A stretch of DNA of 64,000 bases from Lachnospiraceae bacterium (GTDB lineage: Bacteria > Bacillota > Clostridia > Lachnospirales > Lachnospiraceae): NCBI GenBank assembly GCA_017621815.1, contig JAGASK010000043.1, forward strand, positions 124,001-188,000, given 5' to 3'. Below, piece after piece: positions 1-64,000 of the stretch. Position 1 is the first letter of the stretch, and each line of letters starts with the position of its first letter. The position numbers and the translations under genes were made by a program. Under the pieces are notes generated by a model, which saw only the letters and a list, made by a program, of their open reading frames with translations, was not told where the DNA came from and did no database searches.

Positions 1-903
1 GCGGTTGTTATTTTTCAAAAGAAGTTGTCATTAAAGAAAAAATGGGCAATGGTAATATTGGGAGCCGTCCTGCTGTTCCTGCCGGGAACAGGGGAAACTG
101 CGGTTACGTTTCTGGATGTGGGGCAGGGGGACTGTATCCATATTAAAAGTGAAGCAGGAAACCATTATCTCATAGACGGAGGCAGCACTACAGTGTCAAA
201 TGTGGGCACCTACCGGATTATTCCTTTTTTAAAAGAGCAGGGTGCGGACAAAATAGAGGCAGTCTTTGTTACTCATCCGGATGCAGATCATTGCAACGGA
301 ATCAAAGAGCTTTTAGAAGAAGGAAAGGAGCAGGGTATTCAGGTGAAAAGGCTGTATCTCCCTGATATTGATGAAAGTGTCAGGGACGAAAGCTATAACG
401 AATTGATTGAAAGCGCAGAAGAAAACGGTGTTCCCTGTGATTTTATCAGCAAAGGGTATGAATTCAGGGAAGAAGATTTTCAGCTGCTTTGCCTGCATCC
501 GGAAAAAGGATATGCAAACAGTGAAGCAAATCAATATTCCACGGTGCTTCTTTTTCAGACGGGCTTTTTTAAAGCGCTGCTTACAGGTGATGTGGAAGGA
601 AATGGAGAAAGGGAACTGCAAAAAGTACTGGAAGAGATGAATTTAAGCAATATTACGGTATTAAAGGCTGCTCATCACGGCTCCGAAGGTTCCACCCCGG
701 AAGAGATGCTTGCGGTTCTTTCTCCGGCTTATACGGTAATTTCCTGCGGAGAAAACAACAGTTACGGTCACCCGCATGCTAAGCTGCTTGAGCGGCTTGA
801 CAATCAGAAGACGGAAATCTTAATCACTTACGAGTCGGGAGCCATTACTTTCCGTACGGACGGAAGGAAGCTGAAATTGGAGGAGTTTTTGAAAATTGAT
901 TGA
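1..903 (+). CDS. comEC: ComEC/Rec2 DNA-uptake protein, C-terminal metallo-beta-lactamase domain (5' end outside window)
   Basis: The reading frame is open from base 1, so the N-terminal membrane channel part lies upstream of the window; TTG at 25 is internal, not a start. What remains is one last hydrophobic segment (about bases 43-87) followed by the C-terminal metallo-beta-lactamase domain typical of ComEC: a FLDVGQGD motif, LIDGG, the metal-site HPDADH (about bases 274-291) and AAHHGS. In the family this domain sits outside the membrane and is thought to degrade one strand of incoming DNA while the membrane part passes the other. The gene precedes holA, a very common Firmicute order. The alternative, a stand-alone ComEC-like hydrolase, is less likely because the frame continues upstream with hydrophobic sequence. 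Confidence 0.88.
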   Translation, partial: AVVIFQKKLSLKKKWAMVILGAVLLFLPGTGETAVTFLDVGQGDCIHIKSEAGNHYLIDGGSTTVSNVGTYRIIPFLKEQGADKIEAVFVTHPDADHCNGIKELLEEGKEQGIQVKRLYLPDIDESVRDESYNELIESAEENGVPCDFISKGYEFREEDFQLLCLHPEKGYANSEANQYSTVLLFQTGFFKALLTGDVEGNGERELQKVLEEMNLSNITVLKAAHHGSEGSTPEEMLAVLSPAYTVISCGENNSYGHPHAKLLERLDNQKTEILITYESGAITFRTDGRKLKLEEFLKID

Positions 904-927
904 ATATTGCCGCACCTGTGGTAAAAT
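900..927 (+). promoter_or_regulatory. Possible SigA promoter for holA
   Basis: TTGAAT at 900-905 and TAAAAT at 922-927, 16 bp apart, overlapping the comEC stop and about 34 bp before the holA start. Seen by pattern only. Confidence 0.4.
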
Positions 928-960
928 AAAAGCTGTGATAAGAGATAAACGGAGTGATTC

Positions 961-1935
961 ATGCAGCGTATAAATGAGGATATTAAAACAGGAAAACTGA
1001 AGCAGCTTTATCTTTTGTACGGCGAAGAGGCTTATCTGCGCAAACAGTACAGGGACAGGCTTAAAAGTGCAATTATCGGTGATGATACCATGAATTATCA
1101 TTACTATGAAGGAAAAAACATTTCTGTGGGAGAAATGATTGACCTTGCGGAAACACTGCCCTTTTTTGCGGAAAGAAGGCTGATTGTACTGGAAAACAGC
1201 GGACTTTTTAAAAGCGGAGGGGAGGAACTTGCGGAGTATTTGTCTGCAAAGCCCGAAAGCGCTTATTTTCTTTTTGTGGAAACGGAAGTGGATAAAAGAA
1301 GTAAGCTGTATAAAAAGGTCCAGTCGGCAGGCTACGCGGCGGAATTTACGGTGCAGGATGAGGCTACTTTGAAAAAGTGGATTCTGGGCATGGTAAAAAA
1401 GGAAGGAAAGAATATTTCCGGGGCGGCGCTGAATTATCTGATAGAAAAAACCGGCACTGACATGGAAAATATCAGAAAGGAAATGGAAAAGCTTTTCTGC
1501 TATTGTCTGGAAAAGGATATAATAGAAACTGCGGATATAGAAGAAATCTGCACTAAAAGAATCAGCAGCCATATTTTCGATATGATAAGCGCCATTGCCG
1601 ACAAAAAACAGAAAAAAGCGCTGGAATTATACTATGAGCTTCTTGCCTTAAAGGAACCGCCTATGAGAATATTATTTTTAATTGCAAGACAGTTTAATCT
1701 GCTGATGCAGGTGAAGGAATTGCAGAAAAAGGGATTCAGGGACAAGGCAATCGGAGAAAAGGTAGGACTTCCCGGTTTTATTGCGGGGAAATATGTCACT
1801 CAGTCCGCGCGTTTTTCCAAGGAGGATTTGCGGGAAGCAGTGGAGGCATGCGTGGAAGCGGAGGAAGCCATTAAGACAGGGAAAATGAATGATAACATGA
1901 GTGTTGAGCTTTTGATTATCAGATACAGCAGTTAA
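961..1935 (+). CDS. holA: DNA polymerase III delta subunit
   Basis: The 324-residue product matches HolA in length and in the opening LYLLYGEEAYLRKQY segment, where the delta subunit carries its degenerate AAA+ nucleotide fold, and in the C-terminal helical collar domain (around residues 205-320). Delta opens the beta sliding clamp within the clamp-loader complex so that it can be placed on DNA. ATG at 961 is preceded by GGAG at 951-954. It follows comEC, as in many Clostridia and Bacilli; the rpsT gene often found next is absent here and is replaced by a GatB/YqeY gene 39 bp downstream. Confidence 0.92.
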   Translation: MQRINEDIKTGKLKQLYLLYGEEAYLRKQYRDRLKSAIIGDDTMNYHYYEGKNISVGEMIDLAETLPFFAERRLIVLENSGLFKSGGEELAEYLSAKPESAYFLFVETEVDKRSKLYKKVQSAGYAAEFTVQDEATLKKWILGMVKKEGKNISGAALNYLIEKTGTDMENIRKEMEKLFCYCLEKDIIETADIEEICTKRISSHIFDMISAIADKKQKKALELYYELLALKEPPMRILFLIARQFNLLMQVKELQKKGFRDKAIGEKVGLPGFIAGKYVTQSARFSKEDLREAVEACVEAEEAIKTGKMNDNMSVELLIIRYSS

Positions 1936-1974
1936 TTACCTAATTATTATAAGTAAGAAAGGAAGTATAAAATT

Positions 1975-2421
1975 ATGAGCATGATTGATGAAGTAAGAAG
2001 CCAGATGGTGGCAGCCATGAAAAACAAGGAAAAGGACAGAAAGGATGCCCTTTCCATGCTGTTGTCAGCGCTGAAGAACAAAGCCATTGACAAAAGGGCG
2101 GATTTGACAGAGGCGGAAGAATTTGAAGTGGTAAAGAAGGAGATTAAGCAGACTAAGGAAACCATGGAGCTTGCCCCTGCTGACAGGACTGATATTATTG
2201 AAGCCTGTGAAAAGAGGCTGGCAGTTTATAAAGAATTTGCGCCGGAGGAAATGAGTGAAGAGGCCATCAGGGCTGAAGTTACGGCAGTGCTTGCAGCGCT
2301 TGGAATCACCGAGCCTTCCGTTAAGGATAAAGGTAAGGTTATGAAGGAGCTGATGCCCAAAGTAAAAGGAAGGGCAGACGGCGGACTGGTAAATAAAATC
2401 GTAGGAGAAATGCTCGGTTAA
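1975..2421 (+). CDS. GatB/YqeY domain-containing protein
   Basis: The 148-residue product is a stand-alone GatB/YqeY domain: an N-terminal helical half rich in Lys and Glu (residues 1-95) and a C-terminal half containing GKVMKELMPKVKGRADGG, the segment shared with the tail of GatB, where it contacts tRNA. Free-standing YqeY proteins occur widely; a role in tRNA-dependent amidation or other tRNA handling is suggested by homology only. The ribosome site is AAAGGAAG a few bases before ATG 1975. The stop is 2 bp before the next ATG, so it is translationally coupled to the Nudix gene. Confidence 0.85.
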   Translation: MSMIDEVRSQMVAAMKNKEKDRKDALSMLLSALKNKAIDKRADLTEAEEFEVVKKEIKQTKETMELAPADRTDIIEACEKRLAVYKEFAPEEMSEEAIRAEVTAVLAALGITEPSVKDKGKVMKELMPKVKGRADGGLVNKIVGEMLG

Positions 2422-2423
2422 GG

Positions 2424-3488
2424 ATGAAAAGTAATCTGACTACCCTGTGCTACATTGAAAGGGATGAAAAATACCTGATGCTGCACAGGATTTCCAAAGA
2501 AAAGGATATTAATAAGGATAAATGGATTGGCGTAGGCGGTCATTTCGAAGAAGGAGAAAGTCCTGAAGAATGTCTTCTCCGCGAGGTGAAGGAGGAAACA
2601 GGCCTGACTCTTACCGCCTGGCGTTTCCGGGGAATTATAACCTTTGCAAGTGAAAATTACCAGACAGAATATATGTGTCTGTATACGGCTGACGGATTTG
2701 AAGGAGAACTTGCAGATTGCGATGAAGGCTGTCTTGAATGGGTGGAAAAGAAGAAAATCCGGGAGCTTAATCTGTGGGACGGTGACAGGTTGTTTTTTGA
2801 GTTGTTAAACAGGGAAGAGCCGTTCTTCTCCTTAAAGCTGTGCTATAAGGCAGACGGCACCTGGCAGAAAGCAGTGCTTAACGGCAGGGAACTTGAACTG
2901 TTCGATGTCTGCAGCGGGGATGGTTTCCCTACGGGAAGGGTCAAAGAACGCAGCATGATTCACCGTGACGGGGATTTTCACAGAACTGTGCATATGTGGA
3001 TAGTAAGAAAGCGGGAGGACGGCGGTTTTGATGTGCTTTTGCAGAAAAGAAGCAAAAATAAAGATGCCTATCCCGGCTGTTATGATATTTCTTCTGCCGG
3101 TCATGTGCATGCGGGAGATAATTTTGAAACCTCAGCCCTTCGTGAACTGGAGGAAGAGCTTGGAATTAAAGCGGATGCCGGGGATATTAAGTTTATCGGT
3201 TTCCATACGGGGGATTTGAAGGCTGAGTTTTGGGGAAGCCCTTTTATTGACCGGGAAATCAGCGCTGTTTACCTTTATGAAAAGCCTGTAAATGAAAGAG
3301 AACTCACTCTTCAGGAAAGTGAAGTGGAGGAAGTGGTCTTCATGGATTATGAAACAGTACTTGAAGGTATGAAAGACGGAAGTCTTAAAAACTGTATTTT
3401 TCCCAAAGAATTTGCCATGGTAAAGGAAGCTCTTTTACCTGATTTTTCTCCTGAGGGAGTCTGGGTATCCGAAAAGTTTAATTTCTAA
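2424..3488 (+). CDS. Tandem Nudix hydrolase (two Nudix domains)
   Basis: The 354-residue protein carries two Nudix folds. The N-terminal one (about residues 1-135) looks like the MutT/8-oxo-dGTP or dihydroneopterin-triphosphate group and has a complete Nudix box at residues 40-62: Gly, then Glu after five residues, then REVKEETGL. The C-terminal one (about 170-330) resembles the YfcD/IPP-isomerase-like group, with SSAGHVHAGD and RELEEELGI; its box has Asp where the first conserved Glu normally stands. Such enzymes cleave nucleoside-diphosphate-linked compounds with divalent metal. Substrates cannot be told from sequence. The last 54 bases overlap the 3' end of the convergent plsY-like gene. 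Confidence 0.85.
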   Translation: MKSNLTTLCYIERDEKYLMLHRISKEKDINKDKWIGVGGHFEEGESPEECLLREVKEETGLTLTAWRFRGIITFASENYQTEYMCLYTADGFEGELADCDEGCLEWVEKKKIRELNLWDGDRLFFELLNREEPFFSLKLCYKADGTWQKAVLNGRELELFDVCSGDGFPTGRVKERSMIHRDGDFHRTVHMWIVRKREDGGFDVLLQKRSKNKDAYPGCYDISSAGHVHAGDNFETSALRELEEELGIKADAGDIKFIGFHTGDLKAEFWGSPFIDREISAVYLYEKPVNERELTLQESEVEEVVFMDYETVLEGMKDGSLKNCIFPKEFAMVKEALLPDFSPEGVWVSEKFNF

Positions 3489-4061
3489 TTTTTCACCGTG
3501 ATAATAGGTAATATGCTTATAAATTGTGATGGCGGAAATGAGAAAGCAGCCAAGGCGGATGGAAGGAATGGGAACCTTCAGGCAGACCGTCATGGTAAAC
3601 AGCAAAAAAGTCAGGATGGAGCGGAAAAAGTGAGGCTTCACCACAATAATTGTGGAAAATAAAATATAGAAGAAAGCCAGTGCGGCGAAGGGATAGGGAT
3701 TGGGAAAAAGCGCCAGCACGGCTCCGAAGGAGGCGGCAATTGCTTTGCCTCCTTTTCTTTTCAGCAAAAAGGAAAAAGCATGACCCATTACCGGCGCGGC
3801 AATCACGAAGGCAAAGGGCAGTCTTGAAATATCCAGTCTGTGAGCGGCAATATATACAGGAAAAAAAGCTTTTGACAGTTCGCATAAAATGACTGCGCAG
3901 CCGGCGGGAAAACCGGCATACTTAAAAGCGTTGGCTGTGCCGGGATTGCCGTCATCGCTGATTTCACATATATTCGTATGGCACAGGTATTTAGGTATCA
4001 GATAGGCATACAGGATGCTTCCTGACAAATATCCGATTATGCTCCAGAACAGGTATTTCAT
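3435..4061 (-). CDS. PlsY-family glycerol-3-phosphate acyltransferase
   Basis: The 208-residue product is a multi-pass membrane protein (about five or six hydrophobic segments) with family marks of PlsY: a GS near the N-terminus, the NPGTANAFKYAG loop (PlsY usually has G-x-x-N), and GHAFSFLLKRKGGKAIA, the acyl-phosphate-binding region. PlsY transfers an acyl group from acyl-phosphate to glycerol-3-phosphate, the first step of phospholipid synthesis. The match is divergent from housekeeping PlsY (Cys-rich start, long extra tail), so this may be a paralogue. It lies 24 bp behind the glycosyltransferase gene on the same strand, pointing to one membrane-lipid operon. Confidence 0.72.
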   Translation of the reverse strand: MKYLFWSIIGYLSGSILYAYLIPKYLCHTNICEISDDGNPGTANAFKYAGFPAGCAVILCELSKAFFPVYIAAHRLDISRLPFAFVIAAPVMGHAFSFLLKRKGGKAIAASFGAVLALFPNPYPFAALAFFYILFSTIIVVKPHFFRSILTFLLFTMTVCLKVPIPSIRLGCFLISAITIYKHITYYHGEKLEIKLFGYPDSLRRKIR

Positions 4062-4085
4062 AATATGATTCCTTTCTTTGCGGCT

Positions 4086-5201
4086 CTAATCTGCTGTAAT
4101 TTTTTCCAGCAGCTTTACAATATCATAAGAGGCATCAGGTTTTGAAAATTTCTGCTGAGTAGAAATCATGGCATTTCTGATTTCTGTATTTTCTGCCAGG
4201 GTAATTCCCTGAGAAACCTGAGTGTGCACATGCTCGGAAGCGAGTGAAAGTCCTCTGGAAACAAAGAATTCCCTGTTTTTTGTTTCACAGCCCGGAATGG
4301 CAGCAGTGTGCACTATGGGAATATTTTTGACTAATGCTTCCGTGGAGGTAAGTCCGCCGGGCTTGGTAAAGATTACATCACTGGCATCCATATATTCGGC
4401 TACATAATCTGTAAAACCCGTTATGTGAACATTTTTATTTTTCTTATAGGTATGCTTTAAAATATTCTGCATCTTTTTATTATTTCCGCAGATAATAATA
4501 ATTTGCTCGTCATGAGTCAGCTTTCTTGTAAGTTCAAAAACAAATAAATGCATTTTTCCAAAGCCCATGCTTCCGCTCATTACAAGGTATACCGGTTTGT
4601 CGGCGGGAAGATGAAGTTTTGCTTTTGCCCGGAGTTTATCAGCCTTTCCGGAAAAAGAAAGGCCTACGGGAATGCCGTAAGGATACATTTTTTCGGAAGG
4701 AATGCCCCGCTCCCGGTTTTCCGAAAGTAAATCTTCGTGGGGAACAATATAATAATCGCATTCTGTTTCTTCCCAAAAAGGAATACAGGTATAATCGGTG
4801 GCTACGGCAATGGCAGGCGGCAATTTCATGCGGCGCCTTTTCATACAGGTAATCATTTCGGCAGGATATAAATGGGGCATGACAATTGCATCAAATCTGT
4901 TTTTGGCCAGATAATCTTTCAGGTATTTTACCGCCAGTATATTGGCATAGTAAACGGGGGATTTATGCCTGGAAGAGCTTATCATCCCTCCCAGCTTATA
5001 CAGGAAACCGAAAAAACGGGGAATACGGCTTGCAATCCAGATATAGGCTGCGCCCACTTTTTGGGCAACTCCTTCCCCTGCCAGGGAAAATGGGTCAAGC
5101 ATAACTGCTTCATGTCCAAGGTATTCCAGTTGTTCCTTCACTGCTTTACCGGCCGCGTTGTGACCGCCTCCGGTGCTGCAGGATAAAATCAGCACTTTCA
5201 T
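4086..5201 (-). CDS. MGDG synthase/UgtP-type diacylglycerol glycosyltransferase
   Basis: The 371-residue product begins with VLILSCSTGGGHNAAG, the signature of the monogalactosyldiacylglycerol-synthase domain, and ends with a GT28-type nucleotide-sugar-binding half containing VMSGSMGFGK and the KPGGLTSTEA loop that grips the sugar nucleotide. Enzymes of this group move glucose or galactose from UDP-sugar onto diacylglycerol at the inner membrane face, making glycolipids and lipoteichoic-acid anchors. The start has an AGGAGA ribosome site 6 bases upstream and a good promoter. It is first in a two-gene operon with the PlsY-like acyltransferase. The sugar used cannot be read from sequence. Confidence 0.83.
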   Translation of the reverse strand: MKVLILSCSTGGGHNAAGKAVKEQLEYLGHEAVMLDPFSLAGEGVAQKVGAAYIWIASRIPRFFGFLYKLGGMISSSRHKSPVYYANILAVKYLKDYLAKNRFDAIVMPHLYPAEMITCMKRRRMKLPPAIAVATDYTCIPFWEETECDYYIVPHEDLLSENRERGIPSEKMYPYGIPVGLSFSGKADKLRAKAKLHLPADKPVYLVMSGSMGFGKMHLFVFELTRKLTHDEQIIIICGNNKKMQNILKHTYKKNKNVHITGFTDYVAEYMDASDVIFTKPGGLTSTEALVKNIPIVHTAAIPGCETKNREFFVSRGLSLASEHVHTQVSQGITLAENTEIRNAMISTQQKFSKPDASYDIVKLLEKITAD

Positions 5202-5238
5202 AAAAATCTCCTGTTCTTATATGGATTGCAATAAAAGG

Positions 5239-5267
5239 ATTATAGTACATAAAAAGAAGTATGGCAA
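5239..5267 (-). promoter_or_regulatory. SigA promoter of the glycolipid operon
   Basis: On the - strand, TTGCCA (5267-5262) and TATAAT (5244-5239) are separated by exactly 17 bp, ending about 38 bp before the start codon of the glycosyltransferase gene. Confidence 0.75.
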
Positions 5268-5335
5268 GAATTCCAAATAGTATTAACAGGAAAGGTGATG
5301 CATAGTATTTTTATAAATTATTTAGAAAACAATCA

Positions 5336-5364
5336 TTGAATTTTATTTTAATTAGGTGTATTTT
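5336..5364 (+). promoter_or_regulatory. Possible promoter of the family 2 glycosyltransferase gene
   Basis: TTGAAT (5336-5341), 17 bp, TATTTT (5359-5364), in AT-rich sequence between the two divergent transcripts. The -10 is weak. Confidence 0.35.
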
Positions 5365-5387
5365 GTCATATTAAGGGAGTGATTAAA

Positions 5388-6212
5388 GTGGGAAGTCCCA
5401 TGGTAAGTATTATTGTACCGGTATTTAACGGTGAGAAATCTATTGAAAGATGCTTAAGAAGCATTCAAAATCAGAGTTATCAGAATATTGAGGTCATAGT
5501 GGTAAATGACGGAAGTACGGATCATTCGGAAAAAGTAATAGAAAAATATGTAAAAAATGATTCCAGATTTCATTATATTAAAAAGGAAAACAGCGGTGTT
5601 TCCGACAGCAGGAATGCAGCCATTGCTGAAGCAGAAGGAGAATATTTTCAGTTTGTGGACTGTGATGACTGGCTGGTAAAACAGGCTACGGAGGAGTTTG
5701 TTAAAACAGCGCAGACTTATGATTGTGATATGGTAATATCCGATTATTACAGGGTAAGGGGCAGGAAAATTATGACAAGAGGCCATATTGATGCAGGACC
5801 TGTCATTACCAGAACCAGATTTGCGGAATATATGATGGAGGCGCCTGCCAATTTTTATTACGGAGTGCTCTGGAACAAGTTGTTTAAGGCAGATATTATT
5901 AAGAGATTCGGCCTTGTCTGTGATACAGAGCTTGACTGGTGCGAGGATTTCAGGTTTAATCTGGAATATCTGCAATATGCAGGCAAGGTGGGAATTATCA
6001 CCAAACCGCTGTATTATTATGTAAAAACCAAAGGCAGTCTTGTTGATACACAGATTAACTTCCAGCAGACCATCCGTACAAAGCGGATTTTATTTGATTA
6101 TTACAAAGAATTATATCAGGCGATTGACCTTTATAAAGAAAATAAGTTTAAGATACAGATGTTTTATCTTTCTTTTGCGCATGACAAAATTAAGAAGATA
6201 AAGAGTGCGTAA
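5388..6212 (+). CDS. Family 2 glycosyltransferase
   Basis: The product (about 274 residues) has the GT-A fold of GT2 enzymes: SIIVPVFNGEKSIERCLRSI at the start, VVNDGSTDHS, then VDCDDW, the Asp-x-Asp metal-site motif that holds the nucleotide sugar, and a late ED-F pair (WCEDFRF). No membrane segment follows, so it is probably a cytosolic enzyme that decorates a lipid or polymer precursor. I chose GTG 5388 because AAGGGAG at 5373-5379 sits 8 bases before it; GTG 5379 overlaps that site and ATG 5400 is farther away. The end is 41 bases before ftsH, so the two may be co-transcribed. Acceptor and sugar are unknown. Confidence 0.85.
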   Translation: MGSPMVSIIVPVFNGEKSIERCLRSIQNQSYQNIEVIVVNDGSTDHSEKVIEKYVKNDSRFHYIKKENSGVSDSRNAAIAEAEGEYFQFVDCDDWLVKQATEEFVKTAQTYDCDMVISDYYRVRGRKIMTRGHIDAGPVITRTRFAEYMMEAPANFYYGVLWNKLFKADIIKRFGLVCDTELDWCEDFRFNLEYLQYAGKVGIITKPLYYYVKTKGSLVDTQINFQQTIRTKRILFDYYKELYQAIDLYKENKFKIQMFYLSFAHDKIKKIKSA

Positions 6213-6253
6213 AAGGATATGAATGATATATAAAGTAAGGAGGTTTGTTGATT

Positions 6254-8068
6254 ATGAAGGAAGTGAAGCAGCCTAAAAAACCGCTGATATTTTACTATTT
6301 TGTCGTTCTGATAGTGATGCTGCTTTTAAACAGTCTTTTGTTTCCTAAAATACTGAAGCAGAAGGTTGAAACAGTGGACTACGGAACTTTCTTAAATATG
6401 GTGGATGAAAAAAAGCTGGAAATGGTTCAGATTGAAGGAGAATATATTTATTTTGTGGATAAGCAGGAAACTCCTGTCTTCTACAGAACAACTACCTTTG
6501 ATGATCCGGACCTTGTTGACCGGCTGCAGGAATCGGGATGTTCCTTCGGAAGAGTCGTGCAGGAGGAGATGTCTCCCATTTTAAGTTTTTTTATCAGCTG
6601 GGTTCTTCCAATAGTTGTTTTCATCATATTAGGACAATGGCTGTCCTCTAAAATGATGAAAAAAATGGGCGGCGGGATGTCTGCCATGCAGTTTGGCAAG
6701 AGCAATGCAAAGGTGTATGTAGAATCCACCACAGGAATTAAATTCAGTGATGTGGCAGGTGAGGATGAGGCAAAAGAAATTTTGAAGGAAATTGTGGATT
6801 TTCTTCATAATCCTCAGAAGTACAGTGAAATCGGCGCATCCATGCCAAAAGGCGCTTTGCTCGTGGGTCCTCCCGGAACCGGTAAAACATTGCTCGCAAA
6901 AGCAGTTGCCGGGGAAGCCAGTGTACCCTTCTTTTCCATATCAGGTTCCGAGTTTGTGGAAATGTTTGTAGGTATGGGAGCTGCCAAGGTAAGGGATTTG
7001 TTTAAACAGGCAAATGAAAAGGCACCCTGCATCGTATTTATTGATGAAATTGATACCATCGGTAAAAAACGTGATAACGGCGGCATGGGCGGTAATGATG
7101 AACGGGAGCAGACTTTGAACCAGCTCTTGACGGAGATGGATGGATTTGACGGTTCCAAGGGCGTGGTGATTCTGGCAGCTACCAACAGACCGGATTCCCT
7201 TGACCCGGCACTCCTTCGTCCGGGACGTTTTGACAGGCGTGTGCCGGTAGAACTTCCTGACCTGGCAGGAAGGGAAGCAATTTTAAAAGTACATGCGAAA
7301 AAGGTAAAGCTTGGAGATAATATTGATTTTAACGCTATCGCCCGGGCAGCATCAGGCGCTTCCGGCGCCGAACTTGCCAATATGGTAAATGAGGCAGCGC
7401 TGCGGGCGGTCAGGGAAGGACGTCAGTTTGTAACCCAGGCTGATTTGGAGGAAAGTATAGAAGTAGTTATTGCCGGTTATCAGAAAAAGAATAAGGTTTT
7501 GTCTGACAAAGAAAAATTGATTGTGGCATATCATGAAATCGGACATGCTCTTGTAGCGGCGCTGCAGAATCATTCGGCGCCTGTTACGAAAATTACAATC
7601 ATCCCCAGAACCTCAGGGGCTTTAGGTTATACTATGCAGGTGGATGAGGGTGAACACAACCTCATGAGTAAGGAAGAAATTGAGAATAAAATAGCTACCC
7701 TTACCGGAGGACGGGTGGCTGAGGAATTGATTTTCGATTCCATTACCACAGGTGCTTCCAATGACATTGAACAGGCAACCAAGCTTGCGAGAGCCATGAT
7801 TACCAGATACGGCATGAGTGAGGATTTTGGCATGGTTGCGCTTGAAACAGTAACCAATCAGTATCTGGGCGGTGATACCTCTCTTGCATGTTCACAGGAT
7901 ACGGCAAAGGAAATCGACAGGAAGGTTATTGAAACGGTAAAGACCCAGTATGAAAAGGCAAAGCAGCTGCTTACGGAAAATAAGGCAAAGCTGCATGAAC
8001 TGGCCAAATATCTTTATGATGAGGAAACCATAACAGGAGAAGAATTCATGAAGATATTAAATGCCTGA
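6254..8068 (+). CDS. ftsH: ATP-dependent zinc metalloprotease FtsH
   Basis: The 604-residue product has the full FtsH layout: transmembrane segment 1 (residues 10-30), a short extracytoplasmic domain, transmembrane segment 2 (about 110-130), an AAA+ domain with Walker A GPPGTGKT near residue 203, Walker B IVFIDEID, arginine-finger region RPGRFDRR, and an M41 protease domain with HEIGH near residue 427 (the family more often has HEAGH). It degrades misfolded membrane and short-lived regulatory proteins as a hexamer. ATG 6254 is chosen because AAGGAGG at 6237-6243 is 10 bases upstream; the TTG codons at 6245 and 6248 are too close. The C-terminal tail is short compared with Bacillus FtsH. Confidence 0.95.
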   Translation: MKEVKQPKKPLIFYYFVVLIVMLLLNSLLFPKILKQKVETVDYGTFLNMVDEKKLEMVQIEGEYIYFVDKQETPVFYRTTTFDDPDLVDRLQESGCSFGRVVQEEMSPILSFFISWVLPIVVFIILGQWLSSKMMKKMGGGMSAMQFGKSNAKVYVESTTGIKFSDVAGEDEAKEILKEIVDFLHNPQKYSEIGASMPKGALLVGPPGTGKTLLAKAVAGEASVPFFSISGSEFVEMFVGMGAAKVRDLFKQANEKAPCIVFIDEIDTIGKKRDNGGMGGNDEREQTLNQLLTEMDGFDGSKGVVILAATNRPDSLDPALLRPGRFDRRVPVELPDLAGREAILKVHAKKVKLGDNIDFNAIARAASGASGAELANMVNEAALRAVREGRQFVTQADLEESIEVVIAGYQKKNKVLSDKEKLIVAYHEIGHALVAALQNHSAPVTKITIIPRTSGALGYTMQVDEGEHNLMSKEEIENKIATLTGGRVAEELIFDSITTGASNDIEQATKLARAMITRYGMSEDFGMVALETVTNQYLGGDTSLACSQDTAKEIDRKVIETVKTQYEKAKQLLTENKAKLHELAKYLYDEETITGEEFMKILNA

Positions 8069-8160
8069 GAACTGAAAGTGATATTGGCAGATTATATTCG
8101 GAGCGGTATGCAGAAAGACAAAATAAACGATAAAACGTTTATAAAACAGACAAAAAATGA

Positions 8161-8189
8161 TTGACAAGCAAGCTCCTTTCCTATAAGAT
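8161..8189 (+). promoter_or_regulatory. Promoter of the coiled-coil gene
   Basis: Perfect TTGACA at 8161-8166 and TAAGAT at 8184-8189 with 17 bp between. The gap from ftsH (8069-8160) holds only a short ATAAACG/CGTTTAT hairpin (8123-8142) without a T-run. Confidence 0.55.
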
Positions 8190-8258
8190 AAGTGTACACC
8201 CTTTGTATGAATTCATTTGAAGCTGATACAGAGGGAAGTCTATAAGGAAAGGAGCTTG
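8169..8258. repeat. Inverted repeat spanning promoter spacer and ribosome site
   Basis: The arm at 8169-8185 (CAAGCTCCTTTCCTATA) is the reverse complement of 8241-8258 except for one inserted base. The right arm contains the AGGAAAGGAG ribosome site of the following gene, the left arm lies between the -35 and -10 boxes. Spacing between arms is 55 bases. Confidence 0.7.
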
Positions 8259-8262
8259 TGTT

Positions 8263-8688
8263 ATGACCGATACGGAACTGATTTTAAGTAAGCTTGATGA
8301 GATGCGAACAGAGCTGAAAGGTGACATACAGGATGTACGTATGGAGCTGAAAGGCGATATACAGGATGTACGTATGGAGCTGAAAGGCGATATACAGGAT
8401 GTGCGCACAGAGCTGAAAGATGATATGCAGAGTTTGCAGACAAGGCTGAATGAAAGTATGCAGGATATGCATATCGAACTTTGCGGGAAGATTGCAGCAG
8501 TACAGTCGGCAGTCAGTGATCTCAGGGAGCGAATGGATGTAATGGAATTCGGCCTTCAGACAGAGATTGAAAAAACATATGAGCTTGCGCAGGAGAATGC
8601 TCATAATATCAGGATTTTAATGGCTGACAGAGCCAGAAACTGCCAGCGGAAAGCTAAAATCAGATTAATTACGGATTATAAGAACTGA
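8263..8688 (+). CDS. Small hendecad-repeat coiled-coil protein, function unknown
   Basis: The 141-residue protein has no recognised enzymatic domain. Residues about 14-80 are 11-residue repeats of the form (V/M)R-x-ELKGDIQD, copied almost exactly three times and then diverging; hendecad spacing predicts a long right-handed or straight coiled coil. The second half has conventional heptads (VSDLRERMDVM) and a basic C-terminus (RARNCQRKAKIR). At DNA level the first four repeats are 33-bp tandem copies. There is no signal peptide or membrane segment. The start at 8263 has a strong AGGAAAGGAG ribosome site. Similar short repeat coiled coils are common in Clostridia without known role; a structural or DNA/membrane-tethering part is a guess. 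Confidence 0.75.
   Translation: MTDTELILSKLDEMRTELKGDIQDVRMELKGDIQDVRMELKGDIQDVRTELKDDMQSLQTRLNESMQDMHIELCGKIAAVQSAVSDLRERMDVMEFGLQTEIEKTYELAQENAHNIRILMADRARNCQRKAKIRLITDYKN
8311..8442 (+). repeat. 33-bp tandem repeat, four copies, in-frame
   Basis: Copies begin at 8311, 8344, 8377 and 8410, each starting GAGCTGAAAG. The second and third are nearly identical, the fourth diverged. Each encodes 11 residues, so copy-number change would keep the frame. Confidence 0.9.
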
Positions 8689-8769
8689 GATTGAAATTAA
8701 AAATGAAACATTTCTCAAAGAAAGGGCTTTGAGAATCTGGTCAGCGGATGCGGCCGGAGGATGGATATT

Positions 8770-8802
8770 ATGATGAAAATGATGATGATGAGAGAAAACT
8801 AA
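8770..8802 (+). CDS. Candidate Met-rich leader peptide (10 codons)
   Basis: GGAGG at 8756-8760 lies 9 bases before ATG 8770, which reads MMKMMMMREN and stops at 8800-8802 (six Met in ten). An in-frame ATG at 8761 would extend it to 13 residues but touches the ribosome site. The stop codon abuts the left arm of an intrinsic terminator, the layout of an attenuator leader. It could also be a chance ATG repeat; no function is known for the downstream HAD gene that would explain methionine sensing. Confidence 0.3.
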   Translation: MMKMMMMREN

Positions 8803-8837
8803 ACTGCTGCCGGGCATTATGCAAAGCAGCAGTTTTT
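8801..8837 (+). terminator. Intrinsic terminator between coiled-coil gene and HAD gene
   Basis: A 10-bp stem, AAACTGCTGC (8801-8810) with GCAGCAGTTT (8826-8835), is followed by a short T-run. A second hairpin upstream, TTCTCAAAG/CTTTGAGAA (8712-8735), has no T-run. Together they fill most of the gap 8689-8940. Confidence 0.7.
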
Positions 8838-8940
8838 ATGTATGACAATAAGTTTGTCCGCAAAGAGTGCAATCTATTGTTCGGGTCAATAGGAAGTTTA
8901 CAGAAAGTGCTTTTTGCTGTTATAGAAAAAAGGAAAGAAT

Positions 8941-9684
8941 ATGAAAAATTATATTTTTGATTTATACGGTACATTAGTTGATATACATACCAATGAAGCC
9001 AAAACTTCCCTGTGGAAGAATATGGCGTCCATATTTTCCATGATGGGAGCAGAATATGCGCCGTTTGAATTAAGGAAGCGATATAAGGAACTGGCAGCCT
9101 CGGAAAGTTTGCAGCAGCTTTCTTTTATGCAGGATAAATTTCATGATAAGAGGATTACGGAAGACGAAATAGAAATTCAATTGGAAAAGGTATTTTACAG
9201 GCTGTTTTCAGACAGGGGAATTGTGCCGGAGGAAAAACAGACAGCACAGCTCGGGATTACATTTCGAAGTTTGTCTTTAAGCTATATCAGACTTTATGAC
9301 GGCGTGCCGGAGCTTTTGCAGAGACTTAAGACGGCTGGTAAGAAGATATATCTTTTATCCAATGCCCAGCGCATGTTCACAGAACCGGAAATGAGGATGC
9401 TTGGGATTTATGATATGTTTGACGGTATTCTTTATTCTTCCGATGCAGGGGTAAAAAAACCTTCATTTTATTTTTACGATACTTTATTTCAAAGACATGG
9501 GCTTAAAAAGGAAGAATCCGTCATGATAGGGAATGAATACAGGGCTGATGTACTGGGGGCTGCGGAATATGGGATTAAGAGCATGTATGTATATACTGCC
9601 CAATCGGGGAAAAGACCGGAATCCCTTCCGGAAGGCTGCAAAGAGACAGGAAAAATATCAGAGGTTTTTCAGGAAGCTCTCTAA
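8941..9684 (+). CDS. HAD-superfamily hydrolase
   Basis: The 247-residue product shows the HAD phosphatase motifs in order: motif I FDLYGTLVD (nucleophile Asp7 and acid Asp15 region; Tyr replaces the usual Gly/Met after D-L), motif II LLSNAQ, motif III Lys in VKKPSF, motif IV GNEYRAD. A helical cap domain (about residues 20-105) sits between motifs I and II, as in subclass I enzymes such as YjjG-type nucleotidases. It most likely removes phosphate from a small metabolite; the substrate is unknown. A ribosome site (AAAAGGAAAG) lies just before ATG 8941. It is flanked upstream by a terminator and the Met-rich mini-ORF. Confidence 0.85.
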   Translation: MKNYIFDLYGTLVDIHTNEAKTSLWKNMASIFSMMGAEYAPFELRKRYKELAASESLQQLSFMQDKFHDKRITEDEIEIQLEKVFYRLFSDRGIVPEEKQTAQLGITFRSLSLSYIRLYDGVPELLQRLKTAGKKIYLLSNAQRMFTEPEMRMLGIYDMFDGILYSSDAGVKKPSFYFYDTLFQRHGLKKEESVMIGNEYRADVLGAAEYGIKSMYVYTAQSGKRPESLPEGCKETGKISEVFQEAL

Positions 9685-9702
9685 GCTGATTAAAAAAGTA
9701 AC

Positions 9703-9731
9703 TTGACAAATGATAAAACCGTTACTAATAT
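9703..9731 (+). promoter_or_regulatory. SigA promoter of the T-box/valS transcript
   Basis: TTGACA (9703-9708), 17 bp, TAATAT (9726-9731), about 20 bp after the HAD gene stop and directly ahead of the T-box leader. Confidence 0.75.
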
Positions 9732-9737
9732 AAAGTT

Positions 9738-10030
9738 AATGAATTCAAAGGTTATGACAAAGAGGAGTACCTGCATTCCTCTTCTAAAGAGAAAATGCTT
9801 CACAGGCTGAAAGGGCATTTGAAGAAAGGCGCAGGGAAGGTAGCTTTGGAACCGGAGGGCTGAAACCGTTTAAAGATGCAGATAACGGCGGGTAGGTTCT
9901 CACGTTTTATCCGCGTTACAGGATAAGGCTCTTAGAAATTCCCGGGAATTTCAGCAGCCGCAGAGTGATAAGAAAAGGTGGTACCGCGTAAATACGCCCT
10001 TTGCAGACAGTATTCTGCAGAGGGCTTTTT
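9738..10030 (+). promoter_or_regulatory. T-box leader (valine tRNA-sensing) of valS
   Basis: The leader has the hallmarks of a T-box: a stem I region starting near AGAGGAGTAC (about 9760-9770), the near-invariant T-box sequence AAAAGGTGGTACCGCG at 9973-9988, and a terminator directly behind it. When uncharged tRNA-Val binds, the T-box sequence pairs with the acceptor end and forms an antiterminator, so valS is read. GTA at 9840-9842, before CTTTGGAACC, is a candidate Val specifier codon; this should be checked by folding. Confidence 0.9.
9996..10030 (+). terminator. T-box attenuator terminator
   Basis: GCCCTTTGCAG (9996-10006) pairs with CTGCAGAGGGC (10015-10025; near perfect), followed by five T. 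It competes with the antiterminator formed by the T-box sequence just upstream. Confidence 0.88.
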
Positions 10031-10092
10031 GTGTGTCATGAAGGCTTCTGCAGAGAGGAAACCCAAATAGAGAGATAAGAAGGAGAACCAAG

Positions 10093-12753
10093 ATGAGCAA
10101 AGAACTTGCAAAAACTTATGATCCCAAGGGGATTGAAGACAGGCTTTATCAAAAATGGCTGGATAAGAAATATTTCCACGCAGAAGTAGACCATTCCAGA
10201 ACACCTTTTACCATTGTGATTCCGCCTCCAAATATTACAGGCCAGCTTCACATGGGGCATGCCCTTGACAATACCATGCAGGATATTTTAATCCGCTATA
10301 AAAGAATGCAGGGTTACAATGCGTTGTGGCAGCCGGGCACGGATCATGCCAGCATTGCAACGGAAGTGAAGATTATAGAAAAACTGAAAGAAGAGGGCAT
10401 TAATAAGGAAGACCTTGGCAGAGAAGGATTTTTAGAACGTGCATGGGAGTGGAAAAAGGAGTACGGCGGACGTATTATCAGCCAGCTGAAAAAGCTGGGT
10501 TCTTCCTGCGACTGGGACAGAGAGCGTTTTACCATGGACGAAGGCTGCAATAAGGCTGTTACCGAGGTTTTCTGCAAGATGCATGAAAAAGGCTGTATTT
10601 ACAAGGGCAGCCGCATTATCAACTGGTGTCCTGTTTGTAATACTTCCATTTCCGACGCGGAGGTTGAGTATCAGGAGCAGGCAGGTCATTTCTGGCACAT
10701 TAAATATCCTTTGATTGAGGATGACGGCAGTGTAAGCACCACTCGTTTTCTGGAATTTGCAACAACAAGACCGGAAACCATGCTGGGAGATACTGCGGTA
10801 GCGGTTAATCCTGAGGATGACAGATATAAGGATATTGTAGGAAAGAAGCTTCTGCTTCCCATTGTAAACAGGGAAATTCCCATTGTTGCCGATTCCTATG
10901 TAGACATGGAATTCGGAACAGGTGTTGTTAAGATTACACCGGCTCATGACCCGAATGACTTTGAAGTGGGAAAACGTCATGGCCTTCCTGAAATCAATAT
11001 TTTAAATGATGATGCTACGATTAATGAAAACGGCGGTAAGTTCTGCGGCATGGACCGCTATGAAGCAAGAAAAGCCATTGTTAAGGAACTGGATGAAATG
11101 GGGCTTCTTGTACGCATTGAAGATTATTCCCACAATGTAGGAACCCATGACAGATGCAAGACGACCATTGAGCCTATGATTAAGCAGCAGTGGTTCGTTA
11201 AAATGGATGAACTGATTAAGCCCGCAGTAGAAGCGGTAAAATCAGGTGATATCCAGCTTATTCCTAAAAGAATGGAAAAGACCTACTTTAACTGGACTGA
11301 CAATATCCGTGACTGGTGTATTTCCAGACAGCTCTGGTGGGGACACAGAATTCCCGCTTATTATTGCGATAAATGCGGTGAAACCGTGGTAAGCGCAAGT
11401 GCGCCTTCAAAGTGCCCTAAGTGCGGTCATAACCATTTTACACAGGACCCTGATACGCTGGATACCTGGTTTTCCTCTGCATTATGGCCTTTTTCAACCT
11501 TAGGCTGGCCTGAGCAGACAGAGGATTTGAAATATTTCTATCCTACAGATGTTCTGGTAACAGGTTATGATATTATTTTCTTCTGGGTAATCCGCATGAT
11601 TTTCTCCGGTTTTGAGCAGATGGGAGAAAAACCCTTTAAGACCGTATTATTCCATGGCCTTGTAAGAGATTCCCAGGGACGTAAAATGAGTAAGTCTCTA
11701 GGAAACGGAATAGACCCTCTTGAAATTATTGATCAGTATGGCGCAGATGCCCTTCGTCTCACTTTGATAACCGGTAATGCCCCCGGAAACGATATGCGTT
11801 TCTATTATGAAAGAGTAGAAGCAAGCAGGAACTTTGCAAACAAGATTTGGAATGCGTCACGTTTTATCATGATGAACATGCCGGAAGAGGAGCTGAAAGC
11901 AGAGAATCCTTCCTTAGAGCCTGTTGATAAGTGGATTCTTTCCAAACTGAATACATTGATTAAAGATGTAACTGACAATATGGACAGCTTTGAACTGGGT
12001 ATTGCTGTTCAGAAGGTTTATGATTTTATCTGGGATGAGTTCTGTGACTGGTATATTGAAATGGTGAAGCCCCGCCTCTACAATTCCGATAATCAGTCCA
12101 GTAAGGATGCGGCTTTGTGGACTTTGAAAACAGTATTGATTGATGCGTTAAAGCTGCTTCATCCTTATATGCCTTTCATTACGGAAGAAATTTTCTGCAC
12201 GCTGCAGTCCGAAGAAGAATCCATTATGATTTCCAGGTGGCCTGAGTATAAGGCGGAATGGAATTTTGAAAAGGAAGAAAAGGACATCGAAATTATTAAA
12301 GAGGCTGTCAGGGGCATCAGAAATGTCCGCACGGAAATGAATGTAGCTCCCAGCAGAAAAGCTTTTGTTTATGTGGTCAGCGAAAATGAGGATATCATAA
12401 ATGCATTTACGGAAGGAAAGCTGTTCTTTGAATCTCTTGCTTATGCTTCAGAGGTTGCCATTCAGAAGGATAAGACAGGAATTGCTGATGATGCGGTATC
12501 CGTAGTGATTGCAAATGCGACTCTGTATATTCCTTTTGCCGAGCTGGTTGATATCAGCCAGGAAATTGAGCGTCTTCAGAAAGAGGAAAAGCGTCTTACC
12601 GGAGAACTGGCACGTGTTAACGGAATGCTGAACAATGAAAAATTTATATCGAAGGCGCCGGAAGCAAAGGTGGCGGAAGAACGGGCAAAGCTTGAAAAGT
12701 ATACGCAGATGATGGAGCAGGTAAAGGAAAGACTTGCCCAGCTTCAGAAATAA
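10093..12753 (+). CDS. valS: Valyl-tRNA synthetase
   Basis: The 886-residue product is a full-length class I synthetase that joins valine to tRNA-Val. Visible features: the HIGH-type motif HMGH near residue 53 within [18 protein letters not shown], the CP1 editing domain (about 190-345) with [16 protein letters not shown], a zinc-ribbon-like insert with CDKCGET and CPKCGHN, the KMSKS loop [11 protein letters not shown] near residue 532, an anticodon-binding helical domain, and a C-terminal coiled coil (about 820-886, [13 protein letters not shown]) that binds the tRNA corner. ATG 10093 follows an AAGGAG site at 10079-10084. Controlled by the upstream T-box. Confidence 0.97.
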
Positions 12754-12798
12754 TTAATAATTGTGACAGAAACTTTTAATGTCGATTGCAGATGGGTA

Positions 12799-12807
12799 TG
12801 CTATAAT
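12799..12807 (+). promoter_or_regulatory. Extended -10 promoter of the desulfoferrodoxin gene
   Basis: TGC-TATAAT at 12799-12807 is an extended -10; the -35 region is poor. It lies 28 bp before the start codon. Confidence 0.5.
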
Positions 12808-12835
12808 GTATATGTTTTAAGGAGGTAATGACAAA

Positions 12836-13204
12836 ATGAAATTTTATGTATGTGAGCATTGCGGAAATATCATTGAATTTGCTAAAAATGTGGGTGTGCC
12901 GGTAATGTGCTGCGGTCAGAAAATGACAGAACTGATTCCCGGTACTTCCGATGGCGCAGCTGAGAAACATGTTCCGGTTGTGGAGGTAAATGGCAATCAG
13001 GTACTGGTAAAAATAGGGGCTGTGGAACATCCTATGGTGAAAGAGCACTATATTGAGTGGATTGTCATTGAAACTAAAAAAGGAATCCAGAAAGTGAACC
13101 TTACGCCCGGGGATGCGCCTGCAGCAGAATTTTTATTAACTGAAGGCGATGAATTTGTTGCGGCATATGCTTATTGTAATATCCATGGATTATGGAAAGC
13201 ATAA
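12836..13204 (+). CDS. dfx: Desulfoferrodoxin (superoxide reductase, 2Fe type)
   Basis: The 122-residue product has both iron centres of a two-iron superoxide reductase. Centre I is the desulforedoxin-like knuckle with Cys6, Cys9, Cys25 and Cys26. Centre II is the catalytic site with His45 (in EKHVP, Lys44 next to it), His65, His71, Cys114 and His117 (CNIHGLWK). It reduces superoxide to hydrogen peroxide without producing oxygen, the usual defence of strict anaerobes. The ribosome site AAGGAGG is 10 bases upstream. The gene stands alone between its own promoter and a terminator. Confidence 0.95.
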   Translation: MKFYVCEHCGNIIEFAKNVGVPVMCCGQKMTELIPGTSDGAAEKHVPVVEVNGNQVLVKIGAVEHPMVKEHYIEWIVIETKKGIQKVNLTPGDAPAAEFLLTEGDEFVAAYAYCNIHGLWKA

Positions 13205-13236
13205 ACAAGGGAAGTATTATATGGTAAGAATGAACG

Positions 13237-13263
13237 GCCGGGAGTTTTGCTCCCGGCTGTTTT
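13237..13263 (+). terminator. Intrinsic terminator after dfx
   Basis: GCCGGGAG (13237-13244), TTTTG loop, CTCCCGGC (13250-13257), then TGTTTT. Confidence 0.8.
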
Positions 13264-13316
13264 CGCAGCAAATATATAGGTAAAATACTATAGGTATAAT
13301 AAAACATATGTATTTT

Positions 13317-13334
13317 ACAAATAATAATATTTGT
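13317..13334. promoter_or_regulatory. Palindrome upstream of the chromate transporter operon, possible operator
   Basis: ACAAATA (13317-13323), ATAA, TATTTGT (13328-13334) is a perfect 7-bp dyad 45 bp before the operon start. A wider imperfect dyad, TAAAATAC (13281-13288) with GTATTTTA (13310-13317), flanks a TATAAT at 13295-13300. The LysR regulator at the end of the operon is the natural candidate to bind here. Confidence 0.4.
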
Positions 13335-13378
13335 GGTAAATTTTTTCATGGAAAAAGAAAAGAGTAATGGAGGGCATT

Positions 13379-13948
13379 ATGAAAAAGGATTATAGTAAAT
13401 TATGGACATTGTTTAAATCCATGTTTGTGTTAAGCGCCTTTACCTTTGGCGGAGGATTTGTAATTGTTTCCCTGATGAAAAAGAAATTTGTAGAAGAATT
13501 AAAATGGCTTGAAGAAGATGAAATGCTTGATGTGACTGCAATTACACAGTCATCCCCGGGACCGCTTCCGGTGAATGCATCTGTAATTATCGGTTACCGG
13601 ATGGCAGGTGTTGTGGGTTCGTTAACAGCCATATTGGGAACGATACTTCCGCCCATGATTATTATCTCCGTTATTTCACTGTTTTATGAACAGTTCCGCA
13701 CCAATCCCTATATTGCCACTGCATTGCAGGTTATGAGGGCAGGTGTGGCTGCGGTTATCTTTGATGTGGTGATCAATTTAGCAGGCAATGTTTTAAAGAC
13801 AAAAAGAATGTTGTATATTATAATGATGATAACAGCATTTATTGCAACTTACCTTTTGGACGTCAGCGCAATGATTGTAATTTTGACATGTCTCGGAATC
13901 GGACTTATTGATTTGGCATTGACTCTTAAGAAAGGCAGGGTGGCATAA
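13379..13948 (+). CDS. chrA: Chromate transporter, first half-size subunit
   Basis: The 189-residue membrane protein belongs to the short-chain CHR family, in which two adjacent half-length genes replace one long ChrA. It has the family motif FTFGGGFVIVSLM near the N-terminus and QSSPGPLPVNASVIIGYRMAG (two short pieces of the TPGP-type motif) before about four to five hydrophobic helices. CHR proteins are proton-coupled anion exporters, mostly known for chromate; the natural anion in gut Clostridia is not known. ATG 13379 is preferred over ATG 13367 because GGAGGG at 13369-13374 lies just before it. Its stop touches the start of the partner gene. Confidence 0.85.
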   Translation: MKKDYSKLWTLFKSMFVLSAFTFGGGFVIVSLMKKKFVEELKWLEEDEMLDVTAITQSSPGPLPVNASVIIGYRMAGVVGSLTAILGTILPPMIIISVISLFYEQFRTNPYIATALQVMRAGVAAVIFDVVINLAGNVLKTKRMLYIIMMITAFIATYLLDVSAMIVILTCLGIGLIDLALTLKKGRVA

Positions 13949-14521
13949 ATGTTATTATTAAAATTATTTTTTGCTTTTATTCAGGTAGGTTTGTTCAGTG
14001 TAGGCGGAGGTTATGCGGCAATTCCGCTGATTCAGGAACAGATTGTTAATATTTACGGGCTGATGACATTGGAGGAATTTTCTGATTTAATTACGGTGGC
14101 GGAAATGACGCCGGGGCCGATTTCCATTAATTCGGCAACCTTTGTGGGAATGAGAATTGCGGGAATACCCGGAGTACTCATCTGTACAATCGGCTGTATT
14201 ATTCCGTCATTCTGCATCTGCCTTATCCTGGCACATTTCTACTATAAGTACCGTACAGTAAGCGGGGTTCAGGTGGTACTTGGTGCCATGCGCCCGGCAG
14301 TAGTGGCGCTCATTGCTTCAGCAGGTGCATCCATTCTTATGCTGGGATTGTTTCAGGCCGAAATACAGGATGTGGTGCTTGGAAATATCAGAGTGGTTGA
14401 GCTTGGTATTTTTGCCGCAGCATTATTTATTCTCAGAAAATTTAAGGTAAGCGCCATAGCCATTATTCTGGGCAGCGGCGTGACAGGAACTGTTATATAT
14501 GCGCTGATGGGCGCAATATAA
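13949..14521 (+). CDS. chrA: Chromate transporter, second half-size subunit
   Basis: The 190-residue product is the companion CHR half: FSVGGGYAAIPLIQEQ near the start, AEMTPGPISINSATFVG at about residues 50-66, then hydrophobic helices. The stop of the first half (13946-13948) directly abuts this ATG, so the two are made together and probably form a heterodimer with opposite membrane orientation, as proposed for split CHR proteins. A LysR-type regulator follows 15 bases later on the same strand. Confidence 0.87.
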   Translation: MLLLKLFFAFIQVGLFSVGGGYAAIPLIQEQIVNIYGLMTLEEFSDLITVAEMTPGPISINSATFVGMRIAGIPGVLICTIGCIIPSFCICLILAHFYYKYRTVSGVQVVLGAMRPAVVALIASAGASILMLGLFQAEIQDVVLGNIRVVELGIFAAALFILRKFKVSAIAIILGSGVTGTVIYALMGAI

Positions 14522-14535
14522 GACTGGAGGCAGGT

Positions 14536-15414
14536 ATGACAATCCGTCATCTTGAAATATTTACGGCAGTAGCAGATACTGGTGGAATGAGTGCGGCAGC
14601 AAAGAAAATGCATATATCCCAGCCCACGGTCAGTCAGGCTGTTGCCGAGATGGAGAGATATTACGGAGTAAAGCTTTTTGAAAGGCTTTCACAGAAAATT
14701 TATTTAACAAAGGAAGGAGAGCTTATGCTCTCTTTTTCCCGTCATATACTTGATTCCTTTGTACAAATGGAAAAGGCTGTAGAGTGTGCTGCAAAAAAGA
14801 GCAGTCTGCGTATAGGGTGCAGCGTATCTGTGGGAACCTGTCTTATTAATGACATATTGGATGAGGCAAAAGAAAGAATGCCGGAATGTGAAATAAGTGT
14901 TTTAGTGGCAAATTCATCGGATATTGAGCAGGCTATTTTAAATAATGAAGTGGATTTGGGGATTGTGGAAGGAATTTTAAGAAGCAGGGATTTAGTGATA
15001 ACACCTGTATGTGAAGATGAACTGGTTGTTGTGTGCGGAAAAGACCATGAACTTGCACAAAAAGAAAAAGTTACTCTGGATATGCTGGAAGGTCAGGATT
15101 ATATCAGCAGGGAAAGCGGCAGCACGGAAAGAAATCAGATAGAAAAAATATTTGAAGACAGGGGCATTTATTTGAAAAGAACTTTTTGCAGCATGAATAC
15201 GGAGGCAATAAAGAACGCTGTTATCCGGGGGCGGGGAATAGCTGTTTTTTCTAAAAGAATCGTGGAAAATGAGCAGAAGGCAGGAGATATTGTTATCCTG
15301 CCGTTAGAAGAGCTTCCGGTAACCAGATATATTAATATGGCAATACACAAAAATAAATATATATCACCGGGCATTAATATGATAAAAGAAATTTTGGAAG
15401 TACAGGAGAATTAA
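14536..15414 (+). CDS. LysR-family transcriptional regulator
   Basis: The 292-residue product has an N-terminal winged helix-turn-helix (MSAAAKKMHISQPTVSQAVA, residues 16-35) and a C-terminal two-lobed effector-binding domain (about 90-290), the standard LysR layout. The opening TIRHLEIFTAVADTGGMSAAA is typical. LysR proteins usually control an adjacent gene or operon in answer to a small molecule; here the chromate transporter pair immediately upstream on the same strand is the likely target, unlike the usual divergent arrangement. Ribosome site GGAGG precedes ATG 14536. Confidence 0.9.
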   Translation: MTIRHLEIFTAVADTGGMSAAAKKMHISQPTVSQAVAEMERYYGVKLFERLSQKIYLTKEGELMLSFSRHILDSFVQMEKAVECAAKKSSLRIGCSVSVGTCLINDILDEAKERMPECEISVLVANSSDIEQAILNNEVDLGIVEGILRSRDLVITPVCEDELVVVCGKDHELAQKEKVTLDMLEGQDYISRESGSTERNQIEKIFEDRGIYLKRTFCSMNTEAIKNAVIRGRGIAVFSKRIVENEQKAGDIVILPLEELPVTRYINMAIHKNKYISPGINMIKEILEVQEN

Positions 15415-15416
15415 TT

Positions 15417-16712
15417 ATGCAAACATATGAAGAGGTGCAGCGGTACATTTCGGATATCCCCAAGTTTGCGGGAAAGCATACCCTGGAGGATACAAAAAAG
15501 CTGCTGAAACAGATAACGGGCAGCAGCATTGACAGTAAAATCATTCATATTGCAGGCACAAACGGAAAAGGCTCCGTTTGCGCCTATCTGCGCTCTGTTC
15601 TTATGGAGAGCGGATGCAGCACAGGGATGTTTATATCGCCCCATCTGGAAACTATGAGAGAGAGAATCTGCTTTGGAAAGGAAATGATCTCAGAAGAGGA
15701 TTTTACAACTGCATTTGAAAGTGTGAAGGCAGTTCTTCCTGATGACCCGAAGCAGCATCCTTCTTTTTTTGAATACCTTTTTCTTATGGCAATGTCATAT
15801 TTTAAAGAAAAGAAACCGGAATATATTATTCTGGAAACAGGACTGGGCGGCAGGCTGGATGCGACTAACAGTATAGAACATCCGGAAGTGTGTGTGATTA
15901 CGGAAATCGGATATGACCATATGCAGTATCTGGGGGATACACTGGAACAGATTGCAGCGGAAAAAGCAGGGATTATTAAGAAGAATGTGCCTGTGGTATT
16001 TGTCGATAAACGTAAGGAAGTAACAGAGGTTTTAAAGAATTATGCCCAAAAAGCGGGCAGCATGGCAGTTATTATCGGAAAAGATAATATTTCAGATGTG
16101 AATATCCATAATAAAACCATTGATTTTTCTTTTCATACTGGTTATTATAATTATGTTAGTCTTTTTCTTGAGACAACTGCCCTGTATCAGACAGAAAATG
16201 CCTCACTTGCCGTAAGTGCGGCGGAGATTCTGTCAAAACAGGACAAAAGAATTTGTGAACAGACCATAAGAAAAGGACTGAAGAGGGCACACTGGCCGGG
16301 AAGGATGGAAGAGGTCCTTCCGGGAATATTTCTGGATGGTGCCCATAATGAGGACGGGATAGAAGCATTTTTGGATTCAGTTAAAAACAGCGAATGCAAA
16401 GGCAGAAGATTTTTGCTTTTCGGTGTTGTTTCGGACAAGCAGTACGGGAAGATGATAAAGCAGATTGCAGATGCAGGCTTATTTTCGGAAGTGGCAGCAA
16501 CAGTTTTGGAATCGGATAGAAGTGCTTCTTATAATAAATTAAGAGAAATTTGGGGGCAATATAAGGTTTATTGCAGCTTCCATAAAAGTGCAGAAGAAGC
16601 ATATTATCATTTATTATCGGATAGAGAAGATGCAGATGTCATTTATATTGCCGGTTCATTGTATTTGATAGGGCAGATGAAGACCCTGATAAGGAGAATA
16701 CCGGATGATTGA
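15417..16712 (+). CDS. folC: Bifunctional folylpolyglutamate synthase/dihydrofolate synthase
   Basis: The 431-residue product fits FolC: N-terminal Mur-ligase-like ATPase domain with the P-loop HIAGTNGKGSVCAYL (near residue 45), FISPHL, the conserved ETGLGGRLDATN, and a C-terminal domain containing PGRMEEV and DGAHNEDG. It adds glutamate to dihydropteroate and to folates in the cytosol. The start lies 2 bases after the LysR stop. Its last 8 bases overlap the start of a 50-residue gene. Confidence 0.93.
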   Translation: MQTYEEVQRYISDIPKFAGKHTLEDTKKLLKQITGSSIDSKIIHIAGTNGKGSVCAYLRSVLMESGCSTGMFISPHLETMRERICFGKEMISEEDFTTAFESVKAVLPDDPKQHPSFFEYLFLMAMSYFKEKKPEYIILETGLGGRLDATNSIEHPEVCVITEIGYDHMQYLGDTLEQIAAEKAGIIKKNVPVVFVDKRKEVTEVLKNYAQKAGSMAVIIGKDNISDVNIHNKTIDFSFHTGYYNYVSLFLETTALYQTENASLAVSAAEILSKQDKRICEQTIRKGLKRAHWPGRMEEVLPGIFLDGAHNEDGIEAFLDSVKNSECKGRRFLLFGVVSDKQYGKMIKQIADAGLFSEVAATVLESDRSASYNKLREIWGQYKVYCSFHKSAEEAYYHLLSDREDADVIYIAGSLYLIGQMKTLIRRIPDD

Positions 16713-16857
16713 TTTTGAAGAAGAATTAAAGAAGTTTCATCCCAGCCTTGAGGTTGAGGATGCAGTGGAGGCTATCTATAACCAGGATTTAACGGATATG
16801 GCCGATATATTGATTAAAATGGTTGAAAAGACAAAAGAGAAGGAAGAACAGGAGTAG
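16705..16857 (+). CDS. Small acidic protein, function unknown (50 residues)
   Basis: A short frame reads MIDFEEELKKFHPSLEVEDA to a Glu/Lys-rich end and stops at 16855-16857. ATG 16705 has a near-ideal ribosome site, AAGGAGA at 16691-16697, 7 bases upstream, and overlaps the folC stop by 8 bases, so translation is coupled. Its own stop precedes the next gene by only 4 bases and its 3' end carries that gene's AGGAG site. The peptide is predicted to be two helices without Cys or membrane segment. The tight packing argues that it is real; I do not recognise a family. Confidence 0.7.
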   Translation: MIDFEEELKKFHPSLEVEDAVEAIYNQDLTDMADILIKMVEKTKEKEEQE

Positions 16858-16861
16858 CGGC

Positions 16862-18280
16862 ATGATTTGTTATAATTGCGGATGCCGCCTGTCAGAGCAC
16901 GATTTTTGTACGGGCTGTGGTGTAGACGTTTCTCTTTACAAGAAAATAATGTATATGTCCAACCGTTTTTACAACGATGGTCTTGACAAGGCGACAGTAA
17001 GAGATTTGTCCGGAGCGGTTATCAGTCTTCGGCAGAGCCTTAAATTTAATAAAAATAACATAGATGCAAGGAACCTTTTGGGACTTGTGTATTTTGAAAT
17101 GGGTGAAGTGGTTGCTGCTTTAAGTGAATGGGTAATCAGCAAAAACCTCCGTCCCAAAAAGAACATTGCCGATGATTATATTGATATGATTCAGAATAAT
17201 CAGTCCAGGCTGGATGCGATTAACCAGACCATAAAGAAGTATAATCAGGCACTGGTTTACTGCTATCAGGACAGTCAGGATCTGGCAGTGATTCAATTAA
17301 AAAAGGTACTTTCCTATAACCCCAAATATATCAGGGCACATCAGCTTCTGGCTCTTTTATACATTAATATTGAAGAGTGGGAAAAGGCCAAAAAAGAATT
17401 ATTAAAATGCTGTCAGATTGATACCAATAATACTACCACGCTCCGGTATCTGAAAGAAGTGGAGCATATGCTGATGCCGGAGGATGCGGCAAAGAATGCG
17501 CCTAAAAAGAAAACTTCATCTGATGAAGTGATTCGCTACCAGAGCGGTAATGAAACGATTATCCAGCCGGTTAACGGAAAGGATAAAAGCGGCGTGTCCT
17601 CCCTGCTGAATCTGGGAATCGGAGTGGTGATTGGTGTTGCCATAGCCTGCTTTTTAATTTTGCCGGCAAGGATACAGAGCGCCCAGGCGGATATTAATGA
17701 TGAACTCAGGATAGTCAGTGAGCAGTCAGATGTAAAGACGGCTACCATCGATGAGCAGCAGCAGAAAATCCAAAGCCTGACAGATGAAAATCAGAGGCTC
17801 AGCGATGAACTGGCATCATTTGAAGGAACAGACGGTGCATTAAAGGCTACGGATGGACTTATGATGGCGGTCAGCACTTACCTTACGAATCCTGAGGATA
17901 TAGAAACTATAGCCGGGTACATGGAATCCCTTGAAACGCAGGAAGGGGAAGAAGAGGAAACAAGAACAGCTTCCTTTACCGCTTTGCAGGAGAATTTCCT
18001 TACTCTGACAGGAGAGCAGCTGGGGACTTATTATTACAACGCCGGTTATGAAAGCTACAATGCCGATAATTATGAGGAAGCAATCCCGAATCTTGAAAGA
18101 GCCTACCGGTATAATGAGACAAATGCAGATGCATTATTTTACCTGGGCAATTCCTACAGGCGCCTGGGAGATAATGACAAGGCCAAGGAAATATATGCAC
18201 AGGTAATTGATAATTTCCCTGATACCAGAAGGGCGAATGAAGCAGAAACCTATCTGGCAGAAATCAATAATGAAAATTAA
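16862..18280 (+). CDS. Zinc-ribbon, TPR and transmembrane protein
   Basis: The 472-residue protein starts with a zinc ribbon (CYNCGCRLSEHDFCTGCG, residues 3-20), then tetratricopeptide-like helices (about 30-210; NIDARNLLGLVYFEMGEVVAA is split between repeats), one transmembrane helix (about residues 255-275, GIGVVIGVAIACFLI), a coiled coil (280-325) and two C-terminal TPRs (AGYESYNADNYEEAIPNLE and YLGNSYRRLGDNDKAKEIY). The C-terminal TPR pair is thus on the outside and the zinc ribbon inside. ATG 16862 is chosen because AGGAG at 16850-16854 is 7 bases upstream. TPR proteins usually scaffold complexes; the partner is unknown. A terminator follows. Confidence 0.82.
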   Translation: MICYNCGCRLSEHDFCTGCGVDVSLYKKIMYMSNRFYNDGLDKATVRDLSGAVISLRQSLKFNKNNIDARNLLGLVYFEMGEVVAALSEWVISKNLRPKKNIADDYIDMIQNNQSRLDAINQTIKKYNQALVYCYQDSQDLAVIQLKKVLSYNPKYIRAHQLLALLYINIEEWEKAKKELLKCCQIDTNNTTTLRYLKEVEHMLMPEDAAKNAPKKKTSSDEVIRYQSGNETIIQPVNGKDKSGVSSLLNLGIGVVIGVAIACFLILPARIQSAQADINDELRIVSEQSDVKTATIDEQQQKIQSLTDENQRLSDELASFEGTDGALKATDGLMMAVSTYLTNPEDIETIAGYMESLETQEGEEEETRTASFTALQENFLTLTGEQLGTYYYNAGYESYNADNYEEAIPNLERAYRYNETNADALFYLGNSYRRLGDNDKAKEIYAQVIDNFPDTRRANEAETYLAEINNEN

Positions 18281-18305
18281 AACCGAATAAAATTATACTG
18301 ATACG

Positions 18306-18338
18306 AAAGAGAACATGAAAGATGTTCTCTTTTTTTTC
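18306..18338 (+). terminator. Intrinsic terminator
   Basis: AAAGAGAACAT (18306-18316) pairs perfectly with ATGTTCTCTTT (18322-18332) and is followed by a run of T. It separates the TPR gene from spoIIAA. Confidence 0.88.
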
Positions 18339-18371
18339 ATGACAATAAATAATTGCGAAAGGGGAAAAGGA

Positions 18372-18677
18372 ATGGAAGAGGATTTTAAAGTGATTGATAA
18401 TTACCTGATGGTAAAAATGCCGGAAGAGGTAGACCATCACAAATCGGTTTACATAAGCCAGACTGCAGACCGGTATATTATGAAGGAGGGAGTAGGAAAT
18501 GTGGTATTCGATTTTGAAGATACCAGGTTCATGGACAGCTCCGGCATAGGAATCATAATAGGAAGATATAAAAAAATTTCATATTTCGGCGGAAAAGTTT
18601 TTGCCATCAACACAGATTCCAGAATAAAAAGAACCCTGATGATTTGCGGTTTACATAAAGTTATAGAAATCATGTGA
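18372..18677 (+). CDS. spoIIAA: Anti-sigma F factor antagonist SpoIIAA
   Basis: The 101-residue STAS-domain protein contains FEDTRFMDSSGIGIIIGRYK; the second Ser of DSSGIG is the residue phosphorylated by SpoIIAB in the family. Dephosphorylated SpoIIAA displaces SigF from SpoIIAB and so starts forespore gene expression. I place the start at ATG 18372, which follows GGGGAAAAGG; the upstream extension to 18315 runs through the preceding terminator. Unlike the usual overlapping spoIIAA-spoIIAB order, 432 bases of repeat DNA follow before spoIIAB. Confidence 0.93.
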   Translation: MEEDFKVIDNYLMVKMPEEVDHHKSVYISQTADRYIMKEGVGNVVFDFEDTRFMDSSGIGIIIGRYKKISYFGGKVFAINTDSRIKRTLMICGLHKVIEIM

Positions 18678-18683
18678 AATCCC

Positions 18684-19096
18684 AGTGAGCCAAGTGAAGC
18701 ACCTGCACGCTTGCGTGCAAGGGGCGTCATTTGGCGAACGGCCGCATGAGCAAGGAGCGCAAAGCGCGGAGTGCGAATGAGGCGGTCTGCGGAGCAGACG
18801 GGATTGAACAGGGTGAAGAAAGCCAGGTGCGATGCCTGCGTGCTTGCACGCAAGGAATCGGATTTGGCGAACGGCCGCATGAGCAAGGAGCGCAAAGCGC
18901 GGAATGCGAATGAGGCGGTCTGCGGAGCAGACGGGATTGAACAGTGTGAAGAAAGCCAAGTGAGAAATCTGCGTGCTTGCACGCAAGGAATCGGATTTGG
19001 CGAACGGCCGCATGAGCAAGGAGCGCAAAGCGCGGAATGCGAATGAGGCGGTCTGCGGAGCAGACGGGATTGAACAGTGTGAAGAAAGCCAGGTGA
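18684..19096. repeat. 133-bp GC-rich tandem repeat array between spoIIAA and spoIIAB
   Basis: GGCGAACGGCCGCATGAGCA occurs at 18733, 18866 and 18999, exactly 133 bp apart. Two copies are complete, the third is cut at about 19095, and a diverged partial copy precedes the first (18688-18732). Each copy holds three perfect small dyads: GCGC-AAA-GCGC, GTCTGC-GGA-GCAGAC and GCGTGC-TT-GCACGC. The array is clearly richer in GC than its neighbours. Long open frames seen across it on the - strand reflect lack of stops in the unit, not genes: 133 is not a multiple of 3, so no frame repeats from copy to copy. Confidence 0.95.
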
Positions 19097-19109
19097 AAGG
19101 AGAAAGAAA

Positions 19110-19625
19110 ATGGAAATAGAAAAAAGCATGGAAGTAAGAAATAGAAACAGAAAAAGAATGAAAAACGAAATGAAGCTGGAATTTGATGCGGTGTCAGAAA
19201 ATGAAGCCTTTGCGCGTGTTGCCGTATCTGCATTCGTAACGCCCCTGAATCCTACTATGGAGGAAATTTCCGATATTAAAACGGCAGTTTCGGAAGCCGT
19301 TACCAATGCCATTATCCATGGGTATGACAGGGAAGAGGGAACTTTCGGCGATGACAGGGAATGCAAGGTATCCTTACACTGTCTGATTCTGGAGGATGTG
19401 CTTCATGTGGAAATAGCAGATGAAGGAAAAGGAATTGAAAATATTGAACAGGCCATGGAACCGCTCTTTACCACCAAGCCTGATATGGACAGGTCGGGAA
19501 TGGGCTTCGCCTTCATGGAAGCTTTTATGGATGATCTGGAGGTCATTTCAGAGCCGGGAATGGGAACCACAGTGCTGATGAAGAAGAAACTGGGGACAAC
19601 GTCATGGATTGGGCATGAGGAATAG
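19110..19625 (+). CDS. spoIIAB: Anti-sigma F factor/serine kinase SpoIIAB
   Basis: The product (171 residues) is a GHKL-fold kinase: N box EAVTNAIIHGY, ADEGKGIENI, FTTKPDMDRSGMGF as the ATP lid. SpoIIAB binds SigF and phosphorylates SpoIIAA, keeping SigF silent before septation. Homologues usually start near NEMKLEF (about 145 residues); here ATG 19110, with AAAGGAG 7 bases upstream, adds about 18 basic, low-complexity residues. An internal start at 19158 would give the usual length but has a weaker ribosome site. The chosen ribosome site begins exactly at the edge of the repeat array. Confidence 0.92.
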   Translation: MEIEKSMEVRNRNRKRMKNEMKLEFDAVSENEAFARVAVSAFVTPLNPTMEEISDIKTAVSEAVTNAIIHGYDREEGTFGDDRECKVSLHCLILEDVLHVEIADEGKGIENIEQAMEPLFTTKPDMDRSGMGFAFMEAFMDDLEVISEPGMGTTVLMKKKLGTTSWIGHEE

Positions 19626-19628
19626 ACT

Positions 19629-20357
19629 ATGACGGAAACAGCAGTACTTATCAGACAGGCACAGGCGGGAAAAAGGGAATCAAGAGAAGTACTGATAGAA
19701 CAGAATCTGGGACTGGTGCATCACATTGTAAAGCGTTTTCTGGGAAGAGGATATGAAGCGGAGGATTTATTCCAGATAGGGGTAATAGGGCTGATTAAGG
19801 CCATCGATAAATTTGACACCTCTTTTGAGGTAAAGTTTTCCACCTATGCGGTGCCCCTTATTGCAGGAGAAATCAAGCGCTTTATCAGGGATGACGGACC
19901 GGTTAAGGTATCAAGGACATTAAAAGAAAACGGCATTAAGGTAAAATATGCAAGGGAGAGGCTGAACATGCAGCTGAACAGGGAGCCTACAGTAGAGGAA
20001 GTGGCGAAGGAAGCAGTGCTTACCACAGAAGAAGTGGTGCTTGCCATGGAAGCCAGCATACAGGTGGAATCCATTTATAAGTCAGTTTATCAAAATGACG
20101 GCAATGAAATTTATATGGTAGACCAGCTGGCCGATAAAGGGAAGGATGAACAGGAAAACCTGTTGAATCACCTGGTGGTGAATCAGCTTATCGGAAGCCT
20201 GCCGGAAAAAGAACAGAAATTGATTGTGCTCAGGTACTTTCAGGATAAGACCCAGACGGAAGTGGCTAAAATACTCGGCATCAGCCAGGTACAGGTCAGC
20301 CGTCTGGAGAAAAGAATACTTCTTGCCCTACGGGAAAAAATGATGGAGAAGGTCTGA
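19629..20357 (+). CDS. sigF: RNA polymerase sporulation sigma factor SigF
   Basis: The 242-residue sigma-70 family protein has region 2 (NLGLVHHIVKRF, EDLFQIGVIGLIKAIDKFD, FSTYAVPLIAGEIKRFIRDD), region 3 and a region 4 helix-turn-helix (TQTEVAKILGISQVQVSRLE). The order after spoIIAA and spoIIAB identifies it as SigF (SpoIIAC), the first forespore-specific sigma factor. It starts 3 bases after the spoIIAB stop, so both are translated together. Confidence 0.96.
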   Translation: MTETAVLIRQAQAGKRESREVLIEQNLGLVHHIVKRFLGRGYEAEDLFQIGVIGLIKAIDKFDTSFEVKFSTYAVPLIAGEIKRFIRDDGPVKVSRTLKENGIKVKYARERLNMQLNREPTVEEVAKEAVLTTEEVVLAMEASIQVESIYKSVYQNDGNEIYMVDQLADKGKDEQENLLNHLVVNQLIGSLPEKEQKLIVLRYFQDKTQTEVAKILGISQVQVSRLEKRILLALREKMMEKV

Positions 20358-20423
20358 AGATAGTGGTATACTCTTATCGGAAGCAATTATCTGAAAATTA
20401 AAGCGCGGCAGGGAGTAAAACAA

Positions 20424-21170
20424 ATGATTAGTCAGGATTATCCTTATTTATATGAAACACATATGCATACCTGCGAAAGCAGTAAATGCGCACGCAGTAC
20501 CGGCGAAGAAATGGCAAAGGCATGTAAGGAAGCCGGATATACAGGCATTATTATCACGGATCATAATTGGTATGGGAATAACTGTATTGATAAAAATCTG
20601 CCCTGGGAAGAATGGGTGGAAGCCTTCTGCAGAGGATATGAAAATGCAAAAAAATGGGGCGACGAAAATGGACTGGATGTATTTTTCGGATATGAATCCT
20701 GTTATGAAGGCACAGAATTTCTGATATACGGTGTGGACAAAAAATGGCTGAAGGAGCACCCTGAAATTAAGGATGCTTCCATTGAAAAGCAGTATCAGAT
20801 GATTCATGAAGCAGGAGGAATGGTTATTCAGGCCCATCCTTTCAGGGATGAGCCTTATATCACCAAAGTGCGGCAATTTCCTGAACTGGCAGACGGGGTG
20901 GAGGGAATTAATGCCACCCATTCCTGTCACTTAAGTCTTAATCATAATAATCCGGAATGGGACAGACAGGCTGTCAGTCTTGCGGCACAGTATCAGCTGC
21001 CTGTGACGGCAGGTTCTGACGTTCACAGCACTGTAATTTTCGGCGGAGGCGTGGCATTTAAAAGAAAAATGGCTTCCATACAGGATTATTGCAGCGCCAT
21101 TATAAACGGCGAAGATTATATTCTTACAGATGGTGACAGGTGGTACAATAAGCGGGGCGGGCTTTTATAA
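20424..21170 (+). CDS. PHP-domain phosphoesterase
   Basis: The 248-residue protein has the four PHP metal motifs: ETHMHTCES (HxH near residue 12), ITDHNWYGN, GYESCYEG/VIQAHPFRDE and TAGSDVHS near the end. PHP proteins bind two or three metals and cleave phosphoesters, for example histidinol phosphate or nucleoside phosphates; the substrate is not clear. It lies between sigF and sbcD, 66 bases after sigF, and may be co-transcribed with either. Confidence 0.85.
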   Translation: MISQDYPYLYETHMHTCESSKCARSTGEEMAKACKEAGYTGIIITDHNWYGNNCIDKNLPWEEWVEAFCRGYENAKKWGDENGLDVFFGYESCYEGTEFLIYGVDKKWLKEHPEIKDASIEKQYQMIHEAGGMVIQAHPFRDEPYITKVRQFPELADGVEGINATHSCHLSLNHNNPEWDRQAVSLAAQYQLPVTAGSDVHSTVIFGGGVAFKRKMASIQDYCSAIINGEDYILTDGDRWYNKRGGLL

Positions 21171-21209
21171 AGAGCTTCCTTTAAGGAACGTCCACAAGCG
21201 GAGGAATTT

Positions 21210-22358
21210 ATGAGATTGTTGCATACAGCGGACCTTCATATCGGGAAAACAGTCAATGACTTTTCCATGCTGGAGGACCAAAAGTACATTCTGGAGCAGA
21301 TAAAAAACATTGCACTTTATAATGAAGTTGACGGTGTGGTGATAGCGGGTGATATTTATGACAGGGCAATTCCGGCAGGAGAAGCAGTTATGCTGCTTAA
21401 TGATTTCCTTACGGAGTTGTCTAAGAAGGGAATTGCTGTTTATTTAATCAGTGGCAATCATGATTCCCCTGAGAGAATCAGCTTTGGAGAAAATCTGCTG
21501 GCAAATCAGAGAGTTTTTATCGGAGGTGTTTACCGGGGAAAGCTTCCGGTTTTTCAGGCAGAGGATAAATGGGGAACGGTGGAAATCGTGCTGCTCCCTT
21601 TTGTAAGGCCTGCCCAGGCAGATGCAAGAACCAGCGAAGAAGCTGTTGCAAAGCTTTTGCAGGGATATTTTGAAGAAGAAAAGAAAGAAAAAAATACAAA
21701 AGAGAAAAAAAGACGGGTTCTTGTAACCCATTATTTTGTAACGGATGCAGGCAGGGAACCGGAACTTTCGGACAGTGAAACTACTATACATGTGGGAGGC
21801 CTTGATAACGTAGAGGCCTCCCTTTTTAAGGACTTTGATTATGTGGCTCTCGGGCATATCCATAAGCCTCAGAAAATAGGAGATAAGCCCGTTTATTATT
21901 CAGGATCCCCCTTAAAGTATTCCTTCGGAGAGGTAAACCAGACGAAATCAGTGCTGCTTATTGAGCTTACGAAAGAGGGGCTTTCCGGGGTAGAGCCGAT
22001 TCCCCTAAAACCCTTAAGGGAAATGAGAAAGGTGAAGGGCAGCCTTGAGGAAATTATGGAAAGGGTGGTAAACGATGGAGCAGGAAGAGAAGATTATATA
22101 CAGGCTGTCCTTACGAATCAGGAGGAGCTTATTGACCCAATCGGCACCCTGAGGAGCGTTTATCCTAATATTATGCAGATTGTACGGGAGGAAAAGAAGG
22201 AAAAAACCTCTGTAACCGCAGGCAGTTTTACTGTAGGAAAACGTGAGCCGGAGGCTTTGTTTGAGGAATTCTATGAGACTGTGCGGGGAGAAAAACTGGC
22301 GGACAAGGGAAAAGAACTGATTGAAGAGGTTGTGAAAAAACTGGAAGGCGGGCTATGA
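21210..22358 (+). CDS. sbcD: DNA double-strand break nuclease subunit SbcD (Mre11 type)
   Basis: The 382-residue protein has the Mre11 calcineurin-like metal motifs: HTADLHIGK, AGDIYDR, SGNHDSPER and VALGHIHKPQ. Together with SbcC it cuts hairpins and blocked DNA ends. A Lys/Glu-rich insert (about residues 150-168) breaks the phosphoesterase domain, and the C-terminal cap continues to residue 382. Its last four bases overlap the sbcC start (ATGA). Confidence 0.95.
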   Translation: MRLLHTADLHIGKTVNDFSMLEDQKYILEQIKNIALYNEVDGVVIAGDIYDRAIPAGEAVMLLNDFLTELSKKGIAVYLISGNHDSPERISFGENLLANQRVFIGGVYRGKLPVFQAEDKWGTVEIVLLPFVRPAQADARTSEEAVAKLLQGYFEEEKKEKNTKEKKRRVLVTHYFVTDAGREPELSDSETTIHVGGLDNVEASLFKDFDYVALGHIHKPQKIGDKPVYYSGSPLKYSFGEVNQTKSVLLIELTKEGLSGVEPIPLKPLREMRKVKGSLEEIMERVVNDGAGREDYIQAVLTNQEELIDPIGTLRSVYPNIMQIVREEKKEKTSVTAGSFTVGKREPEALFEEFYETVRGEKLADKGKELIEEVVKKLEGGL

Positions 22359-24976
22359 AACCAATAAAACTGGTCCTCTGCGGATGGGGACCTTACAGGG
22401 AAAAGCAGGAGATTGATTTTAACAGGCTGAGTGACAGGGGACTGTTTCTGATTACCGGCGCTACAGGAGCGGGAAAAACCACTTTGTTTGATGCCATAAC
22501 TTATGCGCTTTACGGAAATCTCAGCGGTGAAACAAGGGAAAAAAACAGTGTGCGGAGTGATTTCGCGGGGGATGATGTGAAAACCTATGTGGAGCTTTTC
22601 ATGGAGCATGGGGGCAAAAAATATCATATTTACAGAAACCCTGAGTATCTGCGCCCCAAAAAACGAAAAAGCGGCAGTGCGGATATGACTAAGGAAAAAG
22701 AAAACGCCGTACTCACCATGCCGGAGGGAGAAAAGATTTCGGGAAGCAGTGAAGTTACAGGAAAAATCCGGGAACTGCTGAGGCTGGATTTAAAGCAGTT
22801 TAAGCAGCTTTCCATGATTGCCCAGGGGGAATTTACAAGGCTTCTGACGGCGCCTTCCGCTGAGAAATCCAGGATTTTCAGGGAAATATTTGATACTGAT
22901 TTATATGACAAAATGGCAGGAGAGCTCCGTCTGCGTTCCGGAAGCTTATATAAACAGGTTATGGAATACCGCCACAGAATGGAAGAGGATGTGGAATTAT
23001 TCGTGCCGGAAGAGGAGAAGAAAGAAGGCTGGGAAGAGCTTACGAAAGACAGGCATTATTATTATGAAGAAATTCTTGGCTTTTTAAAACAGGAAGTGAA
23101 GGAATATGAAAAAGAGTGGCGGATGCTGGAAAAGTCAGGAAAAGAAGCAGAAGAAGAAATAGAGAGGCTTACCATAGCAGTAACCGAGGGAGAAAGAATC
23201 AAAAATCTTTCAGAGAAGCTGGCAGCTGAAAAAGAAAGAAAGCAGCAGCTGATAAAAAAACAGCCGGAAATTAAGAGCCGGGAAAAAATGCTTGAAAAAG
23301 CAGAATCAGCCGGTCAGGTGAAGCTCTTTGAAGAAGCCTGGAAAAATGCTGTGAAGCAACATCAGAACCGATTAAGCAGGCTGGAGAGTGCAAAAGAAGA
23401 GTTGGCGGAATTAAACGGGCAGAAAGAAGAGGAAAGCCTGTTTTATCAGGAATGTGAGAATCTGGCATCAGCCTATGAACTTGCGGATAAAGCTAAGGAG
23501 CTGCAGAAGCAGCTGAAGGATGCCGCTGCAGAACTTAAGAAGCAAAGAAAAGAACTTTGCAGGCTGCAGGAACAGTATCTTCAGGCGGAAAATGAGGAAG
23601 AAGCGGCAAAGGCAGATTATGAAAATGATGATAAAAGATACCGCCATGGAATAGCGGGGATTCTGGCAGGAGACCTTTCAGAAGGACTTCCCTGTCCGGT
23701 ATGCGGTTCCCGTTCCCATCCCCGAAAAGCAGTGCCGGAAAAGGCAATGCCCACTGAAAAAGAAGTGGAGGAGAAAAAACTTCTTTATGAGAAAAAACGG
23801 GAAGAACGGGTAAAAATGCATGGAAAGACGGCTGCATTGAAGGAAAGAACCGATGTGCTTATGCAGAATATTGAGGAGCTTGAAGATACAGCCGCCCGGC
23901 AAAAAGTCCTCCGGGATGAAGAAACAGCTTTTGTGAAGCATTATCTGGAAAACCATGGAAAGACGGAATTTCTGGAACAAAAGAGGGCATATGAGGCACT
24001 CCTTATTATGCTTTGTGAAAAAGAAAATGCACTTAAAAATCTGCAGGAAGAAGAAGCCGGATTACAGAAGGAAAAAACAAAAGCCCGGGAAGAATATGAA
24101 GAGCAGAGAAAAGGGAAAGGCTTTTCTTCGCAGGAGGAGTATAAAGAGGCTTTCCGCACAGAGGAAGAAATCACTAAAATGCGCATGGCAGTGAGCCGTT
24201 TTAAGGAAGAATGCAGCGCAAATGAAGGACTTATCCTTCATCTGGAAGAGGAACTGTCAGGCAGGAAACAGGTTGATATTGATGAACTTCAGCAAAGCCT
24301 CAGGGAAAAGAGAGATGTAAAGAACAAGCTCTACGAAAAACAGTCGTTAAAAAAATCAAAATGGCAGGAAATGATAAGACTTCGGGAATCTCTTGAGGAA
24401 AAAAAGGAGAAGGTCCGGAACCTGGAAAAACAATACAGTCTGGTGAAGGATCTGGATGATGCCGCCAGCGGAAATAATAAGCTCCGGCTTGTGTTTGAAC
24501 AATATGTGCTTGCTTCTTATTTTGAAGAAATACTGCGGGCAGCGAACCTACGGCTTTCGGTGATGTCAGGAGGCAGATATGAGCTCAGGCGGATGAAAAC
24601 CGTGGGAGACGGAAGAAGTAAGGATAATCTGGAAATGGAAGTGCTTGACTATTATACGGGCAAGTACCGTTCCGTAAAAACGCTGTCAGGAGGAGAAACC
24701 TTTAAGGTATCGCTGTCCCTTGCCCTTGGAATGAGTGATGTGGTGCAGGCTTTAAGCGGGGGCATCAGAGTGGATACCCTGTTTATTGATGAGGGCTTTG
24801 GCTCTCTTGACAGCGAGTCCCTGGAACAGGCCTGTCAGACTCTGAATTCTCTTGTGGAAAAGGACAGACTCATAGGGATTATTTCCCATGTTCCGGAGCT
24901 GGCTGAAAAAATAGAAAATCAAATCAGAGTTAATAAAACAAATGCTGGAAGTACCATTGAAGTTATGATATCCTAA
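22355..24976 (+). CDS. sbcC: Exonuclease subunit SbcC (Rad50 type)
   Basis: The 873-residue SMC-like ATPase shows Walker A GATGAGKTT (residues 35-43), long coiled coils on both sides of a zinc hook (CPVCGSRSHP near residue 447), ABC signature LSGGETFKVSLSLALGMSD (near 778) and Walker B DTLFIDEGFGSLD. It tethers DNA ends and drives SbcD. It is somewhat shorter than the 1000-residue proteins of Proteobacteria, due to shorter arms. Start overlaps the sbcD stop. Confidence 0.95.
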   Translation: MKPIKLVLCGWGPYREKQEIDFNRLSDRGLFLITGATGAGKTTLFDAITYALYGNLSGETREKNSVRSDFAGDDVKTYVELFMEHGGKKYHIYRNPEYLRPKKRKSGSADMTKEKENAVLTMPEGEKISGSSEVTGKIRELLRLDLKQFKQLSMIAQGEFTRLLTAPSAEKSRIFREIFDTDLYDKMAGELRLRSGSLYKQVMEYRHRMEEDVELFVPEEEKKEGWEELTKDRHYYYEEILGFLKQEVKEYEKEWRMLEKSGKEAEEEIERLTIAVTEGERIKNLSEKLAAEKERKQQLIKKQPEIKSREKMLEKAESAGQVKLFEEAWKNAVKQHQNRLSRLESAKEELAELNGQKEEESLFYQECENLASAYELADKAKELQKQLKDAAAELKKQRKELCRLQEQYLQAENEEEAAKADYENDDKRYRHGIAGILAGDLSEGLPCPVCGSRSHPRKAVPEKAMPTEKEVEEKKLLYEKKREERVKMHGKTAALKERTDVLMQNIEELEDTAARQKVLRDEETAFVKHYLENHGKTEFLEQKRAYEALLIMLCEKENALKNLQEEEAGLQKEKTKAREEYEEQRKGKGFSSQEEYKEAFRTEEEITKMRMAVSRFKEECSANEGLILHLEEELSGRKQVDIDELQQSLREKRDVKNKLYEKQSLKKSKWQEMIRLRESLEEKKEKVRNLEKQYSLVKDLDDAASGNNKLRLVFEQYVLASYFEEILRAANLRLSVMSGGRYELRRMKTVGDGRSKDNLEMEVLDYYTGKYRSVKTLSGGETFKVSLSLALGMSDVVQALSGGIRVDTLFIDEGFGSLDSESLEQACQTLNSLVEKDRLIGIISHVPELAEKIENQIRVNKTNAGSTIEVMIS

Positions 24977-25011
24977 AAACTGTGATGTACTTTAAAAGAT
25001 GGAGGAATGAA

Positions 25012-26415
25012 ATGGATAAGCAATATGATGTTATTATAATAGGAGCAGGTCCCGGAGGTATTTTCTGTGCCTATGAGCTTCTTGATAAAAAGCCTGATTT
25101 AAAGGTATTGATAATAGAAAAAGGGCGTTCCATTGAAAAGAGAACCTGCCCGAAAAGAATTACAAAACAGTGTGTTGGATGTAAACCCTGTTCCATAACT
25201 ACCGGTTTTGCAGGAGCGGGAGCCTTTTCTGACGGAAAACTGTCTTTGTCTCCGGATGTGGGAGGCAACCTTCCCGAAATACTTGGCTATGATGAAACTT
25301 TGAAGCTGATTAAGGAGTCGGATGAGATTTATCTGAAGTTCGGTGCGGATACCAATGTGTATGGTGTTGATAAGCAGGCGGAAATCCGCGAAATCAGAAG
25401 AAAGGCTATTGTTGCCAATTTAAAGCTGGTGGAATGCCCCATTCGTCATCTTGGTACAGAGGAAGGTTATAAAATTTATGAAAAGCTCCAGCATCATTTA
25501 AAGGAGAAAGGCGCTGACCTTTTATTTAATACCATGGTAGAGGAAATTGTTGTGGAAAATGACTGCGCCGTGGGTGTCAGAACCGATAAAGGAGAGCTCT
25601 TCCGTGCAAAGGAAATTGTTTCTGCGGTAGGAAGGGAAGGAGCCGACTGGTTTAAAGATAAATGTGAGGAAATCGGCATTGAAACCACGCCGGGAACCGT
25701 GGATATCGGTGTGCGAGTGGAAGTGAGGGATGAAATCATGCAGTTTTTAAATGAAAACCTGTATGAAGCAAAACTGATTTACCATACCCCCACCTTTGAT
25801 GATAAAGTAAGAACTTTCTGTACCAATCCTTCCGGTGAGGTTGCAACGGAATATTATGAGGGAGGTCTGGCGGTAGTAAACGGTCATGCCTATAAATCCA
25901 GGGATTATAAGACCAATAATACTAATTTTGCAATTCTGGTAAGTAAAAATTTTACCAAACCTTTTAAAACTCCTATTGAATACGGAAAGCAGATTGCCCA
26001 GCTTTCCAATATGCTCTGCGGAGGTAAGATTCTTGTGCAGACCTTCGGGGATTTCAGAAGGGGCAGAAGAACTACGGAAGAGAGGCTTTGCAGAAATAAT
26101 CTGATTCCAACCTTAAAGGATGCTGTTCCGGGAGATTTGTCTTTGGTATTTCCCCACAGAATCATGGTGGACATTGAAGAAATGCTGCTTGCGCTGGATA
26201 AGATTACGCCGGGAATTGCAGGAGATGAAACGCTTCTTTACGGCGTTGAAGTTAAGTTCTATTCCAATAAGGTGATTGTAAACAGGGATTTTGAAACCAG
26301 TATCAGCGGGCTTCGTGCCATAGGAGACGGGGCGGGTGTTACAAGGGGCCTTCAGCAGGCTTCGGCAAACGGTATCAGCGTGGCAAGAAGTATTTTGAGG
26401 AAAATAGAAGAATGA
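25012..26415 (+). CDS. FAD-dependent dehydrogenase of the COG2509 group
   Basis: The 467-residue product has an FAD-binding Rossmann motif (DVIIIGAGPGGIFCAYEL), a Cys-rich segment (residues 45-60, CPKRITKQCVGCKPC) and GFAGAGAFSDGKLSLSP, typical of the uncharacterised flavoproteins of COG2509, then a late GDGAG motif (AIGDGAGVTRGLQQA) binding the flavin ribityl. No substrate is known for the group. ATG 25012 is chosen because GGAGG (25001-25005) lies 6 bases upstream. The stop overlaps the start of the parvulin gene. Confidence 0.87.
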   Translation: MDKQYDVIIIGAGPGGIFCAYELLDKKPDLKVLIIEKGRSIEKRTCPKRITKQCVGCKPCSITTGFAGAGAFSDGKLSLSPDVGGNLPEILGYDETLKLIKESDEIYLKFGADTNVYGVDKQAEIREIRRKAIVANLKLVECPIRHLGTEEGYKIYEKLQHHLKEKGADLLFNTMVEEIVVENDCAVGVRTDKGELFRAKEIVSAVGREGADWFKDKCEEIGIETTPGTVDIGVRVEVRDEIMQFLNENLYEAKLIYHTPTFDDKVRTFCTNPSGEVATEYYEGGLAVVNGHAYKSRDYKTNNTNFAILVSKNFTKPFKTPIEYGKQIAQLSNMLCGGKILVQTFGDFRRGRRTTEERLCRNNLIPTLKDAVPGDLSLVFPHRIMVDIEEMLLALDKITPGIAGDETLLYGVEVKFYSNKVIVNRDFETSISGLRAIGDGAGVTRGLQQASANGISVARSILRKIEE

Positions 26416-27464
26416 AAAGAGTAACCCTTATTTTGGCTGTGCTGTTCCTTTTTCTTTCCGGCTGCGGAAAGAAAAATTCAGATACCAGAATAGTGCTTAC
26501 CACAGGCTTTCAGAAGGATGAAGTCTTCAGAATTGAAAATATGTCCTGCAGCCTGCCTGAATTGATGGTGCTTTTAACCAATGCCCAGAACCAGTACGAA
26601 AATGTTTACGGAGAGGAAATCTGGCAGACGGACCTTAACGGCGTTACGCTTGAGGAAAATGTAAAGGAAACGGTGCTGGCAGATCTTGCCCAGATTAAAA
26701 CCATGAACCTTCTGGCCCAGCGTTATGGCGTGGAACTGGATGAGGAAGAAAGGCAAAAGATAAAAGAAGCGGCGGAAGCTTATTTTACTTCCTTAAATCA
26801 GACGGAAAAAGACAGTATGGGGGCAGATGAGGAAACAATCGAAAACCTGTATCTGGAATATGCTCTGGCGGAAAAGGTTTATCAGTACATTATCAAGGAT
26901 ATTAATCCGGAAATCAGCGATGATGAAGCCAGAACAATTACAGTGCAGCACATTCTGTTTAAAACCTATGTCCTGGACGGCACAGGGAAAAAAATTGAAT
27001 ATTCTGATGAAGCCAGGCAGGATATTTATAAAAAAGCCCGGGAGGTGCTGAAGCTGGCAAAAGAAGAGGACAGTGATTTTGAACAGCTGGTTTTGACCTA
27101 CAGTGAGGATGAGACGGGGACTCTCTCCTTTGGCAAGGGTGAAATGGAAAGCAGTTTTGAAGAAGCGGCCTTTAACCTGGAAACGGGCGAAATCAGCGAT
27201 ATTGTTGAGACCTCTTACGGCTATCATATTATTAAGTGTCTCAATACCTTTAACAGAGAAGAAACAGATGCCAATAAGGCGAAGATTGTTGAAAAACGTA
27301 AGGAAGAAGTTTTCGGTCAGGAATACGAGACCTTTGTGGCATCCCTTACCAGGGATTTGAATGAGGAATTGTGGGAAAGCGTGAGCTTTATTCATAACGA
27401 AGAGGTCAAAACAACAGACTTTTTTGAAATATATAACCAGTATATTAATCTTTCACAGGAGTAA
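26412..27464 (+). CDS. Parvulin-type peptidyl-prolyl isomerase lipoprotein (PrsA/SurA-like)
   Basis: The 350-residue protein has a lipoprotein signal (LFLFLSGCGKK; Cys18 or so is the lipidation site), a SurA-N-like helical chaperone part (about 40-175) and a rotamase domain (about 180-285) with TVQHILFKT, FGKGEMESSFEEAAF and TSYGYHIIKC. It is anchored outside the membrane and helps secreted proteins fold. Translation is coupled to the preceding flavoprotein by a 4-base overlap. Confidence 0.9.
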   Translation: MKRVTLILAVLFLFLSGCGKKNSDTRIVLTTGFQKDEVFRIENMSCSLPELMVLLTNAQNQYENVYGEEIWQTDLNGVTLEENVKETVLADLAQIKTMNLLAQRYGVELDEEERQKIKEAAEAYFTSLNQTEKDSMGADEETIENLYLEYALAEKVYQYIIKDINPEISDDEARTITVQHILFKTYVLDGTGKKIEYSDEARQDIYKKAREVLKLAKEEDSDFEQLVLTYSEDETGTLSFGKGEMESSFEEAAFNLETGEISDIVETSYGYHIIKCLNTFNREETDANKAKIVEKRKEEVFGQEYETFVASLTRDLNEELWESVSFIHNEEVKTTDFFEIYNQYINLSQE

Positions 27465-27490
27465 AAGCAGGATTATTCGGAGGAATAACG

Positions 27491-29374
27491 GTGATTGACG
27501 GAAAAAGAATCATTGTCCTTTGCACCACAAGAATCCATGACGCATCAGGGCAGGATTTTGTAAATGCATTAAACGAGAATGTAGTCAAAAGAAACGGCAG
27601 GCTTTTGGTTTATAATACCTGTTCCGACTTGTATTGGAATACGCCCAGCGAATCAGGTGAAAAAACGGTGTTCCAGCTGATTGATTATGATGTTACGGAT
27701 GCAGTAATAATTTTTGAAGAAAGAATCAGGGATAAGACGGTCGTCAGGGAAATCATAGAAAAGGCTGTTACCCATAGGATACCTACGGTTACCATCGGGG
27801 ATGATTATGAAGGCTGTACAGGTGTGCGTTTTCACTATGAAGCGGGCATTGAGCAGATGACACGTCATGTCATTGAAGCACATGGCATAAAAAAACTTCA
27901 TTTTATGGCAGGGGCAAAAGGAAATCCTTTTTCCGAAAGGCGCCTTGCGGCATTTAAAAGAGTGCTTGAAGAAAAAGATATGCCGTTTACAGATGAGATG
28001 ATAAGCTATGGTGATTTCTGGTCGGAACCTGCCAGAACTGCTATGGGAGAATTATTGAAAAGGGATTCTCTTCCCGAAGCTGTTATTTGTGCCAATGATG
28101 CAATGGCTCTTGCTGTAAGCAGCTTCCTTTCCGAACATGGTTATCGTGTTCCGGAAGATGTTATTGTTACCGGTTTTGACGGAGTGGATGACATAAAGTA
28201 TTCGATGCCCAAGATTTCTTCCTGTCTGTGTGATTATCAGGATATGGCTGATGAGATTATGATACAGATTCAGAAATGCTTTGAAGGCAGTATGCCGGAT
28301 AAAAATTGTTATGTGGTTCCCAGAATGCTTTTATCTGAATCCTGCGGCTGCGCAAAGGTATCCACAGTAAATGATGCCGCAGCACATTTGAGCCGCCTTA
28401 ATAACATAATGTTCCGCTATCAGGAGGAAGAAAGGACTCTTTATGAAATGTCCTCCCGGATTCAAATGTGCCGGACTATGGAGCAGGTGGCAAAAGAACT
28501 TCAGATTTATGTATTGTATGATATGTGTATTCTTATAAATGATGAATGTATGGATGAGACCATGAATCCCATGGAAAACAGTATACATGATAACTTTAAT
28601 AAGGATAAGTGGGTGCTGTTTGACAGCGAGGTGAAAGAGTCGTTTGTGCCACATAAGATTTCCCCGGAGAAATGCGTTCCTGATATGGCAGGTCTGCTTC
28701 AAAAGGAACAGCCGCTTATTTTTACGGCGCTGAGTTTTCAGGATATTCCCCTGGGATATGTCTGTTTTTATTATGAGCAGTGCAATATGGAAAATTATTG
28801 TAAGATTCCGCAGATTACCAACACGTTGAATAATGCGGTAGGCGGACTGAGAAATATGCGTTATCAGAGGTACATAACGGGGCAGATTGAAGAAATGTAT
28901 AAGATGGATGTCCTGACAGGGCTTTATAACCGCAACGGTTTTACACGGGTATATAAGGAACTGTTAAAAAGCCGCAGCAAGGAAAGAAGATGTATTTCCG
29001 TTATACTGGCAGATTTGGACAGTCTTAAATTTATCAATGATAATTTCGGACATGATGAAGGAGATAATGCAATTGTGACTGTGGCAAGAGCATTGAAGGA
29101 AGCCTGCCCGCCGGGGACTTTGTGCACCAGGCTCGGAGGAGATGAGATGTTTGCCGTTTATGACGGAGTCGTGGATGCGGTTCAAATAAAAAGATGTGTG
29201 GACAGTCTGTTGGAGCAATATAATCTGACATCCGGGAAAGGCTATATGGTATCTGCAAGCACAGGTATTTATATTACTGACAATTTTGAAGAAACTGATT
29301 TGGAAAGCCTTATCAAAAAGGCGGACAAACTGATGTATCAGGACAAAACCCAAAAGAAAAAGCAGAGAATTTAA
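27491..29374 (+). CDS. LacI-type sensor domain fused to a GGDEF diguanylate cyclase
   Basis: The 627-residue protein has no signal peptide. Residues 1-280 look like a periplasmic-binding-protein-fold sensor as in LacI regulators, but without their DNA-binding helix-turn-helix; about 310-455 is a GAF-like linker domain; 470-625 is a GGDEF domain (DVLTGLYNRNGF, ILADLDSLKFINDNFGHDEGD, then GGDEM instead of GGDEF near residue 548). It would make cyclic di-GMP in reply to a cytosolic ligand; the Phe-to-Met change leaves the catalytic Asp/Glu in place. GTG 27491 is preceded by CGGAGGA. Confidence 0.87.
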   Translation: MIDGKRIIVLCTTRIHDASGQDFVNALNENVVKRNGRLLVYNTCSDLYWNTPSESGEKTVFQLIDYDVTDAVIIFEERIRDKTVVREIIEKAVTHRIPTVTIGDDYEGCTGVRFHYEAGIEQMTRHVIEAHGIKKLHFMAGAKGNPFSERRLAAFKRVLEEKDMPFTDEMISYGDFWSEPARTAMGELLKRDSLPEAVICANDAMALAVSSFLSEHGYRVPEDVIVTGFDGVDDIKYSMPKISSCLCDYQDMADEIMIQIQKCFEGSMPDKNCYVVPRMLLSESCGCAKVSTVNDAAAHLSRLNNIMFRYQEEERTLYEMSSRIQMCRTMEQVAKELQIYVLYDMCILINDECMDETMNPMENSIHDNFNKDKWVLFDSEVKESFVPHKISPEKCVPDMAGLLQKEQPLIFTALSFQDIPLGYVCFYYEQCNMENYCKIPQITNTLNNAVGGLRNMRYQRYITGQIEEMYKMDVLTGLYNRNGFTRVYKELLKSRSKERRCISVILADLDSLKFINDNFGHDEGDNAIVTVARALKEACPPGTLCTRLGGDEMFAVYDGVVDAVQIKRCVDSLLEQYNLTSGKGYMVSASTGIYITDNFEETDLESLIKKADKLMYQDKTQKKKQRI

Positions 29375-29446
29375 TCCCCGAATTATCAGTTAATAAAAAA
29401 TTTATAATTATAAAATCCGCATATTTACGGCGTTTTTGAAGAATTA

Positions 29447-29473
29447 TTAGCACTCAACTCAAATGAGTGCTAA
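29447..29473. promoter_or_regulatory. CIRCE operator (HrcA site) upstream of htpG
   Basis: TTAGCACTC (29447-29455), 9 bases, GAGTGCTAA (29465-29473) is an exact CIRCE, the binding site of the heat-shock repressor HrcA. It lies 88 bases before the htpG start and just upstream of the -35 box. Confidence 0.95.
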
Positions 29474-29480
29474 TTTTGTC

Positions 29481-29509
29481 TTGACTTTTATTTAGAAGAG
29501 AATTACACT
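29481..29509 (+). promoter_or_regulatory. SigA promoter of htpG
   Basis: TTGACT (29481-29486), 17 bp, TACACT (29504-29509), 7 bp after the CIRCE. A promoter upstream of the CIRCE in the AT-rich 29390-29430 stretch is also possible. Confidence 0.55.
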
Positions 29510-29560
29510 TGTTTTTAGCGAAAGTTTTTGAAATTATTTTTACAAGAAGGAGTGATTATC

Positions 29561-31639
29561 GTGGCAGAAAAGCACGGAAGTTTATCCATTAACAGTGAAA
29601 ACATATTTCCCATTATCAAGAAGTGGCTGTATTCCGACCATGACATTTTTTACAGGGAATTAATATCCAATGGCTGTGATGCCATTACCAAGTTGAAAAA
29701 ACTTGATATGATGGGAGAATATACCCTGCCGGAGGATTACAAGGCCAGGATTCAGGTCATTGTGAACCCTGAAGAAAAGACACTTAAATTTATTGATAAC
29801 GGTATCGGTATGACAGCAGACGAGGTAGAAGAATACATTAACCAGATTGCATTCTCCGGTGCCACAGATTTTATTGAAAAGTATAAGGACAAAACCAATG
29901 AAGACCAGATTATCGGTCATTTCGGACTTGGCTTTTATTCCGCATTTATGGTAGCCGATGAAGTGCATATTGATACCTTGTCCTGGCAGGAGGGCGCAAA
30001 GCCTGTGCATTGGGAATGTGACGGCGGTACAGAATTCGATATGAAGGAAGGGGACAAAGCAGAGGTTGGTACTACCATTACTTTGTTCTTAAATGAAGAT
30101 GTTCTTGAATTCTGCAATGAGTATAAGGCAAGAGAGGTTATTAAGAAATATTGTTCCTTTATGCCTGTTGAAATCTATCTGTCCAAGGAAAATACAACAG
30201 AAACCCAGACAATTAAGGCCGATGAAAAACTGGATACCGATACGGTAGTAGAGGAAATCAAGCCTGAAAAGGAAGAGGATGAATTAAAGTATAAGATTGT
30301 AAAAAGACCGGAGCTTTTAAACGATACCAATCCTCTTTGGATGAGACATCCCAATGAATGCACGAAAGAAGAATATCTGGAGTTTTACCGCAAGGTATTT
30401 CAGGATTACAAGGAGCCTTTGTTCTGGATTCACCTGAATATGGATTATCCTTTTAATTTGAAGGGCATTTTATACTTCCCTAAAATCAATATGGAATATG
30501 AGTCCATTGAAGGCGTGATTAAATTATATAACAATCAGGTATTCATTGCCGATAATATCAAAGAGGTTATTCCCGAATTCCTGATGCTTTTAAAAGGTGT
30601 TATTGATTGTCCTGACCTGCCTCTTAACGTATCAAGAAGCGCTTTGCAGAATGACGGATTTGTTAAGAAAATTTCCGATTACATTTCCAAGAAGGTGGCT
30701 GACAAGCTGGCAGGTATGTGCAAGACAGAAAAAGAAGAATATGATAAATACTGGGATGATATCAGTCCCTTTATCAAATTCGGCTGCCTGAAGGATGATA
30801 AGTTCTGTGAAAAGATGACAGATTATATACTCTTTAAGAATCTTGAGGGTAAATATCTGACACTTCCCGAATGTCTTGAAGTCAATAAGATTGACCCTGA
30901 TGAGGCGGAAAATGCGGAAGAAAAGACAGATGCCGCAGATAAGCCTGAAGCAGAAGTGGTTGATGAAGACGGCAACGTTGTAAGCGGTGAAACAAAAGAA
31001 GCCGAGGGTGAAGAGGAAGAGAAGAAGGAAAAGATTATCTACTACGTTACCGATGAAAAGCAGCAGAGCCAGTACATTAATATGTTCAAGGCTGCCAAGA
31101 TGGATGCTGTAATTCTGACACATAATATCGACCAGCCTTTTGTATCCCAGCTGGAAGCAAAGAATGAGGGCATTAAGTTCCAGAGAATTGATGCGGATTT
31201 AACGGATACCTTTAAGGCAAAGACAAGTAAAAAGGCTGAAAAGGAACTGGAAGAAGCAGCGGAAGCAATCGGTAAGGTAATGAAGAAGGCTTTAAAGAAA
31301 GACCAGATTACCATCAAGGTTGAAAAGCTGAAAAACAAGAAGATTTCCTCCATGATTACTCTTTCCGAAGAAAGCAGAAGAATGCAGGATATGATGAAGA
31401 TGTATTCTATGCCCGGCATGGATATGGGCGGTTTCGGAAAAGAAGGAGAAACCCTGATTTTAAATGCCAACCATCCCCTTGTCCAGTATATTATGGAACA
31501 TACAGACAGCGATAACGTAAATATGATTTGCGAGCAGCTTTATGACCTTGCACTTTTGCAGCATGCACCCCTTGAGCCGGAAGCAATGAGCAAATTTGTG
31601 GCAAGAAGCAATGATATTATGATGATGTTGACAAAATAA
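29561..31639 (+). CDS. htpG: Molecular chaperone HtpG (Hsp90)
   Basis: The 692-residue product is Hsp90: N-terminal GHKL ATPase (DIFYRELISNGCDA; DNGIGMTADEV; GHFGLGFYSAFMVAD), middle domain with NVSRSALQND, and C-terminal dimerisation domain. It folds client proteins in the cytosol with ATP. An acidic low-complexity insert of about 50 residues (roughly 442-491, many Glu and Ala) interrupts the middle region and is unlike E. coli HtpG. GTG 29561 is chosen: AAGGAG at 29547-29552 is 8 bases upstream. Heat control by HrcA is indicated by the CIRCE. Confidence 0.94.
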   Translation: MAEKHGSLSINSENIFPIIKKWLYSDHDIFYRELISNGCDAITKLKKLDMMGEYTLPEDYKARIQVIVNPEEKTLKFIDNGIGMTADEVEEYINQIAFSGATDFIEKYKDKTNEDQIIGHFGLGFYSAFMVADEVHIDTLSWQEGAKPVHWECDGGTEFDMKEGDKAEVGTTITLFLNEDVLEFCNEYKAREVIKKYCSFMPVEIYLSKENTTETQTIKADEKLDTDTVVEEIKPEKEEDELKYKIVKRPELLNDTNPLWMRHPNECTKEEYLEFYRKVFQDYKEPLFWIHLNMDYPFNLKGILYFPKINMEYESIEGVIKLYNNQVFIADNIKEVIPEFLMLLKGVIDCPDLPLNVSRSALQNDGFVKKISDYISKKVADKLAGMCKTEKEEYDKYWDDISPFIKFGCLKDDKFCEKMTDYILFKNLEGKYLTLPECLEVNKIDPDEAENAEEKTDAADKPEAEVVDEDGNVVSGETKEAEGEEEEKKEKIIYYVTDEKQQSQYINMFKAAKMDAVILTHNIDQPFVSQLEAKNEGIKFQRIDADLTDTFKAKTSKKAEKELEEAAEAIGKVMKKALKKDQITIKVEKLKNKKISSMITLSEESRRMQDMMKMYSMPGMDMGGFGKEGETLILNANHPLVQYIMEHTDSDNVNMICEQLYDLALLQHAPLEPEAMSKFVARSNDIMMMLTK

Positions 31640-31648
31640 TCCTGTGTG

Positions 31649-31675
31649 ACAAATGATTTACCTCTGCATATGATA
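31649..31675 (+). promoter_or_regulatory. Candidate SigK/SigE-type promoter of the SleC-like gene
   Basis: AC at 31649-31650, 16 bp, then CATATGATA at 31667-31675, matching the SigK -10 form CATAnnnTA known from Bacillus; it also fits a SigE -10. It sits 28 bp ahead of a gene for a spore cortex-type protein. Confidence 0.4.
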
Positions 31676-31702
31676 AAATAAAGAATATGCAGAGGTATTT
31701 TT
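31659..31702 (+). terminator. htpG terminator hairpin that also contains the next gene's ribosome site
   Basis: TACCTCTGCATAT (31659-31671) pairs perfectly over 13 bp with ATATGCAGAGGTA (31685-31697), followed by five T up to the ATG at 31703. The AGAGG ribosome site of the next gene (31691-31695) is inside the right arm. Confidence 0.75.
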
Positions 31703-32965
31703 ATGCCTGATTACAGCTTAAGAGGTGCGCAGACAGATGGGAATTATAAAGGGAAGCTGCAGATTAATGTAACTTCCACCCTTGGACTTATTCCCATTCC
31801 CGATGCCACTGTAACCATATCCTATACAGGAGTGCCGGATGTAACGGTAGAAAGGTTAAGCACTGATTCATCCGGTCAGACGGAAGAAATCGAACTTTCC
31901 GCACCGCCACTTGAATACAGTGTTGAACCTTCGGAGGTAATGCCTTATTCGGAATATAATATTCAGGTTGATGCGCCGGGATATGAATCCGTCATGATTT
32001 CAGGAACGGAAATTCTGCCGGATGTAACGGCACTGCAGCCTATTCAGATGACACCCATTGAAACAGCAGATGAAAACGAAGAGACGATTGTAATTCCCGG
32101 TCATACCCTTTATGAAGAATATCCGCCTAAAATCCCGGAGGATGAAATCAAGCCCATGGATGAAAGCGGGGAGATTGTATTAAGCAGGGTGGTGATCCCT
32201 GAATATGTTGTCGTTCATGACGGTGTGCCGAATGATTCCACAGCGCCCAATTATTATGTGCGTTACAGAGATTACATCAAGAACGTAGTTTCATCAGAGA
32301 TTTATGCTACCTGGGAGGAAAATGCAATCTATGCCAATACACTGGCTATTTTGTCATTTACTCTTAACAGAGTCTATACTGAGTGGTACAGGAATAAGGG
32401 ATATAACTTCACAATCACCTCATCTACCGCTTATGACCAGAAATGGATGTATGGCAGGAATATTTATGAAAATGTGGACCGTGTTGTGGACTCTATTTTT
32501 GCCAATTTCCTGTCAAGACCGGGGGTAAGGCAGCCGATTTTCACCTCTTATTGTGACGGAAGAAGGGTGACCTGTGACGGATTGAGCCAGTGGGGCTCCC
32601 AGTATCTGGCAAATGAGGGATATACACCGATTGAAATCATCCGCTATTATTATGGAAGCGATATGTATATTAACAGTGCCGACAGCATATCGGGAGTTCC
32701 TTCCTCATGGCCGGGTTACAATCTGACAATAGGCTCCACGGGGGAAAAAGTCAGGCAGATGCAGGCCCAGCTGAACAGAATTGCCCAGAATTATCCGGCA
32801 ATTCCCACAATTGCGGTAGACGGAATTTTCGGGCCGGCTACGGCAGAGGCGGTAAGGACATTTCAGAGAATTTTTAATCTTCCGCAATCAGGTATTGTGG
32901 ATTTCCCTACCTGGTACAGTATTTCCAATATTTATGTGGGAGTCAGCAGGATTGCGGAACCGTAA
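31703..32965 (+). CDS. SleC-like spore cortex protein (SpoIID-like and peptidoglycan-binding domains)
   Basis: The 420-residue protein starts with a beta-rich Ig/carboxypeptidase-regulatory-like domain (about 15-115), continues with a SpoIID/LytB-like central domain (about 185-340; YIKNVVSSEIYATWEENAIY, CDGLSQWGSQYLANEGYTP) and ends with a PG_binding_1 repeat (about 345-410; IGSTGEKVRQMQAQLN, VDGIFGPATAEAVRTFQ). This is the plan of the clostridial germination enzyme SleC and relatives, which cut spore cortex peptidoglycan. No signal peptide is visible, as for proteins loaded from the mother cell. The SigK-like promoter agrees with this. Whether it is catalytically active is open. Confidence 0.75.
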   Translation: MPDYSLRGAQTDGNYKGKLQINVTSTLGLIPIPDATVTISYTGVPDVTVERLSTDSSGQTEEIELSAPPLEYSVEPSEVMPYSEYNIQVDAPGYESVMISGTEILPDVTALQPIQMTPIETADENEETIVIPGHTLYEEYPPKIPEDEIKPMDESGEIVLSRVVIPEYVVVHDGVPNDSTAPNYYVRYRDYIKNVVSSEIYATWEENAIYANTLAILSFTLNRVYTEWYRNKGYNFTITSSTAYDQKWMYGRNIYENVDRVVDSIFANFLSRPGVRQPIFTSYCDGRRVTCDGLSQWGSQYLANEGYTPIEIIRYYYGSDMYINSADSISGVPSSWPGYNLTIGSTGEKVRQMQAQLNRIAQNYPAIPTIAVDGIFGPATAEAVRTFQRIFNLPQSGIVDFPTWYSISNIYVGVSRIAEP

Positions 32966-32987
32966 AAAAGAAAATAAGCGTCAAAAT

Positions 32988-33026
32988 GCCTTTTCCGCAA
33001 ACAGAAGCATAGCTTGCGGAAAAGGC
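32988..33026. terminator. Strong hairpin after the SleC-like gene
   Basis: GCCTTTTCCGCAA (32988-33000) pairs perfectly with TTGCGGAAAAGGC (33014-33026) across a 13-base loop. There is no T-run behind it, so termination is uncertain; its right arm supplies the -35 of the next promoter. Confidence 0.55.
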
Positions 33027-33043
33027 TGTGATAATGGTATACT
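33014..33043 (+). promoter_or_regulatory. Possible promoter of the DUF5717/DUF5716 operon
   Basis: TTGCGG (33014-33019), 18 bp, TATACT (33038-33043), 50 bp ahead of the GTG start at 33094. The -35 lies in the hairpin arm. Confidence 0.45.
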
Positions 33044-33093
33044 ATTATCAATGAGATTACCATATGAGAAAAGGAATCCGGAGGAATACATAA

Positions 33094-36000
33094 GTGTATA
33101 GAGCAGTCGAACGGATTTTGGCGGGAGAATTTAATAAGGATGCCTATTCGCTGGATTTTTCCAGTCCGAGAATAGAATTTACCGTACATGGCGGTGAAAT
33201 ATATGAGGGCTCTTTTTTTGTTATCGGACCGGAGAATGTTGCCGTTGAAGGAAAGGTAACTTCTACCAGGCTTCGTATGAAATGCCTGACAGAAAGTTTT
33301 TCCGGCACGAAGGAAGAAATTGCATATCAGTTTGATGCGTCCGATATGGAAGAAGGAGAGAGCGTTAAGGGTGAATTCTGTATTATTTCCAATCATGGGG
33401 AGTACAGTATCCCCTATGAAGTAACGGCGGCAGAGCCTGATATAGAGTCAAGTCTCGGAAGTATAAAGAATTTATTCCATTTCACCAATCTTGCAAAAAC
33501 CAGTTTTGATGAAGCAGTTAACCTGTTTTATTCCGGTGAATTTGAACGGATTTTTAAAGGTGTGGACAGGCAGTACTATTCCTTATACAGGGGGCTGTCA
33601 AGGGGAGAGGTATGCCAGCAGAACGTAGAGGAATTTCTGCTTGAAATAAAGAAAAAGCAGAAGGTTGAATTCCTGATTGAAGAAGATGAAATACGTATTG
33701 ATAATATCAGGGAAAATGCAGAATATAAGATAGTTATTAACCGCAATGGCTGGGGATACTCGGAACTTAAGGCAGAAGCTGAAGGCGATTTCCTTGTTTT
33801 GGAAAAGTCTGTTATCAGGGATGAAGATTTTCTTGGCAACTGTTACAGGCTTCCTTTTTACATTGCAAAGGAAAGGCTTCACGGCGGGAAGAATTTCGGA
33901 GTGATAAAGCTTTATAATGCGTATACTTCACTGAAAGTAACGGTACTGGTTCATGTTCCCGACGTAAGGAGCAGAATACCGGGAAAACGTATGCGGAAAA
34001 ATCATATGATTGTTGAAATGATGCAGTATTATGAAGCTTTTCGTACCAAAAAAATCAGTGTGTCTTCCTGGATGCAGGAGACGGAAAAAATTCTGGAACA
34101 GCTGATGGAAGCGGATGACAGGGATATTTCCGTAAAGCTCTTCCGGGTGCAGCTTTTGATTACTCAGGAAAGGTATAATGAAGCGCAGTGGCTGCTTGAC
34201 CAGGTACAGCAGCAGATGGAAGGTCATTTTGATGCTTCTTTGTATTGTTATTATCTGTATCTTTCCACCCTGATAAACAGGGATGAAGCATATATTGATG
34301 AAGTGGCAGGACAGGTGGAACGGATTTTTACCCAAAATGCCGATAACTGGCGGATTGCCTGGCTGCTTTTATATTTATCTGAGGATTACAGCAGAAGCCC
34401 GTCAAGAAAATGGATGGTTTTGGAGGAGCAATACAGGCTTGGCTGCTTTAGCCCGGTATTATATATAGAAGCGTGGAATCTGATAACGTCCAATATTACC
34501 CTGCTGACAAAGCTGGAAGGTTTTGAACTGCAGGTCCTTACTTATGCGGCAAAAAAGGAACTGCTGCATAAAAATATCGTGGATCAGATAGTTTATCTGG
34601 CTTTAAAACAGAAAAATTATTCGGACAGAGTATATTATCTTTTGAAAAAATGTTATGAGATTCTGCCTTCTGATGAAGTGCTCCGTGCAATCTGTACTCT
34701 GCTGATTAAAGGAAATAAAACGGAGAGGGAACATTTTAACTGGTATGCCCTTGGAATAGAAAGTGAACTGCGGATTACAAGATTATATGAATATTATATG
34801 ATGTCCTGCGAATTGTCGGAAAAGACGGAAATTCCCAGGATGGTGCTGATGTATTTTGCCTTTGACAGCAATCTTGACAGCCTTCATAACGCATTTTTGT
34901 ATGCTTATGTCCACAAAAAGAAAGAGAATTATCCTGAATTATATGAAAGCTACAGGGAGCAGATAGAAAGATTTACTGTTTTTCAGATATTGAAGGGCAG
35001 GAATAATAAATGGCTTTCTTACCTGTACCGTAATGTTGTTACCCCTGTGATGATTACGGAGGAAACGGCAAAGGGACTTGCCACTGTTTTATTTATTCAC
35101 AGACTGCTGATTAAAAGGGGAGATATCTGCAAAGTTATTGTTGTGTATGAAAAAGAGCGGGAGGAAAAATCCTTTTCCGTAAGCAGCAGGGAGGTTTATA
35201 TTCCCATTTACGGGAGCGACTGCAGAATTTTTCTGGAGGATATTAAAGGATGCAGATATTGCCGTGAAGAGGAATATGAGCTGGAAAGACTTATGGAACC
35301 GGACAGGCTCTCCCAGGCTGTAGTGCCTTATGTGACGGATGAGATTGATTTTGATATCTGGTTCTGTGAAAGAGGCAGGGCGGTTGCCGTAGTGAACGAT
35401 GATAATGTGGATGCCATGAAGAGGATTGCGGCTTCAAATGTTTTGATGGAAAGCCTGCAGAAGGAAATCAGGATGAGCCTGATTCATTTCTTCTATGATA
35501 ATGACAGAATGCAGGAGCTTGACCGTTTTCTGGAAGAACTTACCCCGGAGCAGATTGCAAACGGTAATTATGCTGAAATCATCAGATTTATGGTTATCCG
35601 CAGCATGTACGAAAAGGCTTATGAATGGGTGCGCCTCAAGGGCGGAGAGGGAATAGAAGCCAAAATCATCGTGCGTTTGTGCAGCCGGCTGATTACGCTG
35701 GAAATCGCTGAGCCTGATGAGATTATGACAGCTTTGGTGCATATGGCTTTTCAGGCAGGAAAGTATGATGAACATCTGCTGAAATATCTCACAAATTACT
35801 ATGAGGGCACTGTGAAAAGTATGCGGGATATCTGGAAGGCAGCCAGGGCTTTCGGCGTGGAAACTTATGATATTTGTGAGCGGATTCTGGTTCAAATGCT
35901 TTACAGCGGCGCTTATATCGGTGAGAAAATCGAAGTTTTCCGTGATTATATTTCAGGGGGAGCCAAGACCGATGTGGAGGAAGCTTTCCTTGCCCAGAGC

Positions 36001-36651
36001 AGCTATGAGTATTTTGTGTGTGAAAAGGTAACGGATGATTTTGTCATACAGGACATGCAGCGGGCAATAGAACGGCAGGAAGAACTGCCGCTTGTGTGCA
36101 AGCTGGCTTATACAAAGTATTTCTCTGAAAATAAAAGGCAGATTGATGAAAAAATTTCACGCTGCCTGATAAGCTTCTTAAGGGAGCTGCTTGCTGAAAA
36201 CCTGTATTTTCCTTATTTTAAAGAGTATGCGGAAAATATAGCTTTTATGCGGCAGTTTGCGGATAAAACCATGATACAATACAAGGCGGAAGAAGGAAAT
36301 AAGGCAGTTATCCACTATCTTATGGAAAAGGAAAGCGGAAATGAAGAGGAATATATCAGGGAAGAGATGAAGGAAATGTTCTGCGGCATCTGTGTGAAGC
36401 AGTTTATTCTCTTTTTCGGTGAAAAAATGCAGTATTATATTACGGAAAGCGGAGCTGACAAAGAGCATCTGACTCAAAGCGGCACTTGCAGCCGTTCCGA
36501 TACGGACAGGGAGAAAAGGGAAAGCAAATATAATCTGATTAATGATATTGTTATCGGCAGGATGCTGAATGATGATGACACTATGGACAAGCTTCTGTAT
36601 GAATATTATGAACGGGAGTATGTAGTGAATGAATTGTTCCGTATCATTTGA
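33094..36651 (+). CDS. Very large DUF5717-type protein, function unknown (1185 residues)
   Basis: No catalytic motif is visible. Residues 1-115 and about 185-295 look like two beta-sandwich domains (alternating short beta strands, VAVEGKVTSTRLRMKC; EYKIVINRNGWGYSELKAEA), and the rest is alpha-helical with repeat-like helix pairs (ERYNEAQWLLDQVQQQMEG; LAEQ-type segments), suggesting a long solenoid scaffold. There is no signal peptide or transmembrane helix, so it is cytosolic. It resembles the DUF5717 proteins of Lachnospiraceae. GTG 33094 follows GGAGG at 33080-33084 with 9 bases spacing. It leads a four-gene operon with an Hsp70-like ATPase, a TPR protein and a membrane coiled coil, which suggests a common complex. 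Confidence 0.75.
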   Translation: MYRAVERILAGEFNKDAYSLDFSSPRIEFTVHGGEIYEGSFFVIGPENVAVEGKVTSTRLRMKCLTESFSGTKEEIAYQFDASDMEEGESVKGEFCIISNHGEYSIPYEVTAAEPDIESSLGSIKNLFHFTNLAKTSFDEAVNLFYSGEFERIFKGVDRQYYSLYRGLSRGEVCQQNVEEFLLEIKKKQKVEFLIEEDEIRIDNIRENAEYKIVINRNGWGYSELKAEAEGDFLVLEKSVIRDEDFLGNCYRLPFYIAKERLHGGKNFGVIKLYNAYTSLKVTVLVHVPDVRSRIPGKRMRKNHMIVEMMQYYEAFRTKKISVSSWMQETEKILEQLMEADDRDISVKLFRVQLLITQERYNEAQWLLDQVQQQMEGHFDASLYCYYLYLSTLINRDEAYIDEVAGQVERIFTQNADNWRIAWLLLYLSEDYSRSPSRKWMVLEEQYRLGCFSPVLYIEAWNLITSNITLLTKLEGFELQVLTYAAKKELLHKNIVDQIVYLALKQKNYSDRVYYLLKKCYEILPSDEVLRAICTLLIKGNKTEREHFNWYALGIESELRITRLYEYYMMSCELSEKTEIPRMVLMYFAFDSNLDSLHNAFLYAYVHKKKENYPELYESYREQIERFTVFQILKGRNNKWLSYLYRNVVTPVMITEETAKGLATVLFIHRLLIKRGDICKVIVVYEKEREEKSFSVSSREVYIPIYGSDCRIFLEDIKGCRYCREEEYELERLMEPDRLSQAVVPYVTDEIDFDIWFCERGRAVAVVNDDNVDAMKRIAASNVLMESLQKEIRMSLIHFFYDNDRMQELDRFLEELTPEQIANGNYAEIIRFMVIRSMYEKAYEWVRLKGGEGIEAKIIVRLCSRLITLEIAEPDEIMTALVHMAFQAGKYDEHLLKYLTNYYEGTVKSMRDIWKAARAFGVETYDICERILVQMLYSGAYIGEKIEVFRDYISGGAKTDVEEAFLAQSSYEYFVCEKVTDDFVIQDMQRAIERQEELPLVCKLAYTKYFSENKRQIDEKISRCLISFLRELLAENLYFPYFKEYAENIAFMRQFADKTMIQYKAEEGNKAVIHYLMEKESGNEEEYIREEMKEMFCGICVKQFILFFGEKMQYYITESGADKEHLTQSGTCSRSDTDREKRESKYNLINDIVIGRMLNDDDTMDKLLYEYYEREYVVNELFRII

Positions 36652-36704
36652 CGGTATATGCGGATAAATGCTGTGAATTACAGTATATAAGGAGCAGGCA
36701 AAAC

Positions 36705-38015
36705 ATGTTTACGGTTCAGAAGGAACAGGCGGGAAAAAAGAATACAGGAAGGACAGCGGTAGGTTATGATTTGGGAGAGATAGTGTCCCAAATCAGCTTC
36801 TGCAGTATAAACGGGGGAGAGGCAGAAACTGTTTCCAGTGTGGCAGGAACCGAGCAGTATAATATTCCCACGGTATTGTGTAAAAGGAGCGGCGTTAACC
36901 AATGGTTTTACGGAAAGGAAGCCCTGAAATATGCAAGGGAGGAAGAAGGGATTCTGGTAGAGAATCTGCTGACACTTGCGGAAAGGGGCGAGGATGTGCT
37001 GGTAGAAGGAGAAAGCTTTGACCCTGTTGCCCTTTTAACCTTATTTGTAAAAAGAAGTCTGTCTTTGCTTAGTATGCAGATTTCTTTGGAACAGGTGGAA
37101 GTTTACATGTTTACCGTAAATGATTTGAGCCCTAGAATGGTCGATATTTTAAATAAGGTGGCAGGTGGGCTTTCACTGAAGGCGGAGTACATTTTTTTTC
37201 AAAGCCATGTGGAGAGCTTTTACTATTATATACTGCATCAGCCGAAGGAACTTTGGAGAAATGATGTAATGATTTTTGATTACAGCAGCACTCTGAAAAG
37301 TCTCTGGCTGGAATGCAATAAGAAAACATCACCCCAGGTAGTCTTTATAAGCGGCAGGGAATACCCGGAGGTAAAGAGGGTTATCTGGGCAGGGGATGAG
37401 GAGGAAAAGAGCCGTCAGAAAAGCGGACTTGATGAAACCTTTTATCAGATAGCTTCAGCTGAACTGGAAGGAAGAAATGTTTCCACCATTTATCTTTTGG
37501 GTGACGGATTTAAGGAGAACTGGGCAGGAGAATCCTTAAGGCTCCTGTGCAGAAACAGGCGGGTATTCCAGGGAAATAATCTCTACAGCAAGGGAGCCTG
37601 CTATGGCGGGGTGGAAAGGCTTTTGCCAAGTGAGGAAGGCAGAAATCATGTATATCTCGGGAAGGATAAGCTGAAGGCAAATATAGGAATGAAGGTTTTA
37701 AGAAGAGGAGAGGATTCTTACTTTGCCATTCTGGATGCGGGAACTAACTGGTATGAAGCTTCTGCGGATTTTGAAGTAATACTTGAAAGCGGCAATACCG
37801 TGGATTTTATGATTACTCCTCTTACAGGTGAGAATGTGATAGATAAAAGAGTTGTTCTGGAAGGTCTTCCGGAGCGGCAAAGGAATACCAGCAGGCTGAA
37901 ATTTCATATTGAAATGTCAGCGGTAAATCAGGTAACGGCTACTATAGAGGACATGGGCTTTGGAGAGATATTTCCCTCAAGCGGCAAGGGATGGACGCAG
38001 ACCATTGTGGTATAG
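36705..38015 (+). CDS. Hsp70/actin-fold ATPase-like protein (DUF5716 type)
   Basis: The 436-residue product appears to be a divergent Hsp70: VGYDLGEIVSQISFCS resembles the phosphate-1 loop, MIFDYSSTLKSLWLEC the phosphate-2 loop, YLLGDGFKENWAGESL with YSKGACYGG the adenosine region, and the last 90 residues (ITPLTGENVIDKRVVLEGLP, then IEDMGFGEIFPSSG) resemble a beta substrate-binding domain. The C-terminal lid is absent. Catalytic residues of DnaK are not all recognisable, so ATPase activity is inferred. ATG 36705 is chosen, with AAGGAG (36689-36694) 10 bases upstream. Second gene of the operon. Confidence 0.72.
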   Translation: MFTVQKEQAGKKNTGRTAVGYDLGEIVSQISFCSINGGEAETVSSVAGTEQYNIPTVLCKRSGVNQWFYGKEALKYAREEEGILVENLLTLAERGEDVLVEGESFDPVALLTLFVKRSLSLLSMQISLEQVEVYMFTVNDLSPRMVDILNKVAGGLSLKAEYIFFQSHVESFYYYILHQPKELWRNDVMIFDYSSTLKSLWLECNKKTSPQVVFISGREYPEVKRVIWAGDEEEKSRQKSGLDETFYQIASAELEGRNVSTIYLLGDGFKENWAGESLRLLCRNRRVFQGNNLYSKGACYGGVERLLPSEEGRNHVYLGKDKLKANIGMKVLRRGEDSYFAILDAGTNWYEASADFEVILESGNTVDFMITPLTGENVIDKRVVLEGLPERQRNTSRLKFHIEMSAVNQVTATIEDMGFGEIFPSSGKGWTQTIVV

Positions 38016-38029
38016 GAAAGGGGAAGGCT

Positions 38030-38863
38030 GTGGGAAAAGTATTATTATGTACCGGCAAGTATGCAGAAACGCCATATCATTTTGAAGGAATTTGTGTTAA
38101 CGTGTATTGCGTTGAAGAGCTGTGCTACCTGCTTGCCAGCAATCCGTTCATGATAGATGCGGAAATTATGGATAAGGAACTGGCGCAGTGGCTTGATACG
38201 CAGTGCGGGCTTACGGAATTAAGCCACCAGCTGCTTACTTTATTTCGCAGGGGCAGCCAGCCCGGAACTTTTGTGAATACTATATTGGATTATGTAAGTT
38301 ACTGTACCCCGGAGGACAGGAAAAAAATAGATGAAGTTCTCCAGAACAATGTGGGGTTATCCCAATATGAAAGGCAGAAAAAACAGGGTGACTTTCTTAT
38401 TAAAAACGGACGGTTTCAGCTGGCGGTCGCAGAATATGAAAAACTCATTCTGCAGCTTCCGGAGACGGAAAGCATGCTGAGACCTTCTATTTACCACAAT
38501 ATGGGAGTGGCGCACAGCAAGCTGTTTCAATTTGAAAGCGCTGCCAGATATTTCAGAAAGGCTTATGAACTGTCGGAAAATGAGGAGTCGGGAATTCAGT
38601 ACCTTACGGCGGTAAGACAGCAGCTTGGCGAGGGAGAGTATATTTCCTTTATTGCAAATAACGGACAGTTTTATGAATTGTCGTTGAAAGTGGAAAAGCT
38701 CATAGAAGGTGCCAGGGGGCAGTTTGAGGCAGGCAGGGAAAACAGAATGCTTTCAGCACTTAAAATATATAAGGATGAAGGAAATACAGCTTCTTATTAT
38801 GAGGAAATTGATAAAATTATAGGTGAACTTAAGGATAAATACAGGGAAAGCGTAGCGCAGTAA
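38030..38863 (+). CDS. TPR-containing protein, function unknown
   Basis: The 277-residue protein has an N-terminal alpha/beta part (residues 1-110, starting GKVLLCTGKYAETPYHFEG) and TPR-like helices at about 120-215 (QGDFLIKNGRFQLAVAEYEK; IYHNMGVAHSKLFQFESAAR), then a helical tail. No signal peptide. GTG 38030 is chosen over an upstream ATG at 37991 inside the previous gene, because a GGGGAAGG site directly precedes it. It lies 14 bases after the Hsp70-like gene; TPR proteins often bind Hsp70 tails or other subunits. Confidence 0.72.
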   Translation: MGKVLLCTGKYAETPYHFEGICVNVYCVEELCYLLASNPFMIDAEIMDKELAQWLDTQCGLTELSHQLLTLFRRGSQPGTFVNTILDYVSYCTPEDRKKIDEVLQNNVGLSQYERQKKQGDFLIKNGRFQLAVAEYEKLILQLPETESMLRPSIYHNMGVAHSKLFQFESAARYFRKAYELSENEESGIQYLTAVRQQLGEGEYISFIANNGQFYELSLKVEKLIEGARGQFEAGRENRMLSALKIYKDEGNTASYYEEIDKIIGELKDKYRESVAQ

Positions 38864-38905
38864 GCGGGAAAATACGGGTATAACTGCTTTGAGGGAAAGA
38901 GGAGT

Positions 38906-40090
38906 ATGGGCTTATTAAATAAAATTCTGAAGTGGAAAAGGAATACGGAAGACCCTATTTATGAAATTGAAGACTGGAATGAGATTGTTTATGACAGAGA
39001 TGATTTGGAGATAAAGGATAAAGAACAGCGAGGTGAGTATGTAAAAGGCTGTCTTGAGCAGATTGCCGAGGCCTCAAAGGAGCTTGAAAATCTTCAATTT
39101 GAATATAATATGGTAACTTCATATTTAAAGGATATGGAGGAAATAGAAGCCCTTCCCGAGGAAGAAAAGGAAATTCTACAATCCTGTGCGAAAAGAATTG
39201 ACGAGCTGGAGGTACAGCAGTCAGGCTATCTGAAACGTGAAAACAGGATGAATGATATGAAATTCCACCAGATGGAGCGTATGGAATCGGAGCTGCAGGA
39301 AGGGTACGAAAAGCTTACGGAGGCGGAGGAATATCAGGAGCTTATCAAAAGGGATTTGAGAAAACTGGACGGTGAGAAGCATGCGTATCTCTACCGTAAA
39401 AATGATTTGAAGCATTTAATAGAGGATACCCGTTCCATGGCGATTGTCTGTACCACTGCAGTGGTTATCTGCATTCTGATTCTGCTCTTTCTGCAGTTCG
39501 GGCTTGAAATGAATGCGCGAATCGGATATTTTGCTGCCGCAGCCCTTGGAGCCGCAGCCATCACTTTTATTTTTGTAAAGCATAACAATGCGGTAAGTGA
39601 GCTTGGGACTGTGGAGGCAGGAATCGGAAAGATTATCCGCCTGCAGAATACAGTAAAAATCCGGTATGTGAACAATACCCATCTTTTGGATTATCTGTAT
39701 TTGAAATATAATGTGGCAAGTGCGGACGAACTTGGAAGGAGCTGGCAGCAGTATCAGGAGGAAAAAGAAGAGAGGAGAAAATACCTTCAGGCGGAAAAAT
39801 CCCTGGATGAATGCCAGAAGGAACTGCTCCATGAACTGAGAAGATATCAGGTGCAGGATCCTATGATATGGCTGCATCAGACAGCGGCGCTGCTGGATAA
39901 AAAGGAAATGGTGGAAATACGGCACAATCTGATTATCAGGAGGCAGTCTTTAAGAAGAAGAATGGATTATAATAAGGAAGTGATCGCGGGCAAAGCCCAG
40001 GCGGAAATCAAGGATCTGGTGGAAAAGTATCCTGAGTACGCGAAAGAGATTCTGGGCATTGTGGGAGAGTATGAAAAGGATTTTTCTTGA
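38906..40090 (+). CDS. Membrane protein with long coiled coils, function unknown
   Basis: The 394-residue protein is charged and coiled-coil at residues about 40-170 and 270-390, with two adjacent transmembrane helices at about 180-225 (AIVCTTAVVICILILLFLQ and IGYFAAAALGAAAITFIFV), so both coiled coils face the same side, probably the cytosol. No enzyme motif is seen. It ends the four-gene operon; it could anchor the cytosolic DUF5717/Hsp70-like/TPR partners to the membrane. That is inference from position and topology. Confidence 0.72.
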   Translation: MGLLNKILKWKRNTEDPIYEIEDWNEIVYDRDDLEIKDKEQRGEYVKGCLEQIAEASKELENLQFEYNMVTSYLKDMEEIEALPEEEKEILQSCAKRIDELEVQQSGYLKRENRMNDMKFHQMERMESELQEGYEKLTEAEEYQELIKRDLRKLDGEKHAYLYRKNDLKHLIEDTRSMAIVCTTAVVICILILLFLQFGLEMNARIGYFAAAALGAAAITFIFVKHNNAVSELGTVEAGIGKIIRLQNTVKIRYVNNTHLLDYLYLKYNVASADELGRSWQQYQEEKEERRKYLQAEKSLDECQKELLHELRRYQVQDPMIWLHQTAALLDKKEMVEIRHNLIIRRQSLRRRMDYNKEVIAGKAQAEIKDLVEKYPEYAKEILGIVGEYEKDFS

Positions 40091-40203
40091 CGAATCTTAT
40101 CTGTCATGATAGCATGATAAGCGTATGGAAAACACTTTAGTGTGATAATATGACACAGTGCCTGCGTCTGAAAAACGGACCGGGCAGGAATGGAGGATTT
40201 GTT

Positions 40204-41013
40204 ATGAAAAAATTTTTTGCACTGGCGGTATCTGCTGTCATGGTAATGGGGCTGCTTGCAGGCTGCGGCGCCAGGGAAACAGCCGGAAACGCAGAAAGCA
40301 CTGAAAACGGTGAAAAAACCACATTTACAGTAGGTTTTGATGCGGAATTTCCCCCTTACGGCTATATGGATGAAAACGGTGAGTACACCGGATTTGATTT
40401 GGAACTGGCACAGGAGGTTTGTGACCGCAACGGCTGGGAGCTGGTAAAACAGCCTATTGACTGGGATTCCAAGGATATGGAGCTGTCTTCCGGCGCTATT
40501 GACTGTATCTGGAACGGATTTACCATGAACGGACGTGAAGATGCTTATACATGGAGCGTTCCTTATGTTGATAACAGCCAGGTATTTGTTGTGGCTGCGG
40601 ATGCGGGAATTACACAGCAGGCAGACCTTGCAGGTAAAAAAGTCGGAGTTCAGAAGGATTCTTCCGCATTGGCAGCTTTAGAGGGAGATGCGGCAGACCT
40701 TGCGGCAACCTTTGCTGAATTAACACAGTATTCCGATTACAATACGGCATTTATGGATTTGGAGCAGGGAGCAATTGATGCCCTGGCTATTGATATCGGC
40801 GTAGCTGATTATCAGATTGCGTCCAGAGGTGACGGATTCGTTAAACTGGATGAAAAGCTTGCAACCGAGCAGTACGGCATCGGCTTTTTACTTGGCAATG
40901 ATGAACTGAAGAATCAGGTGGAAGCTACTTTGCTTGAAATGGCTGAAGATGGAAAATTCACGGAAATTGCTGAAAAATATGGTTTAACAGACAGTGTGTG
41001 TCTTGGAAAATAG
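40204..41013 (+). CDS. Polar amino acid ABC transporter, substrate-binding lipoprotein
   Basis: The 269-residue protein has a lipoprotein signal (MVMGLLAGCGARE) and a bacterial extracellular solute-binding fold of family 3: VGFDAEFPPYGYMDENGEYT, GFDLELAQEV, AIDCIWNGFTM, DLAGKKVGVQ. It catches an amino acid outside the membrane and delivers it to the permease encoded next. ATG 40204 is chosen because GGAGG (40192-40196) is 7 bases upstream. The gap before it (40091-40203) holds a small dyad, ACACTTTAGTGT (40132-40143), and no clear promoter. Confidence 0.9.
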   Translation: MKKFFALAVSAVMVMGLLAGCGARETAGNAESTENGEKTTFTVGFDAEFPPYGYMDENGEYTGFDLELAQEVCDRNGWELVKQPIDWDSKDMELSSGAIDCIWNGFTMNGREDAYTWSVPYVDNSQVFVVAADAGITQQADLAGKKVGVQKDSSALAALEGDAADLAATFAELTQYSDYNTAFMDLEQGAIDALAIDIGVADYQIASRGDGFVKLDEKLATEQYGIGFLLGNDELKNQVEATLLEMAEDGKFTEIAEKYGLTDSVCLGK

Positions 41014-41031
41014 AAAAAGGATAAATGCAAT

Positions 41032-41054
41032 GAGGCAGAAGGTAATTCTGCCTC
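41032..41054 (+). terminator. Hairpin between binding-protein and permease genes
   Basis: GAGGCAGAA (41032-41040), GGTAA, TTCTGCCTC (41046-41054), perfect 9-bp stem without a T-run. Such hairpins often lower expression of the permease and ATPase relative to the binding protein by protecting the upstream mRNA. Confidence 0.55.
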
Positions 41055-41100
41055 TGCGTTTGTATAGCTGGAAAGGAAATTAAACAGAAGGGAAATTGAA

Positions 41101-41748
41101 ATGAGTACAACGGTAATGCTGGCGCAGCTCTTAAAAGGAATGGTAGTAACGGCAGAAATCTTTTTTCTGACGCTTATTTTTTCATTGCCTTTAGGGCTGT
41201 TTATTTCATTTGGACGTATGTCTAAAAATTCTATTGTAAAAGGAATCAGTAAAATATACATATCCATTATGAGGGGAACGCCTTTGATGCTGCAGCTTAT
41301 TGTGGTATATTTTGCCCCCTTTTATGTGTTCGGACTGAAAATCAGCAATTATCGTTTTCCGGCAATTATCATAGCTTTTGCCCTTAACTATGCGGCATAT
41401 TTCGCAGAAATTTACCGCGCGGGCATTGAGTCCATACCGGTGGGCCAGTATGAAGCCGCCAGGGTTCTGGGATATAACAAAGTACAGACCTTCTGCAGAA
41501 TCATACTTCCCCAGGTGATTAAAAGAATTCTGCCTCCTGTCACCAACGAAACCATTACGCTGGTAAAGGATACTTCTCTGGCTTTTGTCCTGGCACATGC
41601 GGAAATGTTTACCATGGCAAAGCAGATAGCGGCAAAGGAAACAAGCATAGTCCCTCTTATGGTGGCGGGTGTGTTTTATTATCTGTTTAACCTGATTGTG
41701 GCATGGGGAATGGAACGGCTGGAAAAAGCCATGAATTATTACAGGTAG
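41101..41748 (+). CDS. Polar amino acid ABC transporter, permease
   Basis: The 215-residue protein has about five transmembrane helices and the EAA-type loop that contacts the ATPase (QYEAARVLGYNKVQTFCRII), typical of HisM/GlnP permeases; MRGTPLMLQLIVVYF is also a family mark. It forms the membrane channel with itself or the ATPase dimer. The stop overlaps the ribosome site of the ATPase gene. Confidence 0.93.
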   Translation: MSTTVMLAQLLKGMVVTAEIFFLTLIFSLPLGLFISFGRMSKNSIVKGISKIYISIMRGTPLMLQLIVVYFAPFYVFGLKISNYRFPAIIIAFALNYAAYFAEIYRAGIESIPVGQYEAARVLGYNKVQTFCRIILPQVIKRILPPVTNETITLVKDTSLAFVLAHAEMFTMAKQIAAKETSIVPLMVAGVFYYLFNLIVAWGMERLEKAMNYYR

Positions 41749-41759
41749 GAGGAATGGGT

Positions 41760-42530
41760 ATGGCGCAAAACAGTAAAGTACTGCTTCAAATAAATCATAT
41801 GCGCAAATGTTTTGATGATGTGGAGGTCATTAAGGATATTTCCCTGTCGGTAAGGGAGGGCGAAGTGGTTTCTGTCATCGGACCTTCCGGTTCGGGAAAA
41901 TCCACTCTTCTGCGCTGTGCAACCATGCTGGAAACCATGGATGCCGGAGAACTTATTTATCTGGATGAAAATGCTGCATGGGAAGAGAACGGAAAATGCG
42001 TCTATGCATCCAAAGCAAAATTAAGGGAAATACATAAAAATTTCGGGCTGGTATTTCAGAATTTCAATTTGTTTCCTCATTACAGCGTTATGAAAAATAT
42101 CATTGATGCTCCTGTAATTGTGGAAGGCATATCCAAAAAGGAAGCAAAGGAAAGAGCGGAAAAGCTTCTTGCCCAGCTTGGACTTTCTGATAAAGCGGAT
42201 GCCTATCCTTATCAGCTTTCAGGAGGTCAGCAGCAAAGGGTTTCCATTGCAAGGGCACTTGCCCTTCAGCCTAAAATTTTGTTCTTTGATGAACCCACAT
42301 CAGCCCTTGACCCTGAACTTACGGGTGAAGTCCTTAAGGTAATCAGGGAGCTTGCCAAAGAGCATATGACCATGATTATCGTTACCCATGAAATGCAGTT
42401 TGCAAGGGAGCTTTCCGACAGGATTATTTTTATGGAGCAGGGAGTTATTCAGGCCGAAGGAACTCCTGATGAAATATTTAGCTCCTCTAATCAAAGAGTT
42501 AGGGAATTTATCGGAAAATTTCAGTCATAA
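41760..42530 (+). CDS. Polar amino acid ABC transporter, ATP-binding protein
   Basis: The 256-residue ATPase has Walker A GPSGSGKST, Q-loop VFQNFNLFPH, signature LSGGQQQRV and Walker B ILFFDEPTSALDPE, matching the GlnQ/HisP class. It powers uptake of the amino acid bound by the upstream lipoprotein. ATG 41760 is chosen: AGGAGG (41747-41752) is 7 bases upstream, whereas ATG 41754 is only one base from it. Confidence 0.94.
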   Translation: MAQNSKVLLQINHMRKCFDDVEVIKDISLSVREGEVVSVIGPSGSGKSTLLRCATMLETMDAGELIYLDENAAWEENGKCVYASKAKLREIHKNFGLVFQNFNLFPHYSVMKNIIDAPVIVEGISKKEAKERAEKLLAQLGLSDKADAYPYQLSGGQQQRVSIARALALQPKILFFDEPTSALDPELTGEVLKVIRELAKEHMTMIIVTHEMQFARELSDRIIFMEQGVIQAEGTPDEIFSSSNQRVREFIGKFQS

Positions 42531-42582
42531 TTTTATTTTTTTCGGCACAATGGAGAAAATTTTTATGAGCGCATTTGTTTCG

Positions 42583-42611
42583 TTGATTTATGCCAGAAGG
42601 TGGTATATACT
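42583..42611 (+). promoter_or_regulatory. Promoter of the purine operon
   Basis: TTGATT (42583-42588), 17 bp, TATACT (42606-42611), 63 bp ahead of purC. No purine riboswitch is apparent in the short leader. Confidence 0.6.
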
Positions 42612-42673
42612 CCAAAGTGTACCTGTTTTATGATTTATATATGATAAAATGAAAGAAAGGTAAGGAAAAAACA

Positions 42674-43381
42674 ATGAAAAAAATGGAACAGCTTTATGAA
42701 GGAAAAGCAAAGAAGGTATTTGCAACAGATGACCCTGATGTTGTAATCGTGGATTACAAGGATGATGCAACGGCCTTTAACGGTGAAAAGAAAGGCACTA
42801 TTGTAGGAAAGGGTGTCATCAATAACCGTATGACAAACCATGTTTTCAAATTACTGGAAAAGGAAGGCGTGCCTACTCATTTAATCGAAGAATTAAGTGA
42901 CAGGGAAACAGCCGTTAAAAAAGTGGAAATCGTACCTCTTGAGGTAATTATCCGTAACGTGGCTGCCGGAAGCTTTTCAAAGAGACTTGGCGTGCCTGAA
43001 GGAACTCCTTTTAAAGAGCCTACCATTGAATTCAGTTATAAAAACGATGAACTGGGAGACCCCCTCATCAACAGTTATTTTGCAGTGGCTCTCGGACTTG
43101 CAACCTGGGAGGAAATTGAAACCATTAAAAAATACGCTTTTAAAGTAAATGAGGTATTGAAAGCATATTTTCTTCAGGCGGATATTAAGCTGATTGACTT
43201 TAAGATTGAATTCGGACGTTTCCACGGAGAAATTCTTCTGGCAGATGAAACCTCACCGGATACCTGCCGTCTGTGGGATGTACACACCAATGAAAAACTG
43301 GATAAGGACCGTTTCAGAAGGGACCTTGGCAATGTAGAAGAAGCTTACAACGAAGTATTTAAGCGTTTGGGCCTGGCATAA
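42674..43381 (+). CDS. purC: SAICAR synthase
   Basis: The 235-residue product is Pur[17 protein letters not shown] at the start, [26 protein letters not shown], and [20 protein letters not shown] followed by [12 protein letters not shown]. It joins aspartate to CAIR with ATP in de novo purine synthesis. It is the first gene of a purC-purF-purB cluster on the + strand. Confidence 0.96.
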
Positions 43382-43441
43382 AAAACAAATTGCGGGAGCC
43401 AGCCGTTGCCTGAGGAAAGCCCCGCGTAAAGAGGGAGACAC

Positions 43442-44923
43442 ATGAAAACAGAAGACAGCATTTTATTGACGGGGAATGGAAAACGGGTTATGGAAAAGCA
43501 GCTGCCGGAGGAAAAGCCGGGGGAAGAATGCGGCGTTTTCGGTATGTATGATTTTGACGGAGGAGATGTTGCTTCCGCCATATATTACGGTCTTCTTGCA
43601 CTTCAGCACAGAGGTCAGGAAAGCTGCGGTATTGCGGTAAGCGATACCGCAGGTCCTAAGGGAAAAGTATTAAGCTCCAAGGACATGGGGCTTGTTAATG
43701 AGGCTTTTACGCCTGAGATTCTGGAAAAGCTGAAAGGGGACATCGGCGTGGGGCACGTGCGGTATTCCACCGCAGGAAGCTCCACCAGGGAAAATGCCCA
43801 GCCTCTTGTTTTAAATTACGTGAAGGGAACCCTGGGGCTTGCCCATAACGGCAATCTGATTAATACCCCGGAGCTTCGGGAAGAACTGGCATATACGGGA
43901 GCAATTTTCCAGACTACCATTGATTCTGAGGTCATTGCCTATTTTATAGCAAGGGAACGTTTGAATTCCAAAACGGTGGAAGAAGCGGTAGGACGTGCCA
44001 TGAAGAAGATAAAGGGTGCCTACTCCCTGATTGTCATGTCTCCCAGAAAGCTGATTGGTGCAAGAGACCCTTTCGGATTCAGGCCTTTGTGTATCGGAAA
44101 GAGGGACAATGCTTATGTGCTGGCATCCGAAACCTGTGCTCTCGATACCATCGGAGCGGAGTTTGTCAGGGATGTGGAGCCGGGTGAAATTGTAACCATA
44201 TCTCCGGATAAAGGAATCGAATCCGACAAAAGCATGTGCATTCCGAAGCAGGAGCATGCAAGGTGCGTATTTGAATACATTTATTTTTCAAGGCCGGACA
44301 GCTATTTTGACGGAATAAGCGTCTATAATTCCAGGATTCTTGCCGGTAAATTTCTGGCTGTTGATTCCCCTGTGGATGCGGATTTGGTAGTAGGGGTGCC
44401 GGAGTCAGGAAACTGCGCGGCACTGGGATATTCGCTGCAGTCGGGAATTCCTTACGGACAGGCTTTTGTGAAAAACAGCTATGTGGGAAGAACCTTTATT
44501 AAGCCCAAGCAGAAAAACCGTGAGAGCAGCGTCCAGGTGAAGCTGAATGTGCTGCGGGAGGCTGTAGACGGCAAACGAATTATTATGATTGATGATTCCA
44601 TAGTAAGAGGAACCACGTCTGACAGAATTGTGCGCATGCTTCGTGAAGCGGGGGCAAAGGAAGTTCATATGAGGGTAAGTTCACCGCCCTTTTTATGGCC
44701 CTGCTATTTCGGCACGGATGTGCCCGCAAGGGAGCAGCTCATTGCTTATAACAGAACAGTTGAGGAAATCTGCAAAATGATAGGAGCGGATTCCCTGGGT
44801 TATTTAAGAGAAGAAAGATTATCGGAAATTGTCTGCGGACGTGAAATCTGCAAAGGCTGCTTTACCGGGAAATATCCCATGGAGCCGCCAGGAGAAGATA
44901 TCCGCGGTGAATTTGATAAGTAG
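43442..44923 (+). CDS. purF: Amidophosphoribosyltransferase (glutamine PRPP amidotransferase)
   Basis: The 493-residue protein is the canonical PurF: a short propeptide ends before the catalytic Cys30 (EECGVFG), followed by ALQHRGQES, GHVRYSTAG and LAHNGNLINT for glutamine handling, and a phosphoribosyltransferase domain with PRPP loop IIMIDDSIVRGTT. Cys residues in the tail (CGREICKGCF) match the iron-sulfur type known from Bacillus. It makes phosphoribosylamine, the first committed purine step. It has intact active sites, in contrast to the second copy downstream. Confidence 0.96.
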   Translation: MKTEDSILLTGNGKRVMEKQLPEEKPGEECGVFGMYDFDGGDVASAIYYGLLALQHRGQESCGIAVSDTAGPKGKVLSSKDMGLVNEAFTPEILEKLKGDIGVGHVRYSTAGSSTRENAQPLVLNYVKGTLGLAHNGNLINTPELREELAYTGAIFQTTIDSEVIAYFIARERLNSKTVEEAVGRAMKKIKGAYSLIVMSPRKLIGARDPFGFRPLCIGKRDNAYVLASETCALDTIGAEFVRDVEPGEIVTISPDKGIESDKSMCIPKQEHARCVFEYIYFSRPDSYFDGISVYNSRILAGKFLAVDSPVDADLVVGVPESGNCAALGYSLQSGIPYGQAFVKNSYVGRTFIKPKQKNRESSVQVKLNVLREAVDGKRIIMIDDSIVRGTTSDRIVRMLREAGAKEVHMRVSSPPFLWPCYFGTDVPAREQLIAYNRTVEEICKMIGADSLGYLREERLSEIVCGREICKGCFTGKYPMEPPGEDIRGEFDK

Positions 44924-44941
44924 CAGAGAGGAGATTGGTAA

Positions 44942-46393
44942 ATGAGTACGGACAGATATACAAGCCCGTTATCTGAGCGATATGCAAGTAAGGAAATGCA
45001 GTATATTTTTTCCCAGGATATGAAATTCAGAACCTGGAGAAAGCTGTGGATTGCGCTTGCGGAAACAGAAAAAGAACTGGGTCTTTCCCAGAATGGAAAG
45101 CCTGTTATTACGCAGGAGCAGATTGATGAGTTAAAGGCTCATGCCGATGACATCAATTATGATGTGGCAAAGGCAAGGGAAAAGGAAGTGCGCCATGATG
45201 TTATGAGCCATGTGTATGCTTACGGACAGCAGTGCCCCAAAGCCGCAGGTATTATTCATCTCGGAGCCACCAGCTGCTATGTAGGTGACAATACGGATAT
45301 TATCGTTATGACGAAGGCCCTTAAGCTGGTTAAGAAAAAGCTCGTAAATGTTATTGCCGAGCTGGCATCTTTTGCCGACAAATATAAGGCACAGCCTACG
45401 CTTGCTTTTACTCATTTTCAGCCCGCACAGCCTACTACGGTAGGAAAGAGGGCGACTCTCTGGATGCAGGAATTCTGTCTGGATCTGGAAGATTTAAATC
45501 ATGTCCTTGACGGAATGAAGCTGCTTGGTTCCAAGGGAACCACAGGAACCCAGGCATCTTTCCTGGAATTATTTAACGGAGACCAGGAAACAATCGATAA
45601 AATTGACCCCATGATTGCACAGAAGATGGGCTTTAAGGAGTGCTATCCTGTTTCAGGCCAGACCTATTCCCGCAAGGTGGATACCAGGGTGGCAAATGTG
45701 CTTGCAGGTATTGCAGCCAGCGCTCATAAAATGTCAAATGATATCAGACTTTTACAGCATCTGAAAGAGGTGGAAGAGCCTTTTGAAAAGAGCCAGATCG
45801 GTTCATCGGCAATGGCTTATAAGCGAAACCCCATGAGAAGTGAAAGAATTGCTTCCCTTTCCAGATATGTTATGATTGATGCTTTAAATCCGGCAATTAC
45901 ATCAGCAACCCAGTGGTTTGAAAGAACCCTGGACGATTCTGCAAATAAGCGTCTTTCCATTCCGGAAGGCTTTCTGGCAACAGACGGCATTTTAGACCTT
46001 TGCCTGAATGTAGTGGACGGACTTGTGGTATATCCTAAGGTAATTGAGAAAAGACTGCGGAGCGAACTGCCCTTTATGGCAACGGAAAATATTATGATGG
46101 ATGCCGTAAAGATGGGCGGAAACAGACAGGAACTCCATGAAAGAATCAGGGAGCTTTCCATGGAAGCCGGTAAAAATGTGAAAGTGGAAGGAAAAGAAAA
46201 TAATCTTCTTGAACTGATTGCCGCTGACCCTGCTTTTAATATGTCCCTTGAAGACTTACAAAAGACCATGGAGCCGTCAAGATATGTAGGACGTTCCAAA
46301 GAACAGGTAGAAGCATTCCTTACGAAAGTAATTAACCCTATTTTGGAAGAAAATAAGGATTTGCTCGGTGTAAAAGCTGAAATTAATGTATAG
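44942..46393 (+). CDS. purB: Adenylosuccinate lyase
   Basis: The 483-residue product is PurB of the fumarase/aspartase superfamily: HDVMSHVYAYG, HLGATSCYVGDNTD, TLAFTHFQPAQPTTVGKR and the signature loop SSAMAYKRNPMRSER, where the catalytic Ser is. It releases fumarate from SAICAR and adenylosuccinate. It lies 18 bases after purF and 29 bases before the purF paralogue. Confidence 0.96.
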   Translation: MSTDRYTSPLSERYASKEMQYIFSQDMKFRTWRKLWIALAETEKELGLSQNGKPVITQEQIDELKAHADDINYDVAKAREKEVRHDVMSHVYAYGQQCPKAAGIIHLGATSCYVGDNTDIIVMTKALKLVKKKLVNVIAELASFADKYKAQPTLAFTHFQPAQPTTVGKRATLWMQEFCLDLEDLNHVLDGMKLLGSKGTTGTQASFLELFNGDQETIDKIDPMIAQKMGFKECYPVSGQTYSRKVDTRVANVLAGIAASAHKMSNDIRLLQHLKEVEEPFEKSQIGSSAMAYKRNPMRSERIASLSRYVMIDALNPAITSATQWFERTLDDSANKRLSIPEGFLATDGILDLCLNVVDGLVVYPKVIEKRLRSELPFMATENIMMDAVKMGGNRQELHERIRELSMEAGKNVKVEGKENNLLELIAADPAFNMSLEDLQKTMEPSRYVGRSKEQVEAFLTKVINPILEENKDLLGVKAEINV

Positions 46394-46422
46394 ATATTGT
46401 CAGGAATTAGGAGGAAAACGCT

Positions 46423-47829
46423 TTGGGCGGATTTTTTGGCGCAGCTTTAAAAAATGACTGTGTTTTTGATTTGTTTTTTGGTACTGATTATCATTCTCAT
46501 CTGGGAACAAGACGAGCGGGAATGGCAGTTTACAGTAAAGAAAAAGGGTTTGACAGGGCGATTCACAATATTGAAAATGCTCCCTTTCGTACGAAATTTG
46601 ATAAAGATGTAAATCAGATGGAGGGAAATCTGGGAATCGGATGTATTTCCGATTATGAACCTCAGCCTTTGCTTGTACGTTCCCATCATGGCACTTATGC
46701 CATTGTTACCGTTGGCAAAATCAACAATATGGATAAAATCGTGAAGGATCTTTTTGCTTCAGGATGCTCTCATTTCCTTGAAATGAGCGGCGGAGACATT
46801 AATGCCACTGAGCTTGTGGCGGCGATTATTAACCAGAAGGAGCATCTGGTAGAGGGCATTACTTATGCCCAGGAGATTATCGAAGGCTCTATGACCATTG
46901 CCCTTCTGACAGAAAAGGGAATTTATGCCGCCAGGGATAAAATGGGAAGGACGCCAGTGGCAATCGGTAAAAAGGATGACGGTTACTGTATTTCTTTTGA
47001 AAGCTTTGCTTATTTGAACCTGGGGTATGTGGATGAGAGGGAATTAGGCCCCGGTGAAGTAGTGATAGTAACTCCGGAGGGCGTTACAACTCTGGCAAAG
47101 CCCGGCAGTGAAATGAAAATCTGTACCTTCCTCTGGATTTATTACGGATATCCTTCCTCTTCCTATGAAGGCATCAGCGTGGAAAAAATGCGCTACAACT
47201 GCGGTAAAATGCTGGCGAAAAGAGATAATGTAAGCCCTGATAATGTGGCGGGCGTGCCGGATTCCGGTATTGCCCATGCAATCGGATATTCCAACGAATC
47301 AGGAATTCCTTTTTCCAGGCCTTTTATTAAATATACGCCTACATGGCCCCGTTCCTTTATGCCTACCATGCAAAGCCAGCGGAATCTGATTGCAAAAATG
47401 AAGCTCATTCCTGTACATGACTTGATTCAGGATAAGAGCCTGCTTTTGATAGATGATTCCATTGTAAGAGGAACCCAGCTTCGGGAAACCACGGAATTTT
47501 TGTATCAGAGCGGCGCGAAGGAAGTTCATATAAGACCTGCCTGCCCGCCCCTTATTTATGGATGCAAATATCTGAATTTCTCCCGTTCTTCTTCGGAAAT
47601 GGAGCTGATTACCAGAAGAATCATCAAGGAGATGGAGGGAGACGGCAAGAACGTGAATTTAAGCGCTTACTCCAATCCTGAAACTCCCGAATATCAGGAA
47701 ATGGTAAGAAGAATCGGCGTACAGCTTAATTTTACCACCCTGCGTTATCACAGACTGGATGATATGATTGAGTCGGTGGGAATTGATAAATGCAGGCTGT
47801 GTACTTATTGCTGGGACGGTAAGGAATAA
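46423..47829 (+). CDS. PurF paralogue lacking the glutaminase cysteine
   Basis: The 468-residue protein keeps the overall PurF architecture and an intact PRPP-binding loop (LLLIDDSIVRGTQ), but the N-terminus reads MGGFFGAAL: Gly stands where PurF has the catalytic Cys (C-G-V-F-G). The Arg and Asn sites of the glutaminase (HVRYST, HNGN) are also changed (CISDYEPQP, VGKINN). The tail has CRLCTYC. TTG 46423 is the start: AGGAGG (46409-46414) lies 8 bases upstream. It follows purB in the purine operon. It could use free ammonia, or act as a regulator; function is not established. Confidence 0.85.
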   Translation: MGGFFGAALKNDCVFDLFFGTDYHSHLGTRRAGMAVYSKEKGFDRAIHNIENAPFRTKFDKDVNQMEGNLGIGCISDYEPQPLLVRSHHGTYAIVTVGKINNMDKIVKDLFASGCSHFLEMSGGDINATELVAAIINQKEHLVEGITYAQEIIEGSMTIALLTEKGIYAARDKMGRTPVAIGKKDDGYCISFESFAYLNLGYVDERELGPGEVVIVTPEGVTTLAKPGSEMKICTFLWIYYGYPSSSYEGISVEKMRYNCGKMLAKRDNVSPDNVAGVPDSGIAHAIGYSNESGIPFSRPFIKYTPTWPRSFMPTMQSQRNLIAKMKLIPVHDLIQDKSLLLIDDSIVRGTQLRETTEFLYQSGAKEVHIRPACPPLIYGCKYLNFSRSSSEMELITRRIIKEMEGDGKNVNLSAYSNPETPEYQEMVRRIGVQLNFTTLRYHRLDDMIESVGIDKCRLCTYCWDGKE

Positions 47830-47844
47830 AACAGTATTGGTTCA

Positions 47845-48006
47845 GGCTGCCGTGGCATAAGGGATTTATTCGTCACTGTTCACGGCAGTCTCAAACACTT
47901 GCTGTTTGAGACGTGAAAACATGATTCATGTGTGAGCAAATCCCATTCGCGAAGCGAATATAGGATGGATTTGTGAATGTTGCTGTGAACGGAGTGAACA
48001 GTAACG
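47845..48006. repeat. Palindromic intergenic element with nested hairpins
   Basis: Outer arms CGTCACTGTTCAC (47871-47883) and GTGAACAGTAACG (47994-48006) are complementary with one mismatch. Inside are GTCTCAAACA/TGTTTGAGAC (47888-47912, perfect) and CAAATCC/GGATTTG (47937-47973) enclosing ATTCGC-GAA-GCGAAT (47945-47959). CTGCCGTG (47847-47854) pairs with CACGGCAG (47881-47888) as an alternative. It resembles a dispersed, non-coding REP/MITE-type element and fills much of the 363-base gap 47830-48192. Confidence 0.75.
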
Positions 48007-48067
48007 TTTTTTGAAAACTTTCTGTCATATTTCTAAAAATATACTTTCTATTTTTTGACTTGTGTTG

Positions 48068-48073
48068 TATAAT
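48068..48073 (+). promoter_or_regulatory. Likely -10 box of rho
   Basis: Perfect TATAAT at 48068-48073, 120 bp before rho; the -35 at the matching distance (TTTCTA) is weak. The leader of about 110 bases shows no strong structure. Confidence 0.4.
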
Positions 48074-48192
48074 GCAGTTACAGACATTTCAAATGACAAG
48101 TCGTGATATAAATCCCATAATGCAGTAAAACGATAGAATGGAAAATGTTAAGGTAACAGAGAGTGTTTTTAAAAAGACGAATGGAGGATTGT

Positions 48193-49617
48193 ATGAGAGA
48201 AAAGTATGAGTCTTTGGCGCTTGCGGATTTGAAAGCAATCGCAAAAGCGAGAGGACTGAAGGGAACTTCCACTATGAAAAAATCAGATTTAGTGGAGCTT
48301 ATGCTTGCGGAAGATGAAAAGGACAAAGCGGCAGGCAAAAATGTAAAACCGAAATCGGTGGCACCGGCAAGAACCTCGGAGAAACAGCCTGAGGGAAATA
48401 AGGAAGAAGCAGTAAAAACGGATGTCAGAGAGGAAGGAAAGACCAGGGAGGAAGCTAAGACTGATGAGGACAAGTATCCGGCTGAACTTGACAGCGGTAT
48501 TTCCGCTCACGGCATTCTTGAGGTTATGCCTGACGGGTATGGCTTTATCAGATGCGAAAATTATCTTCCCGGCGAAAGGGATGTTTATGTGGCACCCAGC
48601 CAAATCAGGCGTTTTGGCTTGAAAACCGGTGATATGCTGGAGGGAAATACAAGAATTAAAACCCAGGGTGAAAAGTTTGCGGCTCTTTTATATGTAAAGA
48701 GCATCAATGGATATACGCCGGAAGAAGCGGCAAAAAGAAGAAACTTTGAAGATATGACGCCTATTTTTCCCAATGAGCGGCTTCATCTGGAAATGCCCGG
48801 GGCAAGTGTTGCCATGAGAATCATGGACCTGTTAAGCCCTGTGGGCAAAGGACAGCGTGGTATGATTGTTTCTCCTCCCAAGGCAGGAAAGACAACGCTG
48901 CTTAAGGATGTGGCAAAATCCATAAAGAGAAATGCCCCCGAGGTTCATCTTATTATTCTTTTGATTGATGAGCGTCCTGAAGAAGTAACGGATATTAAAG
49001 AAGCCATTGAAGGACCTAATGTGGAGGTTATTTATTCTACCTTTGATGAACTTCCCGAGCATCATAAAAGAGTTTCCGAGATGGTAATTGAAAGAGGAAG
49101 GCGCCTTGTTGAACATAATAAAGATGTCATGATTCTGATTGACAGTATCACAAGACTGACACGTGCATATAATCAGACCGTACCCCCAAGCGGAAGAACT
49201 TTATCGGGCGGTCTTGACCCGGCAGCCCTTCATATGCCCAAGCGTTTCTTCGGCGCTGCAAGAAATATGCGTGAGGGCGGTTCCCTTACGATTCTGGCAA
49301 CAGCCCTTGTGGATACGGGAAGCAAGATGGATGATGTGGTTTATGAAGAATTTAAGGGAACAGGCAACATGGAACTTGTGCTTGACCGTAAGCTTTCCGA
49401 AAAGAGAGTGTTCCCGGCTATCGATATTCCCAAGTCCGGCACCAGAAGAGAAGATTTGCTGCTGGCTTCCGATGAATTGGAGGCTATCAATATTATCCGT
49501 AAGGCGCTGAACGGTCTTAAGCCGGAAGAAGCGGTGGACAGGGTGCTTGATTTGTTTGCAAAGACGAGAAATAATCAGGAATTTGTAAATATGGTCAAAA
49601 AAATGAAGTTTATCTGA
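48193..49617 (+). CDS. rho: Transcription termination factor Rho
   Basis: The 474-residue product is Rho: a Rho_N helical domain ([20 protein letters not shown], residues 12-31), a charged low-complexity linker (about 40-95) as in many Clostridia, an RNA-binding cold-shock-like domain ([20 protein letters not shown]), and a RecA-type ATPase with Walker [13 protein letters not shown]-loop and the secondary RNA-binding region. It is a hexameric helicase that ends transcription. ATG 48193 is chosen because GGAGG (48183-48187) is 5 bases upstream. Confidence 0.95.
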
Positions 49618-49626
49618 TAAAAATGC

Positions 49627-49655
49627 TTGCATACCATGATAAGCTATGATACAAT
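49627..49655 (+). promoter_or_regulatory. SigA promoter of rpmE
   Basis: TTGCAT (49627-49632), 17 bp, TACAAT (49650-49655). Confidence 0.7.
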
Positions 49656-49660
49656 TAAAA

Positions 49661-49747
49661 AGCTGTTTCGGGTGAAACGGCGTGCACATACAGTGCAGCG
49701 GATGAGAACGAATTTTGTAATATAGCTTATTATAGAGAGGTGAAAAC
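49661..49747 (+). promoter_or_regulatory. Structured rpmE leader, possible L31 autoregulatory element
   Basis: After the transcription start the leader forms GCTGTTTC-GGGT-GAAACGGC (about 49662-49681) and further small pairings (GTGCAC..GTGCAGC) before the ribosome site GAGAGGTG. Leaders bound by L31 are known in Firmicutes; whether this one belongs to them needs a covariance search. Confidence 0.4.
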
Positions 49748-49954
49748 ATGAAAGAAGGAATTCATCCTGAGTACTATCAGGCAACAGTAACTTGCAACTG
49801 TGGCAACACATTTGTAACAGGTTCAACCAAGAAAGATATTCACGTTGAAGTTTGTTCTAAATGCCATTCATTCTACACAGGTCAGCAGAAGGCTGCAAGA
49901 GCTGACGGACGTATTGAGAAGTTCAACAAGAAGTATGGTGTAGTAAACAAATAA
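49748..49954 (+). CDS. rpmE: 50S ribosomal protein L31, zinc-binding form
   Basis: The 68-residue protein has the four zinc ligands Cys16, Cys18, Cys36 and Cys39 ([20 protein letters not shown]) of the type A L31, and the usual [10 protein letters not shown] start. It is part of the central protuberance of the large ribosomal subunit. Own promoter and terminator are visible. Confidence 0.97.
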
Positions 49955-49968
49955 GTTATGTAAGTACA

Positions 49969-50011
49969 ATAAGGTTGAGGTGTTACGACTACATCTCAAC
50001 CTTATGTTTTT
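49969..50011 (+). terminator. Intrinsic terminator after rpmE
   Basis: ATAAGGTTGAG (49969-49979) pairs with CTCAACCTTAT (49995-50005), then GTTTTTAT. Confidence 0.88.
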
Positions 50012-50027
50012 ATAAGAGGTAATGAGT

Positions 50028-51026
50028 ATGAAAAAAGATAAGTGCAGCCGGTCATCAGGTATCGGAGGACAGGCGGTCTTAGAGGGTGTAATGATGAAAA
50101 ATAAGGATGACTATGCGGTAGCCATCCGAAAGCCCGGCGGGGAAATTGAAGTGGAAGTAGATGTATACCGCGGGATATTGCATGGAAGTAAACTGAAAAA
50201 GATACCCTTTGTGAGAGGTATTTTTAATTTTATTGATTCCATGATACTCGGCATGAAGAGTATTAATTATTCGGCATCATTTTATGAAGATGAAGAAGCG
50301 GAAGAAACAAAAGTGGATAAAGCGCTGAATAAAATTTCCGGCGGAAGGGCGGAAAGTGTGCTGATGGGAATCACTACTGTGGTATCGGTTGTGCTTGCCG
50401 TGGGAATTTTTATTCTGCTGCCTTATTTTCTTTCCTCCCTGCTGTCCCAGTATGTGAGAAATGCATCCTTGCTGGCAATTATTGAGGGAGTTATCAGAAT
50501 TATTATTTTTCTGGCTTATGTGGTGGCAATCAGTCTGATGAAGGATATTCACAGGCTGTATCAGTATCATGGAGCAGAACATAAATGCATTAACTGTATT
50601 GAAAAGGGCAGGCCGCTGACAGTTCATAATGTTATGAGAAGCTCACGAATTCATAAGCGCTGCGGAACCAGCTTTATGTTTTTTGTAGTTTTTGTCAGCA
50701 TCATCTTATTCTTTTTTATCAGAGTGCAGAATCCGGTGTACAGGGTGCTGATTCGTATTGCGCTGATTCCCGTAATTGCGGGCATTTCATACGAGATTAT
50801 CAGGCTGGCAGGCAGAAGCGACAATATTTTAATCAGAATTATTTCTGCTCCCGGAATGCTTTTGCAGAGGCTGACGACGAAAGAGCCTGATGAGAGCATG
50901 GTAGAGGTTGCCATGAAATCAGTAGAAGCTGTGTTCGACTGGAAAGCATATCTGGAAGAAACCTTTGGATATGAAATTGATGAATCGTGGCTGAAGGATG
51001 ATGAGACGGAGTCTGATCCGGTTTAG
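50028..51026 (+). CDS. YqhQ-like membrane protein (DUF1385)
   Basis: The 333-residue product has the DUF1385 core: IGGQAVLEGVMMK near residue 12, YRGILHGSKLKKIPFVRGI, hydrophobic segments at about 110-170 and 215-260, and QYHGAEHKCINCIEKG between them with HKRCGTSFMFFVV. This YqhQ-like family of poorly described membrane proteins is often found, as here, between rpmE and prmC-prfA. Start ATG 50028 is preferred to ATG 50022 because AGAGG (50015-50019) is 8 bases upstream. Function unknown. Confidence 0.9.
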   Translation: MKKDKCSRSSGIGGQAVLEGVMMKNKDDYAVAIRKPGGEIEVEVDVYRGILHGSKLKKIPFVRGIFNFIDSMILGMKSINYSASFYEDEEAEETKVDKALNKISGGRAESVLMGITTVVSVVLAVGIFILLPYFLSSLLSQYVRNASLLAIIEGVIRIIIFLAYVVAISLMKDIHRLYQYHGAEHKCINCIEKGRPLTVHNVMRSSRIHKRCGTSFMFFVVFVSIILFFFIRVQNPVYRVLIRIALIPVIAGISYEIIRLAGRSDNILIRIISAPGMLLQRLTTKEPDESMVEVAMKSVEAVFDWKAYLEETFGYEIDESWLKDDETESDPV

Positions 51027-51035
51027 AGGGATGAA

Positions 51036-51866
51036 ATGGAATATCAGGAAGTATACAGATGGGGTGCTTCTCAGCTTGCAGAAGCAGGAATAGAAGAAGC
51101 TTCTCTTGATGCAAGACTTCTTCTTGAGGAAATTTGCGGGACAGACAGAAATTTTCTGCTGGTTCATGGAAAAGAGCAGGTTTCAGGGGAAAAATATGAG
51201 GATTATGTAAAATATATTGCTCTTCGGAAATCCCACATTCCGCTTCAGCAGATAGTGGGATATCAGGAATTTATGGGGCTTAAGTTTAAGGTGACTCCTG
51301 ATGTGCTTATTCCCAGACAGGATACGGAAATTTTAGTGGAAGAAGTGATGCGGTATCTTCATGACGGTATGCATATTCTGGATATGTGTACCGGCAGCGG
51401 ATGTATCCTGCTCAGTCTTTTGCGGTATTCCAATGATTGTGCCGGAACCGGCTGCGATATTTCACAGAAGGCCCTGGAGGTGGCAAGGGAGAATGCAGAT
51501 GCTCTTGGGCTTAAGGCTTCGTTTGTCCAAAGCGATTTATTTGAGACAGTGAATGATAAATATGAGTTTATTGTATCCAATCCTCCGTATATTCCCACAG
51601 ATGTGATTCCTGCTCTGATGGAAGAGGTAAAAAATCATGAACCGCTAACCGCTCTGGATGGCAGGGAGGACGGTCTGTATTTTTACAGGCGGATAGTAAA
51701 AGAGGCAAAAGAGCATTTGTATCCGGGAGGAATGCTTTTTTTTGAAATCGGCTGGGACCAGGCACAGGCAGTCAGCGCTTTAATGGAAGAGGCAGGGTAT
51801 CAGGAAGTAACCGTCTGCAAAGACCTTGCAGGACTTGACAGAGTTGTGTATGGACTGTATGGATAA
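51036..51866 (+). CDS. prmC: Peptide chain release factor N5-glutamine methyltransferase
   Basis: The 276-residue protein has the helical N-terminal domain of PrmC and an AdoMet-dependent methyltransferase domain: LIPRQDTEILVEEV, DMCTGSGCILLSLL, and the catalytic NPPY in FIVSNPPYIP near residue 182, typical of enzymes methylating Gln. Its substrate is the GGQ loop of release factors, and it precedes prfA as usual. Confidence 0.95.
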   Translation: MEYQEVYRWGASQLAEAGIEEASLDARLLLEEICGTDRNFLLVHGKEQVSGEKYEDYVKYIALRKSHIPLQQIVGYQEFMGLKFKVTPDVLIPRQDTEILVEEVMRYLHDGMHILDMCTGSGCILLSLLRYSNDCAGTGCDISQKALEVARENADALGLKASFVQSDLFETVNDKYEFIVSNPPYIPTDVIPALMEEVKNHEPLTALDGREDGLYFYRRIVKEAKEHLYPGGMLFFEIGWDQAQAVSALMEEAGYQEVTVCKDLAGLDRVVYGLYG

Positions 51867-51952
51867 AAATGCCGGAGCGGACAGAAATGTATTTAACTCA
51901 GGATACCGGTTTAGAATTGTAAATATAAGTTTTAGAAAGGTCAGGTAGTGAG

Positions 51953-53035
51953 ATGTTTGACAAATTGGAAGATATATTGATTCGGTTTGAAGAAATTATG
52001 GGAGAACTGAATGAACCTACTGTAACCAATAATCAGGAGCGGTTCAGGGCTCTTATGAAAGAACAAAGCGATTTAACGCCCCTTGTGGAAGCTTATAAGG
52101 AGTATAAAAAATGTAAGCAGGATATTGAGGATTCTCTCAGCATGCTGGAAACAGAGTCTGATGAAGATATGAAGGAAATGCTGAAGGAAGAGCTTAATGC
52201 AGCAAAGAAAAGAGTGGAAGAGCTGGAACAGGAACTTAAGATTCTTCTTCTTCCCAAGGATCCTAATGACGAGAAGAATGTAATTGTGGAAATCAGGGCA
52301 GGCGCCGGCGGAGATGAGGCAGCTCTGTTTGCAGCGGAAATTTACCGTATGTATGTGCATTATGCAGAAAGCCAGCGCTGGAAAGTGGAAACCATGAATG
52401 TGGATGAAATAGGCATCGGCGGTATGAAAGAGGTTCAGTTTACGATTACCGGCCAGGGCGCTTATTCCAGGATGAAGTACGAAAGCGGCGTTCACCGTGT
52501 GCAGCGTGTGCCCGAAACAGAATCAGGCGGACGTATTCACACCTCCACAATCAGCGTAGCGGTTATGCCTGAAGTGGATGATGATATTGATATTGTAATT
52601 GATGATAAGGATATCCGTATTGGTGTAATGCGTGCTTCCGGTAACGGCGGACAGTGTGTCAATACTACAGACTCTGCAGTGCGTCTGACCCACTATCCCA
52701 CAGGAATCGTGGTATACAGCCAGACAGAAAAATCCCAGCTGCAGAACAAGGCGAAGGCTTTTGCACTGCTGAAAGCCAAGCTCTATGATATGGAACAGCA
52801 GCAAAGACATGATGCGGAAGCAGAACTCAGAAGAAGTCAGATTGGCACCGGAGACCGTTCCGAAAAGATTCGTACCTATAACTTCCCTCAGGGGCGTGTA
52901 ACAGACCATAGAATCGGTCTTACCATTTATAAGCTGGATAAAGTTATGAACGGAGATATTCAGGAAATTATTGACGGATGTATTGCAGCGGACCAGAGTG
53001 CAAAGCTGGCAAAGATGAATGAGAACAACGTATAA
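51953..53035 (+). CDS. prfA: Peptide chain release factor 1
   Basis: The 360-residue product has domain 1 coiled coil, the stop-codon-reading P-x-T site ([13 protein letters not shown]) that recognises UAA and UAG, and the GGQ loop ([15 protein letters not shown], near residue 232), whose Gln is methylated by PrmC. The common GGQHVN reads GGQCVN here. A terminator follows. Confidence 0.96.
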
Positions 53036-53043
53036 GATGTCTG

Positions 53044-53077
53044 AAAGAGAGGATGCGGATTGCAATCCTCTCTTTTT
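53044..53077 (+). terminator. Intrinsic terminator after prfA
   Basis: AGAGAGGAT (53046-53054) pairs with ATCCTCTCT (53065-53073), followed by T. A second weaker stem, CTTTTTGC..GCAAAAAG, overlaps its 3' side. Confidence 0.85.
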
Positions 53078-53169
53078 GCGGACCGCTTGCAAAAAGGAAA
53101 TGGTTTTGATACCATAGGAACATATTTATGGAAGGTGTGACATAAGAAAAACCGGAGGAAATATATTTC

Positions 53170-53547
53170 ATGAAAGTGATTGAATTTATTCATGCCCATC
53201 AGGAAGATGAAACGGATAAGTGTGAGTGCATCATTTATCCTGACGGAAGTGTGGATGAAGCGCTTCCGTCCCATATTAACAAGCTGATTGAAATAACAGG
53301 CAGAGATTCGTCATGGCTGCATGCGCAAATGTCTAAGGGCATGGAGCCGCTTTTCTGGCTGGTGGAATTCAGCGGCTGTCTGGCTGTCTGGCAGACCAGG
53401 GTGGTATCTCCAGCAAAACCTGCGCAGGTACAGCTGGATGCATTGGAAGAGTTACGGGATGGGGCTTTGCTTGCTCCCAGGTATCTGATGGAGAAAGCTG
53501 ATGAGCAGTATGTGGAAAGCGTCCGGGCTGCAAAGGAGGAAAAATGA
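53170..53547 (+). CDS. Small protein of unknown function
   Basis: The 125-residue product matches no family I recognise. It starts MKVIEFIHAHQEDETDK and contains a Trp-rich central part (SSWLHAQMSKGMEPLFWLVE) and an acidic helical C-terminus. No signal peptide, membrane segment or metal motif. ATG 53170 is preceded by CCGGAGGAAA. Its last four bases overlap the start of the next, also unrecognised, gene, so the two are translated together. Confidence 0.7.
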   Translation: MKVIEFIHAHQEDETDKCECIIYPDGSVDEALPSHINKLIEITGRDSSWLHAQMSKGMEPLFWLVEFSGCLAVWQTRVVSPAKPAQVQLDALEELRDGALLAPRYLMEKADEQYVESVRAAKEEK

Positions 53548-55196
53548 GCATCACTTTTACCAATTTGCAGATAAAAGCGCCTATTGAAACCATACCCAAG
53601 GGGTTGATTCCGGGGAGATATGTCTGTATGCAGACATCAAAGAACTGGACAGCCCTGTTTGAATGTGACGGCAGTTATTTGTGGGAAGAACTGTACAGTC
53701 TGGGCAGAAGAATTTCAAAACAGATATGTGTGCCGGTGATTGCTGTGGGTTTTTTTGATGAAGATGAATTTGAAATGACCCTCCTGATTGAAGGGAAAAT
53801 AATGGCAATTTATCATACCGGTGTTTCAGGTAAGGAGTGCAAGAGCTCTGTGAAGTGGATAGAGGGACTTGAGCTGCCGGAAGAAGAAGCGGCGGCGTTT
53901 CAATATCTGGCAAGAAAGCAAATGTCCGCACATGAAAGTATCCGGCTTTTTTCCAGACTTTTGGGCATTCGCTTTTTTTCCGATATCAGAATGGCGCCGG
54001 AGCAGTATAAAGCGTGGAATGGTGATGCGGAAGAGGCGATAAGGGAAATTAAGGAAGAGAGAAAAGGATTAAAGGTTAAGGGAAAAACCGAAGCAAGACT
54101 TTTACAGGAAATTCCGGGAATGTTTGTTGCCGGAGATGAAAGAAGAGGAATTCTGCAGGCAGTATACCCGGATGGCTTTGGGGATTTTTCCTATAATTGG
54201 ATTCACTGCCTGGAAATCAGGGAAGACGGACTCTTTGAAGTTCATGATTTTCACTATCCTGAAGCCATATTTAAAGAAAATTCCAGACATGCATGGAAGG
54301 ATTATGTACATGAAGTGATACATGTAATGGGAAAAGACATACCCATATGTTACGAAAAATATGATTTGCATGAATATGAGGATGAACTGGATGCTTTAAT
54401 GGAAATTCCGGAAGAGAATATCATGAGAGGAGAGGATTCTCCCCAGATTATAGCGGTACATACGGGACGGGTGATTGATGAAGGGCAGTATGAATACTAT
54501 GAAAGAGGAAAAATGCACAAAAAGAAGGATGAGCTGCGTAAGGCCGCCATTGAAACATCGGGAAAGAGATATTCGGAGAAAAACATTGTAGCGTTTTATG
54601 AATATGAAGACCCTGATTTTGAAAATGCATTTTGGGACAGCTTTGAAAGAATTCCCATATTGACATCAGACGGCGTTTTGAATGTGCGCCTGCAGTATAT
54701 CAAGAATCCCGAAAACATTATATGTGATGCCAGGTTTTTTGATAAGGATTTGAAGCTCCTGCGCAGGACAGAGGTTCGGCTGAATGAGGAATTTCGTGAT
54801 TTTTTGGGGAATTTTAAGTATGCGTATTGTGAAGAAACGGATTGTATCTACATGGGGAATAAAAAGATAGACCTGAAAAACCATAGGACTACAACCGGAA
54901 TGAAGGAACTGAAAAGGGCGGACAGGCTTTTTGTTCATTATGATGCAAAAAATACAGGCTTCCTTTACGCTGTCAGGAATAACTATGTGTACATACTGGA
55001 TTTGAATTTGAAACTGCTTTCCTGTCATATTTTGAAAGGAAAAATCCTTTATTTTTTTGTTAATAAAAAAAGAAACGTGTGTCTGGTTACCGTGATGGAC
55101 CAGACATGGGAGGAAAAGGTACCTGACAAAAATTCGGCGCTCAGATTGTATGAAATAGCGGATAAAGAGAGCAGGACAAATTCCGGGGAAGAGTGA
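53544..55196 (+). CDS. Large protein of unknown function (550 residues)
   Basis: I do not recognise a family. The protein is mixed alpha/beta and rich in aromatic and acidic residues (GFFDEDEFEMTLLIEG; DFSYNWIHCLEIREDGLFEV). The last 130 residues have repeated short strands (CIYMGNKKIDL, RNNYVYILDLNLKLLSCHIL) that look like beta-propeller blades. There is no signal peptide or transmembrane helix. It overlaps the 125-residue gene by 4 bases and is followed by an MBL hydrolase gene within 10 bases, so it belongs to one transcript. Confidence 0.7.
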   Translation: MSITFTNLQIKAPIETIPKGLIPGRYVCMQTSKNWTALFECDGSYLWEELYSLGRRISKQICVPVIAVGFFDEDEFEMTLLIEGKIMAIYHTGVSGKECKSSVKWIEGLELPEEEAAAFQYLARKQMSAHESIRLFSRLLGIRFFSDIRMAPEQYKAWNGDAEEAIREIKEERKGLKVKGKTEARLLQEIPGMFVAGDERRGILQAVYPDGFGDFSYNWIHCLEIREDGLFEVHDFHYPEAIFKENSRHAWKDYVHEVIHVMGKDIPICYEKYDLHEYEDELDALMEIPEENIMRGEDSPQIIAVHTGRVIDEGQYEYYERGKMHKKKDELRKAAIETSGKRYSEKNIVAFYEYEDPDFENAFWDSFERIPILTSDGVLNVRLQYIKNPENIICDARFFDKDLKLLRRTEVRLNEEFRDFLGNFKYAYCEETDCIYMGNKKIDLKNHRTTTGMKELKRADRLFVHYDAKNTGFLYAVRNNYVYILDLNLKLLSCHILKGKILYFFVNKKRNVCLVTVMDQTWEEKVPDKNSALRLYEIADKESRTNSGEE

Positions 55197-55204
55197 GGAA
55201 ATTT

Positions 55205-56032
55205 ATGAGAATTGTTAATTTAATTGAGAATACCCCGGGCAATAGCGGGTGCCTTTGTGAACATGGACTCAGCTTCTATGTTGAGACAAAAAAGCATAAG
55301 CTGCTTGTGGATACGGGAGCTACCGATGCCTTTATCACAAATGCGGATAAGCTTGGTGTGGACTTAAAGCAGGTGGATATTGTGATTTTAAGTCATGGGC
55401 ATTATGATCATGCAGGAGGAATCCTTGGTTTCACAGGAATAAATCCGGACGCACGGATTTTGATGCAGCGCCTTTCAGGCGAAGAATATTATCATCAGAA
55501 TGATTCTATGGAAAAATATATAGGTATTGATTCCCGGATTAAGAAGCTGCCGCAGGCAGAATGGATAGACGGCAATAAGAGAATAGACGATGAAATTTTT
55601 CTTTTTGGCGGTGTGACAGGAAGGAAATTGTGGCCTTCGGGAAACCTGGAGCTTAAGGTAAAAAAGGAAGACGGTTTTTATCAGGATGACTTTTTGCATG
55701 AGCAATATCTTGTGCTGGAAGAGGATAAAAGAAGAATTTTGATATCAGGCTGTGCGCATAACGGTATTTTAAATATTCTGGACAGGTTCAGGGAAATTTA
55801 TGGCACAAATCCTGATATTGTTATCAGCGGTTTTCATATGCGGAAGAAATCAGGATATACTGATGAAGATTTAAAGGTAATCAGGCAAATCGGCATGGAG
55901 CTTGCAAAGCTGAATACCAGATTTTATACCGGTCATTGTACAGGTGAGGTTCCGTATCAGATATTAAAGGAATACATGGGCGAACAGCTGTGTTATGTGC
56001 ACAGCGGTGATGAAGTCCGGGCAGAAGACTGA
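55205..56032 (+). CDS. Metallo-beta-lactamase-fold hydrolase (COG1237 type)
   Basis: The 275-residue protein has the metal motif SHGHYDHAGG (HxHxDH near residue 64), GCAHNGILN and a late TGHCTG. The early ENTPGNSGCLCEHGLSFYVE fits COG1237, some of whose members act in methanopterin-like pathways; in Clostridia the substrate is unknown. ATG 55205 is chosen since GAGGA lies 5-6 bases upstream; the GTG at 55193 overlaps the previous stop. Confidence 0.85.
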   Translation: MRIVNLIENTPGNSGCLCEHGLSFYVETKKHKLLVDTGATDAFITNADKLGVDLKQVDIVILSHGHYDHAGGILGFTGINPDARILMQRLSGEEYYHQNDSMEKYIGIDSRIKKLPQAEWIDGNKRIDDEIFLFGGVTGRKLWPSGNLELKVKKEDGFYQDDFLHEQYLVLEEDKRRILISGCAHNGILNILDRFREIYGTNPDIVISGFHMRKKSGYTDEDLKVIRQIGMELAKLNTRFYTGHCTGEVPYQILKEYMGEQLCYVHSGDEVRAED

Positions 56033-56055
56033 AAAAATGTGATGGGGGATAAAAA

Positions 56056-56748
56056 GTGAAATATTTCGGAGAAGGTTTGAGTGAAAAGCATAAGGAATTA
56101 AACAGCATTATCCGTAAAGAAGAAATGCTTGATAAAGCTAAAGAATTGTTTCTGGAAATTCATGCAGCGCTGCATCTGTCCGAAGCAACGGGGACGGAGC
56201 ACAATGAGGTTGACAGCCTGATAGAGGATTTACAGGATAAAGAATATACAATTATGCCGACCTCCCGGGATGAAACCATTGCCTGGGCGCTGTGGCACAT
56301 GACAAGAATTGAAGATTTGACCATGAATTACCTTGTGGCAGGCAGGGAACAGGTTTTTAATGAAACCTGGAGAAAGAAAATGAAGGTCCGCATTACCGAT
56401 ACGGGAAATGCGCTGACGGATGAAGAGATTATTGCCCTGAGCAGCAGAATCAATATCAGGGAACTTTTGAATTACCGCAGCAGGGTTGCGGAAAGAACAA
56501 GGAAAATCGTGTCAGGACTGAAGGCGGAGGATATGAAGCGGAAGGTGCAGGCGGCAGACCTGGATAAAATCCTGTTAAAGGGCGGGGTGACCAAGCATCA
56601 GGATTCTATCTGGCTTTTGGATTTCTGGGGCAGGAAAAATGTGGCAGGAATTCTGCTGATGCCTGCCAGCAGGCATATTATGCTTCATCTGAATGACTGC
56701 TGTAAATGGAAGGAATATATCAGGAGTAAAGAAAATTATTATATGTAA
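56056..56748 (+). CDS. DinB-like protein
   Basis: The 230-residue helical protein carries WALWHMTRIEDLTMNYL and later LMPASRHIMLHLND, which match the spaced His residues of DinB/YfiT four-helix-bundle proteins that bind a metal and often act as thiol transferases. GTG 56056 follows a GGGGGA site. It is 23 bases after the MBL gene and 17 before the cupin gene. Confidence 0.7.
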   Translation: MKYFGEGLSEKHKELNSIIRKEEMLDKAKELFLEIHAALHLSEATGTEHNEVDSLIEDLQDKEYTIMPTSRDETIAWALWHMTRIEDLTMNYLVAGREQVFNETWRKKMKVRITDTGNALTDEEIIALSSRINIRELLNYRSRVAERTRKIVSGLKAEDMKRKVQAADLDKILLKGGVTKHQDSIWLLDFWGRKNVAGILLMPASRHIMLHLNDCCKWKEYIRSKENYYM

Positions 56749-56765
56749 AAAAGGAGACTGAAATT

Positions 56766-57110
56766 ATGAGAAGTGCGGACCAGAAGGAATTTTTAGGCGG
56801 ACAGGGCGTGGTGCATTTTGACCACATATTGGAAGCCGGGGAGATGCATGGTATGAACCGTGTGTATGCAAAAGTAACGCTGCAGAAGGGATGTTCCATC
56901 GGATATCACGTGCATAACGGAGATGGGGAAGATTATTATGTGATTAAGGGAACCGCTACCATTGATGACAATCATGAAAGAACCCTGACACTTAAGGAAG
57001 GGGAACATTATTTTACACCTTCAGGCAAAGGACACAGCCTGGCGAATCTTGAAGAGGAAGAATTACAGGTTATGGCACTGATTATTTATGACCACGAAAA
57101 ACAGGCATAA
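56766..57110 (+). CDS. Cupin-domain protein
   Basis: The 114-residue single-cupin protein has motif 1 (GYHVHNGDGEDYYVIKG, with His-x-His and Glu) and motif 2 (GEHYFTPSGKGHSL), the usual metal site. Small cupins bind sugars or other ligands; function is not specific. A ribosome site (AAAAGGAG) lies before ATG 56766, and a terminator follows. Confidence 0.85.
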   Translation: MRSADQKEFLGGQGVVHFDHILEAGEMHGMNRVYAKVTLQKGCSIGYHVHNGDGEDYYVIKGTATIDDNHERTLTLKEGEHYFTPSGKGHSLANLEEEELQVMALIIYDHEKQA

Positions 57111-57120
57111 GACGGTAAAG

Positions 57121-57150
57121 GCATCGAATGTTTACATTTTGATGCTTTTT
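57121..57150 (+). terminator. Intrinsic terminator after the cupin gene
   Basis: GCATCGAA (57121-57128) pairs with TTTTGATGC (57137-57145; one G-T pair), then a T-run. Confidence 0.7.
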
Positions 57151-57168
57151 TCATGCCTTTTTTATGAT
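57139..57168 (+). promoter_or_regulatory. Possible promoter of the first two-component system
   Basis: TTGATG (57139-57144), 18 bp, TATGAT (57163-57168), 38 bp before the regulator gene. A copy of AATGTTTACA (57127-57136) lies just upstream and recurs at 59276. Confidence 0.45.
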
Positions 57169-57205
57169 ACGATAAAAAGAGAAATTGTGAGCCGGGGGAA
57201 ATGAT

Positions 57206-57877
57206 ATGAAAACAAGAATTCTTGTAATCGAAGATGATAATTCCATTTCAGAGCTGATTTGCATGAATCTGGAAGCTGCAGGCTATGAAGCAATTCCCAT
57301 TCTGGACGGATTGGAAGCGGAAAGCTTTATTAAGGCTGCCGAAAAGGGGAGTATTTCCCTTGCGCTTGTGGATGTGATGCTGCCGGGAAAGGACGGCTTT
57401 GCCTTAATGGAAGATTTGCAGGGAGCAGAGGTCCCGGTAATTTACCTTACGGCAAAGGATGATGTGATTTCCAAAGTGCATGGGCTAAAGAGCGGGGCAG
57501 AGGATTATATTGTCAAGCCTTTTGAGGTGCTGGAGCTTTTGGTCCGCATGGAAAAGGTGCTGAAGAGGACAGGCAAAAGCCGTGAAAAAATACAGATACG
57601 TGATGTAATCATTGACTTAAAGGAACATAGTGTAACAAAGAGCGGGGAAAAGGTTCCGTTAAAACCTATGGAATATGAACTTTTAGTGACCCTTGCAGAA
57701 GGTAAAAATGTAGCCTTCAGCAGGGAACAGCTGTTAAACAGGATTTGGGGAACGGATTATGTGGGAGAAACCAGAACTGTGGATGTGCATATCGGACAGC
57801 TTCGCAAGAAGCTTGAGTTTCATGATGTGATTCGCACCATATCGAAAACAGGATATCGATTGGAGGACATGGAATAA
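57206..57877 (+). CDS. OmpR/PhoB-family response regulator
   Basis: The 223-residue protein has a receiver domain (VIEDDNSISEL acid pair, phosphorylated Asp in LVDVMLPGKDGF, YLTAK, VKPFE) and a winged-helix DNA-binding domain with VDVHIGQLRKKLE. It is partnered with the kinase gene that begins directly after its stop. Phosphorylation would activate binding to promoter boxes; see the TTTACA boxes at 59269. Confidence 0.93.
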   Translation: MKTRILVIEDDNSISELICMNLEAAGYEAIPILDGLEAESFIKAAEKGSISLALVDVMLPGKDGFALMEDLQGAEVPVIYLTAKDDVISKVHGLKSGAEDYIVKPFEVLELLVRMEKVLKRTGKSREKIQIRDVIIDLKEHSVTKSGEKVPLKPMEYELLVTLAEGKNVAFSREQLLNRIWGTDYVGETRTVDVHIGQLRKKLEFHDVIRTISKTGYRLEDME

Positions 57878-59266
57878 ATGAAGCTGTGGCAAAAATTATC
57901 TCTGGTAACAGTATCTGTACTGCTGCTTATGGGAATGATTTTCGGTACCCTGGTAATTTACAGGTCCACTGTTTATAACCAGAATAAAACAGTGGAAAGC
58001 TACGAACAGCAGCTGAAATCTGCTGCTTATGCATTTGCAAAAGAGCTGCAGAGCAGTCCCATAGACAGCTACAGGGAAGCTACGAAGAATTCTTATCTGC
58101 ATTTTTTAATCAGGCGTTATGATTCGTCAGAGTATATTTTGATTGAAAATGGCAGAGTGGTCTGTAATGAAACGCCTTTTGAACTGGCTGACGCAGCGGA
58201 TGAAAGATGGAAATCGGAGGAAGTTTTCAGCATAATCCAAAGAACGGGAAAAGAATATATTCTGCTGGCAGGAAAGAAGATTCCCGTTTCTTCCGGTTCT
58301 GATTACAGTCTGGTTCTGGTAAAGGATATTTCCTCCATGTATTATGAAATCCGCACCCAGGCATTTTTTTATATACTCATATATCTGGGAGTGTCGCTGC
58401 TTTCTGTTTTACTGGTATTTTTTATGACGGGAAGGATTCTGCGACCTTTACGGGAATTGCAGAGAGCCGCACAGGATATCAGGGAGGGGGAACTGACAAG
58501 GCGGGCGGATGTTCATTCAAAGGATGAAATGGGAATGATGGCGGAAGCCTTTAACAGTATGGCGGACAGAATTGAAAATCAGGTTACTGAACTGGAAATG
58601 GAGTCGGAACGCCGCAGACAGATGCTGGGAAGCCTTGCCCATGAACTGAAAACACCCATGACTTCCATCATCGGCTATTCGGATTCCCTTCTGCATGTAA
58701 ATCTGAAGGAAGAAAAAAAGGAAAGGGCGCTTCAGCATATTTATGAGGAATGCAGGCGTCTGGAACGGCTGTCCGGAAAGCTTATGAGCCTGATTGGAAT
58801 GTATGATAATGACAGTATCTGCATGGAAACAGTGTCCATGGAAAAGCTGTTTGAGCAGACACTGTCCCTGGAAGAATATAATCTGAAAAAGAGGGGAATA
58901 CGGCTGGAATATTCCTGTCAAATGCCGGACAGGAAGCTGGATAGGGATTTGTTTACGAGTCTTCTTGTCAATCTCATTGACAATGCGGCAAAGGCCAGTA
59001 AAGAAGGGCAGGTCATTACCCTTACCGGAAAAGATAATGTGGTTTCTGTAAAAGACGAAGGCTGCGGGATTCCTGAAGCGGAAATAGGACGGGTTACGGA
59101 AGCCTTTTATATGGTGGACAAGGCCAGAAGCAGAAAGGCAGGGGGAAGCGGACTGGGACTTGCGCTCTGCAGTAAAATTGCAGAGCTTCACGGCGCCGGG
59201 CTGCTTATTGAAAGTCAGGAAGGCACAGGCACTGTTGTTTCTGTTGTGTTTGATGAAGAAAGGTAG
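57878..59266 (+). CDS. Sensor histidine kinase
   Basis: The 462-residue kinase has two transmembrane helices (about residues 8-28 and 160-185) with an extracytoplasmic sensor between, a HAMP linker (RILRPLRELQ ... EMGMMAEAFNSMADRIENQ region), a HisKA helix with the phospho-acceptor His in SLAHELKTPMTSI, and the ATPase domain with N box NLIDNAAKAS, G1 DEGCGIP and G2 GGSGLGLALC. It phosphorylates the regulator encoded just upstream. The stimulus is unknown. Confidence 0.93.
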   Translation: MKLWQKLSLVTVSVLLLMGMIFGTLVIYRSTVYNQNKTVESYEQQLKSAAYAFAKELQSSPIDSYREATKNSYLHFLIRRYDSSEYILIENGRVVCNETPFELADAADERWKSEEVFSIIQRTGKEYILLAGKKIPVSSGSDYSLVLVKDISSMYYEIRTQAFFYILIYLGVSLLSVLLVFFMTGRILRPLRELQRAAQDIREGELTRRADVHSKDEMGMMAEAFNSMADRIENQVTELEMESERRRQMLGSLAHELKTPMTSIIGYSDSLLHVNLKEEKKERALQHIYEECRRLERLSGKLMSLIGMYDNDSICMETVSMEKLFEQTLSLEEYNLKKRGIRLEYSCQMPDRKLDRDLFTSLLVNLIDNAAKASKEGQVITLTGKDNVVSVKDEGCGIPEAEIGRVTEAFYMVDKARSRKAGGSGLGLALCSKIAELHGAGLLIESQEGTGTVVSVVFDEER

Positions 59267-59268
59267 CA

Positions 59269-59306
59269 TTTACAAAATGTTTACAGTTTGCTGAATACCT
59301 TTTACA
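59269..59306. promoter_or_regulatory. Three phased TTTACA boxes, candidate regulator site
   Basis: TTTACA occurs at 59269, 59280 and 59301, spaced 11 and 21 bp (about one and two DNA turns), just ahead of the lipoprotein gene and right after the two-component system. Direct TT-x-ACA repeats are typical of PhoP-class regulators in Firmicutes. TATGCT at 59318-59323 could be the -10. Confidence 0.5.
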
Positions 59307-59368
59307 GGGCGGCATAGTATGCTGTTATTGTTTCCGGAAAGGGAAAATAACAGTATGGAGGTTTGGAT

Positions 59369-60919
59369 ATGAGGAAAAGGAAGATAGGATGTTTAACGGC
59401 TGTTCTTGGCATGGCAGCAGTAATGAGCATGGCAGGCTGCAGTGACAGCAAGCAGACAACACAGCAGCTGGTGACGCCTAAGGGAGAAGAAACAGTTGAT
59501 ATGCAGGAAGGGCAGAGTGAAAATAACCGGCAGGGAAGCAACGGGGAAAGCAGCCAGGACAGCACAGCAGAGGGAACTGCCGGAACGGTCGCAGGAAATA
59601 CAGGAGCCGGAGGTATTGCACAGCAGGTGCAGGCACCGGATAGATACCAGGCCGATTTTTCGGACGGTGCGGTTAACGTACATGTGGATGCCCCGGTAAT
59701 AATACCGGACAGTGCAGGTTTTAAGCTTTACAAGGTGTCGGGAAGGCCTTTTTCACAGGAAGATTATGATGCTGTAAGTCATGTGCTCCTTGAAGACGCT
59801 CCTCTTTGGAGCCGGGATTATGAGGTAATGGAGGAATCCCACGGTTTTATCAAAGAGGAAATTGAAGAAAGAATTGCGCAGATAAAAGAAACGGCGGAAA
59901 GGAACGGGGGACTTGACCAAATAAATGAAGCGGAAGCAAAAGGAAGAAAATATGGGGAAACTCTTGCGGATTGGGAGGTATTGCTTGAAGCCGCTCCGGA
60001 GGAACCCGTTATTGTGGAGGTGCCCGGGGTTGTTCCCTATGTGAAAGCCGGAAAAACGGAAAATGAGAAGCAGAATGCCTACAGTATGAATATGCTGGAT
60101 GGCAATGCAACGGTAAACGGCGAGGATTATTACGTGTTCATGGATAACAATTTTCAGGAAGACTGGCAGTGGATAAGGTTTACAGTCAGAAGCCGGGAAA
60201 GGAGACTGGGAGAAAACCGTGTATTTCTTTCTGATGAGGAAATCCCTGCCGGACTTTCTGAAGAAGAAATCTGTGAAGAGGCAGCCGGACTGGTAAAGGA
60301 AATGGGATTTTCGGACTTTGAACCTGCCGGAGGCGAATATTTTCAGAAATTGCAGCAGGCAGAGGATGATGAAAACGTAATGGTGCCAAAGGGAACAATC
60401 GGATACGGCATTAATTTTACCAGGACTCTTGAAGGGATTCCCGTGACTTATACTTCAAATTCAGGAACTACGGTAGGAACAGATGTGACCGCATATGTTA
60501 CATGGCCTTATGAAACACTGAGAATGGTTTTTGATGAAAAGGGCATGACGGATTTTTCCTGGGAAAACCCTTATACCATCGAAAAACAGTCTGATGAATA
60601 TGTGTTTTTGATGCCCTTTACCGACATACAGAATATTTTTGAAGAAATCATAATAAAAAAATATAAAACCCTGGCGGAATATGACAATGACATAGCCTTC
60701 TATTTCAATATTAATGAGGTACGGCTGGGCTATATGCGCGTCAGGGACAGCGCCGGAGCTGGAACCGGAACTATGATTCCCGTGTGGGATTTCTTCGGAA
60801 CCCAGACGATTGTTTATGCAGAGGAGGATGAGCCATATGTAGATGCAGGGCCTTATTCCAGCTGGCTTACCGTAAATGCAATGGACGGCACCGTTATTGA
60901 CAGGGGGCTGGGTTATTAG
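59369..60919 (+). CDS. Lipoprotein linked to the two-component system (possible DUF6034)
   Basis: The 516-residue protein has a lipoprotein signal (VMSMAGCSDS) and then a Ser/Gly/Gln-rich low-complexity stretch (about 28-90). The folded rest starts at ADFSDGAVNVHVDAPVIIPD and has no enzyme motif I know; it resembles the DUF6034 lipoproteins of Lachnospiraceae, from memory and unproven. It is anchored outside the membrane, where it could sense or shield the cell surface. ATG 59369 is chosen because GGAGG (59357-59361) is 7 bases upstream; the TTG at 59363 is too near. Probably regulated by the boxes at 59269-59306. Confidence 0.75.
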   Translation: MRKRKIGCLTAVLGMAAVMSMAGCSDSKQTTQQLVTPKGEETVDMQEGQSENNRQGSNGESSQDSTAEGTAGTVAGNTGAGGIAQQVQAPDRYQADFSDGAVNVHVDAPVIIPDSAGFKLYKVSGRPFSQEDYDAVSHVLLEDAPLWSRDYEVMEESHGFIKEEIEERIAQIKETAERNGGLDQINEAEAKGRKYGETLADWEVLLEAAPEEPVIVEVPGVVPYVKAGKTENEKQNAYSMNMLDGNATVNGEDYYVFMDNNFQEDWQWIRFTVRSRERRLGENRVFLSDEEIPAGLSEEEICEEAAGLVKEMGFSDFEPAGGEYFQKLQQAEDDENVMVPKGTIGYGINFTRTLEGIPVTYTSNSGTTVGTDVTAYVTWPYETLRMVFDEKGMTDFSWENPYTIEKQSDEYVFLMPFTDIQNIFEEIIIKKYKTLAEYDNDIAFYFNINEVRLGYMRVRDSAGAGTGTMIPVWDFFGTQTIVYAEEDEPYVDAGPYSSWLTVNAMDGTVIDRGLGY

Positions 60920-60947
60920 ATTTCCGGTAAATGATATTATGATAAAT

Positions 60948-61011
60948 AGCAGCCCACATTTGAAGCCTGTGGGCTGTTGTTGGTACCATAAGGCAGCCTG
61001 CAAAGGCTGCC
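60948..61011. terminator. Two hairpins between converging genes
   Basis: AGCAGCCCACA (60948-60958) with TGTGGGCTGTT (60968-60977, one G-T pair), and GGCAGCC-TGCAAA-GGCTGCC (60992-61011). T-runs are poor on both sides, so this is probably a weak two-way terminator. Confidence 0.5.
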
Positions 61012-61022
61012 GATTCTTATAG

Positions 61023-61484
61023 TCAGTCTAACGTAAATAACGGTGTATTTTCTTTTTCTGTAATTGATTTGCTGTAAAAGCCTAAAAAATCTTTTTTTTC
61101 CCAGCCTCTGTTCTGCCAGAAGGCCTTTCCTTTCTCATTGCTCTCCATTACATTTAAACAGACCCGGGTAATTCCCTCTTTTTTCAGTGCTGATATGGAA
61201 GCTTCTATCAGTGCGGTTGCAATGCCTTGATTGTGATAAGCTTCCTGAACAACTGTATGATAAATGTATCCACGCCTGCCGTCATTGCCGCATAAAATAG
61301 CGCCAACTATAATGCCGCTGTTTAGAGCAACAAAGTTTGTTGAGGGATTTCTTTTTAAAAATAAAGAGATTCCTTCTTTAGAATCGTCAAGGCTGCGCAG
61401 TCCCATGCCTGTTGTGCTTGTCCATAATTGAAATAATTCTTTATAATCGGCTATGTCCATCAGCCGGATGGTATTCTTCTTCAT
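61023..61484 (-). CDS. GNAT-family N-acetyltransferase
   Basis: The 153-residue product has the GNAT fold: VGAILCGNDGRRGYIYHTVV leading to the acetyl-CoA-binding motif YHNQGIATALIEAS, and NEKGKAFWQNRGW near the end. It moves an acetyl group from acetyl-CoA to an amine of an unknown small molecule or protein. It is a single gene on the - strand between two + strand operons, preceded by a GGGACGGGA-type ribosome site. Confidence 0.9.
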   Translation of the reverse strand: MKKNTIRLMDIADYKELFQLWTSTTGMGLRSLDDSKEGISLFLKRNPSTNFVALNSGIIVGAILCGNDGRRGYIYHTVVQEAYHNQGIATALIEASISALKKEGITRVCLNVMESNEKGKAFWQNRGWEKKDFLGFYSKSITEKENTPLFTLD

Positions 61485-61620
61485 TTTGATTTCCCGTCCC
61501 TGTAGGATTTACAGAATTGCATATATACAAATTTCTGCTTTTTATATTGTACTACAATTTTCAAAGAAGTAATATAAATATATGATTAAAGTGTTGACAC
61601 AAACGAGGGTCTTTTTAAAA

Positions 61621-61649
61621 TTGCAAAGCCGGGACGGATATAGTATACT
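61621..61649 (+). promoter_or_regulatory. Promoter of the second two-component operon
   Basis: TTGCAA (61621-61626), 17 bp, TATACT (61644-61649). The rest of the gap 61485-61725 is AT-rich with a lone TTGACA at 61594 and no further signal. Confidence 0.6.
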
Positions 61650-61725
61650 TATTGAATTATTAATGTTCAATAAGGTATAATGAAAAAGACAAGGGGTTTT
61701 ACTTAAGAAGGTTGAAACAAAAGAA

Positions 61726-62844
61726 ATGATGTATTTATTGACGAGGAAGGCTGTACAAAAGGAATTTATGGTATTTGCCTGTGTGGCTCTGCTGTTTCTT
61801 GTTTTTCAAATTCCTGCGTCGGCTGAGGAAAAAACGCGGACGGATAAAAAGCTGCTTGAAAATTATGAGGATTATCAGGGACGTCTTTTGGCAGTCGAAA
61901 GGCAGGCGGATATGGAAGAAAATGGCTTTGAAGTGATAGAAAGCCAGATTTTTCCGGTGGAAACAGAGTGCTTCGGCACCGTAAATCTTGTACCTGCCAT
62001 GGAAAAAACATATCACCGCATTGTGCTGTTTCTGATAAAAGAGGACGGAACGGTTTTATACCGTACGGACCAGCTGGAGGCAAATAACCGGTATGAAGGA
62101 GCATTAAGGCAGCCCATAAGAAACATTTCAGCCGTTTCCTTTCAGGATTTGAACAGGGACGGAATGACTGATATTGTGCTTATCACAACCTGTGTGAATG
62201 AAGCAGGCTCTTATGCGGGCAAACCTTATAAAGTGGGGGAGGTATTGTTCCAAAACAGTGAGGGATTTTACAGGGATTACCGTCTTTCCGATAAAATCAA
62301 CAGGTTTGGAATGAATAAAAGCGTGGAGAGTATTGTTGCTTTTGTAAGGGACGGATATTCTACGGAATTTCTGTACACGGCATCCACCAAAAAAGAGCTT
62401 TTACAAAATGGATTTGACATTGCCAATGAGCAGTGCTATCCCAGACAGTTTGAAAAGCTGGGCAGACTGGAAGTGGTGCCCGGAAGTTATACTATGGCAA
62501 ATTTTTCCACCTTTATGATTTATCTTATTGATGAGCAGGGCAACATCGTCTGGAGCTTTCAGCCTATGGGAGATTATGACAATCTTTATGCATTAAAGGG
62601 AATTACCTGCAGGGATATAGACGGCGACGGAATGAAAGATATTCTGGTTCTGGCACGTTACAGCTACGAAGGAAATAATAATGAATTGATGGTGGAAAGT
62701 GATTATTCCATTTATTATCAGCGTACAGGCGGATTTTATGCGGATACGGAAGTGAAGAAAAAAGTACGTTGCAATGATGAAAGTACGGTGGCAGAGCTGG
62801 TGGAAAGGGCGAGAGCCTATTGGGGGTGGAATACGGAAGAATGA
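61726..62844 (+). CDS. Secreted or membrane-anchored FG-GAP-like protein
   Basis: The 372-residue protein has an N-terminal signal or anchor helix (VFACVALLFLVFQIPASAEE). The body has two Asp-rich calcium-loop motifs, DLNRDGMTDIVLI (about residue 143) and DIDGDGMKDILVLA (about 303), as in FG-GAP/VCBS-type beta propellers, so it likely sits outside the membrane. The stop overlaps the start of a response regulator (ATGA) followed by a kinase, an arrangement that suggests an accessory sensor. Start ATG 61726 has an imperfect ribosome site (AAGAAGG about 14 bases upstream), so it is uncertain. Confidence 0.8.
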   Translation: MMYLLTRKAVQKEFMVFACVALLFLVFQIPASAEEKTRTDKKLLENYEDYQGRLLAVERQADMEENGFEVIESQIFPVETECFGTVNLVPAMEKTYHRIVLFLIKEDGTVLYRTDQLEANNRYEGALRQPIRNISAVSFQDLNRDGMTDIVLITTCVNEAGSYAGKPYKVGEVLFQNSEGFYRDYRLSDKINRFGMNKSVESIVAFVRDGYSTEFLYTASTKKELLQNGFDIANEQCYPRQFEKLGRLEVVPGSYTMANFSTFMIYLIDEQGNIVWSFQPMGDYDNLYALKGITCRDIDGDGMKDILVLARYSYEGNNNELMVESDYSIYYQRTGGFYADTEVKKKVRCNDESTVAELVERARAYWGWNTEE

Positions 62845-63494
62845 TAAGAATATTAATAGTGGATGATGAAAAACCCATATGCGATTTAATCGATTTGAAC
62901 CTGTCAGCGGCAGGCTATTACTGTGTGGCGGTGCAGGATGGGATAAAGGCCATTGAAGCCATTGAAAAGGACAATTTTGATTTGGTGCTTCTGGATATCA
63001 TGCTGCCGGGAGTGGACGGTTATGATGTAATGGAATATATCCGTCCTTTAAAGATTCCGGTAATCTTTATTTCTGCCAAACATGAGGTCAGGGACAGGGT
63101 AAAAGGCCTTAAGCTGGGAGCCGATGATTATCTGGTAAAGCCCTTTGAGGTGGTGGAACTGGTGGCAAGGGTGGAAGCAGTGCTCAGACGTTACAACAAG
63201 GCTGAAAAGCAGGTGACAATAGGGGATGTTGTTGTGGATGTGGAAGCAAGAAGAGTGACAAAGGCAGGCAGGTCTGTTGTGCTCACTAATAAGGAGTTTG
63301 AACTTCTGCTGCTTTTTGTGGAAAACAAGAATGTAGCCCTGTTTCGTGAGACATTATATGAAAAGGTCTGGGAGGGCGAATACTTTGCAGACAGCAGGAC
63401 CCTGGATCTTCATGTGCAGAGACTGCGCAAAAAACTGGGGCTTGAGCAGAATCTGGTAGCAGTATATAAGGTTGGATATCGTTTAGAGGTATAG
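62841..63494 (+). CDS. OmpR/PhoB-family response regulator (second system)
   Basis: The product (217 residues from ATG 62841) begins IRILIVDDEKPICDLIDL, has the phosphorylated Asp in LLDIMLPGVDGYD, the Lys in DDYLVKPFEV, and a winged-helix output domain with LDLHVQRLRKKLG. The start overlaps the stop of the FG-GAP-like gene; a longer frame from TTG 62820 would add seven residues. It is followed by the partner kinase. Confidence 0.92.
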   Translation: MIRILIVDDEKPICDLIDLNLSAAGYYCVAVQDGIKAIEAIEKDNFDLVLLDIMLPGVDGYDVMEYIRPLKIPVIFISAKHEVRDRVKGLKLGADDYLVKPFEVVELVARVEAVLRRYNKAEKQVTIGDVVVDVEARRVTKAGRSVVLTNKEFELLLLFVENKNVALFRETLYEKVWEGEYFADSRTLDLHVQRLRKKLGLEQNLVAVYKVGYRLEV

Positions 63495-63506
63495 AGGGTG
63501 AAAGAT

Positions 63507-64000
63507 ATGAAATTTTCCATAAAGCTTGTGCTGTGGACCATGATTATTATGGCATTAACCCTTGGACTCAGCGGATTTTATTTTGTAAATTATGTATTTG
63601 AAACCTCTCTGGAAAGGGAAATTAACCAGGCTATGGATGAAAACAGCATCCTGCGGTTTGCATTTGAAACAGCGGCCTTAAATGTTCCCCTTAAATATGG
63701 GGTGCTTCAGGACGGAACGGTGGAGCAGATAGCTTCCAATCTGGAAACCGGAGGGCAGGATGTAAGGCGTATGCTGCGGCTTTCGGATGAAGAGAAAAAT
63801 GCTCTTTATATCAGTGACGGTTTTGATGCGGACAATGAACTGCTTGAACAGACAAAAGAAAATCAGAGAGCCTACAGGGTGATTAGGTCAGGAGAGCATT
63901 TTTATGTTCAGACGGCAAGCAATGTCAATGCCCTTGACAGGGTCCTTTATCTGGAAACCCTGAAGGATGTTTCCGAGGTTTTTTATGAGAGGGCCATGGG
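63507..64000 (+). CDS. Sensor histidine kinase, N-terminal part (runs off window)
   Basis: An open frame from ATG 63507 to the window end (164 codons, no stop) starts MKFSIKLVLWTMIIMALTLG with one transmembrane helix (about 5-28), then a soluble extracytoplasmic region with Asp/Glu-rich helices. This is the expected start of the kinase matching the regulator 12 bases upstream. A ribosome site (AGAGGGTG) lies at 63493-63500. The HAMP and kinase domains are outside the window. Confidence 0.85.
   Translation, partial: MKFSIKLVLWTMIIMALTLGLSGFYFVNYVFETSLEREINQAMDENSILRFAFETAALNVPLKYGVLQDGTVEQIASNLETGGQDVRRMLRLSDEEKNALYISDGFDADNELLEQTKENQRAYRVIRSGEHFYVQTASNVNALDRVLYLETLKDVSEVFYERAM

Follow-up and report, generated by a model that had tools for sequence, protein, structure and literature searches.

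Tandem Clostridiales-1 RNA elements between spoIIAA and spoIIAB of a Lachnospiraceae bacterium, and the placement of their family behind stop codons

The repeat array that separates spoIIAA from spoIIAB in the genome of a Lachnospiraceae bacterium can, on sequence and predicted fold, be securely assigned to the Clostridiales-1 element (RF01699), three partly degenerate units of which follow one another in tandem. The identity and the dispersal of this family are likewise secure, and its mobility is well supported in one genome, G418, a conclusion that we do not extend to the array described here. Our best explanation, which we hold to be slightly better than an even call, is that the array represents a mobile, structured, stop-codon-anchored RNA element that would act in cis on the messenger RNA, comparable to the ERIC element of Yersinia.

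Results

The spoIIA spacer is filled by a tandem array

We analysed a window of 64,000 nucleotides (the whole stretch of DNA under study). The gene spoIIAA (18372..18677, + strand; Pfam STAS) ends with TGA at 18675-18677, adjoining the array, and spoIIAB, which encodes the anti-sigma F kinase (19110..19625, + strand; Pfam HATPase_c_2), starts with ATG at 19110. The gap of 432 nt between them is filled by three 133-bp units. sigF (19629..20357, + strand; Pfam sigma-70 regions 2-4) follows 3 nt after spoIIAB. TRF identified a repeat at 18729-19096 with a period of 133, 2.8 copies, 96% matches and a score of 687, and copies of 142 nt without gaps begin at 18688, 18821 and 18954, at a spacing of exactly 133, the second and third being 87% and 89% identical to the first. 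Over 133 nt, copies 1 and 2 share 115 bases, copies 1 and 3 share 117 and copies 2 and 3 share 128, which leaves 5-18 differing positions between any two of them. The G+C content was 59% in 18684-19096 versus 43% in the window. These results bear out the preliminary description of this region, which had reported a GC-rich 133-bp array between spoIIAA and spoIIAB and placed it inside the operon, where it is indeed flanked by Pfam-supported genes. Elsewhere in the window, a 33-bp tandem repeat of 3.6 copies was observed at 8311-8430; no ORF of at least 150 aa overlaps 8200-8500.

The spoIIAA TGA lies immediately 5′ of the element's AATCCC, and the first base of the array is the final base of this stop codon. 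Unlike spoIIAA at the 29 other loci read in the genus, the window gene has no C-terminal Glu codon: SpoIIAA ends with Met-Glu in 28 of these 29 loci and with Leu-Glu in one, and with Met in the window.

The three copies match the Clostridiales-1 family

Copy 1 (18677..18809, + strand) is predicted to form the full Clostridiales-1 fold with the closing stem P1 (AATCCC/GGGATT) and P2, P3 and P4, with 62.6 bits for RF01699 and a fold z of -6.3. Copies 2 (18810..18942, + strand; 55.5 bits) and 3 (18943..19075, + strand; 52.7 bits) retain P2, P3 and P4 in a predicted fold without P1, with z of -4.3 for 18821-18942 and -3.1 for 18954-19075. All three pass the curated RF01699 threshold of 48 bits in the genome search, and two of the three were listed as RF01699 by cmscan of the window, copy 2 being absent from that listing. 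The three small dyads per copy that had been noticed earlier correspond to the apical P2 hairpin, P3 and P4. The window units resemble the RF01699 model in sequence and fold; however, they are shorter (133 bp versus 166 model positions) and tandem, their P4 is simplified, and P1 is present in copy 1 only. Across 15 genus copies, compensatory change was found in 19 of 28 pairs.

Downstream of copy 3, an inter-unit stretch with the first bases of a truncated fourth unit (19076..19096, + strand; boundary set by eye) adjoins the spoIIAB ribosome-binding region (19097..19109, + strand), which is predicted to be unpaired with an accessibility of 0.97, the highest value for a spoIIAB start region among 30 genus loci. 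The stretch 18660-19140 has a predicted fold energy of -186.4 kcal/mol versus -146.1 (sd 5.4) in 100 shuffles (z -7.4), a strong predicted fold at the site for which mRNA folding had been considered earlier. A consensus scan of the array identified no promoter- or terminator-like sites. No terminal inverted repeats could be recognised at the window array, and no target duplication was recognised there by eye.

RF01699 originates from Weinberg et al. 2010 as an RNA candidate without assigned function (PMC2864571), and the table of that paper gives Clostridiales-1 as probably RNA, not cis-regulatory and not a riboswitch. A whole-word search of its main text for 'repeat', 'mobile' and 'multiple copies' gave no occurrence (PMC2864571). 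At the level of titles and listings, a literature search by the name Clostridiales-1 revealed no paper on its function.

The array is found in this species only among the spoIIA loci read in its genus

The preliminary description had proposed to compare the spoIIA spacing in close relatives. Of 35 genus genomes that gave a SpoIIAB match, we read the gap in 30, setting start codons by a simple rule. The spoIIAA-spoIIAB gap was 7-126 nt in the 29 other loci, all shorter than the 432 nt of the window, and the spoIIAB-sigF gap was 2-3 nt in 30 of 30, confirming that sigF is kept close to spoIIAB, as it is here. A Clostridiales-1 element was present at the spoIIAA-spoIIAB joint in the window locus only. 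Among 80 named spoIIAB loci, partly from the same species, spoIIAA lay on the fetched stretch in 79; it overlapped spoIIAB in 14 of the 79, and the gap was at least 90 nt in 14. The earlier statement that spoIIA genes overlap or abut thus holds for part of the named loci; however, spoIIAA and spoIIAB do not overlap in the 29 close relatives.

In Parablautia intestinalis the spoIIAA-spoIIAB spacer (L054, L132) is a different, unrelated dispersed repeat. Its own genome gave 49 matches to the 109-nt query, and 13 of these (itself included) cover at least 69 nt of it; in Parablautia muri 68 pieces, mostly short, matched. The spoIIAA-spoIIAB joint is therefore elastic and has taken up unrelated repeats independently. 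A part of about 37 bp of the P. intestinalis repeat forms a long tandem run in P. muri (contig 167:79284-80099), and hairpin- or repeat-bearing spacers were also observed in the spoIIAA-spoIIAB gap of L112, L130, L157, L158, L163, L167 and L172.

A search of 91 of 110 spoIIA loci with a model built from genus copies gave, besides the window locus, one row with an E value of 0.44; this search recovered just one of the three copies in the window and can therefore overlook others. When 8 spoIIA loci were scanned with Rfam, no family exceeded its cut-off.

The family is dispersed, and is a MITE in one genome

Of 392 genomes searched in the order, 111 had an RF01699 match (93 above the cut-off), as did 20 of 60 relatives, the own genome being included in both counts. 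Three genomes, G418, G386 and G146, carry 111, 93 and 70 matches, which bears out the earlier guess of a dispersed element family. No match to the exact unit core in named genomes, or to a looser core pattern in viral contigs, was identified in searches from which records near the window may be excluded.

In G418 the element extends beyond the Rfam model to about 185 bp, with the ends TGATACCAGGGTCAAAAGG and its near-complement. These terminal inverted repeats are about 19 bp in the G418 copies, and such repeats were also recognised by eye in two copies of the genus member G006. Among the 36 G418 copies in which both ends could be recognised, 28 had an exact 5-bp target duplication, versus 49 of 1260 mismatched pairs; 18 of the 54 copies in this count had no recognised 3′ end. 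It is therefore well supported that the RF01699 element of G418 is a MITE of about 185 bp, a conclusion on the family in that genome, the window array having no recognised target duplication. The G418 copies are nearly alike and so probably recent. Among 20 end-bearing regions of G418, judged by the first ORF residues only, no transposase was seen between paired ends that could be an autonomous partner. Our literature search on MITEs of Lachnospiraceae showed nothing relevant among the papers listed.

Two further observations were made. Derivatives of about 71 bp in G418 (for example L255 and L259) are MITE ends without the RNA core. In Lachnospiraceae bacterium 10-1 (G008; L015 and L031), tandem copies occur in which the GAGCAAGGAG core abuts the start codon and may be its ribosome-binding site.

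In a chosen sample, elements outside G418 lie preferentially in sense at upstream stop codons

We then surveyed placement in 104 loci of the order and the genus, a convenience sample from better-scoring rows in which some genomes occur several times; short loci, low-scoring genus rows, G056, G051 and further G386 and G146 copies were omitted. ORFs of at least 100 aa were used without a gene caller. Two distances were compared, sense stop to element 5′ end and antisense stop to element 3′ end, and stops between -16 and +10 nt were counted. A stop lay at the element end in 31 sense versus 3 antisense cases (5, 22 and 4 versus 1, 1 and 1; binomial 8e-7). MITE copies truly end about 31 nt past the model 3′ end; when antisense stops 20-45 nt past that end were therefore added, the result became 31 versus 10 (p 0.0015), which weakens the case for our best explanation; the same wider range on both sides gave 34 sense versus 10 antisense (p 0.0004). 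The 31 sense cases contain speE twice and four members of one protein family, judged alike by eye (the three that were profiled had no match), and counting speE and this family once each left 27 sense versus 3 antisense. Across all tandem-gene contexts the orientation was weak, 26 versus 17, and the 44 loci of G418 showed no sense bias (5 versus 2, or 5 versus 7 in the wider count); both results speak against our best explanation. In the wider count, the 31 versus 10 found elsewhere differed from the 5 versus 7 of G418 with a Fisher p of 0.04. It is therefore well supported, for this chosen sample, that elements outside G418 lie preferentially in sense with the 5′ end at an upstream stop codon. 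The spoIIA array belongs to this sense, stop-codon-anchored class.

A sense ORF followed within 150 nt downstream in 16 of the 31 sense cases. Seventeen of the upstream proteins were profiled and 14 matched, including those of speE (two genomes), nusG, atpG, atpB, metK, eno, greA, purF, thymidylate synthase and cysK. We examined 10 of the 22 rows of the window-like subfamily outside the own genome: eight lie in sense at a stop, and for two the upstream gene is antisense. Members of this subfamily are placed after flgG (four genus species, truncated in one) and after metF, rpsD and a PNPase gene (one each), and the metF-SDR element occurs in two species. Most genomes have no element at any given locus examined, indicating that no such copy is essential.

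The closing stem often overlaps the end of the upstream gene

For 20 of the 31 sense cases the frame of the upstream gene runs into the element and terminates there, so that its final codons, or part of its stop, lie in the first bases of the element, the 5′ arm of P1 in Rfam. As judged by eye, P1 pairing is kept in the four copies behind one protein family despite a stop codon of TAG, TGA or TAA. Outward pairing of P1 into the flanks gave on average 1.65 extra pairs in the 31 sense cases versus 0.40 with shuffled flanks, 1.01 versus 0.54 in the other 73 loci, and 0.14 versus 0.11 in G418. All 25 element-free genus loci that were read have a FlgG ending in NNLKR (one of the 30 loci surveyed gave no end by the motif), a result that counts against our best explanation. 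Since NNLKR is present without the element, it was the 3′ arm that came to match a pre-existing coding end at flgG. Selection and template-switch correction of imperfect palindromes both explain this matching.

A second array in the same genome keeps P2 pairing

The preliminary description had also proposed searching the genome and its relatives for the 133-bp unit, and family members were found in both. By the Rfam model and BLAST, the spoIIA array alone was recovered in the own genome. The genus-copy model detected more copies there, at one end each of contigs 42 and 6: the end of contig 6 carries metF and one unit, and the start of contig 42 carries two units at a spacing of 129 bp, followed by an SDR gene. 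Together they make up a second, diverged tandem array of Clostridiales-1 elements (G000 contig 42:1-240 and contig 6:1-110; L277, L278). Most simply, the two contig ends are one metF-array-SDR joint where the assembly broke; in G030, metF, the element and the SDR gene lie on a single contig.

Taking the copy 1 fold as the structure, we found that P2 differs between the two own-genome arrays with the pairing kept, with 8 doubly changed pairs in 4 distinct copies and 0 of 500 shuffles reaching this. The metF stem is CTGATATAGC/GCTATATCAG in G030 and CCTGGTATA/TATACCAGG in the genome of the window, where the two arms lie on two contigs assumed to join; the G-C to A-U difference alters a codon, as judged by eye.

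Discussion

Relatives of the repeat lie behind the stops of many genes, which suggests an action on messenger RNA. In this view, P1 would stay open as long as a terminating ribosome occupies the stop codon, and would form once that site is vacant. The closed fold could then block 3′-to-5′ decay or present a cleavage site, and it may separate the translation of the upstream and downstream genes. In spoIIA, the stability of the spoIIAA segment might thereby be set apart from that of spoIIAB-sigF, with the spoIIAB start site left open. Given that this start is predicted to be open and that neither promoter- nor terminator-like sites were seen in the array, differing segment stabilities and lost coupling seem the likeliest consequences. 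A literature search on translational coupling of SpoIIAA and SpoIIAB showed nothing relevant among the papers listed. The lack of P1 in copies 2 and 3 and the window array's lack of a recognisable target duplication tell against our best explanation.

Several known systems can be compared. Enterobacterial REP/PU elements are palindromic units behind stop codons, shorter than Clostridiales-1 and not known to carry target duplications. Mycobacterial MIRU elements are tandem, dispersed and located between operon genes, and are like the window array by description only. Passages of PMC2229807 and PMC10969869 describe Yersinia ERIC as a small, co-transcribed MITE at the 3′ end of genes whose orientation matters, with ribosome-induced exposure of a cleavage site being proposed. 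Clostridiales-1 is similarly sense-placed at the 3′ end of genes (31 versus 3, or 31 versus 10, of 104 loci); unlike ERIC, it has a four-way junction, the comparison being one of description and not of sequence. The host of the array presumably has other RNases than that of ERIC. The same two sources describe the Neisseria Correia/NEMIS element as a MITE that has inverted repeats and a target duplication and gives rise to a processed RNA (PMC2229807, PMC10969869). The RF01699 family shows such inverted repeats and target duplication in G418; its size and fold differ from those described for Correia/NEMIS. A passage of PMC12320835 reports that REP-containing mRNAs are degraded by RNase R and PNPase, and in the accessible part of PMC5009743 no passage on REP sequences at stop codons was found.

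A serious rival, which we regard as possible at appreciably lower probability, is that the array is neutral debris: a MITE in an operon joint that tolerates spacers, tandemly duplicated by slippage or unequal recombination and now decaying. The sense bias would then reflect loss of antisense copies or an insertion preference, and the match between P1 and its flank would be template-switch palindrome correction. Such an origin is consistent with the elasticity of the joint (7-432 nt in 30 genus loci, another dispersed repeat in P. intestinalis, and the gaps of at least 90 nt in named loci), with the P1-less copies 2 and 3 and the open spoIIAB start predicted here, and with the G418 orientation counts. 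However, double changes keep P2 between copies of one genome, the metF-SDR element is shared by two species, four carry the flgG element, truncated in one of them, and a sense bias exists outside G418, all of which argue against mere decay.

The cis-acting element that we favour could also be taken further. Clostridiales-1 may be a mobile RNA that has been domesticated as a sensor of translation termination and switches mRNA fate on both sides, amplified here in the operon that times sporulation; we offer this only tentatively and think it rather unlikely. The closing helix would hold the end of the upstream gene, often its stop codon, and the terminating ribosome would open it.

That the array is a device specific to spoIIA, tuning the SpoIIAA:SpoIIAB ratio and hence the activation threshold of sigma F, seems improbable to us. 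Its place inside the switch operon, the strong predicted fold and the untouched sigF-spoIIAB spacing would suit such a role; however, it is present in this species only among the genus loci read, the model search of spoIIA loci, with its incomplete recovery of the window copies, gave no other copy, and family members lie behind genes of unrelated function. The earlier suggestion of a separate small RNA, cut from the array or transcribed within it, found no support and is very improbable: Rfam types RF01699 as an sRNA gene and the original table calls it probably RNA and not cis-regulatory, but the consensus scan saw no site at which a transcript would start or end, and sense placement at stop codons fits co-transcription. 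An assembly artefact, which the preliminary description had named as grounds for refutation, is hardly credible because the copies differ from each other and their flanks form an intact operon, even though the draft genome has 52 contigs and the related array lies at two contig ends.

An RNA family that has been listed without function since 2010 thus gains a testable one, as a mobile element with many copies on sense stop codons. The proposed function can be tested in several housekeeping operons of gut Lachnospirales. The array itself exemplifies how small mobile elements can become part of operons, in this case of the operon that governs the decision to sporulate.
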